In this document: positions 1 through 64,000 of the stretch, piece after piece
Position numbering within the stretch: the first letter of the stretch is position 1
Layout of the letters: every line of letters starts with the position of its first letter
DNA from: Bacteroidota bacterium
Lineage (GTDB): Bacteria; Bacteroidota; Bacteroidia; UKL13-3
Direction of reading: 5' to 3'
DNA: 64,000 nucleotides
Assembly: GCA_947477885.1 (NCBI GenBank)
Contig: CANJUD010000001.1
Location: 172,632 to 236,631, forward strand
The notes under the pieces: model-generated
What the model saw: only the letters and a program-made list of their open reading frames with translations
Told to the model about the DNA's origin: nothing
Databases searched by the model: none
Translations under genes and position numbers: made by a program

Positions 1-45
1 CGTGGCTTCTGTCTGCATCGGAGAGGGGCTGGGGGAGAGGTCATA

Positions 46-73
46 AAACAAAAAAGGAACCCTCTCGGGTTCC
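46..73 (-). terminator. Rho-independent terminator of the decayed gene at 102-510
   Basis: A perfect 7 bp stem (56-62 with 67-73, loop TCTC) is followed on the minus strand by a T-rich run (complement of 46-55). It lies about 30 bases past the stop at 102, so it fits a terminator for the minus-strand gene. The first 42 bases of the window, with gagaggggctgggggagagg, look like one of the dispersed intergenic repeats common in such genomes; I see no gene there. Confidence 0.7.
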
Positions 74-101
74 CTCTTTAATCTAATCCAATCCTTAAAA
101 A

Positions 102-510
102 CTAATTTAAGATTTTTGTATAAGGCAAATTGTTTGCCATGTTTACAACTGGTTTGTTTGCTGTTTTAGCAGCTGTTTTAGTTGCAGTTTTAACTTCAGG
201 TGTTTTGATAAGTTTATATAGAGCTCTTGAATAAATCAGTGTGACTAGCCAGCCATCCGCGGAACAACTGCTCACCACTTCATTCTTCATATCAACTTTA
301 TATTCTTTTATATTTGTTTTATTGTAAGAATCTATGGCTTTTTTTACTAGTTTTGATCAAATACTAGACCTTGATCAAATGGTGTATTTTTAGGTTGGAA
401 TTGTTTGCCAAGGTTCTCGGTAGAAGCTTTTACGCTATCAAACATTTGTTTTTGGTTGTCGATAATCGTTTCAAAGAAACTTTTTGACGACTCGGTAGTT
501 TTTTTGACAT
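102..510 (-). pseudogene. Frameshifted small protein gene, possibly phasin-like
   Basis: The longest intact piece is 102-290 (62 residues, Ala/Lys/Thr-rich tail with repeated KTA units). Upstream, in another frame, an ATG at 510 leads through a 7-A run. If one base is added there, the frame continues with a helical, phasin-like stretch containing FFETIIDNQKQMFDSVKAS and stops at 347. A second frame change would be needed to join this to the 102-290 piece. The composition (short amphipathic helix, K/A/T-rich tail) resembles small phasin-like proteins of Bacteroidota, but that is a weak inference. It is either a decayed gene or a gene carrying homopolymer sequencing errors. A terminator follows at 46-73. 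Confidence 0.4.
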
Positions 511-740
511 TTCAATATGAATTTAATTTTTTGGTTTTCAGTGTCTAATGAAGTTTTTAGGACTTCCTTAAATATGGCCGCAAAGGTAAGTATTATTTAT
601 TACAAAACAAATATATTGTGTTATTTTTTTGTTACTGACTGTAAGTTTATAATAATTAGGTATTTATATTTTAATTAGGAGGTCTATCCCCAAATTATGC
701 CTGTTTATATTTACTGAGCATATTCTATATAGTTTCTGCC
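511..740. other. Gap between decayed gene and UbiA-like gene
   Basis: No open frame of note on either strand. The sequence is very AT-rich and probably carries the promoter of the minus-strand decayed gene. I see no hairpin or repeat I can support. Confidence 0.4.
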
Positions 741-748
741 TACTTTTG
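741..748 (+). promoter_or_regulatory. Bacteroidota -7 box for the UbiA-like gene
   Basis: TACTTTTG matches the Bacteroidota sigma-70 -7 consensus TAnnTTTG exactly. It ends only 3 bases before the ATG at 752 and 21 bases before the next in-frame ATG at 770, so it bears on which start is used. Confidence 0.5.
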
Positions 749-751
749 CCA

Positions 752-1561
752 ATGTATATTAGTTCTTTTATGGCAACACTTATATATTCATTTTTTATTT
801 CAATTTGTGGTGTAGCTTTCTTTATGGAAAGCTGCTTTCAAATGCATATTGAATATAAAACTGGAGATATTATATTTATTGGTGCTTCTACTTTTGTTAC
901 TTACCTATTCGATGGGGTAATGGCCAAATATAAAAGATATAATAATTTCATTGCTTTATTGAAAGACAATATATTCAATTTATTATTAATGCTTGCAGCA
1001 ACTTTAGTTTGCTTATATTATGTAAAAGATTATAATACAGATTTCAATATATACCTATTACATTTAATGGTATTGTCTGTTGCCTATTCCATTCCAGTAT
1101 TTGGAGGAAGGGCGTTACGCACCATACCCTTACTCAAAACAATTCTTATTATATATGTTTGGGTGATTGTTGGCACTGTTCTCCCTTCAAAATTATATCA
1201 CATACAACCTGCAAATTTTAGTAACATAATTTGGGAACATATATTCTTTATAGCGATGTTAGCCATTGCATTTGATATGCGAGATTATGAACAGGACTTG
1301 CGTGAAAAGATAGGAACATTGCCAACTTTACTTGGCGAGAAAAGAGCATCCTATTCAGCGTTTATATTAGGACCTCTTGCAGTAGTAGTAGCAATGACTA
1401 TTAATTTGGATTACGGTGTGTCTTTAGCCGTTGCCGATTTTTCAGCCATGCTGATTTTGTTCCGATCTCCTTCCTTAAAAACTAGTGCAGGATTTGCCTA
1501 TTTTACTGATGGGATGATTTTGGTTAGATTGTTTTTAGTGTGGTGGGCAGTTAAGTATTAA
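752..1561 (+). CDS. UbiA-like prenyltransferase-family membrane protein
   Basis: About 269 residues with seven to nine hydrophobic segments. Near residue 175 is DMRDYEQD, the second Asp-rich motif (DxxDxxxD) of UbiA-fold prenyltransferases, followed by GTLPTLLGEKRA, which matches the usual 'lPtllG' stretch after it. The first Asp motif is not recognisable; only a single Asp in YLFDGVMAKY stands near its expected place, so catalytic activity is doubtful. Many Bacteroidota carry such degenerate UbiA-like proteins of unknown role. The start could be ATG 752 or, given the promoter box ending at 748, ATG 770. purN follows after 21 bases, so the two may be cotranscribed. Confidence 0.65.
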   Translation: MYISSFMATLIYSFFISICGVAFFMESCFQMHIEYKTGDIIFIGASTFVTYLFDGVMAKYKRYNNFIALLKDNIFNLLLMLAATLVCLYYVKDYNTDFNIYLLHLMVLSVAYSIPVFGGRALRTIPLLKTILIIYVWVIVGTVLPSKLYHIQPANFSNIIWEHIFFIAMLAIAFDMRDYEQDLREKIGTLPTLLGEKRASYSAFILGPLAVVVAMTINLDYGVSLAVADFSAMLILFRSPSLKTSAGFAYFTDGMILVRLFLVWWAVKY

Positions 1562-1582
1562 TATTAGAATAGCAAAGTATAA

Positions 1583-2161
1583 ATGAAAAGAATAGCAGTA
1601 TTTGCAAGTGGGAATGGAAGCAACGCGGTTAATTTGTTCGAATATTTCAATGTTAAACAAACACAGTATAATATTATAGTTGATTGTATTATTTGTAATA
1701 ACCCAGATGCAGGGATTATAGAGAAAACTAAACAATTAAATATAGATTTATTTTTATTTGAAAATTCTGTATTCACACAACCTGATATTATAATCAATCT
1801 GTTAATGCAAAGAGAAATAGATTATATAGTTTTGGCTGGATTCCTTAGATTGATACATCCAGATTTTATTAAGACATACCAGAAAAAGATTATCAATATA
1901 CACCCTGCATTGTTGCCTAAATACGGCGGCAAAGGCATGTATGGAAGCAAAGTACACGAATCAGTAATTGCCAATAAAGAAACTGAAAGCGGTATCACGA
2001 TTCATTTGGTAAATGAAGAATATGATAAAGGTGAAGTTTTGAAACAAGCTAAATTAGATATTTTATCAACTGACAATCCAAGTTCTGTCGCAGCAAAAAT
2101 TCATGACTTGGAATATATATATTTCCCAGAAACGGTTAGAGATTATATTTTGAAATCTTAA
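1583..2161 (+). CDS. purN: Phosphoribosylglycinamide formyltransferase
   Basis: Transfers a formyl group from 10-formyl-tetrahydrofolate to GAR, the third step of de novo purine synthesis, in the cytosol. The N-terminus carries FASGNGSN (residues 7-14), the phosphate-binding loop of GART enzymes. Around residues 105-116 is NIHPALLPKYGG with the catalytic Asn and His, and further on ITIHLVNEEYDKGEV supplies the conserved Asp. The length of 192 residues is normal for the family. It lies 21 bases after the UbiA-like gene. The downstream purine gene purM is far away (53487). Identification is secure from the motifs. Confidence 0.95.
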   Translation: MKRIAVFASGNGSNAVNLFEYFNVKQTQYNIIVDCIICNNPDAGIIEKTKQLNIDLFLFENSVFTQPDIIINLLMQREIDYIVLAGFLRLIHPDFIKTYQKKIINIHPALLPKYGGKGMYGSKVHESVIANKETESGITIHLVNEEYDKGEVLKQAKLDILSTDNPSSVAAKIHDLEYIYFPETVRDYILKS

Positions 2162-2193
2162 GATTACTTTTCTCACAGATAACACAGATAAGA

Positions 2194-2532
2194 TTATTTC
2201 CTACTCCTCGCATTTTTTATAGAATCTATATAATGCTTATCCGGAACACCCCCAGGTAAAGGCATTTGCCTCTGAAAAGGATTTTTGGGTATGATATTAC
2301 TCGGTTCCTTCTTTGGGTCAAATTCTTGTTTGGAATTTAGTTTTTCCGCATATTTATGCAGAGCAGAAGAAGCAGTTTTTATAGAATCTTTTTGAGTTAA
2401 TGTATCTTTAATCGTTATTTCCGGAGATTTGCGAATGGCATCTTCTGATGGTTTATGAACTGTTTCAACAGTATTATTTTTGCATGAGGTATATAATATA
2501 ATAAATATATATATAAATATTCGGCTAATCAT
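2194..2532 (-). CDS. Small putative lipoprotein
   Basis: 112 residues starting at ATG 2532. The N-terminus is a short hydrophobic segment ending in ILYTSC, a good lipobox, followed by a charged Lys/Ser/Thr/Pro-rich region without recognisable domain. A longer frame runs back to 2613 but would read deep into paaD and add a non-signal N-terminus, so I prefer the start that leaves a 1-base gap after the paaD stop. It is the last gene of the TIGR00266-rfbC-paaD run and is probably translationally linked to paaD. Function unknown; it would sit in the inner leaflet of the outer membrane or on the inner membrane. Confidence 0.6.
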   Translation of the reverse strand: MISRIFIYIFIILYTSCKNNTVETVHKPSEDAIRKSPEITIKDTLTQKDSIKTASSALHKYAEKLNSKQEFDPKKEPSNIIPKNPFQRQMPLPGGVPDKHYIDSIKNARSRK

Positions 2533-2533
2533 A

Positions 2534-3013
2534 CTATATAACAGGTTTAAACTGCTCAAATGCTTGCATACAATTACTACAATAATGCATCGACCTACAT
2601 AGTGTAGCACCAAAAGGTGATTTCATTTCTGTGTTCCTACTTCTGCAGTGCGGGCAGGCCACATCGCTCAGCACATCAAGTTCTATATATCCTTCATGCT
2701 TAGGTGGCGGTGCAAGGCCATGTTTCAATAGCATTTGGCGGCCTTTTTCTGTAATCATATCGCTGTTCCACGATACATCAAAGTTGGTTTCTACATTTAC
2801 TTTTCCTGCAGTGAGCGGAGTCAATTTTTCAAACACCAATTGTTCCATCACTTTCAGTGCAGGGCATCCAGAAAATGTAGGAGTTAGTTTAATATATATA
2901 TCATCATTCTGAATTTCGACTCCTGTTACAATTCCCAAATCTATAATAGAAATGGTCGGAATCTCTGGATCCATCACCTCTTCCAAGGCATGATATATAG
3001 TTTCGGTATTCAA
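2534..3013 (-). CDS. paaD: PaaD-like protein of the phenylacetyl-CoA epoxidase / MIP18 family
   Basis: 159 residues. The N-terminal half is a DUF59/MIP18 domain (VMDPEIPTISIIDLGIV, then TPTFSGCPALKVM with the conserved Cys used in Fe-S cluster assembly). The C-terminal third has a zinc ribbon, CPHCRS followed by CRSMHYCSNC, which separates PaaD from SufT-type DUF59 proteins. In the phenylacetate pathway PaaD is thought to mature the di-iron epoxidase PaaABCE. No other paa gene is visible here: it sits between rfbC and a lipoprotein. Its partners must be elsewhere, or the protein serves another Fe-S client. Confidence 0.85.
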   Translation of the reverse strand: MNTETIYHALEEVMDPEIPTISIIDLGIVTGVEIQNDDIYIKLTPTFSGCPALKVMEQLVFEKLTPLTAGKVNVETNFDVSWNSDMITEKGRQMLLKHGLAPPPKHEGYIELDVLSDVACPHCRSRNTEMKSPFGATLCRSMHYCSNCMQAFEQFKPVI

Positions 3014-3025
3014 GTATATATATAA

Positions 3026-3571
3026 CTAAAAAGGACTGTTAAAGTTTTGAAATGATGAATTTTCTTTGTCTTTGTCACTTAAAATTGGGTCAGTAATTCC
3101 CCAATCAATATTGAGCTGGGGGTCGTTCCAAAGAATACCCATTTCCGATTCTTTATTATATAAGCCCGTGCATTTGTAACAGAAAATTGTATCATCTTTC
3201 AAGGTGAGGAAACCATGAGCAAAGCCAGGAGGAATCCAGAACATCAGAAAATTTTCTTCTGTAAGTTCTAATTTATAGTGTTGCCCATAAGTGGGAGAAT
3301 TTTTCCGCACATCAACCACCACATCCAAAGCAGCCCCTTTTATTACCCTCACCAATTTGCCCTGTTGGTGCGGAGGTGCTTGAAAATGCAGCCCTCTCAA
3401 AATTCCCGCTTGCGATAGACTTTGATTGTCCTGCACAAAATATAAATTTCCAAGTCCAGCTTCTTCAAATGTTTTCTGATTATAATTTTCAAAAAAATAA
3501 CCTCTTGGGTCAAAAAAAACTTTTGGTTTTATAATTAATAATCCCTCAATGGGTGTGGTTTCTATTTGCAT
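3026..3571 (-). CDS. rfbC: dTDP-4-dehydrorhamnose 3,5-epimerase
   Basis: 181 residues, normal length. Third enzyme of dTDP-L-rhamnose synthesis, a cytosolic cupin-fold epimerase feeding surface polysaccharides. Recognisable are GLLIIKPKVFFDPRGYFFE at the N-terminus, the active-site LRGLHFQAPPHQQGKLVRV with catalytic His, DVVVDVRKNSPTYG, and FWIPPGFAHGFLTL with the conserved aromatic/His region. It lies 12 bases before paaD and 23 bases after the TIGR00266 gene on the same strand, so they probably form one transcript. The nearby flippase at 4546 would fit a polysaccharide theme, but rfbA, rfbB and rfbD are not in the window. Confidence 0.93.
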   Translation of the reverse strand: MQIETTPIEGLLIIKPKVFFDPRGYFFENYNQKTFEEAGLGNLYFVQDNQSLSQAGILRGLHFQAPPHQQGKLVRVIKGAALDVVVDVRKNSPTYGQHYKLELTEENFLMFWIPPGFAHGFLTLKDDTIFCYKCTGLYNKESEMGILWNDPQLNIDWGITDPILSDKDKENSSFQNFNSPF

Positions 3572-3594
3572 ATATAATGTTTTCTGTGTTGTTA

Positions 3595-4389
3595 TTATCT
3601 TCCGTCACCGTCAAATAAATTTCCGATTCCGCCCAAAATCGAGCCTTCTTCTTTGCGACTACCTGTTCCATAACGCAAAATACGGCCAGCCAAACGACTA
3701 ATGGGCAGCGATTGTATCCACACCTTTCCGGGTCCTTTCAGTGTAGCAAAAAATAAACCTTCTCCTCCAAAAATAGTATTTTTTATCCCACCAACAAATT
3801 CAATATCATAATTCACATCTTTGGTGAATGCTACCAAACAGCCCGTGTCAATTCTCAACATTTCGTATGCTTGCAGCGTTCGTTCCACTATCGTTCCGCC
3901 CGCATGGATAAAGGCCAAGCCATCGCCTTCTAGTTTTTCCATAATAAAACCTTCTCCACCAAAAAGACCCGTTCCTAATTTTTTCTGAAACTCGATTCCC
4001 ACCGATACACCTTTAGCGGCACATAGGAAAGCATCCTTCTGACAAATAACACGTCCGCCCATTTCCATCAAATCCATGGGGACAATTTTTCCTGGATAGG
4101 GAGAGGCAAACGTGACCCTGCGTTTTTGGCTGCCTGTATTGGTAAATGCGGTCATAAATAAACTTTCGCCAACGAGCAAACGCTTGCCTGCCGAAAAAAG
4201 TTTGTCCATAAACCCACCTCCTGACTGAGTTGAGCCATCGCCAAAAATGGTTTCCATCTTAATATCATCCTCCATCATCATAAAACTCCCCGACTCGCCA
4301 ATGACGGTCTCTGTAGAGTCTAGCTCAATCTCCACACATTGCATTTCTTCGCCAATGATGCGGTAATCTATCTCGTGGTTGCTTCTCAT
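3595..4389 (-). CDS. TIGR00266 / AIM24 family protein
   Basis: 264 residues, soluble and rich in Gly and beta strands, with the repeated double-barrel pattern of the AIM24/TIGR00266 family ([17 protein letters not shown] near the start; a [22 protein letters not shown] segment and a second [19 protein letters not shown] segment). The family is widespread in bacteria but its biochemical role is not established; a link to tryptophan RNA-binding-like folds has been noted for AIM24. It is the first gene of the run leading into rfbC and paaD. The start at 4389 is the only plausible ATG before the conserved N-terminus. Confidence 0.85.
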
Positions 4390-4545
4390 AATTATATATT
4401 TTATTTAAAGGGACAAAATTGTGCGAAAAAATGTTACAAACGAAGAATAATTTTTAAGATATGTTTGCAGGAAGAAATTGAGAGGTTCAAACTTTACTCA
4501 TTATCAGGCGTAACAGGTGTATCATCAAATAAAAAATAAACAAAA

Positions 4546-6051
4546 GTGGGCGTAATCAGGCGACAGGGGATGTACTCGGCAATGTTTACCTACAGCGGGT
4601 TTGTAGTGGGGGCATTCAATCTGTTCTTTTTATATACTTATATATTAACCCCTGCACAATTTGGACTTACCAGAGCTTTGATGGCGGTGGGAGCGGTGAT
4701 GATGCAATTTGCCATGATGGCCACTTTCTCGATGATGTACAAATTTTTTCCGTACTACAAAGATTATCTCAAAAAGGAGGAAAGTGATTTTGCGTTCGTT
4801 TCACTGGTTGTTCCTTTTATAGGTTTTGTAATTATAACTTTAGGACTGTTGTTGTTCAAAGATTTTTTTGTATTGAAATTTTCAGAACATTCACCTTTGC
4901 TTGTTGAATATTATTATTATATAATACCTTTCACCTTTTCGTTTCTATATTTTACTATTTTCAAAACACATCTTAATATAAGACTCAACGCTGCTTTTCC
5001 CACTTTTTTGGAAGACTTGGGGTATAAATTATATTCTATTGTAATTGTTATATTCTATTATATAAATGTAATTAGCTTTGAAGTTTTTATGATGCTTTTC
5101 TGCACGTATTATTTTGTGGGATTAATTCCCATGTATTTAAAATTGCGACGCGAAGGGGATTTTCATATCATACCCAAATTGAGCAAAGTAAGCCGCAGAC
5201 TTGGAAAAAAAATATTGTCCTATGGTGGTTTTATATATGCTGGACTCATCATAGGCGAACTCTCTGAATACCTTGCACCCATTATGATTTCGGGGCTTAA
5301 GAGTTTGGAAAATACCGCTGTTTTGAGCATAGCAATTTATTTGGTGGCCGTATTACAAGTGCCGCAAAAGGCTATGTTTGGTGTAACAGTTTCTGTAATG
5401 TCAGATGCATGGAAACGCAAGGATATGGGAACCATTGCAACATTATATAAGAAAACTGCATTGAATATGTTGCTTGCGGGATTGCTTATTTTTGTGGCTA
5501 TTTGGGTCAGTATTGATGATATTTTAGCCTTATTACCGCCTGCATATATGGAAGCTAAACCAGCAGTGTTATTATTATCCTTAGCCAAATTATTTGACTT
5601 AGCTTGCGGAATGAACGGTGAATTATTGAATACTTCCAATTTTTGGAAATTCAATTTTAGCACACAAGTTTTGCTTCTAATCATATTAATCCCAGTCAAT
5701 TATTTATTTATTTCCAATTATGGAATCCTCGGAACAGGCTATGCAGCCTTGGTTTCGCAGTTTATATATAATGGGGTACGGTTTTATTTTATCTATTATA
5801 AATTCAAATTACAACCTTTCACTTTAGATATTGTAAAAGGAATTTTCGCAGCAGGAATTTTATATGCTATTGTGTATTTTATACCCGGATTTACAGGAAA
5901 CAAAATAGAAAGTATTATAAGTATCTGTATTCGTTCTGGAATTTTTGCGGTACTATTTTTAATCGCTATTATATATTTCAGAATTTCAGAAGACATCGCA
6001 CAGTTTTATACTCAAATAATTAGTAGAATGAGAGGAATGATGAGAAAATAA
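4546..6051 (+). CDS. Polysaccharide/lipid-linked oligosaccharide flippase (MATE/Wzx-like)
   Basis: 501 residues with about 12-14 hydrophobic segments along its whole length, the layout of Wzx/MurJ-type flippases of the MOP superfamily. The N-terminus MGVIRRQGMYSAM starts at a GTG (4546); no ATG lies upstream of this conserved opening, and the internal ATG at 4570 would remove it. It would move lipid-linked sugars across the inner membrane. An SDR oxidoreductase follows after 30 bases and rfbC is 1 kb upstream on the other strand, so the area leans toward surface glycans, but no glycosyltransferase is present. The exact substrate cannot be read from the sequence. Confidence 0.8.
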   Translation: MGVIRRQGMYSAMFTYSGFVVGAFNLFFLYTYILTPAQFGLTRALMAVGAVMMQFAMMATFSMMYKFFPYYKDYLKKEESDFAFVSLVVPFIGFVIITLGLLLFKDFFVLKFSEHSPLLVEYYYYIIPFTFSFLYFTIFKTHLNIRLNAAFPTFLEDLGYKLYSIVIVIFYYINVISFEVFMMLFCTYYFVGLIPMYLKLRREGDFHIIPKLSKVSRRLGKKILSYGGFIYAGLIIGELSEYLAPIMISGLKSLENTAVLSIAIYLVAVLQVPQKAMFGVTVSVMSDAWKRKDMGTIATLYKKTALNMLLAGLLIFVAIWVSIDDILALLPPAYMEAKPAVLLLSLAKLFDLACGMNGELLNTSNFWKFNFSTQVLLLIILIPVNYLFISNYGILGTGYAALVSQFIYNGVRFYFIYYKFKLQPFTLDIVKGIFAAGILYAIVYFIPGFTGNKIESIISICIRSGIFAVLFLIAIIYFRISEDIAQFYTQIISRMRGMMRK

Positions 6052-6081
6052 ATTGTATAATAATTAATATAAAACAAAGAC

Positions 6082-6774
6082 ATGCAAACCATCATCATCA
6101 GCGGAACCACCAAGGGCATAGGTCTTGGCTTGGCAAATTATTATTTGAACAAAGGATACAAAGTAGCCGGACTAGCTCGCGGTGAGTCAAAAATCTCTCA
6201 TGAACATTATATACATATTGCATGTGATATTGCAATTGAAGAACAAGTAATAGCGGCAATCAAACAAGTAAAAAATAACTGTGGAAGTATTGATATATTA
6301 ATAAATAATGCGGCATTGGCAAATATGAATTCTTTAATCAGCACACCATTTTCTGCTTTCGAACAAGTATATAAAGTAAATGCAGGCGGAACTTTTTTAC
6401 TGATGCGTGAAGCAGCCAAACAAATGATTCGCCAACAAAACGGACGTATTATAAACTTTACCAGTATCTCAAAACCACTCAACTTGGAAACACAGAGCAG
6501 TTACGCTGCCAGTAAGGCAGCCGTAGAATCCCTCACAAAAATTGCCGCACGAGAATTGGCCTCATTTAATATAACAGTTAACGCCATTGGGCCCACACCC
6601 ATTGATACAGATTTGATTAAAGGAATTCCCGAAGAATGGATGCAAAATGTATTAAACATGCAAGCCATCAAACGCAAAGGAACGATGGATGATATATATA
6701 ATTTATGTGATTTTTTTATCAGTGAGCGGAGTTCGTTTGTTACGGGGCAGGTGGTGTATTTGGGAGGGGTGTAA
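6082..6774 (+). CDS. Short-chain dehydrogenase/reductase (SDR)
   Basis: 230 residues, classical SDR size. The N-terminal nucleotide-binding loop is SGTTKGIGLGLA (TGxxxGxG type), NNAA follows near residue 77, the catalytic Ser is in INFTSISK and the YxxxK pair is in SSYAASKAA. The end, GQVVYLGGV, is typical of FabG-like enzymes. It reduces or oxidises a carbonyl/alcohol with NAD(P)H; the substrate is unknown. It follows the flippase by 30 bases and is probably cotranscribed with it. FabG itself is possible but the context does not support a fatty-acid cluster. Confidence 0.88.
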   Translation: MQTIIISGTTKGIGLGLANYYLNKGYKVAGLARGESKISHEHYIHIACDIAIEEQVIAAIKQVKNNCGSIDILINNAALANMNSLISTPFSAFEQVYKVNAGGTFLLMREAAKQMIRQQNGRIINFTSISKPLNLETQSSYAASKAAVESLTKIAARELASFNITVNAIGPTPIDTDLIKGIPEEWMQNVLNMQAIKRKGTMDDIYNLCDFFISERSSFVTGQVVYLGGV

Positions 6775-6798
6775 CGGATTTTTTAAATACTATTTATA

Positions 6799-7170
6799 AT
6801 GAGAAAGGAAAATACTTTCATATTTTATAAAGTGCTTCACTCTTTTATTTACTTAATATTGAGTTTTATTTTTTTATTTAAAAATAATTGGCTCCAACCC
6901 ATTCTATTCACAATTGCTATTCACAGTTTTGTATTCATACTTTTCTTTTTATTTTTTAAAAGGAAAATTAATACGCTCGAGTCTGTAAATAAGCAAATAT
7001 TAGCCATTATTGTAATGGAAAATGTGATTTCTGTGGTCCTAATAAAATGGGAATTTTTAAATATTCTCTATTTAAATGAATCTATAACTGCAATGACAAT
7101 AATTCAATTAGGCTATATTTTAGTATATTTATTAACTATACGATTTCAAAAATATTTGAATAAAATGTAA
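6799..7170 (+). CDS. Small hypothetical membrane protein
   Basis: 123 residues, about four predicted transmembrane segments with short polar loops (KRKINTLESVNKQ in the middle). No motif recognised. It follows the SDR gene by 24 bases on the same strand and may be the last gene of that transcript. A large palindrome (7196-7290) begins 25 bases past its stop and may act as a transcript end. Confidence 0.55.
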   Translation: MRKENTFIFYKVLHSFIYLILSFIFLFKNNWLQPILFTIAIHSFVFILFFLFFKRKINTLESVNKQILAIIVMENVISVVLIKWEFLNILYLNESITAMTIIQLGYILVYLLTIRFQKYLNKM

Positions 7171-7195
7171 TTTTTCAGGTTTACTCTTGCTAAAT

Positions 7196-7290
7196 TGTCT
7201 GAATCACGGATTACGCAGATTTCACTGATTTTTTAATGAGCAATTTAATCTGTGTAATCCTTCAATCCGTGCGAATCCGTGATTCAGACA
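7196..7290. repeat. Palindromic intergenic repeat, 17 bp perfect arms
   Basis: Arms 7196-7212 and 7274-7290 are perfect reverse complements; just inside them GGATTACGCAGATT and AATCTGTGTAATCC also pair with one mismatch. The whole can form a long hairpin with an AT-rich loop. It lies between two convergent genes (7170 and 7298) and resembles the 'ggattacgcagatt' dispersed repeats known from many Bacteroidota genomes. A shorter related piece, cacagataacacagataag, lies at 2173-2192. Confidence 0.75.
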
Positions 7291-7297
7291 ATATATA

Positions 7298-7624
7298 TTA
7301 TATAAGTTTCTCATTATTCAAATGCCTATCCTTATCCCTCTTCGTTTTCTTTTCCATATTGCGTGCAAAGGCCTCTTCTAAGTTTACCCCTGTTTGGTTT
7401 GCCAAGCACATCAATACCCACAATACATCAGCCATTTCATCAGCCATGTCGGGGGCAGGATCAGATTCTTTCCACGATTGTTCTCCGTACTTTCGGGCCA
7501 TGATTCGGGCTAGTTCGCCTACCTCTTCCATTAGTATGGCTGTATTGGTAAGCTCACTGAAATAGCGGACGCCAATGGTTTTAATCCATTCATCCACATT
7601 TTGTTGTGCCTGTGTTAATGTCAT
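7298..7624 (-). CDS. MazG-like nucleotide pyrophosphohydrolase
   Basis: 108 residues, all-alpha NTP-PPase (MazG/dUTPase-2) fold. The magnesium-binding signature is visible: EEVGELARIMARKYGE (ExxE) and, 21 residues later, DEMADVLWVL (ExxD). Such enzymes hydrolyse NTPs or modified nucleotides to the monophosphate and clean the nucleotide pool. It is a single-domain form, shorter than E. coli MazG. It is divergent from the alpha/beta hydrolase at 7681, with a 56-base shared upstream region. The substrate is unknown. Confidence 0.88.
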   Translation of the reverse strand: MTLTQAQQNVDEWIKTIGVRYFSELTNTAILMEEVGELARIMARKYGEQSWKESDPAPDMADEMADVLWVLMCLANQTGVNLEEAFARNMEKKTKRDKDRHLNNEKLI

Positions 7625-7680
7625 TGTGTAGAAATTATTTGATTATTCATGCAATAATAACTGCATTTTTGCATCTGTTT

Positions 7681-8478
7681 ATGAACAAAACTATCACATG
7701 GGCTCGTGGACAAAAACTCCACTATATTATACAAGGCGAAGGTCCTGTACTGGTATTGCTACACGGTTTTTGCGAGGATGCCAGCATATATAATATACAA
7801 ATTGAAGAGCTCAGCAAAACCAACAAACTCATTATTCCCGATTTGCCCGGACACGGCAGCAGTAGCGTGATTCGTCAGGTTACCTTATCGCAAATGGCAG
7901 CAGCGGTAAAGGCGATGCTAGATGCAGAAAATATTAGACAGTGTATAATTTGCGGCCATAGTATGGGCGGTTATGTTACTTTGGCATTTGCCCAATTATT
8001 CCCTAATGTATTACAAGGATTTGGATTATTATTTTCCACTTCCATTGCCGATACCGAAGAGAAAAAAGAGAACCGACTGAAATCATATAGTTTTGTAGAG
8101 CAGCATGGCACACCCGATTTTGCAAAGACTTTAATACCCACTTTATTCGCTCCCGATTTTGAAGATAAAGAACAAATAGAGAACATTACCGAGAGTGCGT
8201 GCAATACCCCAAAAGCAGGTGTGATGGCCGCCACCCTCGCCATGCGTAGCCGACCCGATTTAACAGATGTCTTAAAGAAATCTGCCATACCCATTCTAAT
8301 AATCGCAGGAAAAAAAGATAAAGTTATTATATATAAAGATATCCAAAAAATAGCCAAACAACTAAACAATTGCACCTTCGAAACTTTCGAAAAATCGGCC
8401 CATATGGGTATGATAGAAGAGCCTGAAAAGATGATTGAGGTGTTGCAGAACTTTATAATACATTGCAGTAAACAGTAA
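7681..8478 (+). CDS. Alpha/beta hydrolase
   Basis: 265 residues starting at ATG 7681 (MNKTITWARGQKLHYII). An upstream frame reaches 7606 but overlaps the divergent MazG gene and carries no conserved sequence. Features: oxyanion-hole HGF (LLHGFCEDASIY), DLPGHGSS, nucleophile elbow GHSMGG, Asp in the AGKKDKVI strand and catalytic His in KSAHMGMIEEP. It is a cytosolic serine hydrolase/esterase of the MhpC/YbfF type; the substrate is unknown. Its last codons and stop fall inside the left arm of the palindrome 8466-8540, so the repeat supplies the C-terminal HCSKQ. Confidence 0.85.
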   Translation: MNKTITWARGQKLHYIIQGEGPVLVLLHGFCEDASIYNIQIEELSKTNKLIIPDLPGHGSSSVIRQVTLSQMAAAVKAMLDAENIRQCIICGHSMGGYVTLAFAQLFPNVLQGFGLLFSTSIADTEEKKENRLKSYSFVEQHGTPDFAKTLIPTLFAPDFEDKEQIENITESACNTPKAGVMAATLAMRSRPDLTDVLKKSAIPILIIAGKKDKVIIYKDIQKIAKQLNNCTFETFEKSAHMGMIEEPEKMIEVLQNFIIHCSKQ

Positions 8479-8540
8479 TCAGTAGTCAGTGGGCAGTAAG
8501 CTGACGCCGAATGGCACTGACTACTGATTACTGTTTACTG
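8466..8540. repeat. CAGT-type palindromic repeat, 25 bp perfect arms
   Basis: 8466-8490 and 8516-8540 are perfect reverse complements separated by 25 bases. The arms consist of CAGTAAACAGT/CAGTAGTCAGT units. A second copy of the same family lies at 23036-23162. The left arm overlaps the stop of the alpha/beta hydrolase gene and the right arm ends 10 bases before the likely start of the helicase gene. Confidence 0.85.
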
Positions 8541-8550
8541 ACCACTAAAA

Positions 8551-9876
8551 ATATTAAATATAAAATCTCCTGATTCACATACCGACAACCCCACCTTTGG
8601 CCGCACCATCGATGCCTTAGAGAATACGAATGATTCTTTTCTCATTACAGGAAAAGCGGGCACGGGTAAATCGACTTTGCTGCGTGAATTTGTAGCTCAA
8701 ACGAAAAAGAATGTATTGGTATTGGCACCCACTGGAATTGCTGCGGTAAATGCGGGCGGACAAACTATACATTCTGCATTTTTATTTCCTTTGCGTCCGA
8801 TATTGCCCGATGATGAAGAGATAAAATTGTTTGGGAAAAGTACACCACGCGGAAAAGTTTTATTAAATGTAGATACTATTATAATAGATGAAATATCTAT
8901 GCTGCGTGCCGATTTGGTGGATGGCATTGACCAGAGTTTACGATTGAATTTACGTCAACCCGATAAACCTTTTGGGGGCAAACAGGTAGTGATGATCGGT
9001 GATCCATTTCAACTAGAACCTGTAGTTACAAATACAGATTTGGAAAAATATATGTATGGGCAGCATTATGATTCTCCTTACTTTTTTAGTGCGAGTGTGT
9101 TCAAACAATTTTATGTGCATTGCCTCGAATTGAAAAAAGTTTATAGACAAAGTGATCCGTATTTTATTGGACTCTTAGATCAGATTAGAAAGAACGAAGC
9201 GGACTATGATACTCTGGAAAATTTGAACAGCAGATTTAATCCACGCTATTCATTTAAAGGAGATGATTATACTATAGCTTTATGCACTTTAAATTCGCGT
9301 GCATCATCTATTAATGATATGCAATTGGCTCGTATCAATGCTCCCGAAACCCGCTATACAGCGGCCATTGAAGGCGATATCAATTTAAAACATATGCCCA
9401 CCGATGAAGATTTATTTTTACGTCCGGGAGCACAAGTGGTATTCATCAAAAATAATCCAGAAGGACATTGGGTGAATGGAACTATAGCAAAAGTAATTGA
9501 ATGTAAAGAAGAGTTGGTGATAGTAGAATTAAGCAATGGCGAACAAAAAGATGTGATGCGTGACAAGTGGGAAAATGTAGATTATGCATGGGACAGAAGC
9601 AGAAATAAAGTGGAGCGAAAAGTGAAAGGAACCTTCACACAAATGCCCTTCAAACTCGCATGGGCCATGACTATACACAAAAGCCAGGGACTCACTTTTG
9701 ATAATGTAGTAGTAGATTTAACTGGTGGTACTTTCTCGCACGGACAATTATATGTTGCCCTAAGTCGTTGCAGAACTTTGGATGGGATAACACTTACACA
9801 ACGCATACAACAAAAAGATATTATAGTGGATCAACGGGTGGTTGATTTTGTGAGCAGGTATGATATAGAAGTGTAA
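8551..9876 (+). CDS. PIF1/RecD-like DNA helicase (AAA superfamily 1)
   Basis: Superfamily 1B-type helicase. Walker A is FLITGKAGTGKST (codons around 8638-8676), Walker B is IIIDEISML, GDPFQLEPV follows, and the UvrD_C_2 motif AMTIHKSQGLTFDNVVVDL plus YVALSRCR lies near the C-terminus. The frame is open only from 8542 and holds no ATG, GTG or TTG before the Walker A motif, so the first ordinary start codon (TTG 8677) would delete it. I place the start at ATA 8551 (reading LNIKSPDSHTDNP), which matches the opening of similar proteins. Either a rare ATA/ATT start is used or the ATG has mutated. At 442 residues it is shorter than relatives with extra C-terminal domains. Confidence 0.8.
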   Translation: MLNIKSPDSHTDNPTFGRTIDALENTNDSFLITGKAGTGKSTLLREFVAQTKKNVLVLAPTGIAAVNAGGQTIHSAFLFPLRPILPDDEEIKLFGKSTPRGKVLLNVDTIIIDEISMLRADLVDGIDQSLRLNLRQPDKPFGGKQVVMIGDPFQLEPVVTNTDLEKYMYGQHYDSPYFFSASVFKQFYVHCLELKKVYRQSDPYFIGLLDQIRKNEADYDTLENLNSRFNPRYSFKGDDYTIALCTLNSRASSINDMQLARINAPETRYTAAIEGDINLKHMPTDEDLFLRPGAQVVFIKNNPEGHWVNGTIAKVIECKEELVIVELSNGEQKDVMRDKWENVDYAWDRSRNKVERKVKGTFTQMPFKLAWAMTIHKSQGLTFDNVVVDLTGGTFSHGQLYVALSRCRTLDGITLTQRIQQKDIIVDQRVVDFVSRYDIEV

Positions 9877-9892
9877 AATATACTTTCTTTTT

Positions 9893-10459
9893 TTATAATT
9901 TTCTATATAATACAGATTTCTTTACCCCTATCCCCACGCCACCGCCAATCATCACCCCAAGTATAGCCCCCACCGTTACATCCGTTGGATAATGCACCCC
10001 AATATATACACTCGCAAAAGCAATCAATCCTGCCCATAACAATAACCAAAACCGATGGGCACTTTTAAAGAAACAGATATAATACATCGCTATCGCAAAA
10101 TGATTGGTAGCATGTGCTGATATAAAACTAAAACCGCTTCCACAATGGTCTCGGACAATAGGAGCTAATCCATCTATATCATGATAATGACACGGACGGA
10201 TCCGTTCAAAAAAATGCTTGAAACTATTGGCTACCAAAGCATCGCTGATAGCTATCATGATTCCAAAACCAATCATTATATAGAGCATTTTTTTTAGACC
10301 ATAATTTTTATATATTATACAAAACAATATAATATATAATGGAACCCATAACCACATGATGCGGAGGTATGGCATCAGCCAATCGCAAAAACCATTACTC
10401 AAATTGTGGTTAATGAAATTAAAAACTTGGTGGTCGATATGTTTTAAACTCTCAAACAT
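9893..10459 (-). CDS. PAP2 family membrane phosphatase
   Basis: 188 residues from ATG 10459 (MFESLKHIDHQVFNFIN). A longer frame to 10615 would overlap uvrB and adds no signal. The three PAP2 motifs are visible: KHFFERIRP (KxxxxxxRP), FISAHATNHFA in place of PSGH, and YIGVHYPTDVTVG (SRxxxxxHxxxD type). Between them are five to six hydrophobic segments. Such enzymes remove phosphate from lipid phosphates, for example undecaprenyl pyrophosphate or phosphatidylglycerophosphate. It converges with the helicase gene (16 bases apart) and is divergent from uvrB, with 57 bases between starts. Confidence 0.85.
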   Translation of the reverse strand: MFESLKHIDHQVFNFINHNLSNGFCDWLMPYLRIMWLWVPLYIILFCIIYKNYGLKKMLYIMIGFGIMIAISDALVANSFKHFFERIRPCHYHDIDGLAPIVRDHCGSGFSFISAHATNHFAIAMYYICFFKSAHRFWLLLWAGLIAFASVYIGVHYPTDVTVGAILGVMIGGGVGIGVKKSVLYRKL

Positions 10460-10498
10460 TTTACTGCGAATTACATATATTTCATCCAAAATATAACT

Positions 10499-10506
10499 TA
10501 TTTTTG
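10499..10506 (+). promoter_or_regulatory. Bacteroidota -7 box of uvrB
   Basis: TATTTTTG fits TAnnTTTG exactly and ends 10 bases before the uvrB ATG at 10517, implying a leader of only a few bases. LexA-type control is not visible. Confidence 0.5.
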
Positions 10507-10516
10507 CAATCCGTTT

Positions 10517-12544
10517 ATGAAATTTGAACTCACTTCCACATTTAAACCCACCGGCGATCAACCCGAAGCCATACGCCAACTGGTGGCTGGCGTGCAACGC
10601 GGCGATCCATCGCAAGTGCTCTTAGGTGTTACGGGTAGTGGAAAAACTTTTACCATTGCCAATGTCATCCAACAAATACAAAGACCTACTTTAATTTTAA
10701 GTCATAACAAAACTTTGGTGGCCCAGTTGTATGGAGAGTTCAAACAATTTTTCCCGGATAATGCCGTTGAGTATTATGTATCATATTACGATTATTACCA
10801 GCCAGAAGCTTTCATTCCCAGCTCGAATACCTATATAGAAAAAGATATGGCCATTAACCAAGAGATTGAAAAACTCAGGTTGAGAACTACGTCCACTTTA
10901 TTATCGGGAAGAAAAGATATTATAGTGGTTGCATCGGTATCATGTATATATGGTGCGGGAAATCCAAAAGATTATGAAGGCTCCATCATACGCTTGCATA
11001 CGGGCATGAAAATGAGCCGCAATACACTATTATATAGATTGGTGGATTGCCTTTACAGTCGCACGACTGCCATATTTGACAGAGGAAATTTTAGGGTGAC
11101 CGGAGATAATGTAGATGTGTTTGTAGCCTATGGTGATTATGCATATAGAATTGTATTTTTTGGAAATGAAATCGAATCGATTTCATCGTTTGATCCTGCC
11201 ACTGGAAAGACATTGGAAAAGCATGATCAGATGGCAATTTTTCCTGCCAATATATATGTTACAAATCGTGATTCGATGATGCACGCTATTAATCATATAC
11301 AAGATGATATGGTGGCACAATGTGAATATTTTAGATCACTCGGTATGAATTTGGAAGCAAAACGCCTCGAAGAAAAAGTAACTTTCGATTTGGAGATGAT
11401 GCGTGAACTTGGCTACTGCAGCGGCATTGAGAACTATAGCAGATATATGGACAAACGAAATGCGGGCGACAGACCTTTTTGTTTGATAGATTATTTTCCG
11501 GAAGATTTTTTATTGGTTGTGGATGAAAGTCATGCGAGTATGCCGCAGGTGCGTGCCATGTATGGTGGCGATAGAAGCAGAAAAACTACCTTAGTTGAAC
11601 ACGGGTTTCGCTTGCCCAGTGCACTAGATAATCGCCCACTTACTTTTAATGAATTTGAGGGAATGGTGGGTCAAACTATATATGTGAGTGCCACACCTTC
11701 TGATTATGAAGTTGCACGTTCAGAAGGCGTTTTGGTGGAGCAATTAATCAGGCCAACGGGATTATTAGATCCTGTTATAGAAATTCGTCCCCTCGTAAAT
11801 CAGGTAGATGATTTGTTGGATGAAATTGATGAAAGAATAAAAATGGGAGATAGAATTTTGGTAACGACACTCACCAAAAGAATGGCAGAAGAGCTCACCA
11901 AATATATGGATCGTTTGAATATAAAAGTGAGTTATATACATAGCGAAGTAAAAACCCTCGACCGCGTGGAGATACTACGAAACCTGCGTGTGGGCGTGAT
12001 TGATGTGTTAATCGGCGTGAATTTATTACGCGAAGGATTGGACTTGCCCGAAGTTTCTTTTGTAGCAATTTTGGATGCAGACAAAGAAGGATTTTTACGT
12101 AGCGATAGATCACTTATACAAACTATCGGACGTGCAGCAAGAAATTCACGCGGTAAAGTTATTATGTATGCAGATAGAATTACCCAAAGTATGCAACGCA
12201 CAATAGATGATAATTTACGCAAACGCGAAAAACAAATGGCCTATAATACTTTGCATGGTATTACACCGACTACTGTAATAAAATCGAAAGAAGATATATT
12301 CAAACAAACTTCACTGAGCGATTTCCGTGTGGATGCACCCACGCACGAAAGTTATTATGCCGAAGCCGAAACTCCTTCGCTCGCAGCCGATCCACTGATA
12401 CAATATATGACCAAAGACCAACTCCAAAAGCTCGCCGACCAAACCCGCAAACGGATGGCGCAAGCAGCCAAAGAAATGGATTTTTTACAAGCTGCCATGT
12501 TGCGAGATGAGTTATTGGAATTAGAAAGACGGGTTGCGAATTAA
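10517..12544 (+). CDS. uvrB: Excinuclease ABC subunit B
   Basis: 675 residues, full length. UvrB receives damaged DNA from UvrA, opens it and recruits UvrC in nucleotide excision repair. Walker A GVTGSGKT is at residues 37-44, the beta-hairpin region YYVSYYDYYQPEAFIP near 92-107, Walker B VVDESHASMPQ near 335, motif V/VI DLPEVSFVAILDADKEGFLRS and QTIGRAARN near 505-540, and the C-terminal UVR motif (DQTRKRMAQAAKEMDFLQAA) that contacts UvrC. It is preceded by a good -7 box and followed by tRNA-Arg. Identification is secure. Confidence 0.98.
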   Translation: MKFELTSTFKPTGDQPEAIRQLVAGVQRGDPSQVLLGVTGSGKTFTIANVIQQIQRPTLILSHNKTLVAQLYGEFKQFFPDNAVEYYVSYYDYYQPEAFIPSSNTYIEKDMAINQEIEKLRLRTTSTLLSGRKDIIVVASVSCIYGAGNPKDYEGSIIRLHTGMKMSRNTLLYRLVDCLYSRTTAIFDRGNFRVTGDNVDVFVAYGDYAYRIVFFGNEIESISSFDPATGKTLEKHDQMAIFPANIYVTNRDSMMHAINHIQDDMVAQCEYFRSLGMNLEAKRLEEKVTFDLEMMRELGYCSGIENYSRYMDKRNAGDRPFCLIDYFPEDFLLVVDESHASMPQVRAMYGGDRSRKTTLVEHGFRLPSALDNRPLTFNEFEGMVGQTIYVSATPSDYEVARSEGVLVEQLIRPTGLLDPVIEIRPLVNQVDDLLDEIDERIKMGDRILVTTLTKRMAEELTKYMDRLNIKVSYIHSEVKTLDRVEILRNLRVGVIDVLIGVNLLREGLDLPEVSFVAILDADKEGFLRSDRSLIQTIGRAARNSRGKVIMYADRITQSMQRTIDDNLRKREKQMAYNTLHGITPTTVIKSKEDIFKQTSLSDFRVDAPTHESYYAEAETPSLAADPLIQYMTKDQLQKLADQTRKRMAQAAKEMDFLQAAMLRDELLELERRVAN

Positions 12545-12557
12545 TATATGAATGCCA

Positions 12558-12598
12558 GCGGTTGGTGTGGTGAGCGGAGTCGAACCGTGACCAACCGC
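12558..12598. repeat. GGTTGGT...ACCAACC hairpin repeat
   Basis: Arms 12558-12566 and 12590-12598 are perfect 9 bp inverted repeats around a gtgagcggagtcgaacc core. The same GGTTGGT/ACCAACC theme recurs at 18110-18133, 57379-57400 and, less perfectly, near 43685-43708. Here it may serve as the uvrB transcript end. Confidence 0.65.
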
Positions 12599-12630
12599 AA
12601 TATGACCACAATCATTTCAACTTTCCCCAA

Positions 12631-12638
12631 TATATTTG
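12631..12638 (+). promoter_or_regulatory. Bacteroidota -7 box of tRNA-Arg
   Basis: TATATTTG fits TAnnTTTG and lies 13 bases before the mature tRNA 5' end, so transcription would start just upstream of the tRNA. Confidence 0.5.
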
Positions 12639-12651
12639 CATACTCAATTTT

Positions 12652-12722
12652 GGCCTCTTAGTTTAATGGATAGAATAAGAGATTCCGATTCTCTTGGTAC
12701 AGGTTCGATTCCTGTAGAGGCC
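12652..12722 (+). tRNA. tRNA-Arg (anticodon CCG)
   Basis: A complete cloverleaf can be drawn: acceptor GGCCTCT/AGAGGCC, D arm GTTT-AATGGATA-GAAT, anticodon stem AGAGA/TCTCT with loop TTCCGAT (anticodon CCG, reading CGG), variable loop TGGT and T arm ACAGG-TTCGATT-CCTGT. The discriminator A at 12723 follows; CCA is not fully encoded. Length 71. A secreted-protein gene begins 21 bases downstream. Confidence 0.93.
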
Positions 12723-12743
12723 ACAATGTTATCATATTGTCGA

Positions 12744-13475
12744 ATGAAAACAGTTACTTTTATTATATGTTTATTGTTTTGTGACACCTTGTTCTCGCAA
12801 GATTCTTCTGTAATCAATAATATACTAAATAGGCCTAAATCTAAGACTGTTCATTGGCTATGTGTTTCTCCAGATAGCATTCCTAAGAATTTTATTTCAA
12901 TGATTCAAAGAGAAAATAGTTCAAAGAATATCAATGACTTTATTAGTTGTTTGGGCTACATAAATAGTAAAGTTGATTATGATAGTGATTCTACTTTTCT
13001 TAGCTATAATGACTCTCTATTAAAAGTATTTGTAAAAACCGACAGCATCGATAAAAGGTTTGCGTTGTATGATACTATGGGATATGATTTAATCAGTGGA
13101 TATATAGATATCGGAATAGCAAAATATAAAGATATACTGCCCTATCATTACACTTATAATGCCGTAAAAGCTATTAAAGAATTCAGTATTTATTATAAGG
13201 GAGAGCAAGTAAACATACCAGATACAGTATACTTAGATTTTTTTGATTTTGATTTTTCTGAGTCATTTAAATATTTTGTACCTTTTCCAGTAAGGTTTAA
13301 TGAATCACGAGAAAATTATGTAATTAAATTGGTTTCATTTTCGCAACCTAAAGGTTTTTTCGATTCTTATGTCTGTTATTACTTTTTTGAAAGGAATCAA
13401 TACAAAGGCAGATTTGTATTAAACCTGGGCGATTGGAATATGTATAATCTTGAAGAAATAAAAGATAAATTATAA
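12744..13475 (+). CDS. Hypothetical secreted protein
   Basis: 243 residues from ATG 12744 (MKTVTFIICLLFCDTLFSQ), a clear Sec signal peptide ending at FSQ-DS. Upstream in-frame ATGs (12636 and 12726) would read through the tRNA gene or lie beside it, so I rejected them. The mature part is rich in Asp, Ser, Tyr and Phe with no motif I recognise, and ends DWNMYNLEEIKDKL. It has no type IX sorting tail, so it is probably periplasmic or outer-membrane associated. Because it begins 21 bases after tRNA-Arg it may be transcribed from the tRNA promoter. Confidence 0.6.
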   Translation: MKTVTFIICLLFCDTLFSQDSSVINNILNRPKSKTVHWLCVSPDSIPKNFISMIQRENSSKNINDFISCLGYINSKVDYDSDSTFLSYNDSLLKVFVKTDSIDKRFALYDTMGYDLISGYIDIGIAKYKDILPYHYTYNAVKAIKEFSIYYKGEQVNIPDTVYLDFFDFDFSESFKYFVPFPVRFNESRENYVIKLVSFSQPKGFFDSYVCYYFFERNQYKGRFVLNLGDWNMYNLEEIKDKL

Positions 13476-13840
13476 TCATTGATTTCCTCCGTGAACCTCA
13501 GTGCTTAACTCTGTGTTCCGCTGTGGTTAAGTTTCTTCCCTGCCTTTGGTTTGGTGTTGTCACCAACTATATCCTGTCTCTACGTTTACCGCAGAGTCAC
13601 ACAGAGTTTAATTGTCACAAAGTTACACGGAGTTTTTAGAGCTAAAATATTTATATCTTCTCTGCAATTATAAAAAACCATATTTGCAGTAAATCCATTA
13701 GCTGCGAATATAAATTTTATTCCCCAGATTCCCGATTCGTTAATCCCTGTTCTTAAATTATTTGTTAGCGAAAGCAGTCGCTGAATCTCATATGCTGAGC
13801 GTAGTCGAAGCACCGAATCCTGAATCCCGATTCCCCAACT
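13476..13840. other. Intergenic region made of dispersed repeats
   Basis: No gene seen. 13486-13530 (ccgtgaacctcagtgcttaac and following) and 13580-13640 (cagagtcacacagagttt, acacggag) are roughly inverted copies of the widespread 'cacagagtt/ccgtgaacctc' repeat. 13736-13758 is one copy of the TTAATCC-TGTTCTTAA family. 13793-13838 holds tgctgagcgtagtcgaagca and a gaatcctgaatcccgattcc piece related to 39397-39480. Confidence 0.55.
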
Positions 13841-13848
13841 TATCTTTG
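13841..13848 (+). promoter_or_regulatory. Bacteroidota -7 box of lysS
   Basis: TATCTTTG fits TAnnTTTG and ends 4 bases before the lysS ATG at 13853. No other in-frame Met lies nearby, so the lysS mRNA would be leaderless or nearly so. Confidence 0.5.
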
Positions 13849-13852
13849 CCCC

Positions 13853-15355
13853 ATGGAATTAAATGAACAAGAAACTATAAGGCGACAAAGTCTGAGCGAA
13901 ATTGTGGCTTTGGGCATCGACCCATTCCCTGCCGAGCTTTGGGATATCAATGCCTCAGCCGAGGAAATTAACGAGAACTACGAAAACAATAAGATTGAGT
14001 ACAAGAATGTGAGTATGGCTGGCCGTATCATGACCCGACGCATCATGGGCTCGGCAGCATTTGCAGTGATACAGGACTCCTCAGGCAAAATGCAGATATA
14101 TATAAAACGCGACGACATTTGCCCAAGCGAGGACAAAACATTATATAATACCGTATTCAAAAAACTATTGGATATTGGCGATATTGTTGGTGTGAAAGGA
14201 TATGTGTTCACAACCCAAACGGGCGAAACAACTTTGCATGTTACCGAAATGAAAGTATTGGCAAAATCATTGAAACCATTGCCCATCGTAAAAGAAAAAG
14301 AAGGCGAAGTATTTGATGCTTTCACCAATCCCGAAATGCGTTACCGCCAACGCTATGTGGATTTGATAGTAAACCCACATGTTAAAGATGTATTTATCAA
14401 ACGCAGTAAAATCATCAATTCACTGCGAAATACTTTTAACAGCAAAGGATATATGGAAGTGGAAACTCCCATATTACAAAGTATTCCGGGAGGTGCAGCG
14501 GCTCGTCCGTTTATCACGCATCATAATGCATTGGATATGCCTTTATATCTGCGTGTAGCAAATGAACTTTATTTGAAACGCTTGATTGTAGGCGGTTTCG
14601 ACGGCGTATATGAATTTGCAAAAGATTTCCGCAACGAAGGAATGGATAGAACACATAATCCTGAATTTACAGTTTTGGAAATATATGTGGCCTACAAAGA
14701 TTATAATTGGATGATGGATTTCACGGAAGAGATGATAGAAAATGTAGCGATGGATGTGCATGGAACTACCGAAGTAAAATTTGGTGATGTAGAATTGAAT
14801 TTCCAACGCCCATTTCCACGCGTAACCATGTATGATGCCATCAAACAATATACGGGTTTTGATATAGCGGGAATGGATGAAGGTGGATTGCGTGATGTAT
14901 GCAAACAATTGCATATAGAAACAGACGGCAGCATGGGCAAAGGCAAATTGATTGATGAAATATTTGGTGAGAAATGCGAGAAGAATTTTATTCAACCCAC
15001 ATTTATTATAGACTATCCAATCGAGATGTCGCCGCTTACAAAAAAACATAGAAGCAAGCCCGGTGTAGTCGAGCGTTTTGAATTGATGATCAATGGGAAA
15101 GAAGTAGCCAATGCCTATTCCGAATTGAATGACCCCATTGAACAACGTGAACGTTTCGAAGAACAATTAAAATTAACAGAGCGGGGAGATGACGAAGCCA
15201 TGTTTATCGACCATGATTTTCTACGTGCACTGGAGTACGGAATGCCGCCCACCGCAGGTCTAGGCATAGGAATAGACCGATTAACCATGTTCATGACCAA
15301 TTCAGTTTCTATACAAGATGTATTGTTCTTCCCACAGATGAAACCCGAGAAATAA
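13853..15355 (+). CDS. lysS: Lysyl-tRNA synthetase, class II
   Basis: 500 residues, normal length. Charges tRNA-Lys with lysine. The N-terminal OB-fold anticodon-binding domain spans about residues 50-150 ([20 protein letters not shown]). The class II core follows: motif 1 around [24 protein letters not shown], motif 2 [20 protein letters not shown] near 260-280, and motif 3 [15 protein letters not shown] near the C-terminus. The start [12 protein letters not shown] matches the family opening. It is a single-gene unit with its own promoter box. Confidence 0.97.
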
Positions 15356-15417
15356 TATACGATGTACGACATACGATGTACGATGTAAATTATATATATT
15401 AAATGACCTACTTCTAA

Positions 15418-15450
15418 AATCAGAAATCGTTAATCCTTGTTCTTAAGTCA
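15418..15450. repeat. TTAATCCTTGTTCTTAA dispersed repeat
   Basis: Contains AAATCGTTAATCCTTGTT then CTTAAGTC. The same sequence, sometimes reversed, occurs at 13736-13758, 46182-46255 and 52342-52379. It lies in the lysS-aroC gap next to a short tandem array of acgatgt/acgaca units (15360-15388). Confidence 0.7.
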
Positions 15451-15468
15451 AAATATTATATATAAATT

Positions 15469-16539
15469 TTGAATACTCTTGGCAACATATTCCGCATCAC
15501 TACATACGGTGAATCCCACGGCCCAGCAATGGGTGTGGTGATTGATGGTTGCCCTGCGGGATTGGAAATAGATATAGAGTTTGTACAGAAAGAAATGGCG
15601 AGAAGAAGACCCGGACAATCGGATATTTCTTCGCCAAGAAATGAGACAGATGAGATAGAAATATTGTCCGGAGTATATGAAGGAAAAAGTATAGGTAGTC
15701 CTATTTCTATTGTAATAAAAAATAAAGATCAACAATCGAAAGACTATAATACTTTAGAAAAGACTTTTCGTCCATCGCATGCTGATTATACATATTATGA
15801 GAAATACGGAATCCGTGACCACAGGGGCGGTGGACGCTCATCAGCACGCGAAACAGCAAACTGGGTAGCAGCGGGTGCAATCGCTAAATTATTTCTAAAA
15901 ACAAAAGGTATATATATTCATGCTTTTGTAAAACAAATTGGAAATATATCTTTAAATAAAAACTATGATAGTCTCGATTTAAATACTACGGATAATTATA
16001 TAACCCGTTGCCCCGATGCAGAGCTTGACAAGCAAATGCAGGCCGCAATTTTGCAAGTAAAAGAAGAGGGTGATACACTGGGCGGTATTATACAATGTGT
16101 GGCACAAAATGTTCCTGTTGGGTTGGGTGAGCCTGTTTTCGGAAAGCTACAAGCAGCATTGGCAGCAGCTATGATGGGTATTAATGCAGCCAAAGGTTTT
16201 GAGATAGGCAGTGGGTTTTTTGCTGCATCAAAAAAAGGTAGTGAGCACAATGATATATTTGAAAATATAGGGGGACATATAACAACAAAGACAAATAATT
16301 CAGGAGGAATACAAGGCGGTATTAGTAATGGAATGCCAATATGGTTTAATGTCGCTTTCAAACCAGTTTCTTCCATCAAAATTCCGCAAAATACAATTGA
16401 CCAAGTGGGTAATAACAAAGAAATACAAATCTCTGGTCGTCACGACCCTTGCGTAGTGCCAAGAGCTGTGCCTATTGTGGAGGCATTAACTGCTTTGGTT
16501 TTGGCAGATTATTATTTGCTTGCGAAAACACAGAATTAA
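15469..16539 (+). CDS. aroC: Chorismate synthase
   Basis: 356 residues. Converts 5-enolpyruvylshikimate 3-phosphate to chorismate with reduced FMN, the last step of the shikimate pathway. The start is TTG at 15469: reading it as Met gives the universal opening (M)NTLGNIFRITTYGESHG, and no ATG is available. Other family motifs are RRRPGQSDISSPRNETDE, DHRGGGRSSARETANWVAAGA and the C-terminal GRHDPCVVPRAVPIVEA. No other aro gene is near. A small secreted-protein gene follows after 16 bases and may be cotranscribed. Confidence 0.97.
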   Translation: MNTLGNIFRITTYGESHGPAMGVVIDGCPAGLEIDIEFVQKEMARRRPGQSDISSPRNETDEIEILSGVYEGKSIGSPISIVIKNKDQQSKDYNTLEKTFRPSHADYTYYEKYGIRDHRGGGRSSARETANWVAAGAIAKLFLKTKGIYIHAFVKQIGNISLNKNYDSLDLNTTDNYITRCPDAELDKQMQAAILQVKEEGDTLGGIIQCVAQNVPVGLGEPVFGKLQAALAAAMMGINAAKGFEIGSGFFAASKKGSEHNDIFENIGGHITTKTNNSGGIQGGISNGMPIWFNVAFKPVSSIKIPQNTIDQVGNNKEIQISGRHDPCVVPRAVPIVEALTALVLADYYLLAKTQN

Positions 16540-16555
16540 TAATATATAATAAACC

Positions 16556-16972
16556 ATGAAAAAGTTTAGTTTGTTTTATATAATGATATTTTTTTCTTAT
16601 AGGGGCATAGCCCAAGCAGTTAAATCGGATTCTTTGTATATTTCTACTATAAGCCTCCAAGATATATATAAGGCAGGCCAAAAACTAAGTGAGTGTATTA
16701 AAATTGATAGTATAGAGTTGGTATATATCCATAATCATAAAGGACTACACGCACTTACAGCCAAGCAACTTAAATCGTTTAAAGAAGTATTGAAAAATTT
16801 TGTTTATGATGGCACTTCAACTCCCAAAACAAAACCTGGACATTTATATTTTACGATCACTTTTAAAAATGATATATTAGCTACCTATTTATATTATAAT
16901 GAGCCTGATTTGATTTTAGATGGTTCTTATACTTTTAATTCGAAAACAAAAATAAATTTCGAAAATTACTAG
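16556..16972 (+). CDS. Hypothetical small secreted protein
   Basis: 138 residues. The N-terminus MKKFSLFYIMIFFSYRGIAQ is a signal peptide with probable cleavage after AQ. The rest is a short mixed alpha/beta sequence (LHALTAKQLKSFKEVLKNFVYDG, then YFTITFKNDILATYLYY) with no motif I recognise. It lies 16 bases after aroC and 44 bases before xerD on the same strand. Probably periplasmic; function unknown. Confidence 0.6.
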   Translation: MKKFSLFYIMIFFSYRGIAQAVKSDSLYISTISLQDIYKAGQKLSECIKIDSIELVYIHNHKGLHALTAKQLKSFKEVLKNFVYDGTSTPKTKPGHLYFTITFKNDILATYLYYNEPDLILDGSYTFNSKTKINFENY

Positions 16973-17016
16973 ATGAAATCTATATACTATATACTATATA
17001 CTTTATACTTTCATCA

Positions 17017-17925
17017 GTGAACTGGACTACCGCCACCAAAGGATTCAAAGCCTACTTGCAACTAGAGAAGTCGCTCTCTGGAAATTCCATTGAAGCCTAT
17101 TTGCATGATGTAGAAAAACTAAAACAGTTTGCAAACCCCACTGATACTATTGTTATATTTCCGCTTCAAATCAAACTAGAACATTTGCAAGCTTTTGTAA
17201 AATGGGTGGTTCAATTGGGCATGAGCAATACCAGCCAAGCCCGCATAATATCAGGCATCAGGGCATTCTATAAATATTTGTTGATGGAGGATTTGATAAC
17301 CCAAAGCCCGGCAGAATTATTGGAACTTCCCAAACTTGCCCGCAAACTTCCCGACACACTTGACCATATAGAAATAGAAAAAATGCTCTCGCAAATTGAC
17401 TTGAGCAGACCCGATGGCCATCGAAACAAAGCTATTATCGAAACGATGTATAGTTGCGGTTTACGTGTAAGTGAAACCACAGGACTAAAAATTTCGGATG
17501 TATCATTTACAGGAGAATATATAAAAGTAACCGGCAAAGGAAACAAAGAAAGATTGGTTCCAATAGGTCAACCCGCACTAAAAGCAATTGATATATATAT
17601 AAAAGGTTTTCGCAACCAGATAGAAATTGATAAACACGCAACGGACATATTATTTCTGAACAGATTTGGAAGGGGACTTAGTAGAATATATATATTTACC
17701 CTCACCAAAAAACTTGCTGCGATGGCTGGAATAACAAAGAGCATAAGTCCGCACACCTTGCGACATTCATTTGCAACTGCACTCATAGAAGGCGGTGCCG
17801 ACCTTAGAGCCGTGCAGCAGATGCTCGGTCACGAAAGTATTACAACCACAGAAATATATACCCATCTGGACCGAGAATTTTTACGAAGTACACTCTTAGA
17901 TTTTCATCCGAGAGCTAAATCATAG
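17017..17925 (+). CDS. xerD: XerC/XerD-type tyrosine recombinase
   Basis: 302 residues, the size of XerC/XerD proteins that resolve chromosome dimers at dif. The start is GTG 17017. The N-terminal SAM-like core-binding domain covers about residues 1-95. The catalytic residues are visible: Arg150 in YSCGLRVSETTGL, Lys in VTGKGNKERLVP, HTLRHSF (His246, Arg249), LGHESITTTEIYTH with the His and the nucleophile Tyr. Being outside the ssrA islet and having normal Xer length, it is most likely the chromosomal Xer protein rather than an island integrase. XerC versus XerD cannot be decided from sequence alone. Confidence 0.92.
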   Translation: MNWTTATKGFKAYLQLEKSLSGNSIEAYLHDVEKLKQFANPTDTIVIFPLQIKLEHLQAFVKWVVQLGMSNTSQARIISGIRAFYKYLLMEDLITQSPAELLELPKLARKLPDTLDHIEIEKMLSQIDLSRPDGHRNKAIIETMYSCGLRVSETTGLKISDVSFTGEYIKVTGKGNKERLVPIGQPALKAIDIYIKGFRNQIEIDKHATDILFLNRFGRGLSRIYIFTLTKKLAAMAGITKSISPHTLRHSFATALIEGGADLRAVQQMLGHESITTTEIYTHLDREFLRSTLLDFHPRAKS

Positions 17926-18057
17926 TTCATGTTTGTCATCCTGAGTTTGTTTGGCATCCTGAGTTTATCGAAGGATAGATAAACATGAGTCGTGCTCCCC
18001 ATGGTCGCCTTCGATATCCAGAATTTTATTCGGGACAGACTAACAGAATTGTCAAAT

Positions 18058-18095
18058 AAAAAAGCCCGCTCATTAATTTGAGCGGGCTTTTTTAT
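18058..18095. terminator. Bidirectional terminator between xerD and the OmpA-type gene
   Basis: A perfect 9 bp GC-rich stem, 18064-18072 with 18079-18087, flanked by AAAAAA on the left and TTTTTT on the right. It lies between two convergent genes and can end transcription in both directions. The 17926-18050 stretch before it holds cctgagttt-type dispersed repeat fragments and no gene. Confidence 0.9.
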
Positions 18096-18109
18096 TATTT
18101 AGGCAGTCC

Positions 18110-18133
18110 ATGGTTGGTGTCCTCACCAACCAT
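18110..18133. repeat. GGTTGGTG/CACCAACC hairpin
   Basis: Perfect 10 bp arms 18110-18119 and 18124-18133 around a 4-base loop; same family as 12558-12598 and 57379-57400. It lies immediately past the stop of the OmpA-type gene. Confidence 0.75.
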
Positions 18134-18141
18134 AAGGATGA

Positions 18142-20745
18142 CTATTTAGTTATTTTTAATTCCACACGTCTATTTTTCTGACGGCCTTCTTCAGTATCAT
18201 TTTCAGCAACTGGACGCTTGTCGCCAAATCCTTCTGCTTTAATATGAGAAGTTGCAACACCTTTGCTAGCTAAATATCTCTTCACTTCCATTGCACGATC
18301 AAGACTCAACTTCAGATTTGCTGCGGGTTTACCCACATTGTCGGTATGACCGCTAATGGTGATTTTATAATCTGGATGTTTAACAAGTACACCTGCAAGT
18401 TCGCCCATGGCTGCTTTAGAAGACTCGGTAACAACCGATTTTCCGCTCGCGAATTCAAGATTATCGAAAGCACGTTTCAAGATATCTTGATCTTCTGCAT
18501 CAAGTTGAACAGCTTTTACAGTGTCTACAACTTTTACTAAAGGACACCCTAAGTTTAAGGGGTCACCGTATTGATCGGGGCAGTTATCATCTTTATCTGC
18601 AACGCCGTCTAGGTCACGGTCGGGGCATCCATTTAGTTTGGCCATACCGGGTTGGTCGGGACACTTATCTAAATTATCTACCACACCATCTCCATCGGTA
18701 TCGGGGCATCCTTTATTTTCTACTTTACCAGCTTTGTCAGGACATAAATCTATATCATTGGTTACACCATCGCCGTCGGTATCGGGACATCCTTGCGTAG
18801 CAAGTGGTCCTTTTTCATCGGGGCATTTATCTTCAGAATCTATGATACCATCATTGTCGCGGTCTGGGCATCCATCTTCGTTTTTACCAAACTCATCTGG
18901 ACACTTATCGTTCTTATCATATACTCCATCGCCATCACGGTCGGGGCAGCCTTTGTTAGCTTTGGTTCCTTTTTCATTGGGGCAAAGGTCTTCATCATCT
19001 GTTACGCCGTCACCATCAGTATCGGGGCACCCACGTAAGCTGAATGGTCCAGGCAAGGTGCGGCATTTATCTTCATCATCGGGTATACCATCACCATCGG
19101 TATCAGGGCATCCTTTGGCACTCCAAGCACCGGGCACATGTATACAATGATCTTTGCGATCTGATACACCATCCTTATCCCTGTCCTTGGGCTTACCTTT
19201 AAATATTGGAATAGTAGCACCAGTATATATATCTAAACCATTAAAATTATTAGAACCTAAAAATCCTCCTATATTATCAGAGCCAATAAAGAATACTCCT
19301 GTGCGAAGGAATAAACCCACATTAAGTTTTGAATATCCAAAGGTGGCGAGAATGGGCATGGAAACTTCAAACCAACGGAATTCGATACGAGGTGTTACGC
19401 CTAATAATGAATTAACTCTAAATCCAATACCATTTTTCGATTTAAGACTTTGCATTAAAACGCCACTTAAAAAGAAATGGCTTTTCACTCGATAATCAAA
19501 ATTGATATTGATTGAACCGGGCATATACCATCTAAAAGTGTGGCCATCAGTTTTAAATCCAAACACTTTGTTTAAACTTGAATCTAAATCGCCACTACTG
19601 CGAATTTTCAAATGATTAAGCTGTCCCCAATAGGCAGTATCGTTAATCTTAATATCACTTCGTGGTTGCAACTCATGGTATTTTATATACTCAGGATGGT
19701 CAGCAGGGCTTTCATATTTTATATACCCCATATTCATAATTGACACGCCAATTTTATACAGGTATTTAACCTTTCTATCGTCGTAGCGTGTTTCGCCGTC
19801 CATTGTATATTTATATTTTTCTATATCGGGTCGGTATTCATATTGGAAACCCAAATCGAATCCATAACCTTTGCCTAATATACTTTTGGGGAATAAATCT
19901 TTTCCTATAGAACCCGACCTAGGTGGTCCAGAATTTAGAATACCATAAAACTGTTCCCCCACCTGTCCGTATTTAATATCAGTTTGTACTGCAAAAAGAC
20001 TGTCTTTATTTACAAAGTTTACATTTACACCATTGTTTTGTACAAAAACAGCAGCAAGACCTTGGTAATATTTGAGGCTAAACCCACCTGTAAAGTAATG
20101 TTTTCCCATATCAACAATTTTGCGTGCATAGGATGCTGAGAGCTCTGTATATGCACCAATGTTTAAGCCGAACGAGTTATCGAATGTTAGTATGTTTAGA
20201 AGAGGCCTTGTTTTAGCAGAGTCGTCCAAACCAAACACTGCAAATCGAGCAAAAGGTTCAGCGATGTCGTTTACCTGCACCCCGGCCATTACCCTAGTGC
20301 CAATAGCTATCGTGTTTTTATTATTCCAGCTGTAGGAAAAAGAAGGGCCACGCACTTCGGCTGAAAGGTTGATATATTTTGCTTTACCATTGATGTTCTC
20401 ACCCAAATAGCTATTATCTTCTTTCCACGATTTTAGAGAGTCGGGCTTGTTATTACTATTAGTATAATAAAAATAATCCCAACTTTTTGTTTTGTCCGAT
20501 ACATGCTGCTTTATAAACTGATAACTGCTATACGGCAACTTTGCTTCAGCATAATTATTGGCAAAGTTTAAATTCATTGAAGCCAAGTTCACATATACAC
20601 GATAACGTGTATCAGCTAAAGTGGCGGGATTAAAATACATGCCATTGGTTCCAGCATAATTGCTACTTACAAATCCCTGAAAGTATTGGGCATTTGCATG
20701 GTGAAGCATAAAAATAATAAATGTGAGGCTGAATAATTTTTTCAT
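18142..20745 (-). CDS. OmpA family outer membrane protein with DUF5723 and thrombospondin type 3 repeats
   Basis: 867 residues. Signal peptide MKKLFSLTFIIFMLHHANA. Residues about 20-500 form a beta-rich domain resembling DUF5723 (NPATLADTRYRVYVNLASMN near the start), probably an outer-membrane barrel. Residues about 505-735 contain eight calcium-binding thrombospondin type 3 repeats of the form D-T/R-D-x-D-G-V-x-D followed by C-P. The C-terminal 115 residues are an OmpA peptidoglycan-binding domain (ISGHTDNVGKPAANLKLSLD, then GDKRPVAENDTEEGRQKNRR). It likely anchors the outer membrane to peptidoglycan. The DNA of the repeat region is itself repetitive, which gives long but meaningless frames on the other strand. 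Single gene with a terminator at 18058-18095. Confidence 0.9.
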   Translation of the reverse strand: MKKLFSLTFIIFMLHHANAQYFQGFVSSNYAGTNGMYFNPATLADTRYRVYVNLASMNLNFANNYAEAKLPYSSYQFIKQHVSDKTKSWDYFYYTNSNNKPDSLKSWKEDNSYLGENINGKAKYINLSAEVRGPSFSYSWNNKNTIAIGTRVMAGVQVNDIAEPFARFAVFGLDDSAKTRPLLNILTFDNSFGLNIGAYTELSASYARKIVDMGKHYFTGGFSLKYYQGLAAVFVQNNGVNVNFVNKDSLFAVQTDIKYGQVGEQFYGILNSGPPRSGSIGKDLFPKSILGKGYGFDLGFQYEYRPDIEKYKYTMDGETRYDDRKVKYLYKIGVSIMNMGYIKYESPADHPEYIKYHELQPRSDIKINDTAYWGQLNHLKIRSSGDLDSSLNKVFGFKTDGHTFRWYMPGSININFDYRVKSHFFLSGVLMQSLKSKNGIGFRVNSLLGVTPRIEFRWFEVSMPILATFGYSKLNVGLFLRTGVFFIGSDNIGGFLGSNNFNGLDIYTGATIPIFKGKPKDRDKDGVSDRKDHCIHVPGAWSAKGCPDTDGDGIPDDEDKCRTLPGPFSLRGCPDTDGDGVTDDEDLCPNEKGTKANKGCPDRDGDGVYDKNDKCPDEFGKNEDGCPDRDNDGIIDSEDKCPDEKGPLATQGCPDTDGDGVTNDIDLCPDKAGKVENKGCPDTDGDGVVDNLDKCPDQPGMAKLNGCPDRDLDGVADKDDNCPDQYGDPLNLGCPLVKVVDTVKAVQLDAEDQDILKRAFDNLEFASGKSVVTESSKAAMGELAGVLVKHPDYKITISGHTDNVGKPAANLKLSLDRAMEVKRYLASKGVATSHIKAEGFGDKRPVAENDTEEGRQKNRRVELKITK

Positions 20746-20909
20746 TGATTTTAGATTTGTTAGGAAAATATCTTTATAAACGCTGCAATATTAAACAGTG
20801 CGCATTAAAAAAAGGTTAATAAAAACACAAACAATATGGTGTTCGGATGTTAATAAAAAACTAGAAAGCGTACATTAAATCATAATCACCCTCTATTTTT
20901 CTCAATTAT

Positions 20910-21623
20910 TTATATATAATCCATCAACTTTTTTAGGTAGTTGATTTCAATCATGTTGTCATGTATCCTTTGCTCTTCGTGATGTGGGTTGAACCAAATT
21001 GGGTAAATACCTGCATTATATGCACCTACCACATCCGAATCTATATTATCACCCACCATTAATGTGTTACTAGCCAAACCGTTAGTTATCGACAACGCGG
21101 TTTCAAACACTTTCTTGTGTGGTTTTTGCACCCCTATTTTTTCGGTGATAATAATATGCTCTTCCTTAAAATAAGGCATTAGGCCTGAATGGTTCATTTT
21201 GTTGAAAGTAGCTTCCAGAAAGCCATTGGTAATGATAGCGATTGTATATTTTTGTGAAGCATGTTCCAAAACTTCATGCACACCATCAAATATATGTGGC
21301 ATGCGTGTACAATGTTCTACGTACTGATCGCCAAACAGGTCCACATCGAAGTTAATATTTACTCCCACTGCACCAAACGCCTCACGAAAACGACGGTAAC
21401 GAAGCTCATCCTTACTTATTTTTTGATGATTATATAAATGCCACATTTCCCTGTTAGTGGTTTTATATTGTGCGATAAATAAATTTGAAAGAGGACTGTT
21501 GATAGGAGAGATATCGTATTTTTCTAAAAGTATCGCTAAAGTCTCTGATGAGTTTCTTTCGAAATCCCACAGCGTATGGTCGAGGTCAAAAAAAATATGG
21601 GTTATTAAATTTGGTATTTGCAC
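20910..21623 (-). CDS. HAD-like phosphatase, YjjG type
   Basis: 237 residues. HAD motif I IFFDLDHTLWDFERNS (nucleophile Asp in DLDHT), motif II IITNGF, Lys motif in KIGVQKPHKKVFE, motif IV VGDNIDSDVVGAYNAGI. The helical cap between motifs I and II and the overall pattern match the YjjG/YfnB noncanonical pyrimidine nucleotidase subfamily. The true substrate is not determinable from sequence. It stands alone: 164 bases after it on the minus strand begins the OmpA-type gene with no obvious link. Confidence 0.88.
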   Translation of the reverse strand: MQIPNLITHIFFDLDHTLWDFERNSSETLAILLEKYDISPINSPLSNLFIAQYKTTNREMWHLYNHQKISKDELRYRRFREAFGAVGVNINFDVDLFGDQYVEHCTRMPHIFDGVHEVLEHASQKYTIAIITNGFLEATFNKMNHSGLMPYFKEEHIIITEKIGVQKPHKKVFETALSITNGLASNTLMVGDNIDSDVVGAYNAGIYPIWFNPHHEEQRIHDNMIEINYLKKLMDYI

Positions 21624-21795
21624 AGTGCTGCAAATGTGCGTTATTTGAATAATATATACTGACCAAAATTATGGACAATAATTGTAGGTCTCCTCAAAAT
21701 GTTTACAATAAATTATTTGAGTGTTGAAAAAAAGTATCCTAATTTCGCCTCCACTCAAAACGATAAAAAAACAACCCAAATAACTGTCAGAAATT

Positions 21796-22719
21796 ATGAA
21801 CATGGAATCAACCCCCCAAGAACGCAAATCAGGATCGAGCAAAGTAATTGTAGTAGTAGCATTGATACTGCTAATAGGTGCCGACGTCTTTCTCCTGTGG
21901 CAATTGTTCGACACCAAAGAAGATTTTAAGGAAGCAAATGCTATTAATAAGGTTCAAAAAACCACTATTGATTCCCTTAATATTCAAATTGATGAATTGG
22001 AGGCCAAGCTTAAAGAATTGGAGAGACAAAAAGAAGAACTGGGAATATCAGATAGCACCCACCAAGCAGAAATTGACCAGCTTCGCAAGATGATAGCTAT
22101 AAGTAGAACTGTTGTAAAAGGTGGAAATCCTGCAGAAATAACCAAACTAAAGAGTGAACTAAAAAAGGCAAACGAGAAAGCTGATGCGGAAAGAATGCGT
22201 GCTGATGCAGATAAAAGTATGCTTAGCAGAGAAGTGAGGGAAGCCAGAGATAGTGCGGAAAAAGCCAGAGTACTAGCAGAAAAACTCACCAGAGATAAAA
22301 GCAGTCTTACCAAGAAAATAAAAGAAGGCTCTGCATTAAAAGCAGATAATATTATAGGGATGGGTATAAAGGTAACTAGCAAGGGAGACGTGCCTACCCC
22401 CAAAGCAAAGAGAGCAAACAAAGTAAAAGTGACTTGCAAAATTCAACAAAACTTGATAGCTGACCCAGGGCCGAAAACGATATATATGCGTGTACTTGAT
22501 CCATCGAGGCAGATTATTACCTCAAATGCTAACGAGAAATTTACTTTTGAAGGAAGCGAGTTACCATTCACATATAGTCAGGAAATAGATTATCAAAATA
22601 AAGACCGTGAGGTAAACATGAAATTTGGAAAATCAACCGCATTTGGTAAAGGTGCTTATACCGTAGAAATATATGAAGGCGGCTTGATGATAGGTAAATC
22701 ATCATTCACACTTAAATAA
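21796..22719 (+). CDS. Membrane-anchored coiled-coil protein
   Basis: 307 residues. After 15 polar residues comes one transmembrane helix (KVIVVVALILLIGADVFLLW, residues about 16-36), then a long charged coiled coil to about residue 185 rich in Lys, Glu and Ala, then a beta-rich C-terminal domain (VTCKIQQNLIADPGPKTIYM, ending GGLMIGKSSFTLK). The layout of one anchor, a coiled-coil stalk and a globular periplasmic end suggests a cell-envelope spacer. I recognise no family name. Upstream, TAATTTCG at 21740-21747 is a near match to the -7 box, and a terminator hairpin follows at 22771. Confidence 0.7.
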   Translation: MNMESTPQERKSGSSKVIVVVALILLIGADVFLLWQLFDTKEDFKEANAINKVQKTTIDSLNIQIDELEAKLKELERQKEELGISDSTHQAEIDQLRKMIAISRTVVKGGNPAEITKLKSELKKANEKADAERMRADADKSMLSREVREARDSAEKARVLAEKLTRDKSSLTKKIKEGSALKADNIIGMGIKVTSKGDVPTPKAKRANKVKVTCKIQQNLIADPGPKTIYMRVLDPSRQIITSNANEKFTFEGSELPFTYSQEIDYQNKDREVNMKFGKSTAFGKGAYTVEIYEGGLMIGKSSFTLK

Positions 22720-22770
22720 TAATATTGTTTCGAAACCTAGTTATTATATATAATAATTGAGGTTCAATCT

Positions 22771-22803
22771 AAAACCCTTGCTCTAATGCGAGGGTTTTTT
22801 ATT
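22771..22803 (+). terminator. Terminator of the coiled-coil protein gene
   Basis: AACCCTTGC and GCGAGGGTT pair (one G-U) around TCTAAT and are followed by TTTTTT. It lies 52 bases past the stop at 22719. Confidence 0.85.
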
Positions 22804-22870
22804 TTATACGTTTCAAAGAAATTAATTTTATTATTATCACTTCTGTACCGTATTTTGTGTTCCCAAAAAA

Positions 22871-23035
22871 ATGGACGAGGTACAAGAAGAAATAAAACCA
22901 CAAAAATATAAATGGCTTAAAAAGCTAGGTATATGGACCGTGGTGTTCTTTATTGTAAAAGGAACAATAAGCACCATACTTATATACTACTTCGGAAAAG
23001 GAATTTGGGAATATGTGGGAGAATGGTTCAAGTAA
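22871..23035 (+). CDS. Small single-pass membrane protein
   Basis: 54 residues: a charged N-terminus (MDEVQEEIKPQKYKWLKK), one hydrophobic helix (about residues 20-42, with WTVVFFIVKGTISTILIYYF) and a short aromatic tail. It is preceded by a GTATTTTGTG box-like sequence at 22849-22858 and lies between the coiled-coil gene and ssrA. Small proteins of this shape occur widely in Bacteroidota, but I cannot name a family. Its stop is directly followed by the CAGT palindrome. Confidence 0.6.
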   Translation: MDEVQEEIKPQKYKWLKKLGIWTVVFFIVKGTISTILIYYFGKGIWEYVGEWFK

Positions 23036-23162
23036 GTGGTCAGTAAACAGTAGTCAGTAGTCAGTGCCATACGGCAGCAAACTTGACCGTTTGTTCCGAA
23101 ATGTTGGAGCAAATCGGGATTATATAGCCGTATGGCACTGACCACTGTTTACTAACCACTGT
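23036..23162. repeat. CAGT-type palindromic repeat, second copy
   Basis: The left arm (23036-23075) and right arm (about 23127-23160) are imperfect reverse complements; the left arm carries one extra 7-base tagtcag unit. The outer part matches the 8466-8540 element, and both copies contain GCCGTATGGCACTGAC/GCCGAATGGCACTGAC next to the right arm. It ends 12 bases before ssrA, so it lies in or over the ssrA promoter region. Confidence 0.8.
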
Positions 23163-23173
23163 ATACTAATATT

Positions 23174-23548
23174 GGGGCTGACCGGAATTGACGGGATGTG
23201 AGGCCCGGGGGTAAGCATGCAGTGCCTTGTAAGGGAGCACTTTAATCTGAACTTTCACGCTGTAACAGGCAACAATTCATTACAATTAGCTGCCTAATCG
23301 GTTAGATTACGCACTCGCTAGTCGTTTGCAGGAACTTCGCCCCAACAGCACCTGAGCACAGACGATCAAAACCCCGTTGGGGACTTTTGGCTACCGTGGT
23401 TACGGGTTTCCAAATGTATTAGTAACCTAAGGAATAAGTTGGTGAGCGGGACTCCTGCCTATTCTCTAAAATTAAATTTCCTGACAAGCATGTAGAAAGC
23501 TCTAACGAGTCCCATCTCCGGACCAGGGTTCGACTCCCTGCAGCTCCA
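23174..23548 (+). ncRNA. ssrA: tmRNA (ssrA)
   Basis: Transfer-messenger RNA that rescues stalled ribosomes with SmpB. The 5' end GGGGCTGACC pairs with the 3' end CAGCTCC (acceptor stem with one G-U), and the T arm is GGACCAGGGTTCGACTCCCTG. The start of the tag frame is at 23268: it reads GNNSLQLAA then stop (23268-23297), so the appended peptide would be A-GNNSLQLAA. The LAA end is the normal protease signal. CCA is not encoded. Its 3' end is duplicated at 25470-25483, and its probable original terminator now lies 1.9 kb away at 25483-25521. Confidence 0.95.
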
Positions 23549-23550
23549 CA
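23537..23550 (+). repeat. attL-like copy of the ssrA-end direct repeat
   Basis: CCTGCAGCTCCACA, the functional tmRNA 3' end. Identical to 25470-25483. Confidence 0.75.
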
Positions 23551-23696
23551 CTATTAAAATGTAATAGCCTGTAAATTAGTATATTTATGGGCTTTATGTT
23601 TTATTTACACTCCAAATTTACACTCCATTAGTGGGTTTAACTCATACTTTTAAGAGCAACACAAGGTTTAATTTTCTGTTCAAAAAATATCATTTG

Positions 23697-23749
23697 ATAC
23701 CCCTCTTCTTTTTTCGCAATTACACGCGAAAACATAAATACGGCGGTTA
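23697..23749. repeat. Islet direct repeat, copy A
   Basis: 53 bases nearly identical to 24394-24446, sharing ATACCCCTCTT, a T run, TTACACGCGAAAACATAAA and ACGGCGGTTA with about 6-7 mismatches. Read on the minus strand both begin ATG TTT TCG CGT GTA (MFSRV) and keep the AKK/TKK-x-EGY pattern, so they may be remnants of a duplicated gene start. Confidence 0.75.
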
Positions 23750-23838
23750 CAATTGCGAAGGTTGTAAAGATTTTACCGGATACCCGCAAAAAATCAAGTG
23801 CTATATTTACTAAAACAACCCCAATGTTAATATTCCAA

Positions 23839-24270
23839 TCAAAATAAACCTGTAGCTGATGCAACTGCGGTAATCCCGATGGCCAAAATAAAAAGAATTG
23901 TAAGCATACAACCTTTATTGCCAGCAGAAACATTTTTCAATTCCTCATCTGCTGCACCAGTCAAAGCCTTACTAAATCGCTCCAAAAAAGCATCAATCAT
24001 TTTATCAACTGTGACTTGATGGCCACTATTTCTGATTTTTTCAGAAACCACAATATGGATACTGGTTTTGCTGTTTTCCAAAGATTTTAAAGTAACATTC
24101 ATTGAAATAGTTTCAAGCCCAGTAAGTTTTCCAATGCGATATGTGTTCAATATGTCATTTTGAGAATGCATAGCGTAGGCTCCTACTTTTACGGTTCTTT
24201 CAATATCCTGCTTTACTTTTTCCATTGGAAAATCTAAATCAAGGGTTCTTTCGATGTTTAGTGATGACAT
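23839..24270 (-). CDS. Islet hypothetical protein with C-terminal membrane helix
   Basis: 143 residues. A soluble N-terminal part of about 115 residues with alternating strands and helices (LDLDFPMEKVKQDIERTVKV, then SIHIVVSEKIRN) is followed by a glycine-containing hydrophobic helix (GCMLTILFILAIGITAVASA). The pattern of a small sterol-carrier/SRPBCC-like domain with a tail anchor is possible but I cannot confirm it. It has its own -7 box at 24284-24291 and lies inside the ssrA islet, flanked by the duplicated 53 bp sequence. Confidence 0.65.
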   Translation of the reverse strand: MSSLNIERTLDLDFPMEKVKQDIERTVKVGAYAMHSQNDILNTYRIGKLTGLETISMNVTLKSLENSKTSIHIVVSEKIRNSGHQVTVDKMIDAFLERFSKALTGAADEELKNVSAGNKGCMLTILFILAIGITAVASATGLF

Positions 24271-24283
24271 AATTTTTTTTTTG

Positions 24284-24291
24284 CAAATGTA
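24284..24291 (-). promoter_or_regulatory. Bacteroidota -7 box of the islet gene
   Basis: On the minus strand TACATTTG fits TAnnTTTG and lies 13 bases before the ATG at 24270. 24292-24586 contains copy B of the islet repeat and otherwise no gene that I can see. Confidence 0.5.
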
Positions 24292-24393
24292 AAAGCAAAT
24301 GACAAAATAAGTACTTTAAAAAAAGAGGTATTGTTGCTTTAAAACAATTTTTAGTTTAACCCACACCTATAATTCCAAATAATACTCAAAATA

Positions 24394-24446
24394 ATACCCC
24401 TCTTGTTTTTTAGTATTTACACGCGAAAACATAAACACGGCGGTTA
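24394..24446. repeat. Islet direct repeat, copy B
   Basis: Second copy of the 53-base sequence at 23697-23749. The two copies flank the 143-residue gene at 23839-24270. Confidence 0.75.
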
Positions 24447-24586
24447 ATCTTCGTAATGTGTAGAGATTTGACCCCTGCCCCCTTTTGTTTCAAAAATCGT
24501 AAAGTAGATTTGACTTGGCGATGTGGCGGACTTAGAAGCACTATGCTTTCAAATTGCCACTAAAGTTTATATCCCTGATAATAATA

Positions 24587-24934
24587 TTAATTTCTACAAT
24601 CGATCATTACTGTTCCTCCTTCACTAATGTATACTTTGTTGACTCTGCTATCATCTTTATAATGCCCTTCTAAGTCTTTCCTTAAGTCCTCATATTCTTC
24701 ATTACTCACAGCCTTTAAAACTTTTACATTAATTAATCGCCCTATGGGAGTTATTGAATAAAGTCCATCGGTTGTTGTTTTCGAGTGTTCTGAACCTCCA
24801 AGCAATCCGTAGCTGCTATAATCTGTTTGTAATGATTGTACAAATGCATCTGTTTCCTTAAATAACTCATCCTTGCTTGGAGAGCATCCAATAACAAAAA
24901 TCAAACTAATAAAATAAACTAGTATTTTCCTCAT
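24587..24934 (-). CDS. Islet lipoprotein
   Basis: 115 residues from ATG 24934 (MRKILVYFISLIFVIGC): a short signal ending in the lipobox FVIGC. A longer start at 24964 would place ten polar residues before the signal and is rejected. The mature part (SPSKDELFKETDAFVQSLQT and a GRLINVKVLKAVSNEEYEDL stretch) has no known motif. It follows the broken gene at 24946-25094 on the same strand, inside the islet. Confidence 0.6.
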   Translation of the reverse strand: MRKILVYFISLIFVIGCSPSKDELFKETDAFVQSLQTDYSSYGLLGGSEHSKTTTDGLYSITPIGRLINVKVLKAVSNEEYEDLRKDLEGHYKDDSRVNKVYISEGGTVMIDCRN

Positions 24935-24945
24935 TTTTTTAACCC

Positions 24946-25094
24946 CTATTTGTGTCGGGTGCAACTTTTAATTTCTCCTGTTCTAACGGCTTCACAGGTA
25001 TTGCCATTGTCCGTAATTAAAAAATTGCAACTTCAAACTCCGTTTTGAGTTCAATTTCTGACTTATCGGTTTTTTGTAATTGATCATTTGCCAT
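24946..25094 (-). pseudogene. Frameshifted small islet gene
   Basis: From ATG 25094 the frame reads MANDQLQKTDKSEIELKTEF and EVAIF and stops at 25017 within a 6-T run. With one extra T the frame would continue LITDNGNTCEAVRTGEIKSC to a stop at 24946. The coherent continuation suggests one gene of about 48 residues broken by a single-base change (or a homopolymer error). Function unknown. Confidence 0.4.
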
Positions 25095-25132
25095 TGGGCA
25101 AATGTAATAATAAACTTCTAAATCCTATAAAA

Positions 25133-25381
25133 TTAAGTAACTACCATTCCAGTAATAACTTTGATTTCAACTTGCTCAAAATCTATTTTTGTCGGCGAAT
25201 AGTCCCCTTCCATTCGGTTAAGTTCAGCTATTGCCCTAATTCTATCAGACCATACAGGAATATTATTACCTTCAATTATTGTTTCCCCTGTAGCAATTTG
25301 GGAAAATATTACCAGTTAGCTTAACATCGCTATATCAATGCGGTCAGAAACAACTATACTTGGATTTAGTTCTTTTGCCAT
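25133..25381 (-). pseudogene. Broken islet gene, phage terminase small subunit-like
   Basis: From ATG 25381 (MAKELNPSIVVSDRIDIAML) the frame stops at 25316. An adjacent frame continues VIFSQIATGETIIEGNNIPV, then WSDRIRAIAELNRMEGDYSP TKID-type sequence, ending at 25133. The 'RIRAIAELNRMEGDYSPTK' pattern recalls DNA-binding small terminase subunits of phages, which would fit a decayed prophage at ssrA. This is pattern memory only, not a database result. 25382-25469 shows nothing further. Confidence 0.4.
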
Positions 25382-25469
25382 AGTGTAAGTTGAGTATTTC
25401 TATGATGCAACCAAAAAACTACTACTTTAAAGCCATATAAATATTATTTTAGTTTTTGCAGTTAATGAG

Positions 25470-25483
25470 CCTGCAGCTCCACA
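25470..25483 (+). repeat. attR-like copy of the ssrA-end direct repeat
   Basis: CCTGCAGCTCCACA, identical to the tmRNA 3' end over 14 bases; the sequence to its left (ttaatgag) no longer matches the T arm, and a terminator follows directly. Confidence 0.75.
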
Positions 25484-25521
25484 AAAAAGCCCGCTGATAA
25501 TTTTATCGGCGGGCTTTTTTA
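25483..25521. terminator. Displaced ssrA terminator, also usable by the M28 gene
   Basis: Stem 25489-25499 with 25504-25514 (GCCCGCTGATA/TATCGGCGGGC, one G-U) flanked by AAAAAA and TTTTTT. It begins directly after the second copy of the tmRNA 3' end, so before the insertion it would have ended ssrA. It lies between convergent transcripts and works in both directions. Confidence 0.88.
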
Positions 25522-25538
25522 TTATATACTTTTAAAAT

Positions 25539-26537
25539 TTATTTCTCATTATATATAACTTCCATCACCACCTGCCCCACATTTTTTAAGGTGAACTTAC
25601 TGATGTTTTTAATATTGTCGTTATGGGTGTGCCAAGTATGGCTGAAATGGTCGCCAACGCCTTTGTCTTTGGTATATTCTATAATATCAATCACGGGTAT
25701 TTTGGCAATGGTGTTTAAATAGTAATGGTCGTCAATAATTCCATTATTCTCTTCGGCAATAAAATTTGTATAGCCCAATTTATTTCCCATAGCCCAAACT
25801 TTCTCTACGATAGTTGGGGCAAATTCCATCGAACCTTTTTCTTTAACAAACTGTGCATCGGGGGCACCCACCATATCGAGCAAAATTCCATAGGCCGGCA
25901 TATAGTTTTTTACATGTCGGTTCTTGGCCCAGTATTGCGAACCAATACAATAACTATCTTCCATTTGTTCCAACTCACTTTCGCCGGGTTGGCCATAATC
26001 TTCCAAATCGAAAAGTATAATATCAATTCCAATTTCAGTAGGTTTTTGTTTAAGCTGTCGGGCTATTTCTAATAATACACCTACGCCACTTCCACCATCA
26101 TTGGCACCATCAATGGGTTTGTCCTTATCTTTTTCATCTTGGTCGGCAAAGGGGCGTGTATCCCAATGGGCACAAAGCATCACGCGTTTTGTTGCTTGCA
26201 AATTAAATGAACCAATAATGTTTTTACATTGATGTGTTTTACCATCAAAAGTTTTTAAAGGTGCTCCATTTATTTCTACTTTTTCGGCATATTTTTTTAA
26301 TTCTTTTATCAGATAATCCGCACATAGTTTATGACCATTGGTGCTTGGAACCCGTGGGCCAAAATTGCATTGGGCAACCACATAAGCAAAAGCAGTATCG
26401 CCATTAAACTCAGGCGATAATTGCTTGTATGCTGGCACAGCAGGCTGCTCAATAATTTTTGATGGGTCGTCTTTTGGATTGTTTTTGCAGGCTGTAATGG
26501 CAGCAAAAAATAAGGTTATATATAATAGTTTTTTCAT
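25539..26537 (-). CDS. M28 family metallopeptidase / glutaminyl cyclase-like lipoprotein
   Basis: 332 residues from ATG 26537 (MKKLLYITLFFAAITACKNN), a lipoprotein signal with lipobox AITAC. The M28 zinc fold follows: LCAHWDTRPFADQ (His, Asp ligands), GANDGGSGVGVLLE (bridging Asp), LFDLEDYGQPGE (Glu), and HTWHTHNDN near the C-terminus. The LEDYGQPG type is closest to glutaminyl-peptide cyclotransferase-like members, so it may be an aminopeptidase or cyclise N-terminal Gln of exported proteins. Its ATG overlaps the TGA of the upstream PPTase gene (ATGA), so the two are translationally coupled. Confidence 0.9.
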   Translation of the reverse strand: MKKLLYITLFFAAITACKNNPKDDPSKIIEQPAVPAYKQLSPEFNGDTAFAYVVAQCNFGPRVPSTNGHKLCADYLIKELKKYAEKVEINGAPLKTFDGKTHQCKNIIGSFNLQATKRVMLCAHWDTRPFADQDEKDKDKPIDGANDGGSGVGVLLEIARQLKQKPTEIGIDIILFDLEDYGQPGESELEQMEDSYCIGSQYWAKNRHVKNYMPAYGILLDMVGAPDAQFVKEKGSMEFAPTIVEKVWAMGNKLGYTNFIAEENNGIIDDHYYLNTIAKIPVIDIIEYTKDKGVGDHFSHTWHTHNDNIKNISKFTLKNVGQVVMEVIYNEK

Positions 26538-27163
26538 AAAATAGTTTCTATAGCCCACACCAATAAATAATCATTGCTGTGTCGGTAGTGCAAATTAAAG
26601 TGTTTTTCATAAGTTTTCTTATGTATATGCCCCACAAATGTAGCATCATTTTTCAGTATCGTGATATGCTTGATAAAGTCCAGTTCTTTTTGTTCGTAGA
26701 GTTTATATAAGCACTCTTTGCTGCACCATACCATCAGTGCATCTTCGGGTGTTGAGGAGGCCCAGGTTTTTTCTTTTTCGTTCAAAAATTTATGTTTGAT
26801 CCGTTCTACTTTCTCCAATTTGGTTTCTATATCAATCCCTGTATTACAATTACTGATAGAAACTGCAGCATGTGTTTGCGAGTGCGAAACTGATATATAT
26901 ATATTGTCGTGATTAGAAATCATCAATTTTCCAAAATCAGTTTTATATAATTCTATAGTACGATAATCCTTTAAAATTGTTCCAAGCAAAATTCGTGTAG
27001 CGAGCCACTGTCGGTGGTTTTCGGGATGTGTAAATAAATCGGGCTTGCTTTTATCTATTATATTTCCGGGCAATTGTTTCTCCAAAGAATGTATATCTTC
27101 GGTAATTTCCCACACTGCTATTTGTGTTCCTGTTGGTTGTTCGCATTGCCAAATAATCGGCAT
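26534..27163 (-). CDS. 4'-phosphopantetheinyl transferase
   Basis: 209 residues from ATG 27163 (MPIIWQCEQPTGTQ). A longer frame to 27214 overlaps the upstream Fe-S gene and is rejected. The Sfp/AcpT signature is present: NTGIDIETK (GxD) near residue 110 and WCSKECLYKLYEQ (W/FxxKExxxK) near 155. It moves the phosphopantetheine arm of CoA onto a carrier protein. No carrier protein, NRPS or PKS gene is in the window. Its start is 2 bases after the Fe-S gene stop, and its stop overlaps the M28 start. Confidence 0.88.
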   Translation of the reverse strand: MPIIWQCEQPTGTQIAVWEITEDIHSLEKQLPGNIIDKSKPDLFTHPENHRQWLATRILLGTILKDYRTIELYKTDFGKLMISNHDNIYISVSHSQTHAAVSISNCNTGIDIETKLEKVERIKHKFLNEKEKTWASSTPEDALMVWCSKECLYKLYEQKELDFIKHITILKNDATFVGHIHKKTYEKHFNLHYRHSNDYLLVWAIETIL

Positions 27164-27165
27164 AA

Positions 27166-28470
27166 TTAATTTTCTTTGGTCCAGTCGGCACGGGCACTTT
27201 GAGCCATTTGCCAAGGAGCACCATTGTTTTCCATATTGGTGAACGTGAGGTTAAGTTCTTGCGGTGCTTCACTTTTTTCCATCACCAAGAAGCGACGCAT
27301 ATCTACAATTATTTCAACAGGATTTATATTCACGGGGCAAATTTCAGCACAGGCATTACAGGTAGTACAGGCCCATAATTCTTCAGCAGAAATATAGGAA
27401 TGTAGATTTTTTTCATCAGCTACAAATTCCCCATTTTTATCAATATTTTTTCCTACGTCTTCAAGTCTGTCTCGGGTGTCCATCATCACTTTTCGGGGCG
27501 ATAATAATTTACCTGTAATATTTGCGGGACACACACTGGTGCAGCGTCCACACTCGGTGCATGTATATGCATCCATCAAGTTTTTCCAACTCAAGTCTTG
27601 TATATCTTTTGCACCAAAACTAGTAGGCGGAGTATATCCTTCGGGGGTGGGTGCAGATGGATCCATCATCAATTTTACTTCGGTAGTCACACTGCTCATA
27701 TTGGTTAGTTCACCTTTGGGTTCCAAATTACTATAATAGGTATTTGGGAAAGCCAAAATAATATGAAAGTGTTTGCTGAAAGGCAGGTAATTCATAAAGG
27801 CAAATATGCCTAGTATATGTCCCCACCAACAGATACGTTCGAACATAATCAGATTGCTTTCGCTCATGCCATTAAACAGGGAAACCAATATATTCGAAAC
27901 AGGGAAAAATCCTGCTTGCACAAAATGCTCGCTGCCCATATTCTGCAATGATTTGTCTACTGCATTTAATAATAATAAACAGGTCATTAATATAATTTCT
28001 ATAATAAGAATAGTAGCCGCATCACGCACAGGGAATGCACGCATCTCGAAACCAGAAAAGCGTTTCACTTTAAGCACATGTCTGCGAATCAAGAACAAAA
28101 TACAGGAAACCAAAACCAATAAAGCTAGCACTTCAAAAAAGGCCATCATGCCATTATATAATATACCCAATATTCCTGCAAGTGCTCGGTGGGTGCCAGC
28201 CACACCATCAATTAAAATCTCGAGCACCTCTATATTAATGAGCACAAAACCAGCATATACGAATAAATGTAACAAAGCAGGTATGGGTCGTGTAAACATT
28301 TTGCCCTGACCCAATGCCACCATAAACATGGTACGCCAACGTTCACTGCTATTACCACTCAAGTCCACATCGCGGCCCAATAATATATTACGCCTTATCT
28401 TACCTATGTTGCGGGCAAATAGCCATGCCGAGGCTGCCAGAATGATTGCAAAAATAATTTGTTGTACCAT
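27166..28470 (-). CDS. Membrane-bound 4Fe-4S dicluster oxidoreductase (HdrD/GlpC-like)
   Basis: 434 residues. The N-terminal half has about five or six transmembrane helices in the NarI/cytochrome b-like style. The C-terminal half carries two ferredoxin-type clusters: CTECGRCTSVCP near residue 305 and CTTCNACAEICP near 375. It would pass electrons between the membrane quinone pool and a soluble partner. In many Bacteroidota the next gene encodes a CCG-domain Fe-S protein as partner; here the next gene is a phosphopantetheinyl transferase. A box-like TTACTTTGC lies upstream (about 28477-28485, minus strand). Confidence 0.88.
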   Translation of the reverse strand: MVQQIIFAIILAASAWLFARNIGKIRRNILLGRDVDLSGNSSERWRTMFMVALGQGKMFTRPIPALLHLFVYAGFVLINIEVLEILIDGVAGTHRALAGILGILYNGMMAFFEVLALLVLVSCILFLIRRHVLKVKRFSGFEMRAFPVRDAATILIIEIILMTCLLLLNAVDKSLQNMGSEHFVQAGFFPVSNILVSLFNGMSESNLIMFERICWWGHILGIFAFMNYLPFSKHFHIILAFPNTYYSNLEPKGELTNMSSVTTEVKLMMDPSAPTPEGYTPPTSFGAKDIQDLSWKNLMDAYTCTECGRCTSVCPANITGKLLSPRKVMMDTRDRLEDVGKNIDKNGEFVADEKNLHSYISAEELWACTTCNACAEICPVNINPVEIIVDMRRFLVMEKSEAPQELNLTFTNMENNGAPWQMAQSARADWTKEN

Positions 28471-28580
28471 TGGTTTGCAAAGTAAGGGCTTATGGGGTTA
28501 AAAGGCAAATGTTAAAATAAAACTTAAGGAGAGATTATCATAATCTATTGGGAACTTTAAGCTCAAAAATATATTATTTC

Positions 28581-28608
28581 AACCTCAAAATATTCATAAT
28601 TTGAGGTT
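28581..28608. terminator. Hairpin past the E1-like/nitroreductase gene
   Basis: Perfect 9 bp arms 28581-28589 and 28600-28608 in the 186-base gap between 28470 and 28657. On the minus strand it follows the gene ending at 28657 by about 50 bases, but the T run after it is poor, so it is only a possible terminator. The rest of the gap holds nothing I recognise. Confidence 0.4.
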
Positions 28609-28656
28609 TATTTATTTTCAGGGTGAGCTAGCAATCAGTAATAGCTATTATATATA

Positions 28657-30894
28657 TCACTTTACCACCAACACATCCTCCAAAGGTATCCGCTGCGACA
28701 TAGCAGCAGGCGGGGCGTATGATAGTTTACAGAAGAATATTTCAGCAGCTCCCTCGGGTGTGCCCAATATGTCACGCCAGCGTTTTCTCAAATCTTTCAG
28801 TTTTTCTATTTCTTGCTTGCTGAAATAAGAAACCGTATTGGTCTCTATTCGCATAAAGAAATAACATAATGCAACGAAAGGATGCACCGCCAATTTGCTC
28901 TCGGTAGCCGATAACCAAAACCGTTCGAGTGCCAGGCCGCCATTGTAGAAATTAGTTGAATCGAGTTGGGGCATGGTAATTAATCCCACAGCAGAACTCG
29001 CCAATAATTGTTTGCGAGACATATCGCCCAAGGCATTGCCACCAATCTTTTTTACAAACGAGGCCACCGACCACGAATTGGCAATCTTAAATCCTATTCT
29101 TTCTTTGGCTGTAATATCAAATAAATCGAGTTCAATTCCATAAGGTCTTTCCAGTGCTTCTTTCCTATTCCAACGTATCTCGCTCATCATTTCGTTGAAC
29201 AAAAATTTATTGAGAAAACGTATAATATCTGCTTCGGCAATTATATCTGCAATCTTTATAATAGCGTCTCTATTATCTATTAAAGTTAATGTAGCTGTAG
29301 GTATTGACTCTACTGCATGCAACAAGCCTTCTTTGTGCTCGGGTTTTAATATAGTTAAGCTGCTATTATTCCTGTTCGATTGGCGAATTTTAATACTATT
29401 ATAATGTTGAGGATGATATATAGTTTCTATTCCGGAACTATCTTTTGTGGTGAATATAAATTTCACTGCAAACTCCTTGTTTTGTAAATTTAATAATTCT
29501 TTTTTTACACCATAACTCTCATGATATGCCGATAAAATTAAATTTTCGGTGGCACACCCCAAGGCCATAATCGCTGCCCAATCATTCAAATCTGTGTAAG
29601 GACTGCAACGTGTTTTATTCAAGTATAATAATAGCGTATTACCCGAACTTGCCCACTGCCAAGGCTGTGCATTGCCGCCCGATGGAGCCGTGATGGCATC
29701 GCTCACAATTTTTTCTATAATAGCTTTTTCTATTATAGTTGAAGCATTATCTTCGGGTGTTATAATCGCATCAATATTTATATCATCTGTTGTTTCAGAA
29801 ACTATAGTTTCTTGTTCTTTAGCTTCTGCATCTTTAATTAAGTTTTCTATATCAATAGAATACCTTCCTGACGACTTAAATTGATCTAATAATATTCGTC
29901 TCACCACATCGGTAGTCATACCGCTTCCAAAGCTTACAGCCGATGACAGTTGGGGCCACCCTGTAATTGTTTCTTCTATCTCTAGCAAAGATGCCCTGAG
30001 CCTAGTCGACATGGTTTCTTCATTAACGATTTGATATAGATATGGGATTTTTTGTTCGGGTGTTAAGCTTCTTAGTTTATCGATATCATCAATATCTGTA
30101 AGTCCGTGAAATATTTCCCGATTAGGCTCCAAATCGAAACGTTCTATGTCAATCAATCCCTTGTCGCTAGTGTCCATTACTACGGGTATTTTTAATTCTC
30201 TACACTTATAGCGAACATTAAACTTCTCATAAAAACTATCACACTCTTCTATACACACATCGACGTTTCCGTCTTTGGTTAAAAAGTCTATAATATTTTC
30301 ATCCTTAATTCCATCATGATAACATATTACATTGATGAAGGGATCTATTTCGGCAATTTCGCGTGCACATATCATTGTTTTTTTCATTCCCAAATTCTGA
30401 ATTCCGGTTTTTATGCGGTTCAGATTGGAGAGTTCCAGTTCATCAAAATCGGCTAGTCTTAATTCGTTGCATATTCTTTCCGACGCCACCGTTATTGCAA
30501 TCGCATGGCCTACTGACAAGCCAACAATTCCAATTTTTTTACTATGCAAAAGTGCTTGCTCTTCGTGGGTAATCTTATATTTATTTCTGATGGTTCTAAG
30601 TTCAATAAATTCTTTTTCAAAAACTGTATGAACTAATTTATTGGACCAGGGATAATATATCCATAAACCATAATTTTCGGGAAGTGTTCCGTTTAAATAT
30701 TCGGTGATTAATTTATCACTATGTTCCGCAGTTAATTTAAGTTTTGGGTTTTGTAATTTCACCAATTCTTTTAACTGACCAACTATATTATCTATAATAA
30801 TTGAACTAGGAAAAAGCTTCTCAAAAATGTCTTTATCAGACGGTATTCTAATATCTATAATGTGGGGTCTATATATTAAATTAGAATCAATCAT
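28657..30894 (-). CDS. Rv1355c-like fusion of E1/ThiF-like and nitroreductase domains
   Basis: 745 residues. Residues about 110-330 form a ThiF/E1-like nucleotide-binding domain (KKIGIVGLSVGHAIAITVAS, then ADFDELELSNLNR, with CIEECDSFYEKF and VVMDTSDKGLID following). Residues about 385-700 form a nitroreductase-like flavin domain (VSDAITAPSGGNAQPWQWAS is the FMN-binding opening; FNEMMSEIRW and YNGGLALERFWL follow). The same pairing is known from Mycobacterium Rv1355c, whose function is not established. The E1 part lacks the Cys pairs used for zinc in MoeB/ThiF as far as I can see. It lies 21 bases after cdd on the minus strand and probably shares its transcript. Confidence 0.85.
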   Translation of the reverse strand: MIDSNLIYRPHIIDIRIPSDKDIFEKLFPSSIIIDNIVGQLKELVKLQNPKLKLTAEHSDKLITEYLNGTLPENYGLWIYYPWSNKLVHTVFEKEFIELRTIRNKYKITHEEQALLHSKKIGIVGLSVGHAIAITVASERICNELRLADFDELELSNLNRIKTGIQNLGMKKTMICAREIAEIDPFINVICYHDGIKDENIIDFLTKDGNVDVCIEECDSFYEKFNVRYKCRELKIPVVMDTSDKGLIDIERFDLEPNREIFHGLTDIDDIDKLRSLTPEQKIPYLYQIVNEETMSTRLRASLLEIEETITGWPQLSSAVSFGSGMTTDVVRRILLDQFKSSGRYSIDIENLIKDAEAKEQETIVSETTDDINIDAIITPEDNASTIIEKAIIEKIVSDAITAPSGGNAQPWQWASSGNTLLLYLNKTRCSPYTDLNDWAAIMALGCATENLILSAYHESYGVKKELLNLQNKEFAVKFIFTTKDSSGIETIYHPQHYNSIKIRQSNRNNSSLTILKPEHKEGLLHAVESIPTATLTLIDNRDAIIKIADIIAEADIIRFLNKFLFNEMMSEIRWNRKEALERPYGIELDLFDITAKERIGFKIANSWSVASFVKKIGGNALGDMSRKQLLASSAVGLITMPQLDSTNFYNGGLALERFWLSATESKLAVHPFVALCYFFMRIETNTVSYFSKQEIEKLKDLRKRWRDILGTPEGAAEIFFCKLSYAPPAAMSQRIPLEDVLVVK

Positions 30895-30915
30895 TGCGTT
30901 ATTATAATATATATT

Positions 30916-31407
30916 TTAACCACGTTCGGGCTGCACTTTCAGCTCAAATTGGAAAGGCATTAAGTCTTTTATTCCTGATAGTTGATAAATTTTTGCATCG
31001 TTACCATATAATAATAATTTTATAAGGCTACCCTGCTTTTTTTCGTATTCTATCATGGCTTGCATGCAGGCTCCGCAAGGAATTACAGGGTTTTCCGTTT
31101 TCCATTTATCACTTCGTGCAGCTATAGCAATTTCTATAATAGTTCCATTTGGATAGGTGTGCCCAGCATGATATATAGCAGTGCGCTCAGCACATAAACC
31201 TGATGGGTAAGCAGCATTTTCTTGATTACTTCCTGAAAGCACTTCGCCTGTTCTCATTTGCAAAGCACAACCCACATAAAATTCTGAATAAGGAGCATAT
31301 GCTTGTTGTGTGGCAGCAATTGCAAGTTTTATAAGATTTTTCTGAACAGCATTCAACTCATCAAGAGCCAATTCTTTGTATACAATTTTAAGTTCTTTGT
31401 GTTGCAA
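30916..31407 (-). CDS. cdd: Cytidine deaminase
   Basis: 163 residues, homotetrameric type. Deaminates cytidine and deoxycytidine to the uridines in pyrimidine salvage. The zinc site is visible: GLCAERTAIYHAG (Cys ligand and catalytic Glu) and VIPCGACMQAM (PCxxC). The substrate-binding AYAPYSEFYVGCAL precedes them. The start ATG 31407 is 15 bases after the sprA stop, so it is cotranscribed downstream of ruvA and sprA. Confidence 0.93.
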   Translation of the reverse strand: MQHKELKIVYKELALDELNAVQKNLIKLAIAATQQAYAPYSEFYVGCALQMRTGEVLSGSNQENAAYPSGLCAERTAIYHAGHTYPNGTIIEIAIAARSDKWKTENPVIPCGACMQAMIEYEKKQGSLIKLLLYGNDAKIYQLSGIKDLMPFQFELKVQPERG

Positions 31408-31422
31408 AATATATAATACTAT

Positions 31423-34400
31423 TTATTGTAAAGTATACCTTGCTGTTACCCCAAACTGCACATTGGTAGTAGGGAAAGAGTTGGTAGTATAGGGTTTTGA
31501 TAGGCGTTGATCGTAATATATACGAATCAATACTTTATCGCTGGCTTGATAATCGATAGTAGGTTTGATGCTGATTATTTTCATACCTGCTGTTGGAGTA
31601 TTTGTATTGTCAAATTTTCGAATAGTTGTCCAGTTATCACGAACAGAAAAATCGAAACGGAAGCTAGCATCATTTGGTAAGTATAATTTACGTCCTTGAA
31701 ACTTAATAAAACCAATGGTCAATCCTTTTTTGCGGAAACCGGCACCTATTACAATCTCTTGCGTTTTCATTTCCTGCAACTGTGGGTTCACGGGTACTAA
31801 GGTCAGCATCCTTTCTTTCTTCAATTCAAACTTAAACGTGAAGCTATTGGTAAAGGTCATATCAATACCGATAAGTGGCGAGAACCGTTCAGCAATGGTT
31901 ACATTTTGAAGGGAGAGCTTAGGCTCTAATGTATAAGTAGTTCCAACGCCTCTGCTGGCAGCTGCAGAATCGACCGAGTAACCCAGTGATGAACCAAAAC
32001 CTCCTACCGAATAAGTAGAAGAGTATGCATGTGAAATACTCAGATTCGGAATTATTTTTTTGATAGCAGGAATTTTGCTAAGACCATTCCAAGTTACACG
32101 CCACGAGGCACTAGGTATTTTCGGGAACAAATCTGCTTTATAATTAATGGGGTTTCTGCCACTGTACGCCATTAAGAAAGCATGCACTATTACATCATGC
32201 TGCAAAGGTGAATACCCCATAGGATAATGGGTTGAGTTATCAATGCCCGAAGTTCTTTCTTCTGCAGTTTGCAGTCGTTGGGCAATAGTATATCTTTGAT
32301 CGAGCATTTTGTTAAATACATCCGACTCGTTTGGAGTGCTTTTACTAAAAGCTGTGCGTATAATATTATAAGTCATGCTAAAGTTTCCATTTTGCAGCGG
32401 AGCATAGTCTTGATAGTGCCCGAAGGAATCTTGGGTAAAGAAACTTTGATAAGAAGTAGTCATCGATCGCTGAAAAGTAAGTTGTATCCTAAAATCGTTG
32501 AACGGCTCAACGGTAGCTTGCATATTAAACTGCTGGCTCGTTGTTCGCATATTGGGGTTATTAACCCCTCTGCCCCCTGCAAGCCAACCATTATCAGCTG
32601 CTCTGTATTTTAAAGAAGTATCTTGGCTTCCGGTAATGAAGGCCCACCCGGGAGCCATCAGGTCAAAATTTTGCCCAAAATATTTTGGTTTAGGCAAGAA
32701 ACCAGGTAAGGAGGTACCCCTATTTTCGGTATAAGTGAAGTTGATATTTTTCACCATCATAATAAGTCTCACCGTATGCTCAGCCAATGATAATAGTGGA
32801 TTTTTACTATTGGGTGTCGGTGTGTCATCAACCTTGGAAGTATCCTCATCTGTTTTTTTCTTCGGATCTTTTGGACCGGGGGGTTTGGGTTTTACTTTGG
32901 GTGGTGGCGGTGTTCGTTTTTTACCACTTGCAACTTCTTCAAAAAATTTAATTTTATTATATAATTGCTGCATATTGAATTGCCCTGTGAGCGAATTGTT
33001 TTTAGAATTCGCAATCGTATTTCCTATGCTGTCTTGCTGCCCAGGAGGGCCTTGGCTCCATGAATAATTAACACTGGAGCGGGCGGTCATACTAATAAAG
33101 TTAGTAAGCGGGAATTTGTTGAATGGCACGGTATAACTTAGGTTCCCAATTTGATTGAACTGGGTAATACGACCAAAGTGTTTGAGGTTGTTTAATATAG
33201 AGTCGTGTGCATCGCCTGAGCGTCGGTATACTACTCCAATAGGCTCGTCAATACGGGCATTGATAATGGCATTATAGTCAAATTTAAGAGCTTTGGTCAA
33301 ATCCCATTTCACATCAAATTGCCGCGAGTTGGTGAAATTCTTATCGTACAAAGTGGCTATTTGTGTATTTTGTTTATCGTTTACCCGGTTCACCATTTCA
33401 CCATAACGTCTGTCGGCATTTGTGATAATATTTATAGACTGGGGTTTGTAGTAAAAATTAAAATCACGGATTAACTGCAAGTACTTCGATTTGAAATATT
33501 TCTTGAAAGGCTCAACGGGCTTGGCTTGCGATTGGAATGAATAGTTTAATTTTAGATTATATAGTTTCACCCTGTTCGATTCTATCAACTGATTTCGCTG
33601 GTAAAATTCATTGAAAGCATATGACAAATTAAAGTTCTCGATGCTATAAAACTTTTTCTTTTTATTGCCCATCAAATTTTTGTGTACGTTTGATACATTC
33701 CACCCTCGCTTTATAGTAAGGTCGTCGGCATTATATTTAATAGCGGCCCTATCATCTGCGGGCGTAACATTGAGCACACTGCTCATTGGAATATCGGGAT
33801 TTAACGGATAAAAATGTGGCCGAATCAATGTTTGGTTATATCCATAATAAAATGGGATACTCACACCAAATTTGGCAGGGAAAAATTTGCCCAATTCCAA
33901 CATGGTATTCAAATCGAAATTAGAAGTGGTATTGCGGGCTCGGTCGTTCAATTTTTTATCAATCCCGCCATAGCCCACAGTAGTAATATTGCCAGCCATA
34001 TTCAATGTGCCGATATCAGCTAATTTTATCACACTTCTGGCTGTCGCTGCCCAGCCACCAGGGTTTTCAAAGCCACTCACCCTTAACTCATTCACCCATA
34101 CTTCGCCGCATTTTGATAGTCCGTCATCGGCAGGGTTGTCAAACTGTTTTGGGTTTCGAACACCAATTAAAATTACCCGAATATTGCTCATATCTGGTAT
34201 ACCATTTACGGCTATTCTTCTTCCATCAACTTTTATATCTTCGAAATAATTATTTGAGCCTCCTTGCTTTATCCGCAATACTTTCAAATCGTAGAATGCA
34301 GCTATATCCACCACCAGCTCATTATCACCCCTCCATATATCATTTTCGTTTGTTTGCCCCCAATTCGTCAGCTTTAAAGGGATTTCATATTCATAATAGT

Positions 34401-37400
34401 TATTGGTAAAATCTGTTCCTATCCTCACAAAAACTGAGAGGTCTTTGTCTTTCAGTATCTCGCCTGCCATCGCTTCGGCATGTACAAACATTTTTAAAGT
34501 TTTATAATTTCTGATATCCAACTTTACGTTTTTGAATACGGCTTTTGCATCACCATCTTTCAATCCGCATACTCTCAGTGACAGGGATTGTTCATTTTGT
34601 TGGATAGGGTTGGGCTGGCTTACATCTAATTGCCTAAAAATACCAGGAGGTAAAACATAGGGTACGGGTTGACGTTGGTTGTTCTTTTCTACATTTACCG
34701 TTGACACTACAAATGTAGTATTGTCGTTAGGGTCAACAGGATTTACAGAACCAGGTGTAGCAAGTGAGACCAAGTATTTACGCCACTCAGCCCTGATGAG
34801 TTGCATATTTGCAAATCGAAGCACCAATGAATCACCGAAACCTTTCATTACCATACGCATAAAACGGATAGATTTAAAATCGGGGATACTGCCTATCCGA
34901 CTCTCATAAGAGCGAATTGGTACTTTTAATTGATACCATGTTACAGTATCATCGGAGCAGTTGCATGGCTTTTCTAATTTTGGACCAGAGCGAACAGAGT
35001 CAGTCACATAATTTTGGCCTACTATTAATTTGTTTTTGCTTAGGTCTATTCTATATTGATAATATTCTTCAATTTCGTTCAGTGTAAAATCTCTATTAAT
35101 ATCTTCGTCATTGGGATTGGGTTGGCTGGCCACAGGATAACTTTCTTTAGCTTGATGCGGGGGAGCTTGGGTAGGGCTGGGGGAGTTTCCATCGGGTCCA
35201 TTATAATGTTTGTAGCGGGCAAGTATACTCACTTTGGCGTCGTCGAAATCAGTCCCTCTGTAAAAATGGTAGTTATCGGAGGCAGGGTCGTTATATGCGT
35301 CAATATAAACCTGTGAAGTTTGCCCATAATGTTGTGCCAGTGAATCTAAAAACCTTTTCTTATAAAACTCTCTCTCATTATCATCGTTCAACCCGTCCAA
35401 TCCCACATCTTGCACCAAGCGTGAAGCAGGATCATTATCGAAAGCATTATTTATTGCAGGAATTGCAGGAACAATTCCCCATATACTGGAGTCTGTGCGT
35501 AAATTAGGTTGTGTAGCTGTTTTTAATCCATTTTCAAAACTTTTTCTTGAATCACTCAACATGTCCTCACTTACATTACCTAAATGCAGATACAATTGCC
35601 CACTATTATTTGGTTGCGGATTATGCCCAGGTAAGAATGGATCCATCAACCACATTTCTATATAATCAATATTTGCCGCTTCAAAATCATTTTGATCTAT
35701 TTTACGCATAATACCCGCCCAATTATTTTGCGGTGTTTTAAAAGTACCATCGTTGTTTAGGTCTTGTGTGTTAAAATTGTATGGGCCACGTTGGTTGGGA
35801 TAAAAACCAATATCAAAAGTGGTTTGGGTTTGTGGCACGCCCTGTTGAATTTGCTTGTTTTTGAAAACCTCATTCACTACTATTTGTCTTACATAATGAT
35901 TGGAAAGTTGTTTGGGGTCATTGGTTAAATGTGTAGGGGTTAGATTGTTATTGGTATAAAATAAAGGATCAAGAATATACCAAGCTATGCGGGCAGTGTG
36001 GTCTCTAAAACTTATATTATTTCGATTGAGCCCATCCGGAAATAAATTGGGTTGCCCTTGCGGGGTACTTGCTAGTTGCCAGTAATTGCCCAACCTTAAA
36101 TCAGTAGGAATTTCGCTGGCTTCAAAATCATCAATATATGATACACCTGATTTGTCGAGTGTCTTTTTAATAGCGGGTGCTACACCGGGAATAATTTTAG
36201 CAAATTCGCCTGTAAATAATATATTGCTCATTTCTTTTGTTGAGAGAAATGGAAGGCGATCTATGGCTCTTGTAAGTCCACGCCAATTGCTTTTGTAGGT
36301 TGCATCAAATCCAAATATAGTATTGTTCAGTGGCTCATCTCCAATATTCACTTTGGGTATGATAGGCCGTTCACGAAGGTTGAGCAAAGTACCACCTATA
36401 ATAAAATCATTACTAATTTTAAAATCAAGTCTGGTACCCATCAAGGTGCGCTGCTGCGTAGTGAAAGTAGCCGTATTTTCACAACTGGCTTTTATAGATG
36501 CTCCTTGTGCCAAGATACCTGTATTGATAATGGTAACACGGCCAGTTGCATAATCTACTATATAGTCATTTCCCTCAACTAAGGGTGTTCCATTTGAAGT
36601 TACTTTTACCGATCCTTTGGGTGCATTAAAACAGCTCAATTGTATCTCATTACTTGCCGAGCCTTTAAAACTTCCACGAATAAAAAATTTATTTTTGGTA
36701 GCTTTTTGTTGTGCAGCCCATCGCGTAGAATCATAGAGTTCGTCGAAAGCATAATAGTTGGCTTTACTACCATATGGATCCGTAAATTGTTGCCGCAGAA
36801 ATTTACCAAATGGCTCTAATACAGGAAATACAATCCTACCTTGTTGCGGGTATATGGTTATTCCTTCAATCCAGTCAAATTGGCCATCAGGTTGTTTTTC
36901 TAAGTTGGTATTTACACGGTCGATATTTAATACCCGCACTAACGGAACACCTTGTAGTTTGGGTTCATCTTTGGCTGGCAAGTATACCATATCGGCATTT
37001 GATGGGTCATCGGCATACCACACATTTAATTTAAAATCTTGTTTTTGTATTTGATAACTTCCCACTGAATATATGTTTTTCATCATCAGTTTCCAGTTGG
37101 GCAAATCAGGACGAATAGATATGGGTTTCAAAAGTTTTAAGAACAGCACATTGGGGTTTTGCCTATCGGTGGGAACTTGTCTCGAAAATTCTCCTACCTG
37201 ATAAGGGCGGCCGCCAATTTCGTATTCAAAAGCAACAGCCAACACTTCATCATTGTTGAGTGTTTGGTTCAATGATATATATCCTAGTTGGGCATGGAAG
37301 GTAAACTCGTTGGGGTTGAGTTGGCGGGCAAAATTGATTAACTGGTAGTCATCAATTTGCTTCATCTTATTGGTAAGCGGACTATGTTCCAATTCAATCA

Positions 37401-38658
37401 CACTTCTAAATGTTGAACGAAAAGAGTCATTGGTCTTTAAAGTTTGATACAGGTTGTTTGTATTGTTATCAGGGAATATATTGACGAAGGGCGCTGTAAC
37501 TTGTTTATTATGTATATGTGCTGCATCTTCGCCCAAGTCCATAAAGCCAACAATGTCTCTTGCATTATCTACTGCACTAGTGCGATTGGTAACCCATACC
37601 TCTACACGGGTAATACGCACAGGGCTTTGCACCAATGGCGGTGCTTTAAGAAACGACTCAAAATTGTCGCGAAAATATTGGGAAAGGAAATAATGTTTGT
37701 TCTGTTCGTACTGGTCGCATTGTATATCAAAGGGTGTTATTTGCGCTCCGCCCTGAACAGTAACTTCACTCGCTCTACTTTTTTGTTGTGAGAAAAGAAC
37801 TGTAGAAGTGAGTCTTCCAAATTGAAATTTCACTTTTGCACCAAACAAGCTTTGGCTTCCGGGAATTAAAGTTCCATTAAGCGGTAAGCTTACGTTGCCC
37901 ACTTCTATTTTTTTAAGAATACCATCTTCTTTCCCATCCCAATTTAATTTCATTTGGTTTTCAAAATCGAATAAGGCTTCTGTATTATAGTTGGTATTAA
38001 TCTTAAATTTATCGCCAATGCTACCGGCAACATTTAGTTGTATTTTTTGTTTGAAATCAAATTGTGCATTACGCTGCTGGCGACTGTTGAATTGCGGGTT
38101 TTTAATTACATTATATATTCCGCCAAAAGTTAACTCAGCCGATCCTGTTGGTTTTATTTCTACTTTGCCATTTCCGAAAAAATCTTGGAAAGTTTTTCCA
38201 GGAACAAATAATGGGGGGATAGTTCCGCCGCTACTCCTCACAAAGTTTTGTGCTTTTGCACGCTGCTTAAAGTAATTTTTATTTTGTTCTTCGTCTTTTA
38301 TTTTAGCATAATCGGCCAATGAAATTGTTTCAGGAGTGCCAACGGGGGTGTTTCCTATGGTTTGTTTTTTGGTATAAGACTTACCACTACTATCAAGCTC
38401 GTAAGTGGTCTTGATCACATCGGGCTGCTTCAGGTCAAAAGGCTGTTTGCGGGGTTTATCCCACGATTGGCGGGGCCACTTTTTATAACGCGTTGAATCT
38501 TCGGGCTTTAATAGTTCAGCTTTCGAATGATTAGTATAGCTAAAGAATTTTACGCTTGCACCAAAAGCCAATGCTGTGGTGATGCCCAATAGAAGCATAA
38601 CGACTCCTACACTTTTGCTCAAAACCTTGTTCTGTTGAATGTTCTTTTTTTCTCTCAC
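31423..38658 (-). CDS. sprA: SprA, type IX secretion outer-membrane translocon
   Basis: 2411 residues, the size of SprA/Sov. SprA is a giant outer-membrane barrel that carries cargo of the type IX secretion system and is needed for gliding where that exists. The N-terminus has a charged start followed by a hydrophobic signal (VGVVMLLLGITTALAFGASV). Most of the protein is aromatic-rich beta strand. A Pro/Lys-rich linker lies near residue 1900 (TPPPPKVKPKPPGPKDPKKK). The C-terminus ends in an aromatic barrel strand (TARYTLQ). The start ATG overlaps the ruvA stop by ATGA, and ruvA-sprA adjacency is conserved in Bacteroidota. Cargo candidates in the window are at 45283 and 47258. Confidence 0.95.
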   Translation of the reverse strand: MREKKNIQQNKVLSKSVGVVMLLLGITTALAFGASVKFFSYTNHSKAELLKPEDSTRYKKWPRQSWDKPRKQPFDLKQPDVIKTTYELDSSGKSYTKKQTIGNTPVGTPETISLADYAKIKDEEQNKNYFKQRAKAQNFVRSSGGTIPPLFVPGKTFQDFFGNGKVEIKPTGSAELTFGGIYNVIKNPQFNSRQQRNAQFDFKQKIQLNVAGSIGDKFKINTNYNTEALFDFENQMKLNWDGKEDGILKKIEVGNVSLPLNGTLIPGSQSLFGAKVKFQFGRLTSTVLFSQQKSRASEVTVQGGAQITPFDIQCDQYEQNKHYFLSQYFRDNFESFLKAPPLVQSPVRITRVEVWVTNRTSAVDNARDIVGFMDLGEDAAHIHNKQVTAPFVNIFPDNNTNNLYQTLKTNDSFRSTFRSVIELEHSPLTNKMKQIDDYQLINFARQLNPNEFTFHAQLGYISLNQTLNNDEVLAVAFEYEIGGRPYQVGEFSRQVPTDRQNPNVLFLKLLKPISIRPDLPNWKLMMKNIYSVGSYQIQKQDFKLNVWYADDPSNADMVYLPAKDEPKLQGVPLVRVLNIDRVNTNLEKQPDGQFDWIEGITIYPQQGRIVFPVLEPFGKFLRQQFTDPYGSKANYYAFDELYDSTRWAAQQKATKNKFFIRGSFKGSASNEIQLSCFNAPKGSVKVTSNGTPLVEGNDYIVDYATGRVTIINTGILAQGASIKASCENTATFTTQQRTLMGTRLDFKISNDFIIGGTLLNLRERPIIPKVNIGDEPLNNTIFGFDATYKSNWRGLTRAIDRLPFLSTKEMSNILFTGEFAKIIPGVAPAIKKTLDKSGVSYIDDFEASEIPTDLRLGNYWQLASTPQGQPNLFPDGLNRNNISFRDHTARIAWYILDPLFYTNNNLTPTHLTNDPKQLSNHYVRQIVVNEVFKNKQIQQGVPQTQTTFDIGFYPNQRGPYNFNTQDLNNDGTFKTPQNNWAGIMRKIDQNDFEAANIDYIEMWLMDPFLPGHNPQPNNSGQLYLHLGNVSEDMLSDSRKSFENGLKTATQPNLRTDSSIWGIVPAIPAINNAFDNDPASRLVQDVGLDGLNDDNEREFYKKRFLDSLAQHYGQTSQVYIDAYNDPASDNYHFYRGTDFDDAKVSILARYKHYNGPDGNSPSPTQAPPHQAKESYPVASQPNPNDEDINRDFTLNEIEEYYQYRIDLSKNKLIVGQNYVTDSVRSGPKLEKPCNCSDDTVTWYQLKVPIRSYESRIGSIPDFKSIRFMRMVMKGFGDSLVLRFANMQLIRAEWRKYLVSLATPGSVNPVDPNDNTTFVVSTVNVEKNNQRQPVPYVLPPGIFRQLDVSQPNPIQQNEQSLSLRVCGLKDGDAKAVFKNVKLDIRNYKTLKMFVHAEAMAGEILKDKDLSVFVRIGTDFTNNYYEYEIPLKLTNWGQTNENDIWRGDNELVVDIAAFYDLKVLRIKQGGSNNYFEDIKVDGRRIAVNGIPDMSNIRVILIGVRNPKQFDNPADDGLSKCGEVWVNELRVSGFENPGGWAATARSVIKLADIGTLNMAGNITTVGYGGIDKKLNDRARNTTSNFDLNTMLELGKFFPAKFGVSIPFYYGYNQTLIRPHFYPLNPDIPMSSVLNVTPADDRAAIKYNADDLTIKRGWNVSNVHKNLMGNKKKKFYSIENFNLSYAFNEFYQRNQLIESNRVKLYNLKLNYSFQSQAKPVEPFKKYFKSKYLQLIRDFNFYYKPQSINIITNADRRYGEMVNRVNDKQNTQIATLYDKNFTNSRQFDVKWDLTKALKFDYNAIINARIDEPIGVVYRRSGDAHDSILNNLKHFGRITQFNQIGNLSYTVPFNKFPLTNFISMTARSSVNYSWSQGPPGQQDSIGNTIANSKNNSLTGQFNMQQLYNKIKFFEEVASGKKRTPPPPKVKPKPPGPKDPKKKTDEDTSKVDDTPTPNSKNPLLSLAEHTVRLIMMVKNINFTYTENRGTSLPGFLPKPKYFGQNFDLMAPGWAFITGSQDTSLKYRAADNGWLAGGRGVNNPNMRTTSQQFNMQATVEPFNDFRIQLTFQRSMTTSYQSFFTQDSFGHYQDYAPLQNGNFSMTYNIIRTAFSKSTPNESDVFNKMLDQRYTIAQRLQTAEERTSGIDNSTHYPMGYSPLQHDVIVHAFLMAYSGRNPINYKADLFPKIPSASWRVTWNGLSKIPAIKKIIPNLSISHAYSSTYSVGGFGSSLGYSVDSAAASRGVGTTYTLEPKLSLQNVTIAERFSPLIGIDMTFTNSFTFKFELKKERMLTLVPVNPQLQEMKTQEIVIGAGFRKKGLTIGFIKFQGRKLYLPNDASFRFDFSVRDNWTTIRKFDNTNTPTAGMKIISIKPTIDYQASDKVLIRIYYDQRLSKPYTTNSFPTTNVQFGVTARYTLQ

Positions 38659-39236
38659 AGTACTTTCAGTGCTTGTTTGATTATATCTTCAGTGTTATGG
38701 TTTTGCAAATTTAATTTGGTCAAGGTTTTTTCTACAGCAACCCTATTGAAACCCAACGTTACCAAGGCATCCATAGCCATGCGTTGGTTAGCGTTACCCG
38801 GTGTAGCAGGCATTGAAATTTCCCCGTTCAATCCTTCCTTGGATAATTTTGACTGTAAGTCAATCACGATTCTTTGGGCTGTTTTCTCTCCGATTCCTTT
38901 AATGGATTTTAATAAACCCACATTCCCATTTACGATGGCATTATATAGTTCTCCTGGATTTAAATTTGATAACATCATCCGCGCAGTATTGGCCCCTACA
39001 CCATTTACCAGAATTAATTGACGGAACAAGTTTCGTTCCGCTTCGTCCACAAAACCAAATAAGGTGTGGCCGTCTTCTTTAATACTTAAATGTGTGAAAA
39101 GCAGGCCACTTTTTTGGTCTTTAATTTTTTCAAAAGTATACAACGATATATGTAGGCAATAGCCAACTCCGTGGCAATCAACCACTACATAAGCGGGTGT
39201 AACTTGTGTAAACTGTCCTTGTAAGTGAGTAATCAT
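38655..39236 (-). CDS. ruvA: Holliday junction branch migration protein RuvA
   Basis: 193 residues, normal length. RuvA binds Holliday junctions and loads RuvB. Domain I is the N-terminal OB fold (MITHLQGQFTQVTPAYVVVD), domain II has the two helix-hairpin-helix motifs (QLILVNGVGANTARMMLS and LLKSIKGIGEKTAQRIVIDL), and domain III is the small RuvB-binding three-helix bundle at the C-terminus (MDALVTLGFNRVAVEKTL). A -7 box lies upstream at 39263-39270. Its stop overlaps the sprA start. Confidence 0.96.
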   Translation of the reverse strand: MITHLQGQFTQVTPAYVVVDCHGVGYCLHISLYTFEKIKDQKSGLLFTHLSIKEDGHTLFGFVDEAERNLFRQLILVNGVGANTARMMLSNLNPGELYNAIVNGNVGLLKSIKGIGEKTAQRIVIDLQSKLSKEGLNGEISMPATPGNANQRMAMDALVTLGFNRVAVEKTLTKLNLQNHNTEDIIKQALKVL

Positions 39237-39262
39237 TCTGCCTTGGTCAAAAATTTAATCAG

Positions 39263-39270
39263 CAAATATA
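39263..39270 (-). promoter_or_regulatory. Bacteroidota -7 box of the ruvA-sprA-cdd operon
   Basis: On the minus strand TATATTTG fits TAnnTTTG, 26 bases before the ruvA ATG. It is the only good promoter I see before ruvA, sprA, cdd and the gene at 28657. Confidence 0.5.
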
Positions 39271-39396
39271 CGTGAAAACGTAATTTAGGTAGATGTGTTA
39301 CATATTAAATAAGGGATGTTAATAAAATTTGGTTTGAAATAGTAAGACCACAAAAAGTGGGAAATGGTTGCATAAGTAGAAAATATTTTTTGGAGT

Positions 39397-39480
39397 CAGG
39401 AGTCGGGATTCGGGATTCAGGGGAGCTGACACCTGATTATTTTGGCTCCCCGAATATCGAATCCTGATTCCCGATTCCCT
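39397..39480. repeat. GAATCCCGATTC palindromic repeat overlapping a gene end
   Basis: The left half holds gtcgggattcgggattcaggg and ggagc; the right half holds ggctccccgaat and aatcctgattcccgattccc. They form an imperfect inverted repeat. A related half lies at 13815-13838. The right half is translated as the last residues of the TrpF-like gene ending at 39437. Confidence 0.65.
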
Positions 39481-40069
39481 GAATTTCCTCCAGTTGCAAA
39501 TTCAATAGCTCCGTATCGCCCATGCCAGGTTTGTCTTCGGGTTCAGCGGATATTTGAAAACCAGTTGGGTTGATATTTTTTGCAAGTGTATTATATAATC
39601 CTTGTTCAAATTCGAACCCTAAATATATATTTTTGTTTTCTGAAAATTGCTGCAAAAAACTTTGATAGGCAGCTGAATATTTTCCAGTAAATACATAATT
39701 TATTTGCTGGTGATTTAGCGTATTCAAACGCGACATTTGTGCTAAAAATAGTAGACTATCTAGATGCACTTGAACAAATATTTCCTTTTCTAAATCCAAT
39801 AATTTTTCATCGAAAGCCGTGACTGGAATCTGTATACCATCTAATGGCAGAATTCCACAAACACCTTGTATGGTTTCAAAATCTCCGTGGCTAAATTCAC
39901 CAATATATTTTGGCCCAGTGAGCCAGCCAACAATCTCTTTTGCTTTTAATGCATTGATATAATCGGGCGATAGGTTATCGAAACAAAACCCAATCCAATC
40001 GGCCATGGCTGCGGCTGAAAATCGGGCTGCAGTGAGGTTGCTGATATTGGAGAATTTGAGTTGGTACAT
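39437..40069 (-). CDS. TrpF-like (phosphoribosylanthranilate isomerase-related) protein
   Basis: 210 residues with a TIM-barrel-like pattern. The start, KFSNISNLTAARFSAAAMADWIGFCF, parallels the TrpF opening (KxCGItnxedA...aDaiGfiF), but the catalytic Cys and the later catalytic Asp motif (DxSSGVE) are not evident, so it is probably not an active isomerase. Such degenerate TrpF-like proteins occur in Bacteroidota without a trp operon. The final 12 or so residues (GNQDSIFGEPK) are encoded by the repeat at 39397-39480, so the natural C-terminus was probably lost. It ends the operon beginning with the DciA-like gene. Confidence 0.65.
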   Translation of the reverse strand: MYQLKFSNISNLTAARFSAAAMADWIGFCFDNLSPDYINALKAKEIVGWLTGPKYIGEFSHGDFETIQGVCGILPLDGIQIPVTAFDEKLLDLEKEIFVQVHLDSLLFLAQMSRLNTLNHQQINYVFTGKYSAAYQSFLQQFSENKNIYLGFEFEQGLYNTLAKNINPTGFQISAEPEDKPGMGDTELLNLQLEEIQGIGNQDSIFGEPK

Positions 40070-40087
40070 CGTATAATATATAGTATT

Positions 40088-40471
40088 TTAATAAATCTGC
40101 ACCTCGGCTTTTATAGTAAGTATAATAATAGAATCTGTAGGGCAAGTGGTTTTTAATGTGACCTCTTTTTCTGCATCGCCATTCAGCCATTTTTGTGGTA
40201 GGAATTTCACAATCACCGAATCTGTTTTGCCGGGTGCTATAAAGTATTCTGGATATTTCACGGAGGTGCAACCGCAATGCACGTGCGAACTTTTAATCCT
40301 TATCGAATCAGTTGAATTATTTTTAAATCTAAAAATTGCGGTCTTTTCCCAAGGGGCTTTTAGCAATCCAAAATTATATTCTTTTTTTTCGAATTTTATA
40401 CAAGGTTCATCATTCCGTGTAAATGCCATGAAGCAAAATAAAGCAAGAATAATATATAGATATTTCACCAT
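40088..40471 (-). CDS. DUF1573 domain protein
   Basis: 127 residues. The signal peptide MVKYLYIILALFCFMAFTRN precedes a single DUF1573 immunoglobulin-like domain (EKKEYNFGLLKAPWEKTAIF, then SSHVHCGCTSVKYPEYFIAPGK). The CGCT motif is the usual DUF1573 signature. Probably periplasmic; a role in envelope assembly or chaperoning is guessed for the family but not established. It lies 3 bases after the DciA-like gene and 18 bases before the TrpF-like gene. Confidence 0.85.
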   Translation of the reverse strand: MVKYLYIILALFCFMAFTRNDEPCIKFEKKEYNFGLLKAPWEKTAIFRFKNNSTDSIRIKSSHVHCGCTSVKYPEYFIAPGKTDSVIVKFLPQKWLNGDAEKEVTLKTTCPTDSIIILTIKAEVQIY

Positions 40472-40474
40472 GTA

Positions 40475-40762
40475 CTATAAGAACATCACATCAGCTATCA
40501 ATTTCATTTTTGCTTCTTTGTTTACCAGTTCTATTATCTTTGTTTTGCTCATTTCAAATTCATTCCTTAGCACACTGCTATCTAAATGCACATACATACA
40601 TTTCTGTTTGATATATATTTTAAGCGTGTGGTTCGCAACAACTTTGCCCATAATCCCTTCCCAAGTAGTCATAATATCATACCTCGCCATAGGCTCTTTA
40701 AGTCTGAACTTATGGAGCATTTGTTGCATGCTATCTGATATTTTAATTGGGTCTTTTGCCAT
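40475..40762 (-). CDS. DUF721 / DciA-like protein
   Basis: 95 residues, the small DUF721 form. The core helix-strand pattern (ISDSMQQMLHKFRLKEPMAR, WEGIMGKVVANHT, then a strand with VHLDSSVLRNEFEMSKTKII) matches DciA-type proteins, which load or regulate the replicative helicase in bacteria without DnaC. This short form lacks extra tails. Operonic with the downstream DUF1573 gene. A hairpin (tgtcgggtg/cgcccgaca, 40773-40794) lies between it and the upstream deoxyhypusine synthase homologue. Confidence 0.75.
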   Translation of the reverse strand: MAKDPIKISDSMQQMLHKFRLKEPMARYDIMTTWEGIMGKVVANHTLKIYIKQKCMYVHLDSSVLRNEFEMSKTKIIELVNKEAKMKLIADVMFL

Positions 40763-40799
40763 TTGTGGAGTGTTGTCGGGTGTTTCCGCCCGACATATT

Positions 40800-41771
40800 T
40801 TATTGACCTAGTATATAAGCAAACATTAATGGTGCCACAATCGATGCATCTGATTCTACAATAAATCTGGGAGTTTCTTTGCTAAGTTTTCCCCAAGTAA
40901 TTTTTTCGTTAGGCACTGCACCACTGTAACTTCCATAGCTGGTTGTTGAATCTGATATCTGACAAAAATACGCCCAGAACGGAACATCATGCCATCCCAA
41001 ATCTTGATACATCATAGGTACCACACATATAGGAAAATCGCCTGCAATGCCACCACCTATTTGGTAAAATCCCACACCTTGTCCAGCAGAATTATTGCGA
41101 TACCACTCACTCAACCATACCATATAATCAATTCCCGATTTCATGGTGGTAGATTTGAGTTCGCCTTTAATACAGTAGCTGGCAAATATATTTCCCATGG
41201 TGCTGTCTTCCCATCCTGGACATATAATAGGCAGATTGCGTTCTGCCGCTGCGAGCATCCAACTGTTCTTTGGGTCTATCTCATAATATTGTTCCATCTC
41301 ACCACTCAACAACATTTTATACATATATTCATGGGGCAAAAAACTGGTGTCTGCATCTTGTGCATCTTTCCATTGCTTAACTATATGTTTCTGTATGCGA
41401 CGAAACGCTTCTTCTTCGGGAATGCAAGTATCTGTTACACGATTAAATCCTTGCTCCAATAATTCCCACTCATCATCCGGACTTAAATCTCGGTAATTCG
41501 GAACGCGTTTGTAATGACTATGAGCAACAAGGTTCATAATATCTTCTTCCAAATTTGCACCGGTGCAACTTATAATATCCACTTTGCCTTGGCGAATCAT
41601 TTCAGCAAGGCTGATTCCTAACTCAGCGGTGCTCATGGCTCCGGCAAGGGTAATCATCATTTTGCCACCTTTTTCTAAATGCACTTTGTAAGCTTTCGAT
41701 GCATCGACCAATGCCGCGGCATTGAAGTGCAAATAATTTTTTTCGATAAATTGTGATATAGGTCCTGACAT
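40800..41771 (-). CDS. Deoxyhypusine synthase family protein
   Basis: 323 residues. The family transfers an aminobutyl group from spermidine to a Lys; in eukaryotes and archaea the target is eIF5A, in some bacteria relatives make homospermidine-type products. NAD-binding regions are visible (MITLAGAMSTAELGISLAEM, ISCTGANLEEDIMN, VGFYQIGGGIAGDFPICVVP), as is the active-site Lys295 in ITWGKLSKETPRF, so an active enzyme is plausible. No eIF5A exists in bacteria and no polyamine gene is adjacent, so the substrate is unknown. A -7 box lies upstream at 41794-41801. Confidence 0.88.
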   Translation of the reverse strand: MSGPISQFIEKNYLHFNAAALVDASKAYKVHLEKGGKMMITLAGAMSTAELGISLAEMIRQGKVDIISCTGANLEEDIMNLVAHSHYKRVPNYRDLSPDDEWELLEQGFNRVTDTCIPEEEAFRRIQKHIVKQWKDAQDADTSFLPHEYMYKMLLSGEMEQYYEIDPKNSWMLAAAERNLPIICPGWEDSTMGNIFASYCIKGELKSTTMKSGIDYMVWLSEWYRNNSAGQGVGFYQIGGGIAGDFPICVVPMMYQDLGWHDVPFWAYFCQISDSTTSYGSYSGAVPNEKITWGKLSKETPRFIVESDASIVAPLMFAYILGQ

Positions 41772-41793
41772 GTTTTGTGTTTTAATTCGGCTG

Positions 41794-41801
41794 CAAAAAT
41801 A
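41794..41801 (-). promoter_or_regulatory. Bacteroidota -7 box of the deoxyhypusine synthase homologue
   Basis: On the minus strand TATTTTTG fits TAnnTTTG, 22 bases before the ATG at 41771. Confidence 0.5.
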
Positions 41802-41845
41802 TATAATACTTTCGGCAAAATTTAAGGAAATTTTTATTCTTGGTA

Positions 41846-41870
41846 CCCCGCCCTGAAGGGCAGGGCAATA
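41846..41870. repeat. CCCTGAAGGGCAGGGC hairpin repeat, solo copy
   Basis: 25 bases identical to 52730-52754 inside the nested element at 52606-52784. GCCCTG and CAGGGC pair to form a compact hairpin. It sits 12 bases past the stop of the LLM gene and may help end its transcript. Confidence 0.75.
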
Positions 41871-41882
41871 AAAAAATGTTGA

Positions 41883-42887
41883 CTAATAGCCTCCGTTTTC
41901 TATTTCCCTAAATAATTTATTAATAATATCAAACTCCTCCACATTCTTAATAGTGAGCACCATAGAGTGTATTTTCTGATCACATAATTTAGTAATAATT
42001 TCCCTGATTTCATCGTAACTACCCACCAAATAAGGGCAATCGGCATATTTATTTTTGAAAGGGCCAAGCCAATACTGTGGAAAATTTTCAAATCCTTCAG
42101 TCTCCATTTCTGTATTCAATCGGTCTTTCCATTCAGTCTGATTTCCGATCATCGACATTTTTAAAAGTTTCTGCCCAAAGCGATCATTAGGATATAGCTG
42201 TTTGGCTGCTTCCCAAGCTTCCTCTTTTGTTTGCCTTGCTATGATACCCAAGGCTAAACTTTTCCCTGCCATTTGTGGGAACGAATTCATATCAGAAGGC
42301 AACATTTGTAACTGGGGCAAACCGCTCTTATCCCTTAGTGCGATAGCATTCTCCGATTCGCCCGCCACTGCAAGTTCAGGATATATACTTTCATCAAACT
42401 GCCCTTCTAATGATGCTTGCTTGATGGTATAATATTTCCCTTCAAAGCTCACAGGCCCTTTGGTCGCAAAAAACAACTGGAGTATTTCTATATATTCTCC
42501 CATCCGCTCATAACGTTCTGTATGGGTAAGTGAGTCATTCAATTGGTTCAAGTCGGCTTGGGCTGATCCTGTTACACAGTTTATATAGAGTTTGCGATTA
42601 TATAATTTGCTCAAGGAAAATATTTTGCGGGCAGCGGCAAATGGATGCACATATATCGGATTTACCGCAATGAAAGGAGAGATTGAAGTCTGCTCGCATA
42701 AATATTGAGCCCATACCCAAGCATCAAAAGCATCGTAACCCGAGGTGCTGCACAACATTCCCTCGCATTTATACGCATCACTCCACATTATCACATCTTT
42801 GTGGTTCTGCATATAAGTATCAAAAGTATAGCTCCTGTGCGGATGCGTAAATATTTTGATTGCATGTCCTTGGTAATTTATATTCAT
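41883..42887 (-). CDS. LLM class flavin-dependent oxidoreductase
   Basis: 334 residues, luciferase-like TIM barrel. Recognisable are GMLCSTSGYDAFDAWVWAQY near residue 43, ISPFIAVNPIYVHPFAAARK, LYINCVTGSAQADLNQLND (the SsuD-like 'N-V-tG' FMN loop), YEILQLFF/FEGKYYTI and an AVAGESENA strand. It resembles alkanesulfonate monooxygenase (SsuD) relatives that use FMNH2 and oxygen. No reductase partner or sulfonate transporter is nearby, so the substrate is unknown. The -7 box at 42903-42910 gives a short leader. Confidence 0.85.
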   Translation of the reverse strand: MNINYQGHAIKIFTHPHRSYTFDTYMQNHKDVIMWSDAYKCEGMLCSTSGYDAFDAWVWAQYLCEQTSISPFIAVNPIYVHPFAAARKIFSLSKLYNRKLYINCVTGSAQADLNQLNDSLTHTERYERMGEYIEILQLFFATKGPVSFEGKYYTIKQASLEGQFDESIYPELAVAGESENAIALRDKSGLPQLQMLPSDMNSFPQMAGKSLALGIIARQTKEEAWEAAKQLYPNDRFGQKLLKMSMIGNQTEWKDRLNTEMETEGFENFPQYWLGPFKNKYADCPYLVGSYDEIREIITKLCDQKIHSMVLTIKNVEEFDIINKLFREIENGGY

Positions 42888-42902
42888 ATATTGCGGTCAC
42901 TT

Positions 42903-42910
42903 CAAAGGTA
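42903..42910 (-). promoter_or_regulatory. Bacteroidota -7 box of the LLM oxidoreductase gene
   Basis: On the minus strand TACCTTTG fits TAnnTTTG, 15 bases before the ATG at 42887. The divergent gene at 43030 has no equally clear box. Confidence 0.5.
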
Positions 42911-43029
42911 AGTATAATGCTGCGAAGCTCTAAAAATAGGTTTACAATGTGTTGACAATTAAAATGTTCTATTTTAATCCAAGGTTCACAATTGCGTTTT
43001 AAATTTCGCCATTATAAATTATAATAGCT

Positions 43030-43503
43030 ATGGAATGGAAAAGATTCAATGGTGACAAAATTAAGGGTGATATTATAAGTGAAGTTGAGCAAACCTTAAT
43101 TTCTGAAACTGCTCAGGGCAGTAAGCTGAAAATATGTATTGGCACCGACTCACAGGTAAAAGGCGAGGTGATTGAGTTTGCAACTGTGATAGTTTTTGTA
43201 CGAGAAAAACGGGGAGGTTTTATGTTTATCCGTATGGATAAAAAACGTCAAAAAATGGGAATCAAAGAGCGTATGATTGCCGAAGTAGCGATGTCGATAG
43301 AGATTGCATACAAACTTTGTCAATTATTAGAACGATATCATGTCGACTTAGAGGTTCACGCTGATATCAATACCAACCCATCCTTCAAATCGAACACCGC
43401 ACTAAGCGAAGCTATGGGGTATATATTAAGCATGGGTTTCGTATTCAAAGCCAAGCCCGATGCATTCGCCAGCAGCTATTGTGCGAATAAGATGGTACAT
43501 TAG
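43030..43503 (+). CDS. RNase H-like YkuK family protein
   Basis: 157 residues, DUF458/YkuK family, an RNase H-like fold. CIGTDSQVKGEVIEFATVIV near residue 37 contains the first acidic residue of the fold, and VDLEVHADINTNPSFKSN and KPDAFASSYCANKMVH follow. Members are small cytosolic proteins of unproven nuclease activity. It is a single-gene unit, divergent from the LLM gene. Confidence 0.85.
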   Translation: MEWKRFNGDKIKGDIISEVEQTLISETAQGSKLKICIGTDSQVKGEVIEFATVIVFVREKRGGFMFIRMDKKRQKMGIKERMIAEVAMSIEIAYKLCQLLERYHVDLEVHADINTNPSFKSNTALSEAMGYILSMGFVFKAKPDAFASSYCANKMVH

Positions 43504-43755
43504 CCTCACCCGACATCGCTTTGCTCGTCACCCTCGCCAGAGTGGAGAGGGAATTGAACATCCGTGAAAAATTTACAAATAGGATAGGGATTAAAATATC
43601 GGTGTACTAATAATTGTTTGCAGTATTATATTGGTTGGTCAAGCAAAAAAACTATACAAACTGAGAACCTTGGACTGCACGGTAGTGGTTGGTGAAAACA
43701 CACAACCACAGGCAGGCATCGGCAATCCGGCAACTGATAACTGACAACTCCCCCC
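43504..43755. other. Intergenic repeats before rlmD
   Basis: No gene. 43505-43556 (cctcacccgacatcgctttg, gagaggga) belongs to the same kind of dispersed repeat as the first 42 bases of the window. 43684-43708 is a weak member of the GGTTGGTG hairpin family. Confidence 0.5.
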
Positions 43756-43763
43756 TAACTTTG
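43756..43763 (+). promoter_or_regulatory. Bacteroidota -7 box of rlmD
   Basis: TAACTTTG fits TAnnTTTG and ends 19 bases before the ATG at 43783. Confidence 0.5.
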
Positions 43764-43782
43764 CAGTTCAATTTCAAAACCC

Positions 43783-45201
43783 ATGGGCCGTCGCAGTAAA
43801 AAAATATATATCAACCAAATTTTCGAACAACTAGAAGTGACCAACTCAGGTGGCTTGGGGCAGAGCATAGCCCGTAGGGATAATATGGTAGTATTTATTG
43901 ACAAGGCTGTGCCAGGCGATTTGGTGGATGTGCGAATATATAAAGAAGATAAAAAAGCAGTATGGGGGACAATCACACAAATACATCGTGCATCGCCCAA
44001 TAGGGTAGGGCCTTTCTGCGAACACTTTGCAATTTGTGGTGGATGCAAATGGCAGCAGATGGATTATAATACCCAGCTCAAATACAAGCACCAACAAATA
44101 GTGGATGCGTATGAGCGTACTGGCAAAATTCCTTATAAAGAATTACTGCCAATTATAGCATCGGAGCAAACAAAATATTATAGAAACAAATTGCAATATT
44201 CAACAACGAATAAAGCCTATATGGAAGTGTTCGATAAGAATAATCCGGAGCATTTGGGCAAGCCCGCTTTGGGGTTTCATATACCCAATAAGTTTGACAA
44301 AGTTTTTGATGTGAACCATTGCCATTTAATGCACCCTTTGCACAATGACATGCGGAATTTTTTACGTGATAAAAGTTTGGAACTGGGCTATCCTTTTTAC
44401 GATTTAAGACAAAATACCGGACTGCTGCGTGAGGTAATGTTCCGCAATACGTTGGATGGACAGTGGATGGTATTGGTGATATTTGCCAATGACGATAGAG
44501 CCGCAATAGATACTTTGCTTCCCCTTTTGCAGCAAGCATTTCCGCAGATTAGCTGTTTGTATTATTGTATCAACGAAAAAACAAACGATAGCTATGATGG
44601 TATTGAAATGATATATTATAGTGGCGATAAATTCTTGACCGAAACATTGGGCGATTATAAATTTAAGATCCATCCCAAATCTTTTTTTCAAACCAATCCT
44701 GCCCAAGCTTTAAAATTGTATGAAACTACAAAAGAGTTTGCCAGTTTGCAGGGCGATGAAAATGTATATGATTTATATTCTGGAACGGGCACAATAGGAT
44801 TGTATATTTCTAAATTATGCAAACAAGTAACAGGTATTGAATATGTACAAGAAGCAGTTGATGATGCTTATGAAAATGCGAGCATCAATAAAGTAACGAA
44901 TGCCAAATTTTTTGCTGGCGATATGGTAAAAGTGTTGGATGAAGATTTTGTAGCTGCACATGGCAAACCCGATTTAATTATTACTGACCCACCCCGAGGT
45001 GGCATGCACCCCGATGTGGTGAAAAAGATTTTGGAGTTAGCCCCAAAAAGAATCGTGTATGTGAGTTGCAACCCCGCCACACAAGTTCGTGACCTGGCGT
45101 TGATGCTTGACAAGTATGAGGTTCTGCGGGTTCAACCGGTTGATATGTTTCCGCACACACACCATGTGGAGTGTGTGACAGAGCTAGTATTGAAAGCATA
45201 A
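43783..45201 (+). CDS. rlmD: 23S rRNA (uracil-C5)-methyltransferase, RlmD/RumA type
   Basis: 472 residues. Methylates a uracil of 23S rRNA with SAM. The N-terminal TRAM domain covers about residues 10-70, the Fe-S cluster Cys set is in CEHFAICGGCKWQ, and the Rossmann methyltransferase domain has DLYSGTGTIGLYIS (SAM motif I), IITDPPRGGMHPDV and the nucleophile Cys in VYVSCNPATQVRDL. In Bacteroidota a single RlmD-like enzyme usually covers the site. Whether it acts at U1939 or U747 cannot be read from sequence. Confidence 0.93.
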   Translation: MGRRSKKIYINQIFEQLEVTNSGGLGQSIARRDNMVVFIDKAVPGDLVDVRIYKEDKKAVWGTITQIHRASPNRVGPFCEHFAICGGCKWQQMDYNTQLKYKHQQIVDAYERTGKIPYKELLPIIASEQTKYYRNKLQYSTTNKAYMEVFDKNNPEHLGKPALGFHIPNKFDKVFDVNHCHLMHPLHNDMRNFLRDKSLELGYPFYDLRQNTGLLREVMFRNTLDGQWMVLVIFANDDRAAIDTLLPLLQQAFPQISCLYYCINEKTNDSYDGIEMIYYSGDKFLTETLGDYKFKIHPKSFFQTNPAQALKLYETTKEFASLQGDENVYDLYSGTGTIGLYISKLCKQVTGIEYVQEAVDDAYENASINKVTNAKFFAGDMVKVLDEDFVAAHGKPDLIITDPPRGGMHPDVVKKILELAPKRIVYVSCNPATQVRDLALMLDKYEVLRVQPVDMFPHTHHVECVTELVLKA

Positions 45202-45282
45202 AAATATTTTTTTTGCAGGCAACTAAAATTGTCAATATAAAGTCATTAATTTGCACAACTTTTAAATCAATAAAAAATTAAT

Positions 45283-46158
45283 ATGAAAAAAATCTACATT
45301 ATCCCATTAGTAGTGCTTGCTTGGTTTAGCTTCAGCATAATGGAAGTAATTTCGCATGAGACACAAAAAGCTGATAGTTTGGGTGAAACAGGAGCCCCCG
45401 GCGAGGGTGTTTGCACCGACTGCCATAGCGGCCGCCAAATAAACAGCGGACAAGGCATTGTAACATTTACCTTAGGTACTAATGGTGACAATAGGTATTT
45501 CAATGATGCACTTGGAGTTGACAATGCAATAGACCTTACCATTACTATATCTGGTAAACGCAAATTTGGTTTTGAAACCACAGCTTTAGATAAAAATAAT
45601 AAAGCAGTGGGGCATTTTTGGGCACCCAATAATTTAGTTGATTCAGGATTTAAAATGATAGGTGGTAAACCCCGCTACTATGGATATCAAGATGGTGCAA
45701 ATGGAGCGGTTTTCGCAAATGCAGGCGGTGGCCAATGGAGACTTATGTGGCAGTGCCCACTCAATTATACCGACCCCGTTCATTTTTATACAGCCTATAA
45801 TGAAACCAACGAAGATGGAACCACCGATGGCGATTGTATCTATACCCGCCACGATACTGCTTTCCCTGACCCTACAGTTGTGATAGCAATGGCTAAAAAG
45901 AACCCTGCTTCGTTCAATGCATTTGTAACAGCCAATCACAAAATACAGGTAGCCTTTGAACCTACAACAACCCTAAATGTAATGGTTGATTTATATAATA
46001 TGGATGGTCAAAAAGTTCAGAACTTAATGAACAAAGAATTGAAACCAGGAGCAATGGAACAAACTGTAGATATGCCCGCTAATATGGCCGCAGGTATTTA
46101 TTTGATTAGCTGCGAGACCAATGGGACTAGGTTTGTGAAGAAGGTTTTCATTAATTAA
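45283..46158 (+). CDS. Type IX-secreted protein with choice-of-anchor V domain and CxxCH motif
   Basis: 291 residues. A signal peptide (MKKIYIIPLVVLAWFSFSIM) is followed by GVCTDCHSG near residue 46, a CxxCH haem c motif typical of choice-of-anchor V/reelin-like exported proteins, then a beta-rich domain with MWQCPLNYTDPVHFYTAY. The last 75 residues form a type A sorting domain (LYNMDGQKVQNLMNKELKPG, then GIYLISCETNGTRFVKKVFI). It would cross the outer membrane through the SprA system and be anchored or released. A weak -7 box (ttaatttg) lies at 45247-45254. Confidence 0.85.
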   Translation: MKKIYIIPLVVLAWFSFSIMEVISHETQKADSLGETGAPGEGVCTDCHSGRQINSGQGIVTFTLGTNGDNRYFNDALGVDNAIDLTITISGKRKFGFETTALDKNNKAVGHFWAPNNLVDSGFKMIGGKPRYYGYQDGANGAVFANAGGGQWRLMWQCPLNYTDPVHFYTAYNETNEDGTTDGDCIYTRHDTAFPDPTVVIAMAKKNPASFNAFVTANHKIQVAFEPTTTLNVMVDLYNMDGQKVQNLMNKELKPGAMEQTVDMPANMAAGIYLISCETNGTRFVKKVFIN

Positions 46159-46181
46159 ATTCAAGTTTGAAATAGCTTGTT

Positions 46182-46255
46182 TTGATTTAAGAACAAGGAT
46201 TGCCGAAGCGGCGAACAGGGTTTAACGAATAGCGATTTTAGAAGTAAAAAATCAA
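46182..46255. repeat. TTAAGAACAAGGATT dispersed repeat
   Basis: Begins tgatttaagaacaaggatt and ends with gcgattttagaagtaaaaa; the middle carries an extra gccgaagcggcgaacagggt segment that other copies lack. Related copies are at 13736, 15418 and 52342. Confidence 0.65.
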
Positions 46256-46267
46256 ATAAGAATATAA

Positions 46268-46297
46268 AACCAGTCAAAAAATGGCTGGTTTTTTTTA
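46268..46297 (+). terminator. Terminator of the choice-of-anchor V protein gene
   Basis: AACCAGTC pairs with GGCTGGTT (one G-U) around an A-rich loop and is followed by a T run. Confidence 0.85.
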
Positions 46298-46326
46298 TTC
46301 CAATTATTATATAATAAATACACAAA

Positions 46327-47121
46327 ATGGAATTAGAAAACATACATCAGCACATACAAGAACTTGTGATTGATACTGGGAAATTTATTAGGAGCGAAGG
46401 ACTCAATTTTGATATGGAAGTGGTTGAAACAAAAAGCTTCAACCAACTAGTATCATACGTAGATAAAACTGCTGAAGAAAAATTGGTGAAAGGACTTTTA
46501 AATATATTACCTGAGGCAGGTTTTATTACAGAAGAAAAAACTATAAACCTCAAAGGCGAACGATATAATTTTGTGATAGACCCATTGGATGGCACCACAA
46601 ATTTTTGCCACGGATTGCCTGTGTTTAGTGTGAGTGTGGGTTTGCTCGATGGTGATGAATTGGTAGCAGGATATGTATATGATGTTTGTCAAGATTGGTT
46701 GTTCCATGGTTACCAAGGTGGCCAAGCTATGTTGAATAATGAGTTAATGAAGGTGTCAAAAACTAAAACCATGGAAGGTTCGCTAATGGCAACCGGTTTT
46801 CCGTATTACGATTTTGTGCAGATGCCACAATATATAGAAGTGCTAAAAGTACTGATGAAAGAAACCCACGGCCTGCGAAGAATGGGTAGTGCAGCAATTG
46901 ATTTAGTATATACGGCTTGTGGCAAATTCGATGGATTTTTTGAGTATGGATTACAGCCTTGGGATGTGGCTGCGGGTGCTTTTTTGGTAAAGCTTGCTGG
47001 TGGCAAAGTAGCTGATTTTAAAGGCGGAGACGATTACCTTTTTGGCAAAACTATAATTGCAGGAAATCCAGAAATATTTGATAGTTTAACAAAATTGATT
47101 GAAGAAAAATTTGAAGGGTAA
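46327..47121 (+). CDS. suhB: Inositol monophosphatase family protein
   Basis: 264 residues. The FIG-superfamily metal site is complete: GFITEEKT (Glu pair) near residue 68, DPLDGTTNFCHG near 85-96, and WDVAAGAFLVKLAGG near 212. The enzyme hydrolyses inositol-1-phosphate or similar sugar phosphates; SuhB of E. coli also acts in rRNA transcription. The exact role here is not determinable. It is followed by the CATTGCGAG palindrome. Confidence 0.92.
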   Translation: MELENIHQHIQELVIDTGKFIRSEGLNFDMEVVETKSFNQLVSYVDKTAEEKLVKGLLNILPEAGFITEEKTINLKGERYNFVIDPLDGTTNFCHGLPVFSVSVGLLDGDELVAGYVYDVCQDWLFHGYQGGQAMLNNELMKVSKTKTMEGSLMATGFPYYDFVQMPQYIEVLKVLMKETHGLRRMGSAAIDLVYTACGKFDGFFEYGLQPWDVAAGAFLVKLAGGKVADFKGGDDYLFGKTIIAGNPEIFDSLTKLIEEKFEG

Positions 47122-47129
47122 ATGAGCTT

Positions 47130-47242
47130 GTCATTGCGAGGAGCAGAAGGGTTGGCATGTGTGGGTTGGGCGACGCGGCAATCTCTACCCTAGTATTGCA
47201 CTCCATTGGAGATTGCTTTGTCGGAAGCCTTCTCGCAATGAC
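47130..47242. repeat. GTCATTGCGAG palindromic repeat
   Basis: Perfect 11 bp arms 47130-47140 and 47232-47242. Inside are gcgacgcggcaatctc and gagattgctttgtcgg, also inversely related. This is a widespread bacterial intergenic repeat type; a second partial copy is at 50955-51003. Confidence 0.8.
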
Positions 47243-47257
47243 GGTATAATAATTACT

Positions 47258-49171
47258 CTACTTGCTCACCACCAGTTTCTGCGTATTCAAATTCTGCAAT
47301 TTTCCATTTACTATATGTATATAATATACACCATTGGGCAAGGTAGATGTTTCAATTACAAAAGAATACTTACCTTCTGGAAGCATTGTATTGCTTAATG
47401 TTTTTAGCCATTTACCTTCCGCATCATATACATCAATTTTGATTTTTTCAGAACGTTTAATACTAAAATCTAAATTGGCAAATTCAACACCAACAGGGTT
47501 GGGATATATCGTTGTATTTAATGCGGGCTCAATAGGTTTTTCTACACTATTTGGATTGCAATAAACTAAACGGGTGTTCCAGTTTGCATAATCACCAAAT
47601 ACGTTAGCACCTGAAATTCTTTTTTGAGCATATGAGGTATGGGTAACCGCAGCAGGGCAATAGTTCCCATTCCATCGGCACACTCCTGTATAGTCGCCCC
47701 AGCGTTCATCGTTTTGAGAGAGCGTGGTATTATAATACCAATCGCCTGCTTTTATAAGTGTGGGGGCTGCCCAAGATAAATCTTGTTCGACAGTCGTATA
47801 ATAGCATGAGGGATACATTTTATTGGAAGTGGCTAAAAAAGTCACCACCAAAGTATTGTCCCAATCGCCAAAGCCTATAGAGGCAATATTGGGGAAACCA
47901 AAACTGGTTTGATAACCAGATAAGGTGGTTGAGTCAATCTTCCCTGTTTTTGTATTGAAACGACCGACTATGATACTAGATACTCCTTTGGTTGACAAAT
48001 CGCCATGAAAGCAAAAGAATATATAGTTTTTCAAAATGAGTGCACCTAGAATACGGCAGTCGTTGTTGAGCAATTGTTTTTGGTTGGGTGAGCCTTTCAT
48101 TAGGGTATTAAAGGGCACATTATAATTAAAATTTGTATTATACTGTGATACTTGAAAAACTGCCTTGCCTGAGTTAAGCGAATCGGTTATTTGGCTGATA
48201 TCAATTTCATTGCCGCCCCCTTTGATGCTATTTACAAAGTACAAACCTGGGCCATACAAAGCTTGGCCATGGCTTACAGGATATAACGAAAATAAAGGAT
48301 CTTGAAACTGAGTTTCCAAAGTATCATATATTTTATATTTTAATTTGGCTGCAGCATTATATCCGTTGTGTTTGGATATCTGTAAAATCACAGAATTTTT
48401 GCTTGCACCTGCGTCAGTAAATTTGTTGCCGCATATATATAAATCGTTTTGCGAAATTCCTATATTGGGGAAATCGAACCACACATTTTGGCTGTTGATG
48501 TTGCCACTTAAATGATATATATTCCATTTATCTGTTGGGTCGCCGCTACTTGAGAAAGCTATAACTACTTTTGAAGTAGTTGATTGTTTCCCCTCTAGAA
48601 ATACCAAAATAAAACGGTCGTAAACATAATCATATAATACTTTTGGGTCGTATGAAAAAGTACCTGTTATATCTTTTGAAAATGAGGGCAATGTGTAAGT
48701 TCTAATTCGGGCATTACTCTTATCATAAAAATTAACAGTTGAATTAGCTGCTGCAACCACAAAACCTGCTTTGGAAACAGCTATAGTATTATCGCTTGGG
48801 CTGCCACCGTCGTAAGTGCACCCATCGAAATTTGATTCCATGGTGGCAGTAGTTGTCGCATTGGTTTTGTATGAAGTATTCAAATCAATCCCCACATCAG
48901 GGCCAGGATTTTGCGTGCTTTGTTTGCGACGTTTGTCAATAATTTTTTCGAGTTCTGGGTCATCCTCTTCTAGGTTTCTTTGTATGATAGCAATATTCCA
49001 AATACCCGTATCATTTTTCGGGTCGAAAACATGCCCTGATACCGACTGCAAAGTTTCGCTACCGATACAAATAGTTTTTGCGTTGGGTAATATATCCATT
49101 TGCGACATAGCATTCTTTGTAAGCATTAAAAGACATATAGTAATGCTGAGCGTGTATATTTTCAATTTCAT
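47258..49171 (-). CDS. Large type IX-secreted surface protein
   Basis: 637 residues from ATG 49171 (MKLKIYTLSITICLLMLTKNAMSQ signal; the first in-frame ATG at 49192 would add seven polar residues before it). The body reads as a beta-propeller-like exported protein (GCTYDGGSPSDNTIAVSKAG, with repeated FNTKTGKI/YDYVYDRFILVFL strands). The C-terminal 80 residues are a type A sorting domain (TTIYPNPVGVEFANLDFSIK, then YYIHIVNGKLQNLNTQKLVV). Its role on the surface is unknown. Confidence 0.85.
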   Translation of the reverse strand: MKLKIYTLSITICLLMLTKNAMSQMDILPNAKTICIGSETLQSVSGHVFDPKNDTGIWNIAIIQRNLEEDDPELEKIIDKRRKQSTQNPGPDVGIDLNTSYKTNATTTATMESNFDGCTYDGGSPSDNTIAVSKAGFVVAAANSTVNFYDKSNARIRTYTLPSFSKDITGTFSYDPKVLYDYVYDRFILVFLEGKQSTTSKVVIAFSSSGDPTDKWNIYHLSGNINSQNVWFDFPNIGISQNDLYICGNKFTDAGASKNSVILQISKHNGYNAAAKLKYKIYDTLETQFQDPLFSLYPVSHGQALYGPGLYFVNSIKGGGNEIDISQITDSLNSGKAVFQVSQYNTNFNYNVPFNTLMKGSPNQKQLLNNDCRILGALILKNYIFFCFHGDLSTKGVSSIIVGRFNTKTGKIDSTTLSGYQTSFGFPNIASIGFGDWDNTLVVTFLATSNKMYPSCYYTTVEQDLSWAAPTLIKAGDWYYNTTLSQNDERWGDYTGVCRWNGNYCPAAVTHTSYAQKRISGANVFGDYANWNTRLVYCNPNSVEKPIEPALNTTIYPNPVGVEFANLDFSIKRSEKIKIDVYDAEGKWLKTLSNTMLPEGKYSFVIETSTLPNGVYYIHIVNGKLQNLNTQKLVVSK

Positions 49172-49233
49172 AAAATGGGTGTAAAGGTACAAAATATTAT
49201 TGAAAGGGCGAAAAGGCCTGCATCACATTTCTG

Positions 49234-50865
49234 TCAAACAATACTCTGTAAAAGCTTGTCAGTGTAAGGCGATTTGGGATTATTGAAAATATCTTCCGTT
49301 TTGCCATAGTCTTCTATTTGCCCTTTTTGTAATACCAAGGTTTGATGCCCCATAAAGCGAGCTACGCTCAAATCGTGGGTGATGAACAAGTATGATAGTC
49401 CTAACTCGTCTTGTAAATCTTTGAGCAGATTGAGTACACGTGCCTGTACAGAAACATCGAGTGCGGCCACGCTTTCATCGCATACAATAAATTGCGGATT
49501 GAGTGCCAATGCTCGAGCAATGCAGACTCTTTGTCTTTGCCCCCCACTTAACTGATGAGGGTAACGATTTGCAAAATCAGTCGGCAATCCAACTTTATCG
49601 AGCAAATAAGCTACTTTGTCTTTTGTCTTTATACTTTTGTCTTGATAAATCTCGAAAGGTTCGCCTATAATATCTCCAATTTTATGTTTGGGATTGAGCG
49701 AAGAATACGGATCTTGGAAAACCATTTGTATATGTCTGCGATAATTTCTGTATTGTTTATCATTTAGCTTGGCAAGGTCGGTATTGTTATATAATATTTC
49801 ACCTGAGGAGGGTTTAATTAATCCCAACAGCATTCTACCCAAAGTCGATTTGCCTGATCCGCTTTCGCCCACTACACAAAGGGTTTGGCCTTTATATATA
49901 GTGAAACTCACATCGTTCACTGCACGAAATTCCTGTGATTTGGCAAATAGTTTTTTACTCGGAAGTTTATAGGTTTTATACAGTGATTTTGCTTCCAATA
50001 ATATTTCATTCTGGGTATTATATATAATAGTTTTTGGTATAACAGCTTCTCCCAAAATAGGTAGTCGATTACTATGATAGTTTTTCGATGGACGGCAATT
50101 GATTAAATTTATAGTATATGGATTTTGCGGATTGTTGAATACCGATTTCATTTCGCCTCGTTCTATTATTTCACCAGCTTTCATCACCAACACTTTTTGT
50201 GCTAAGTGGTTCACCAAGTTCAAATCGTGACTGATGAAGATGAGCGACATGTTGCGGTCTTTCACCAGTTTTAATAATAAATCCACCACTGTTTTTTGCA
50301 CCGTTACATCCAGTGCAGTAGTAGGCTCATCGGCGATTAATAATTGGGGGTTCGATGATAGTGCCATCGCAATCATTACACGTTGTCTTTGTCCACCACT
50401 CAATTGGTGCGGGTACGATTGCCACATTCTTTCCGGGTCGGGTAATTGTACTTCTTCAAAAAGTTTGATGGTAGCAGCTTTCGATTCTGTATTTTTTTTA
50501 CCCAAATGTTTTTTGATTCCCTCGGCCACTTGCCAACCACAGGTATATGCAGGGTTCAGCGAACTCATAGGTTCCTGAAAAACAAAACCAATTTGTTTTC
50601 CTCTTATATGTTCTAATTGTTTTTCGGATAATTTTAATAAATCTAGAGTTTTTCCTTCGGCATTAGTATATAATGCTTCACCAGAAATTGTAGTGGTATG
50701 CTTGTCTAATAATTTTAATAATGAAAAACAAGTAATCGATTTTCCAGAACCGCTCTCGCCTACTACGCCAAGTATTTCGCCACGCCCCACTTCAAAAGAT
50801 ATATAATTAACCGCAGCGGAATCTTGGCCTGCAAATGTGATACTGAGATTTTTTACGCGGAGCAT
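49234..50865 (-). CDS. Fused two-domain oligopeptide ABC transporter ATPase (DppDF/YejF-like)
   Basis: 543 residues containing two ABC ATPase domains in one chain (about residues 1-255 and 280-543). Each has Walker A GESGSGKS, the signature LSGGQRQR and a Walker B strand (LLIADEPTT and FIVCDESVA). Each is of the Dpp/Opp type, with the oligopeptide-type insert after the first half ([16 protein letters not shown]). It would drive import of peptides or nickel-like substrates. The membrane permeases and binding protein are not in the window, so it must pair with a distant transporter. Confidence 0.93.
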
Positions 50866-50954
50866 GTATTATATATAATATTTTTTCAATTTTTCGATGT
50901 CATGTTGTCAGAATAGTTATCGAGATTATCGAAATAATATTCGTATATATTTTA

Positions 50955-51003
50955 TGAGATTGCTTCGTCGCCCCGAATAAGATTCGGGGTCCTTGCAATG
51001 GCG
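50955..51003. repeat. Partial copy of the ATTGC repeat with a CCCCGAAT hairpin
   Basis: Carries gagattgcttcgtcg and ccttgcaatg, related to 47130-47242, around a perfect 8 bp hairpin (50971-50978 with 50982-50989). It lies between serS and the ABC ATPase gene. Confidence 0.65.
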
Positions 51004-51014
51004 GTAATGTATCA

Positions 51015-52280
51015 TCATATACTTTCAAAACCCAAATACGGATGTAATACTTTGGGAAGATTAATACCTTCGGGTGTTTGGTTGTTTTCTAATAATGCTG
51101 CCACAATTCTGGGCAATGCCAATGCTGAGCCATTAAGCGTGTGGGCCAATTTTGTTTTTCCATCACTTTTATATCTTAGCTTCAATCTGTTGCTCTGGAA
51201 CGATTCAAAATTTGAAACTGAGCTTACTTCCAACCAGCGTTGTTGTGCAGCACTCCACACTTCCATATCATAAGTTAATGCCGATGCAAAACTCATATCG
51301 CCTCCGCATAAACGAAGCACACGGTAGGGGAGTTCTAGTTTTTGCAAAAGACTTTGCACATAGGTACTCATTTGTTCCAATATTTCATAGCTTTTATCAG
51401 GGTGGGCAATCTGTACAATCTCCACTTTATCGAATTGGTGCAAGCGATTAAGCCCACGTACATGTGCACCCCAACTGCCCGCTTCTCTGCGGAAACAAGG
51501 TGTATATCCCACATTCTTTATCGGTAAATCTTCTTCACGCACAATCACATCTCTATATAAGTTTGTGATAGGCACTTCGGCAGTCGGAATACAATACAAA
51601 TTATCGGCAGGCATATAATACATCTGCCCTTCCTTGTCAGGCAATTGGCCTGTGCCGTAGCCGGAATCTTCATTCACCAAAATAGGTGGTTGAATCTCAG
51701 TAAAACCCTGCTTCAATGCTTCATCCAAAAAGAAATTAATAAGTGCACGTTGAAGTCTTGCACCTTTGCCTTTATATACAGGGAATCCCGCACCAGTTAT
51801 TTTGTTTCCGAGTTCAAAATCTATGATATCATATTGTGTAATTAAATCCCAGTGCGGCTTTGCACCATCATACAATACTTTGATTTCGCCGTGTTGTAAT
51901 ACCACTTCATTTTCTTCAGGCGTTTTCCCTACGGGTACAGTGCTGTGGGGCAGGTTGGGCAGTTGCAACATCATTTGTTGCTGCTCATCTTCCAATGTTT
52001 TTAATTCTTCTTCTAGCGATTTATTTTGGTCTTTAATTTCCAAGGTTCGGGCTCGCATTCCTTCGGCTTCGTCTTTCTGCCCAGCCTTCATTAGGTCGCC
52101 AACTTGTTTAGAAAGTTTATTAATCTCGCTCAGGTTTTCTTCCAATATGCCTTGGCACTTGCGGCGTTTTTCATCCGTATTTATAATATCATCAACTAGC
52201 TCAGGCTGTTTGAAGTTTTTCTTGGCAAGGCCCGCCAATACTAGTTCTTTTTGATCTCGTAATATTTGTATTTGTAACAT
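51015..52280 (-). CDS. serS: Seryl-tRNA synthetase
   Basis: 421 residues from ATG 52280 (MLQIQILRDQKELVLAGLAK); an earlier ATG at 52334 lies upstream of the promoter box and is rejected. The N-terminal antiparallel coiled-coil arm spans about residues 30-105, followed by the class II core: TFTEIQPP-type motif 1, FRREAGSWGAHVRGLNRLHQ (motif 2) near 262-282, and LNGSALALPRIVAALLEN (motif 3) near 385. Charges tRNA-Ser. Confidence 0.97.
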   Translation of the reverse strand: MLQIQILRDQKELVLAGLAKKNFKQPELVDDIINTDEKRRKCQGILEENLSEINKLSKQVGDLMKAGQKDEAEGMRARTLEIKDQNKSLEEELKTLEDEQQQMMLQLPNLPHSTVPVGKTPEENEVVLQHGEIKVLYDGAKPHWDLITQYDIIDFELGNKITGAGFPVYKGKGARLQRALINFFLDEALKQGFTEIQPPILVNEDSGYGTGQLPDKEGQMYYMPADNLYCIPTAEVPITNLYRDVIVREEDLPIKNVGYTPCFRREAGSWGAHVRGLNRLHQFDKVEIVQIAHPDKSYEILEQMSTYVQSLLQKLELPYRVLRLCGGDMSFASALTYDMEVWSAAQQRWLEVSSVSNFESFQSNRLKLRYKSDGKTKLAHTLNGSALALPRIVAALLENNQTPEGINLPKVLHPYLGFESI

Positions 52281-52301
52281 ATAGTGTTGGGTTTTGGGGT
52301 G

Positions 52302-52309
52302 CAAAGATA
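52302..52309 (-). promoter_or_regulatory. Bacteroidota -7 box of serS
   Basis: On the minus strand TATCTTTG fits TAnnTTTG, 21 bases before the chosen ATG at 52280. It argues against the longer reading frame start at 52334. Confidence 0.55.
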
Positions 52310-52341
52310 ATTGCGGGAATGTTGCCACATGCAAGTTAAAA

Positions 52342-52379
52342 ATGATTTAAGAACAAGGATTAACGATTTGTGATTTATG
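52342..52379. repeat. TTAAGAACAAGGATTAACG dispersed repeat
   Basis: Reads tgatttaagaacaaggatta then acgatttgtgatttatgat; the cleanest copy of the family also seen at 13736, 15418 and 46182. Its right end supplies the first codons of the small frame at 52377. Confidence 0.7.
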
Positions 52380-52586
52380 ATGTTTGTCGAGTCAATTTAT
52401 CATTTTTCCCAACTGGGAAAAATGATAGATTTGGCAAAAGGAGCGGTATGGGATATTGGAGATATACATCTGACAAGATACGCATGCTATTTAGTTGTAC
52501 AAAACGCAGACCCAACGAAAGAAGTTGTAGCATTGGGGCAAACCTATTTTGCTATACAAACAAGGAAGCAGGTGATGTTGAATTAA
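52377..52586 (+). CDS. Small hypothetical protein, doubtful
   Basis: 69 residues (MMFVESIYHFSQLGKMIDLA..., ending ALGQTYFAIQTRKQVMLN). Composition and codon use look protein-like, with a hydrophobic/charged mix, but there is no signal or motif. It lies between two interspersed repeats with no promoter box in sight, so it may be a gene fragment. Low confidence. Confidence 0.3.
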   Translation: MMFVESIYHFSQLGKMIDLAKGAVWDIGDIHLTRYACYLVVQNADPTKEVVALGQTYFAIQTRKQVMLN

Positions 52587-52605
52587 ACTAAAATTCCATT
52601 AAGGT

Positions 52606-52784
52606 AATGCTGTTAAGTTAAGGATTTCTATTGCCACTAGCTTCAGCTAGTGGGTTTAATAGGAATTAGTATTCGGCTTTAGCCACATGGTTTTCTGCGG
52701 CTAAAGCCAACTCATTGTATATTCCGAGTCCCCGCCCTGAAGGGCAGGGCAATAGATTAGCATTTTTCTTAACTTAACAGCATT
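52606..52784. mobile_element. Nested palindromic element with 17 bp terminal inverted repeats
   Basis: 17 bp perfect terminal inverted repeats (52606-52622 and 52768-52784, AATGCTGTTAAGTTAAG). Inside are three further perfect hairpins: ccactagct/agctagtgg (about 52636-52655), ggctttagcc/ggctaaagcc (about 52675-52708) and the gccctgaagggcagggc hairpin (52730-52754, identical to the solo copy at 41846). No open frame. It looks like a MITE-like or repeat-within-repeat unit. I see no target-site duplication clearly enough to claim one. Confidence 0.7.
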
Positions 52785-52853
52785 GACTAAGGGACTTGGC
52801 TTTGTAGACGTTATTTATTGCTACCGATTTGGCGTTCCTACTGAACTAAAAAT

Positions 52854-53480
52854 CTAACCAATCATAAACTGAGAAACTTCATCCCAAATACCTGCAGCTA
52901 TAATTTCGGAACTACGATTCCCATCTATTATAAAAACGTGCTCTTGGCCTTTCAGCGTTTCAAATGCCTCCATATATTTATCCCTCACATTTTTCAAATT
53001 CTCTAAGGTTTCATATAAGTCATTTGAAGTGCGGTTTTTGCTAATCCGCTCCATGCTCACTTCTGGGTTCACATCAATATATATATTTATATCGGGACGA
53101 AGCAAATCGGCGGCAAGAGAATTTGATTGTATTACCCAATCCATATTCATATGTGTGCCATGGTAGGCATAGGAAGAAAAATAATAACGATCGGTAATTA
53201 CAGTATATCCTTCTTCCAGTTTTTTAAATATTCCGTCTTTTTTGTTTTGTATATGATTCAACCTATCAGCCAAAAAAAGTGCAGCAATGGTTTTTTCATC
53301 AGCTTCTATTTTATGCGTAAGTATATTTCTCAGTAAAGTTCCTATCTCGCTATCGGTAGGCTCGAAAGTGGTGTATATTTTATGCCCCGCTTTCTCCAGA
53401 TTTTCACTCAACAGTTTTACCTGCGTGCTTTTTCCGCTGCCATCAATCCCTTCAAAAGCTATAAATAAATTTCTCTTCAT
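52854..53480 (-). CDS. tmk: Thymidylate kinase
   Basis: 208 residues. Phosphorylates dTMP to dTDP. P-loop FEGIDGSGKSTQ at residues 8-19, the DR(Y)xxS motif in TDRYYFSSYAYHG near 95-107, and a lid region with Arg residues (SMERISKNR) follow. Start ATG 53480 is 6 bases after the purM stop, so it is cotranscribed downstream of purM. Confidence 0.95.
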   Translation of the reverse strand: MKRNLFIAFEGIDGSGKSTQVKLLSENLEKAGHKIYTTFEPTDSEIGTLLRNILTHKIEADEKTIAALFLADRLNHIQNKKDGIFKKLEEGYTVITDRYYFSSYAYHGTHMNMDWVIQSNSLAADLLRPDINIYIDVNPEVSMERISKNRTSNDLYETLENLKNVRDKYMEAFETLKGQEHVFIIDGNRSSEIIAAGIWDEVSQFMIG

Positions 53481-53486
53481 GGTAAA

Positions 53487-54662
53487 TCAATAGGTTATCA
53501 TATTTCCATCTACTTGTAGTGTTAAACCCTTGCCATCTCTTGCCTCGCAACGACCAATAACCTGTGCATCTATATCAAATGTGTTTGCAATATCTATAAT
53601 AGTTTGGGCATATTGTTCTTCTACATAAAACTCTAATAGATGTCCCATATTAAAAGTTTGATATAACTGTTTATTATCGCTGCCACTTTGCTCTTTTATT
53701 AAAGCAAACAAAGGAGGAACAGGAAATAAATTATCTTTGATTACTTGTATATTTTCTACAAAATGTAATACTTTGGTTTGTCCACCACCACTGCAATGTA
53801 CCATGCCTTGTATATTATTTCCGCCCAATTCTTGTAATACTTTTATCACAATGGGTGTATATAAACGGGTGGGCGATAATACCAATTTGCCTGCATCAAC
53901 AGGGCCTAGCGGAGTTTGAATTTTATCGGTAAGTTGGCAGGTGCCACTATATATTAAATTGTGTGGTAACGTAGTATTAAAACTCTCGGGATATTTCTCA
54001 CTATAATACTTTGCAAATACATCGTGACGGGCACTGGTAAGTCCGTTGGAGCCCATACCTCCATTATAATGATTTTCGTAACTGGCTTTGCCGCTAGATG
54101 AAAGTCCAACTATTACACAGCCGGGTTTTATATTGGCGTTATCTATAATTTGTTTTCTTGGTAATCGAGCAGTAACGGTTGAGTCGACTATAATAGTTCT
54201 TACGAGGTCGCCCACATCGGCAGTTTCGCCGCCAGTTAGAGAAATTTTGCTACCCATATTTTGCAAAGTTTCTATACACTTTTCTGTGCCTTCTATAATC
54301 GCTTTTATTACTTCTCCAGGTATCAAATTTTTGTTGCGACCAATGGTGCTCGAAACTAATATATCATTTGTAGCACCAACGCACAGTAAGTCGTTCAGGT
54401 TCATAGCCAGTGCATCTTGAGCAATTCCATGCCATACAGAAAGGTCACCGGTTTCTTTCCAATATATATAGGCTAATGATGATTTTGTGCCCGCACCATC
54501 GGCATGCATGATATTACAATAATCGGGATCGTTGGCCAATAAATCGGGGATGATTTTGCAAAATGCTTTGGGGTATAATCCTTTGTCGAGATTGGCAATA
54601 GCAGCATGCACATCTTCTTTTTGCGATGATACACCACGGGCCATATATTTATCAGAATCCAT
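53487..54662 (-). CDS. purM: Phosphoribosylformylglycinamidine cyclo-ligase
   Basis: 391 residues, slightly longer than E. coli PurM (345) as usual in Bacteroidota. Converts FGAM to AIR in purine synthesis using ATP. Conserved: HADGAGTKSSLAYIYWKETG, the GGETADVGD loop and IGRCEARDG at the C-terminus, with the AIRS N and C domains covering the chain. The start overlaps the end of the DUF5683 gene by 11 bases, so it belongs to the parA-parB-DUF5683-purM-tmk run. Confidence 0.93.
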   Translation of the reverse strand: MDSDKYMARGVSSQKEDVHAAIANLDKGLYPKAFCKIIPDLLANDPDYCNIMHADGAGTKSSLAYIYWKETGDLSVWHGIAQDALAMNLNDLLCVGATNDILVSSTIGRNKNLIPGEVIKAIIEGTEKCIETLQNMGSKISLTGGETADVGDLVRTIIVDSTVTARLPRKQIIDNANIKPGCVIVGLSSSGKASYENHYNGGMGSNGLTSARHDVFAKYYSEKYPESFNTTLPHNLIYSGTCQLTDKIQTPLGPVDAGKLVLSPTRLYTPIVIKVLQELGGNNIQGMVHCSGGGQTKVLHFVENIQVIKDNLFPVPPLFALIKEQSGSDNKQLYQTFNMGHLLEFYVEEQYAQTIIDIANTFDIDAQVIGRCEARDGKGLTLQVDGNMITY

Positions 54663-55257
54663 ATACAGGTTTGTTTTTAAATTGGAACGAACACGACATT
54701 TGAATACCAGTGTTCATATAATAACTTTGGTTCACTTTCATTGATAAATTATCGCTCACATCAAAATTATATAGATGGCCATCCACATTCGCATCTATTA
54801 TATTTAATGAATAGGCAATCGCCATCATCAATATCGATAAATCCCTCGATTGACGGGCATTGTCACGCTGGCCCTTTAGTTGGGTATTGGTAAGAAACGA
54901 ATAATTGTCACTAGTATTCGGGTCGTTATCTACTCGAATTCTATAATTGTTTCTGTAGTCAATATATATTTGTTGGTTATATATAAAATAGTATACGGAA
55001 CCACCAACCATAGCCCAAACTAATGGAGCTTTCCAATATTTTTTATTATATATTTGTCCGGCACCAGGAATGCTTGCAGATAGCACTGCGGCTTTCTTTG
55101 CAGAATGTTTTACCAATGGAATAAAATGAGAAGTATCTCTTTTTAATGTAGAATCTTTTTGAGCAAATGTATATATCGGACTACTAAAAATTGTCAAAAG
55201 TATTAGACTTCTGAATATATAAAAAAAATATATTTTATTCTTTTGCAAATTCAGCAA
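54652..55257 (-). CDS. DUF5683 domain protein
   Basis: About 201 residues. No ATG is available; the frame starts at TTG 55257 (directly after the parB stop) or TTG 55248. A signal peptide (FRSLILLTIFSSPIYTFAQ) is followed by the DUF5683 pattern (SAKKAAVLSASIPGAGQIYN, KYWKAPLVWAMVGGSVYYFI), with two hydrophobic helices and a C-terminal part ending VYGF. Genes of this family commonly follow parB in Bacteroidota, as here. Function unknown, probably periplasmic or membrane-bound. Confidence 0.8.
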   Translation of the reverse strand: MLNLQKNKIYFFYIFRSLILLTIFSSPIYTFAQKDSTLKRDTSHFIPLVKHSAKKAAVLSASIPGAGQIYNKKYWKAPLVWAMVGGSVYYFIYNQQIYIDYRNNYRIRVDNDPNTSDNYSFLTNTQLKGQRDNARQSRDLSILMMAIAYSLNIIDANVDGHLYNFDVSDNLSMKVNQSYYMNTGIQMSCSFQFKNKPVYGF

Positions 55258-56145
55258 TTAATTCTCGAGCAAATTGATCAGCCTTTGTAACTCGTTTCGG
55301 CCGTTAAAAGGAATCACAATCTCGCCTTTTCCATTGGGCTTAAGGCGAAAGTTAACAATTGAACTATAACGTTTAGAAAGCGTATGCTGATATGATTCAA
55401 ACTCAGAAACAAATTCATCGGTTGCAGAAACAGTGGAAACACTACTTTTTTTGGCAGGTGATTTTTCACGCACCAATTCTTCTACTTTGCGAACGCTCAA
55501 ATTTCCGTTGATGATTTCTTCAAATATGGCTCTTTGTTTTTCGGGGTCTTCTATATTGATGATGGCACGAGCATGACCCATGCTGAGGCGTTCATCACGC
55601 AAGGCAGCTTGTATATCTTCTGGCAAACGGAGCAGGCGTAAATAATTATTTACAGTAGTTCTGTCCTTTCCAACTTTTTCTCCTAGTTCTTCTTGTTTCA
55701 AACTGCACTCTTCCAAAAGACGTTTGTAGCTAAGTGCAATTTCTATCGCATTTAAATCTTTGCGATGGGTGTTTTCTATCAAAGCCATTTCAAGGCTTTG
55801 CTCATCATTGGCTATTCTTATATATGCTGCAATGTTTGTATGCCCAGCCAGAATTGCTGCTCTAGTGCGGCGTTCACCTGATATGATTTGATATTTATCA
55901 TATCCCATTTTACGAACCGTAATGGGCTGTATAATACCATGAACTATAATACTATCAGCAAGTTCTTGTAAATCGGCTTGTGCAAATTCGGTACGCGGCT
56001 GGAAAGGATTTGCTTCAATATCGGCAATTTTTATTTCGGATACGGAGCCCACACGCACGGGTGCATCCATGGTGGTCACATCGGTGCTGGTACTTTCGAG
56101 TAGGGCACTAAGTCCTTTGCCTAGTGCGTTTCTTTTGGTTGACAT
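55258..56145 (-). CDS. parB: Chromosome partition protein ParB
   Basis: 295 residues. ParB binds parS and spreads with CTP. The N-terminal CTP-binding domain has ISGERRTRAAILAGH (box II), the central helix-turn-helix is in GEKVGKDRTTVNNYLRLLRL, and a C-terminal dimerisation segment ends the protein. The gene lies 108 bases after parA on the same strand. I did not see a clear parS palindrome in the window. Confidence 0.95.
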   Translation of the reverse strand: MSTKRNALGKGLSALLESTSTDVTTMDAPVRVGSVSEIKIADIEANPFQPRTEFAQADLQELADSIIVHGIIQPITVRKMGYDKYQIISGERRTRAAILAGHTNIAAYIRIANDEQSLEMALIENTHRKDLNAIEIALSYKRLLEECSLKQEELGEKVGKDRTTVNNYLRLLRLPEDIQAALRDERLSMGHARAIINIEDPEKQRAIFEEIINGNLSVRKVEELVREKSPAKKSSVSTVSATDEFVSEFESYQHTLSKRYSSIVNFRLKPNGKGEIVIPFNGRNELQRLINLLEN

Positions 56146-56253
56146 TTTATATAATAATGGTGAGTGATGAATGATATTCGCCGCGGCGAAGTGAATATAT
56201 ATAAATCTTAATCATGATGAATAAAATTTATAGAATAAAACTATGATATAGTT

Positions 56254-57054
56254 TTATTCTATTTCTTCTTTTACAACTTCTTGACGAGCCATACCATTTT
56301 TTTGTAACAGTTCGCGGGCCAAGTTTAAGTAATTGATAGAGCCTTTGCTATCCATATCGTGGTAGATAACTGGCACGCCAAAACTTGGTGCTTCGCTCAA
56401 TTTGGTATTGCGATGTATAATAGTATCGAATACCAATGTTTGAAAATGTGTTTTCACTTCATCCACTACTTGGTGAGAAAGACGCAGACGTTGGTCGTAC
56501 ATCGTGAGCAGCATACCTTCAATTTGTAAAGGATAGTTGGTGGTTTTTTGTACAATTTTTATGGTGTTCAACAATTTGCCTAGGCCGTCCAAAGCAAAGT
56601 ATTCGCATTGAATAGGTATAATAACTGTATCGGCTGCTGTAAGCGAATTGAGTGTAATCAAACCCAATGATGGTGAGCAATCTATCAAAATAAAATCGTA
56701 ATCATTTTTTATTTTGCTGAGGACTCTCTTCATCATATTCTCACGGTTTGGCAAATCCACCATTTCTATTTCGGCACCTACCAAATCAATATTACAAGGC
56801 AGCAAATCCAGGAACTCAATGTCTGTTTTGATGATGAGGTCTTTGGCCGATAGGTCTTGTATAATACATTCATACAAACCTGCTTTTATATTTTTGGGAT
56901 CGAAACCAATGCCCGATGTACTGTTAGCTTGCGGGTCAGCATCAACCAATAATGTTTTGAACTCGAGCACTGCAAGACTTGCAGCTAAGTTGATAGCTGT
57001 TGTGGTTTTTCCTACGCCTCCTTTTTGGTTGGCTATTGCTATTATTTTGCCCAT
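56254..57054 (-). CDS. parA: Chromosome partition ATPase ParA
   Basis: 266 residues. ParA ATPase moves ParB-bound chromosomes. The deviant Walker A KGGVGKTTTAINLA is at residues 11-24, Walker B FILIDCSPSLGL near 125, and the switch II/ParA C-terminal RNTKLSEAPSFGVPV further on. It is first in the parAB-DUF5683-purM-tmk run, with a -7 box at 57108-57115. Followed by parB after 108 bases, a gap without gene. Confidence 0.96.
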   Translation of the reverse strand: MGKIIAIANQKGGVGKTTTAINLAASLAVLEFKTLLVDADPQANSTSGIGFDPKNIKAGLYECIIQDLSAKDLIIKTDIEFLDLLPCNIDLVGAEIEMVDLPNRENMMKRVLSKIKNDYDFILIDCSPSLGLITLNSLTAADTVIIPIQCEYFALDGLGKLLNTIKIVQKTTNYPLQIEGMLLTMYDQRLRLSHQVVDEVKTHFQTLVFDTIIHRNTKLSEAPSFGVPVIYHDMDSKGSINYLNLARELLQKNGMARQEVVKEEIE

Positions 57055-57107
57055 GTGTTTGTTAGGTTAAAAAATTTGTGTAAAAACTATATATGATATA
57101 ACTACCG

Positions 57108-57115
57108 CAAATTTA
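57108..57115 (-). promoter_or_regulatory. Bacteroidota -7 box of parA
   Basis: On the minus strand TAAATTTG fits TAnnTTTG, about 54 bases before the ATG at 57054. 57116-57335 holds no gene that I can support. Confidence 0.5.
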
Positions 57116-57335
57116 AAGGGCTTCCCAATCTGTTAAAGGTTCAATTATCCACATGGGGTCAAAGCAAAGTGGAAATAATGTGGAGAATGTTTTGACCTCA
57201 AAATGCCACGCGGGTTTTAGCAGTGGCAGTAAAATATTATTTATATTTTTGCAGATTTCAAATAAACTTATAGTGCTGTGCACGAACATATTAATTTCTT
57301 TTTTCAACAACGCCAAATGGTATTATTATATATCC

Positions 57336-57353
57336 TAATTTTGCCTAATTTTG
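57336..57353 (+). promoter_or_regulatory. Tandem -7 boxes upstream of carB
   Basis: TAATTTTG occurs twice in a 10 bp tandem repeat (57336-57343 and 57346-57353), both fitting TAnnTTTG. They give two possible starts about 10 bases apart, 70-80 bases before the ATG. Confidence 0.45.
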
Positions 57354-57378
57354 GAGGTGAGAAAGAACTCAGTAAAAA

Positions 57379-57400
57379 TGGTTGGTGAGGATACCAACCA
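57379..57400. repeat. TGGTTGGT/ACCAACCA hairpin
   Basis: Perfect 8 bp arms 57379-57386 and 57393-57400; same family as 12558 and 18110. Here it lies in the carB leader, downstream of the promoter boxes, so it would be transcribed. Confidence 0.65.
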
Positions 57401-57425
57401 AGCACAATAAATTATTTAATATAAA

Positions 57426-59069
57426 ATGCCTAAAGACAGTTCATTAAAATCGATTTTAATAATAGGTTCTGGTCCTATCATTATTGGTCAGGCTTGCGAG
57501 TTTGATTACAGTGGCACACAGGCTGCCCGCTCGCTGCGTGAGGAGGGGATAGAAGTGACGCTTATCAATAGCAATCCTGCTACTATCATGACCGACCCCG
57601 TAATGGCAGATCATATATATTTGAAACCACTTACGGTGCAAAGTATTGTAGAGATTTTGGAAGCCCACCAGATAGATGCAGTCCTCCCTACTATGGGTGG
57701 TCAAACGGCATTGAACTTAGCCAAAGAAGCAGATGAATTAGGTATCTGGGAAAAATATAATGTGCGGATGATAGGTGTAGATATACATGCAATTGAAACC
57801 ACCGAGAACCGTGAAAAATTCCGCCAATTGATGATTGATATTGGAATTGGCGTTGCTGAAAGTCAGGTCGCTAATTCATTTTTGGAAGGGAAAGAAATTG
57901 CACAACGTATAGGGTTTCCCTTAGTCATCAGACCCAGCTATACCCTTGGTGGTTATGGCGGTGGCTTTGTGCATAATAAAGATGAATTTGATGCGGCACT
58001 AATGCGTGGACTTAAAGCTAGCCCATCGCATGAAGTATTAGTTGAACGAGCAGTATTGGGTTGGAAAGAATATGAATTGGAATTGTTGCGAGATCAAAAT
58101 GACAATGTAGCCGTAATATGTACCATCGAAAATTTTGACCCGATGGGAATTCATACTGGAGACAGTATTACAGTAGCCCCAGCCATGACGCTAAGTGACC
58201 AATGTTTTCAGCAGATGCGAGATATGGCTATATTAATGATGCGTTCCATTGGTAATTTTTCGGGAGGTTGCAATGTGCAATTTGCAGTGAACCCCGAAGA
58301 TGAAAGTATTATATCGGTTGAAATAAATCCACGGGTAAGTCGTTCATCGGCATTGGCAAGTAAAGCTACGGGTTATCCCATTGCAAAAATTGCCAGCAAA
58401 CTTGCTATTGGCTATACATTGGACGAGTTGATGAACCCAGTTACAAAAACCACGTCAGCATATTTTGAACCGGCTTTGGATTATGTAATAGTAAAAGTAC
58501 CGCGTTGGAATTTTGATAAATTTAAAGGAGCAAACAAAACACTTGGTTTGCAAATGAAATCGGTGGGCGAAGTAATGGCAATCGGAAGAAATTTCCAGGA
58601 AGCATTACAAAAAGCATTGCAAAGTTTGGAAATAAACAGGCAAGGTTTGGGTGCAGATGGTAAGCAATTGCGTAACTTAGATGAAATTATGCATAGCCTT
58701 GCAAATGCAAGCTGGAACAGGGTTTTCCATATTAAAGATGCGATGAGTTTGGGGGTGCCTATTAGTACAATAGAAAAAGTAACGAGGATAGATCGTTGGT
58801 TTTTGCAACAGATAAATGAACTTGTATTAATAGAAACTGAAGCTAAGCGTTTTCATATAAATAATATACCAGCAGAACTGATTGTCGAGATGAAACAAAA
58901 AGGATATTGTGATATACAAATTGCCTTTTTATTAGGCTGTACCGAAGATGAAGTATTCGAGAAAAGATATAATGAAATGGGCATAAAAAGAGTATATAAA
59001 ATGGTAGATACTTGTGCTGGTGAATTTAAAAGTGAAACCAATTATTTCTACAGCACTTTCGAAGGTTAA
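57426..59069 (+). CDS. carB: Carbamoyl-phosphate synthase large subunit, N-terminal half only
   Basis: 547 residues. The N-terminal carboxyphosphate domain is complete (IIGSGPIIIGQACEFDYSGT, the ATP-grasp with LPTMGGQTALNLA, RPSYTLGGYGGGF, NFSGGCNVQFAVNPEDESI and EINPRVSRSSALASKATGYP), as is the oligomerisation domain ending STFEG. The stop falls exactly where the second, carbamate-phosphorylating ATP-grasp would begin; E. coli CarB has 1073 residues. The bases after the stop show no trace of that half. A natural split gene (as in some archaea and Aquifex) or loss is possible. carA is not near. Confidence 0.92.
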   Translation: MPKDSSLKSILIIGSGPIIIGQACEFDYSGTQAARSLREEGIEVTLINSNPATIMTDPVMADHIYLKPLTVQSIVEILEAHQIDAVLPTMGGQTALNLAKEADELGIWEKYNVRMIGVDIHAIETTENREKFRQLMIDIGIGVAESQVANSFLEGKEIAQRIGFPLVIRPSYTLGGYGGGFVHNKDEFDAALMRGLKASPSHEVLVERAVLGWKEYELELLRDQNDNVAVICTIENFDPMGIHTGDSITVAPAMTLSDQCFQQMRDMAILMMRSIGNFSGGCNVQFAVNPEDESIISVEINPRVSRSSALASKATGYPIAKIASKLAIGYTLDELMNPVTKTTSAYFEPALDYVIVKVPRWNFDKFKGANKTLGLQMKSVGEVMAIGRNFQEALQKALQSLEINRQGLGADGKQLRNLDEIMHSLANASWNRVFHIKDAMSLGVPISTIEKVTRIDRWFLQQINELVLIETEAKRFHINNIPAELIVEMKQKGYCDIQIAFLLGCTEDEVFEKRYNEMGIKRVYKMVDTCAGEFKSETNYFYSTFEG

Positions 59070-59086
59070 AATATATTATATAGGTG

Positions 59087-59527
59087 ATGAAATATACAAT
59101 TATTATAGTAGGATTATTATTATGTTTCGCTTGCAAAAATCAGTCAAGCGATAAAGGAAAATCGGAAGAATCAAAAAGCAATTCTGAGCAAACAGAGTCT
59201 AAAGAATCTTCAGAAAATTCTGAGCAAAAATCGAATGATGAAAAACCTATGCAAGAGCTTGCAGGCACATGGAAACAGGCACCCAATGGCAATGTAGAAG
59301 TAACGGGCAAAAAATCTTTAGCTACTATTGAATTAAATTTAAATGCCGACGGAAGCTTTACTGGAACCGAAGATATGATGAGCACCCATGCCGATGTAAA
59401 AGGTACTTGGAAATTGGATGATGGAAAAGTAAAACTGAACTGGAATGGCACTGAATTAAATTTGGAAGTTGGTTCAAATAATTCTTCACTCACAGATTCG
59501 CAGAACGGAATTAATTTGTCGAGATAA
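59087..59527 (+). CDS. Small lipoprotein, possibly lipocalin-like
   Basis: 146 residues from ATG 59087 (MKYTIIIVGLLLCFACKNQS; a GTG just before it at 59084 is also possible). Lipobox CFAC, then a 35-residue Ser/Glu/Lys linker, then a beta-rich domain (LAGTWKQAPNGNVEVTGKKS, then GTWKLDDGKVKLNW) with the double GTWK that lipocalin-like small proteins show. It is 17 bases downstream of carB, in the place where the missing CarB half might be expected. It converges with the gene ending at 59531. Confidence 0.65.
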   Translation: MKYTIIIVGLLLCFACKNQSSDKGKSEESKSNSEQTESKESSENSEQKSNDEKPMQELAGTWKQAPNGNVEVTGKKSLATIELNLNADGSFTGTEDMMSTHADVKGTWKLDDGKVKLNWNGTELNLEVGSNNSSLTDSQNGINLSR

Positions 59528-59530
59528 ATA

Positions 59531-59980
59531 TTATTTATTTCTTTTCAATTCTCTTTTCCTCCACACATTTAAAGGAACAATATCACCATCCACCAGGTCC
59601 ATTATTTTTATTTCGAAAGTTTGTGGATTTACATAAAAATGGAAATAGGTTTCAAATCTTTCTTCGCCATTATATCCTGCACGAATATAATAATCAGGCT
59701 TGTCTTTGCTGGGTTTTTCGGTTGTTACAGATAATCCATGTTTGTGCTTGGTAAGTGAATCTATATAGTTATTTGCTTTTTCCCATTCAGGTAATTTTGA
59801 CAATATATCTAGAATTTTATTCTCCCTATCCGACTCTGGTTTTTTATCAGTTTTCAAACTATCAGATATCTCATTTACAGGTTCAGCATTTTTATTATTT
59901 TTGCATGCAGAAAAACAACAACAACAAGCCAATATTATATATAATAATTGTGCTTTAGATAAATAAAGTAGTTTTCTCAT
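59531..59980 (-). CDS. Hypothetical small lipoprotein
   Basis: 149 residues. The N-terminus MRKLLYLSKAQLLYIILACC with CCFSACKNN gives a Cys-rich lipobox region. Mature part: a Lys/Asp/Glu-rich segment, then KLPEWEKANNYIDSLTKHKH and a strand-rich end FYVNPQTFEIKIMDL. No named family. Its start ATG overlaps the stop of the WG-repeat gene by ATGA, so it is the third gene of the operon 62666-59531. Confidence 0.6.
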   Translation of the reverse strand: MRKLLYLSKAQLLYIILACCCCFSACKNNKNAEPVNEISDSLKTDKKPESDRENKILDILSKLPEWEKANNYIDSLTKHKHGLSVTTEKPSKDKPDYYIRAGYNGEERFETYFHFYVNPQTFEIKIMDLVDGDIVPLNVWRKRELKRNK

Positions 59981-61329
59981 TTTTTAACTTTTTGACCTGT
60001 TTTATCAATATAGAATTTCTTTCCATCCTTTTTTACTTGGCTTTTACCATTGATAAAATAACTTACTTCATCATATTCACAAGGAATCACCTCATAGCCC
60101 GAAGCATCAATAAAGCCCCACTTTTTATTGCGTTGAACCTTGCACCTATCGCCTTCATAATGGTCTATATATTGATAACCCTGGTCATTTCTTTTGTCGC
60201 CAAATGTATTATATATATTGTAAGAGTTTTGGATGTTTTCTTTTGCTTTAAATATGATCAGATTTTTACTTTTTAACTTAAGACTATATCCAATGAAATT
60301 AAATGCCGTCATTTTGCGTTGAATAATATTTATTAACCCGAAATAACCATCTTGTTTGGCGATGAAACAATTATTATTGATATATACAAAATCACCCTCA
60401 TAATCAAAGGGAATTACCATATGGTTATTGCTATCTATTATTCCGTATTTAGATCCTTTCTTGGCATTATATAAAATCCCGTCATTATCAATACAATTAA
60501 GCGCACTATAGTCAAATGGGGCAACCATTTTTCTTTGCATATTTATCAAGCCACACCAGTTATCCCTTTGCACCGCAGCCACACTGCCAATAAAGGGCTT
60601 AGCATCCTCAAACATAAAAGGAATAAACAGCTTCATGGAGGAATCTAAATAACCATAAAGGTTGTCTTTTTTTACCAGTGCCGTATTTGAGGAATTAAAA
60701 TTATCAGCATAATCATATATATAGGGAAAAACAGTTTGCCCTTTTGGATTTATATAACCATATTTTTCCTTTTTTACGGGAGCTAAATTATTGTTAAAAA
60801 TCAAATATTGTTCAAGTTCATAAGTTCTATAAGGTTCCTCTCCAGGGGCGGTGGAGTCAGTGTAACACCTAAGTTCCTTCCACTTTTTTTTTCTTGTTTG
60901 TGCATAATAAGTTTTCCCTTTATATTGGTAGAAATAACTCATATCAGACGGGCTGTAAAAAAACATACTATCAGGTACGGAATGCTTAAATTTTAATTTA
61001 TTTTTATAGGAGAGCACGTTCCAATTTCCATTCGATTTAATGGTGGCTACCCCATTATTATCGAACGATTCACGGTCGGCATAATCAAACGGGCCTCGCA
61101 CATGTTTAAATTTTTGGTCTATCACATACCATTTACCATTAAGTTTACCTACTGCATATTTTGTATAAAAGTAAGAGATTTCATCATATAATAAATTGTT
61201 GACGCGTTCCATACCCGTTTCAGTTTCTCGTGCAAAATAGTATTTGCCGGTAGCACTGTCTTTATAGGGATCTTGGGCATATGTTTTGGTTGCCAAGAAT
61301 ACAAAAAGTATGATAATATATTTTTTCAT
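59977..61329 (-). CDS. WG repeat-containing exported protein
   Basis: 450 residues. A signal peptide (MKKYIIILFVFLATKTYAQ) is followed by at least six WG/KYG repeats of the type K-Y-G-x-I-D/N-x-x-G-x-x-V-I-P-F-x-Y: KYGYINPKGQTVFPYIYDY, LYGYLDSSMKLFIPFMFED, WCGLINMQRKMVAPFDYSAL, KYGIIDSNNHMVIPFDYEGD, YFGLINIIQRKM and KWGFIDASGYEVIPCEYDEV. Such repeats form a beta-propeller-like solenoid of unknown ligand. It overlaps its neighbours on both sides by ATGA, so the three genes are translationally coupled. Confidence 0.88.
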   Translation of the reverse strand: MKKYIIILFVFLATKTYAQDPYKDSATGKYYFARETETGMERVNNLLYDEISYFYTKYAVGKLNGKWYVIDQKFKHVRGPFDYADRESFDNNGVATIKSNGNWNVLSYKNKLKFKHSVPDSMFFYSPSDMSYFYQYKGKTYYAQTRKKKWKELRCYTDSTAPGEEPYRTYELEQYLIFNNNLAPVKKEKYGYINPKGQTVFPYIYDYADNFNSSNTALVKKDNLYGYLDSSMKLFIPFMFEDAKPFIGSVAAVQRDNWCGLINMQRKMVAPFDYSALNCIDNDGILYNAKKGSKYGIIDSNNHMVIPFDYEGDFVYINNNCFIAKQDGYFGLINIIQRKMTAFNFIGYSLKLKSKNLIIFKAKENIQNSYNIYNTFGDKRNDQGYQYIDHYEGDRCKVQRNKKWGFIDASGYEVIPCEYDEVSYFINGKSQVKKDGKKFYIDKTGQKVKK

Positions 61330-62666
61330 AGAGATTTAGTTTTTACAAATTTGGCAATATCCATAATCACCGGTTCATATATATTTCCAGGTTTAAAATA
61401 GTCAGCGGCTTTTGACAGGGCTTCTGTAGCACCTTCCACAAAAAGATGGTTGAGACGTGGGTATGATTTAAAAAAATGATTATTTGATTTATTATATTGT
61501 CTGAACAAATTGTAATCATCCATACGCACTTGGTAATCGCTTTCGCCTTGTAAAAATAAGATAGGTTTTTTAATTTTTGAAGCCAGAACAGCAGGATTAA
61601 TTTTATTTAAATGTATCCAATAGCTTCCTGGAAAACCCATAGGCAGCAAATCGCCATCAGTGTTGTCTTTAAGCGTATCACTTAACGAGAGTTTTGCTTG
61701 TGTTACTGCTTTTTCTTTCATCAGTTTTTCTGCATCTGATTTTAATATGCTATCTGGTGCCAGATAATCCATTTGTTCTTGTATTAAAACCCCCAAAGGC
61801 CTGGCAGCACCTGCCATACTAATTCCACCCGCAAATCCTTTTATATTTTTAAGCAAATAAGGCAACAACATCCCCCCTTCACTGTGCCCCAGCAAATATA
61901 TATTTTTAGCATCTATATATTTTTTTGTTTTGAGTAATTTTAAAGCACTTGCTATATCATAAGTATATTCATCATCAATAGTTGGTTTGCCTTTTGGATT
62001 AATATCCATGCTGTGTTTGTAGGTGCGTTTATCGAAACGTAAAACAGCGATACCTTGCGATGCGAGCCCTTCAGCCAAATCCTTAAATGGCATGCAGCCA
62101 CCAATTTCTTCATTCATTCCATTGGGACCCGAGCCCCATGCCAATATAATAGCAGGACTATTTTTTGCATTGCTTGGCACGGTGAGTTTGCCTTTCATCT
62201 TATAGTCACCGGTCACCACATCAATATCTGTTTCATAATACATTTTTTTGTTTGCGTACGTAGGCTCGGTATATCCACTTTTAAATTCGAGCGGGGCAAA
62301 CCAAAGACTAGTAATTTGACCTGTATCGTTAAAAGATATTTGTTCCATCAAACTTCCACGTTTAAAGTGGAATTTGGTCAAAAAATTCAAAATACCTTTT
62401 TTGGAAGCAGTGTCTGTGGTTTCATAATGACTGTAATCTCCATAATAAGCAATCAGTTGTTCCCACAGCGATTCCATCTTACTTGGGGGGAGAAAACTCG
62501 ACATTTTTGAATCGTAATATGCCGTTGTGCTGTCCCACTGCTGTTTTGCAATTGTCATATTATAATGAGATATTATATTCAGTTTGTCTTTAGTACTCAG
62601 ATTTTGGGCAAATGCAGCATTGCCAATAAGAGCTGTAATAAGTATAATTTTTAATTTGCTTAGCAT
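61326..62666 (-). CDS. Exported alpha/beta hydrolase (DUF3887-like N-terminus)
   Basis: 446 residues. Signal peptide (MLSKLKIILITALIGNAAFA). Residues about 25-120 resemble a DUF3887-like helical domain (STTAYYDSKMSSFLPPSKME). The hydrolase has AWGSGPNGMNEEIGGCMPF, the nucleophile elbow YLLGHSEGGML, a catalytic Asp in FLQGESDYQVRMDD and His in PRLNHLFVEG. It is like S9/acyl-peptide-type peptidases or esterases acting in the periplasm. First gene of the operon with the WG-repeat protein and lipoprotein; divergent from the cupin gene with 26 bases between starts. Confidence 0.85.
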   Translation of the reverse strand: MLSKLKIILITALIGNAAFAQNLSTKDKLNIISHYNMTIAKQQWDSTTAYYDSKMSSFLPPSKMESLWEQLIAYYGDYSHYETTDTASKKGILNFLTKFHFKRGSLMEQISFNDTGQITSLWFAPLEFKSGYTEPTYANKKMYYETDIDVVTGDYKMKGKLTVPSNAKNSPAIILAWGSGPNGMNEEIGGCMPFKDLAEGLASQGIAVLRFDKRTYKHSMDINPKGKPTIDDEYTYDIASALKLLKTKKYIDAKNIYLLGHSEGGMLLPYLLKNIKGFAGGISMAGAARPLGVLIQEQMDYLAPDSILKSDAEKLMKEKAVTQAKLSLSDTLKDNTDGDLLPMGFPGSYWIHLNKINPAVLASKIKKPILFLQGESDYQVRMDDYNLFRQYNKSNNHFFKSYPRLNHLFVEGATEALSKAADYFKPGNIYEPVIMDIAKFVKTKSL

Positions 62667-62677
62667 TGTAGTATGAT

Positions 62678-62685
62678 TATATTTG
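62678..62685 (+). promoter_or_regulatory. Bacteroidota -7 box of the cupin gene
   Basis: TATATTTG fits TAnnTTTG and ends 7 bases before the ATG at 62693. Confidence 0.5.
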
Positions 62686-62692
62686 CAATGTT

Positions 62693-63109
62693 ATGATAAA
62701 TTTCCATATCAAAAAAATAATATTCTTGCTTGCGGTATTCACTTATGGTCAATCTATGCTTGCACAAGTAATTTTGCTTCCTGATACGCTTACAGTTCCC
62801 GACACGGTGAGCAATATATGGAGCGAACGTATTAGCGGCGATAGCCTGAGCAGCGGCTTTATCATAGTGATTAAAAACGAGGTGAAAGCCCACAAACACT
62901 TATATCACAGCGAGCATATATCAGTTTTGGAAGGCACTGGCATTATGAAACTCGGAAAAAAAACCTTTGAATTAAAAGCTGGTATGGTAGTCTTTATCCC
63001 GAAGGGAACAGTACATTGGGTAAAAACCACTTCAAGAATTCGCCTTAAAGTACTATCCGTGCAATCGCCCTATTTTGATGGCAAAGACCGCGTAATGGTG
63101 GAACAGTGA
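62693..63109 (+). CDS. Exported cupin-domain protein
   Basis: 138 residues. A signal peptide (MINFHIKKIIFLLAVFTYGQ) precedes a single-domain cupin: HKHLYHSEHISVLEGTGIM carries the His/Glu metal ligands of motif 1 and MVVFIPKGTVHWVKTTS motif 2 with the last His. Probably a small metal-dependent enzyme or sugar/ligand-binding protein of the periplasm. It is divergent from the alpha/beta hydrolase operon. Confidence 0.8.
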   Translation: MINFHIKKIIFLLAVFTYGQSMLAQVILLPDTLTVPDTVSNIWSERISGDSLSSGFIIVIKNEVKAHKHLYHSEHISVLEGTGIMKLGKKTFELKAGMVVFIPKGTVHWVKTTSRIRLKVLSVQSPYFDGKDRVMVEQ

Positions 63110-63213
63110 CGGATTATAATAGTTTATATGAAAATCTCACTTTACCTTTGTTTAGCTTTTGGAAAGTTATTTAAAATAAATCATTCAATCACAAATCATT
63201 CAATCATTAAGTA

Positions 63214-64000
63214 GTGGACGGCCCAATAATCATATTCTTCACCCTTATTGCTTGTGCGTTTTTTTCAGGAATAGAGATAGCCTTTATTTCTGCAAACAAA
63301 TTGCGAATTGAACTCAAAAACAAACAAGGTAGCTTTTCAGCAAAAATCTTATCACCATTTGTAAAAACACCTTCCAAATTTATCAGTACTACGTTGGTGG
63401 GCAATAATACAGCCTTGGTTATTTATTCTATTTTTATGGAAGAAAAATTCTTGCATCCCATGTTGGAACCATATTTTCATGAACATAAATATATATTACT
63501 CATTCTTGCTACTTTTATTTCTACTATATTTATATTATTCACTGCCGAGTTTTTGCCCAAAGTATTATTTCGTATAAATCCTGATTTGATTTTGGAATTT
63601 TTTGCAGTACCATTTTTAATTATATATTATATATTTTATCCTTTGGTGCATTTTATAACCTGGTTGGCAAAGTCGATGCTTAATGGCATTTTTCGGTTGG
63701 ATTGGAAAGAAGGAGCTCCCGTTTTTGGCAAGGTCGATTTGGATGAATATATATCACAGTCGGCAAAAATGGATTTGGAAGAAGATGCAGATGTGGATAC
63801 GGAAATATTTAAAAATGCGCTTGATTTTGGTAATGTAAAAATTCGTCAGTGCCTTACGCCACGAACCGAAATCATTGGCATTGAGCAAAGTCAGTCTGTT
63901 GAAAAATTATATGAAGTATTGATTGAATCGGGCCATTCAAAAATTGTAGTATATGAAGAAAGTATTGACCATATAGTGGGATATATCCATCAAAATTCCT
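63214..64000 (+). CDS. CNNM/hemolysin family transporter, truncated at window end
   Basis: Only the first 262 residues are in the window. The start is GTG 63214 (a TAA stop lies just upstream, no ATG). The N-terminal DUF21/CNNM membrane domain has FSGIEIAFISANKLRIELKN (the typical 'SgsEtAlfSan' start), then VGNNTALVIYSIFM, FIKEFLPK-like TAEFLPKVLFRINPD, and four hydrophobic helices to about residue 150. A CBS-domain region begins near residue 205 (VKIRQCLTPRTEIIGIEQSQ). Members include magnesium-efflux CorB/CorC proteins and the gliding protein GldE; which of these it is cannot be told here. 63110-63213 holds a short tandem repeat, aaatcattcaatca. Confidence 0.85.
   Translation, partial: MDGPIIIFFTLIACAFFSGIEIAFISANKLRIELKNKQGSFSAKILSPFVKTPSKFISTTLVGNNTALVIYSIFMEEKFLHPMLEPYFHEHKYILLILATFISTIFILFTAEFLPKVLFRINPDLILEFFAVPFLIIYYIFYPLVHFITWLAKSMLNGIFRLDWKEGAPVFGKVDLDEYISQSAKMDLEEDADVDTEIFKNALDFGNVKIRQCLTPRTEIIGIEQSQSVEKLYEVLIESGHSKIVVYEESIDHIVGYIHQNS

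Follow-up and report, generated by a model that had tools for sequence, protein, structure and literature searches.

The window analysed here, a stretch of 64,000 nucleotides from a Bacteroidota genome of 3.1 Mb, carries ssrA on the plus strand, with the tmRNA start placed at 23174 and its end called at 23549 or 23551 by ARAGORN and Rfam (RF00023). The last 14 nt of the gene, CCTGCAGCTCCACA, are repeated exactly downstream and in the same orientation, and the 1.92 kb between the two copies (23551-25469), referred to as the islet, hold two small intact genes, gene remnants and several repeats. The following features were assigned:

23174..23550, plus strand: ssrA (tmRNA), its 3' end being the attachment site (ARAGORN, Rfam RF00023)
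23537..23550, plus strand: attachment core copy 1, the presumably restored ssrA 3' end (exact repeat)
23555..23603, plus strand: islet-borne hairpin, the likely replacement terminator of ssrA (fold, z -4.9)
23604..23626, plus strand: direct repeat pair TTTACACTCC-AAA-TTTACACTCC, presumed integrase arm sites (same pair at the ends of the C7 element described below and in G002 and G005)
23697..23788, minus strand: first copy of a ~90-nt block that also lies beside the end of the intact C7 element (sequence match)
23839..24270, minus strand: intact accessory gene of 143 aa (ORF)
24392..24482, minus strand: second ~90-nt block copy, with 89% identity to that of the C7 element (sequence match)
24587..24931 (or 24964), minus strand: intact accessory gene for a small lipoprotein-like protein (ORF)
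~24965..25131, minus strand: decayed gene remnant with a broken frame (translation)
25132..25311, minus strand: 3' end of the element's 144-aa gene, its last 60 codons, the remainder being lost (87% amino acid and 88% nucleotide identity)
25470..25483, plus strand: attachment core copy 2, the presumably displaced original ssrA 3' end (exact repeat)
25483..25520, plus strand: strong terminator, the presumed original follower of ssrA, kept in G001 (hairpin fold)
25539..26558, minus strand: M28 peptidase gene, the chromosomal right flank (3' of ssrA in all three genus members)

An inverted repeat, AGTGGTCAGTAAACAGTAGTCAGT / ACTGACCACTGTTTACTAACCACT, was also seen just 5' of ssrA at 23035-23160.

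The exact repeat of the tmRNA 3' end claimed in the initial annotation was confirmed, as were the two intact and two broken minus-strand genes between the copies, the absence of any integrase from 23551-25469, and the strong hairpin terminator into which the second copy runs directly (~25483-25520, 18-bp arms, -25.9 kcal/mol, z -8). A frequent occurrence of the 14 bp repeat away from ssrA, named there as grounds for refutation, does not hold: the whole genome contains two copies of CCTGCAGCTCCACA, both at the islet, and none of the reversed control. In 500 shuffled versions of the islet the best core match never exceeded 12/14, and other stretches of the window reached 10/14 at most unless a real copy lay inside. 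The GC content of the islet is 33.0%, compared to 37.3% for the window. Additions to the earlier description are the paired repeat at 23604-23626, a 53-nt repeat at 23697 and 24394, and a hairpin immediately after ssrA (23555-23603, -17.8 kcal/mol, z -4.9). As the islet supplies this hairpin, transcription of the tmRNA is probably still terminated. The 143-aa protein shows a C-terminal membrane segment by eye and gave no match in Pfam and NCBIfam searches, and the lipoprotein-like gene has homologues of 59-75% identity in two other genera. Both genes are patchily distributed, in 6 and 5 of 395 genomes of the class respectively, the own genome counted. Scans of viral contigs gave no relatives of either gene, and relatives were likewise absent among the phages searched for the lipoprotein-like gene and among the plasmids searched for the 143-aa protein.

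When the islet DNA was used as query against its own genome, matches were obtained on contig C7 at 77241-77512 and 81928-81954. These belong to an intact element of ~5.0 kb (G000:C7:77076-82091; L078 5077-10092) with a GC content of 32.6%, which is inserted in tRNA-Arg(CCT) and bounded by direct repeats of 20 bp, TTTGTAGTCCCGGCGAGAAT, of which one forms the 3' end of the tRNA gene. All its genes lie on one strand and encode a phage-type tyrosine recombinase of 445 aa (PF00589, PF13102 and PF17293, with Phage_int_SAM_5 / Arm-DNA-bind_5 among the domains named) and proteins of 358, 101 (HTH/excisionase-like), 99 (winged-helix-like), 229 and 144 aa. The repeat pair TNTACACTCCAARTTTACACTCC is found at both ends of the element. 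Islet and C7 element have the TTTACACTCCAAATTTACACTCC pair in common, 54-56 bp inside the attachment site (54 bp from core to arm in the islet, 56 bp in the C7 element), and the islet arm repeats agree with the integrase-side arms of C7 at 27/27. From their position, their repetition and the Arm-DNA-bind domain of the integrase, these pairs are presumed to be integrase arm sites. Further matches between islet and C7 element cover 180 nt (88%), 93 nt (89%) and an end segment of 190 nt (73%). Read from the core, the islet shows the repeat pair and a first ~90-nt block; a second block copy comes later, as do the final 60 codons of the 144-aa gene. Block and 144-aa gene are adjacent in C7, whereas in the islet the lipoprotein-like gene separates the block from the 144-aa stub. 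The islet has no counterparts of the C7 integrase, the other C7 genes and the second repeat pair, of which none is left at its right end. As the shared parts are the arm pair, the block and the 3' end of the 144-aa gene, the islet has lost the stretch from the first part of this gene through the integrase and the integrase-side end. The orientation also differs, with the integrase-side end facing the RNA gene in C7 and the other end facing ssrA in the islet. Because the C7 relative uses another target and turns the opposite end toward it, the lost islet integrase would have differed in specificity from that of C7. A search for a full-length element with the same internal genes next to an integrase had been suggested in the initial annotation. 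The C7 element shares the end of the 144-aa gene; the nearest homologues of the two intact islet genes had no adjoining integrase or end repeats within the short stretches inspected.

Comparison within the genus covered two other genomes, G001 and G002, and the synteny up- and downstream of ssrA is kept in all three. G001 has no islet; its ssrA is followed by ~57 bp with their own terminator and then by TCCACAAAAAAGCCCGCTGAT...GCGGGCTTTTTT, the right-hand terminator of the window, a different gene and the M28 peptidase gene. The gene in this ssrA-M28 interval of G001 (L033 ~3760-5260) encodes ~430 aa (MTAVVGILNKQAVAIAADSAVT...), represents another insertion at the same place, and gave no significant match in Pfam. 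In G002 a stretch resembling a hairpin comes after ssrA, then the TTTACACTCC pair and, before M28, ~0.55 kb in which no clear gene is seen; a second core copy was not found there (best 8/14), so that only the ssrA-side repeat pair is kept. The element end at ssrA may be common to G002 or may have been gained there separately. From these two layouts it follows that the islet in its present form is not genus-wide, and the idea that relatives carry the same 1.9 kb as deep as the phylum, which would have spoken against an insertion, does not hold. The expected empty site was only partly recovered: G001 is free of the islet and keeps the terminator, but the ~57 extra bp with a second terminator take the place of a direct join, and a base-perfect site with ssrA joined directly to AAAAAAGCCCGCTGAT was found in neither congener.

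The survey of relatives covered 49 with an ARAGORN-placed tmRNA. In seven of them (G017, G024, G029, G031, G033, G052 and G054) a tyrosine recombinase ORF, codirectional with ssrA, begins no more than ~250 bp from the tmRNA 3' end. In G017 the core recurs over 16 bp at +50.9 kb, and the sequence behind this copy resembles the direct follower of ssrA in G004. The copy in G054 measures 14 bp, lies at +17.8 kb and leads into a hairpin with a T run. Duplicated ssrA ends were also detected at +6.4 kb in G004, at +0.96 kb in G016 (then a terminator like that at its ssrA) and at +4.4 kb in G038 (then the same terminator sequence as at its ssrA); short duplications are present in G011, G027 and G055. 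These data, together with the Islander survey, in which the tmRNA gene was more enriched as a target than any tRNA type (PMC4383910), bear out the earlier statement that tmRNA 3' ends are integration sites for tyrosine recombinases. The insertion at ssrA in G017, a member of the same family, amounts to ~51 kb and is integrase-bearing (G017:C37:165010-224900; L103-L105).

Therefore, from the intact integrase-bearing C7 relative, the confinement of the core to ssrA, the islet-free G001 and the like duplications in relatives, the islet is very probably the remnant of a site-specific integrative element of the C7 lineage that was inserted at ssrA and then collapsed, as the initial annotation had supposed. 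Decisive for a decayed integrative element is that the C7 relative shares its end repeats and a gene end. As the islet lacks an integrase of its own, it is classed as a remnant and not as an active island, and the integrase-bearing relative resides in tRNA-Arg instead of ssrA; an intact element of the lineage at ssrA was not found.

A possible, though clearly less probable, origin is a composite one, in which ssrA was hit repeatedly and the lipoprotein-like and 143-aa genes were brought by separate insertions of related elements. The end block is present twice (23697 and 24392), as two tandem element ends would give, the second copy being devoid of the arm pair, and multiple core copies at ssrA are seen in relatives such as G011. 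However, just two core copies remain with none in the middle of the islet, and a single insertion that brought both cargo genes is the simpler account. Very unlikely is an array of integron-like cassettes, each a gene with the ~90-nt repeat as attC-like site. A same-strand copy of the block follows each of the two islet genes as well as the 144-aa gene of C7, and on the gene side all three copies cease to be similar at about one position, but the genome has no more than these three copies, an integron integrase was not identified, and the block folds not clearly better than its shuffles on either strand (z between -1.3 and 0.4), which led to the rejection of the attC reading, a hairpin fold being expected for integron gene cassettes. 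That the 14 bp repeat is due to chance, or that the ssrA end was duplicated locally without a recombinase, would fit an islet devoid of integrase, but is hardly tenable in view of the core frequency and the shuffles, and is contradicted by the integrase-bearing C7 element with its common ends.

For the remnant of a C7-type element we infer the recombination event and the order of the deletions as follows. A tyrosine recombinase would have recombined the circular attP of the element, furnished with a copy of the ssrA 3' end and its own terminator, with the 3' end of ssrA; the element would have come from the lineage to which the intact ~5 kb tRNA-Arg element of C7 belongs. Integration would have restored ssrA at the left and moved the original 14 bp end and its terminator to the right. 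Later loss of the integrase, most other genes and the integrase-side end would have left behind the attachment copies, one arm-repeat pair, the two accessory genes and gene stubs. The islet resembles Islander-type islands in its restored RNA gene 3' end, in the displaced fragment in the same orientation, which marks the far end of an island (PMC4383910), and in the tyrosine recombinase of its intact relative. It differs in its lost integrase and a length of <2 kb, and the integrase and length filters of Islander would discard it; such islets escape island finders. It illustrates how, at a hot spot, an element decays while an element-supplied 3' end and terminator keep the RNA gene intact.

As a remnant of a tmRNA-integrated element the islet is of an ordinary kind, and the most interesting by-product is the uncommon, small and almost unmatched C7 element to which it leads in its own genome. 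The C7 integrase is of the type found in Bacteroidota phage-type integrative elements (Phage_int_SAM_5 / Arm-DNA-bind_5 integrases) and is 32-37% identical to integrases of Porphyromonas phages and human-gut phage contigs. Unlike those elements, C7 measures only ~5 kb and has no recognised structural genes, and its genes other than the integrase matched almost nothing in the libraries searched. The 144-aa protein resembles a small terminase by eye, gave no matches in Pfam, PHROG, NCBIfam and PDB, and its fold model was poor. Scans of viral contigs with the C7 integrase and the 144-aa protein revealed no relatives, nor did a scan of the genome contig collection with the integrase. It is a speculative and rather improbable idea that the ~5 kb lineage (C7, its G005 relative and the ssrA remnants of G000 and G002) represents a tiny phage satellite, not described so far, that lives in freshwater Bacteroidota. 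Cargo genes, each accompanied by a ~90-nt block copy, would be captured between the end of this satellite and its last gene. The arm pattern TACACTCCRARWTTACACTCC had no match in viral contigs and one exact match in a collection of 84,980 genomes, where records of the own or very near genomes may be omitted. This match comes from a deep Lake Baikal MAG listed as Flavobacteriaceae, on a contig that corresponds to G005:C5; the repeat pair lies there 5' of an integrase which is 84% identical to that of C7 and is again located at tRNA-Arg(CCT).
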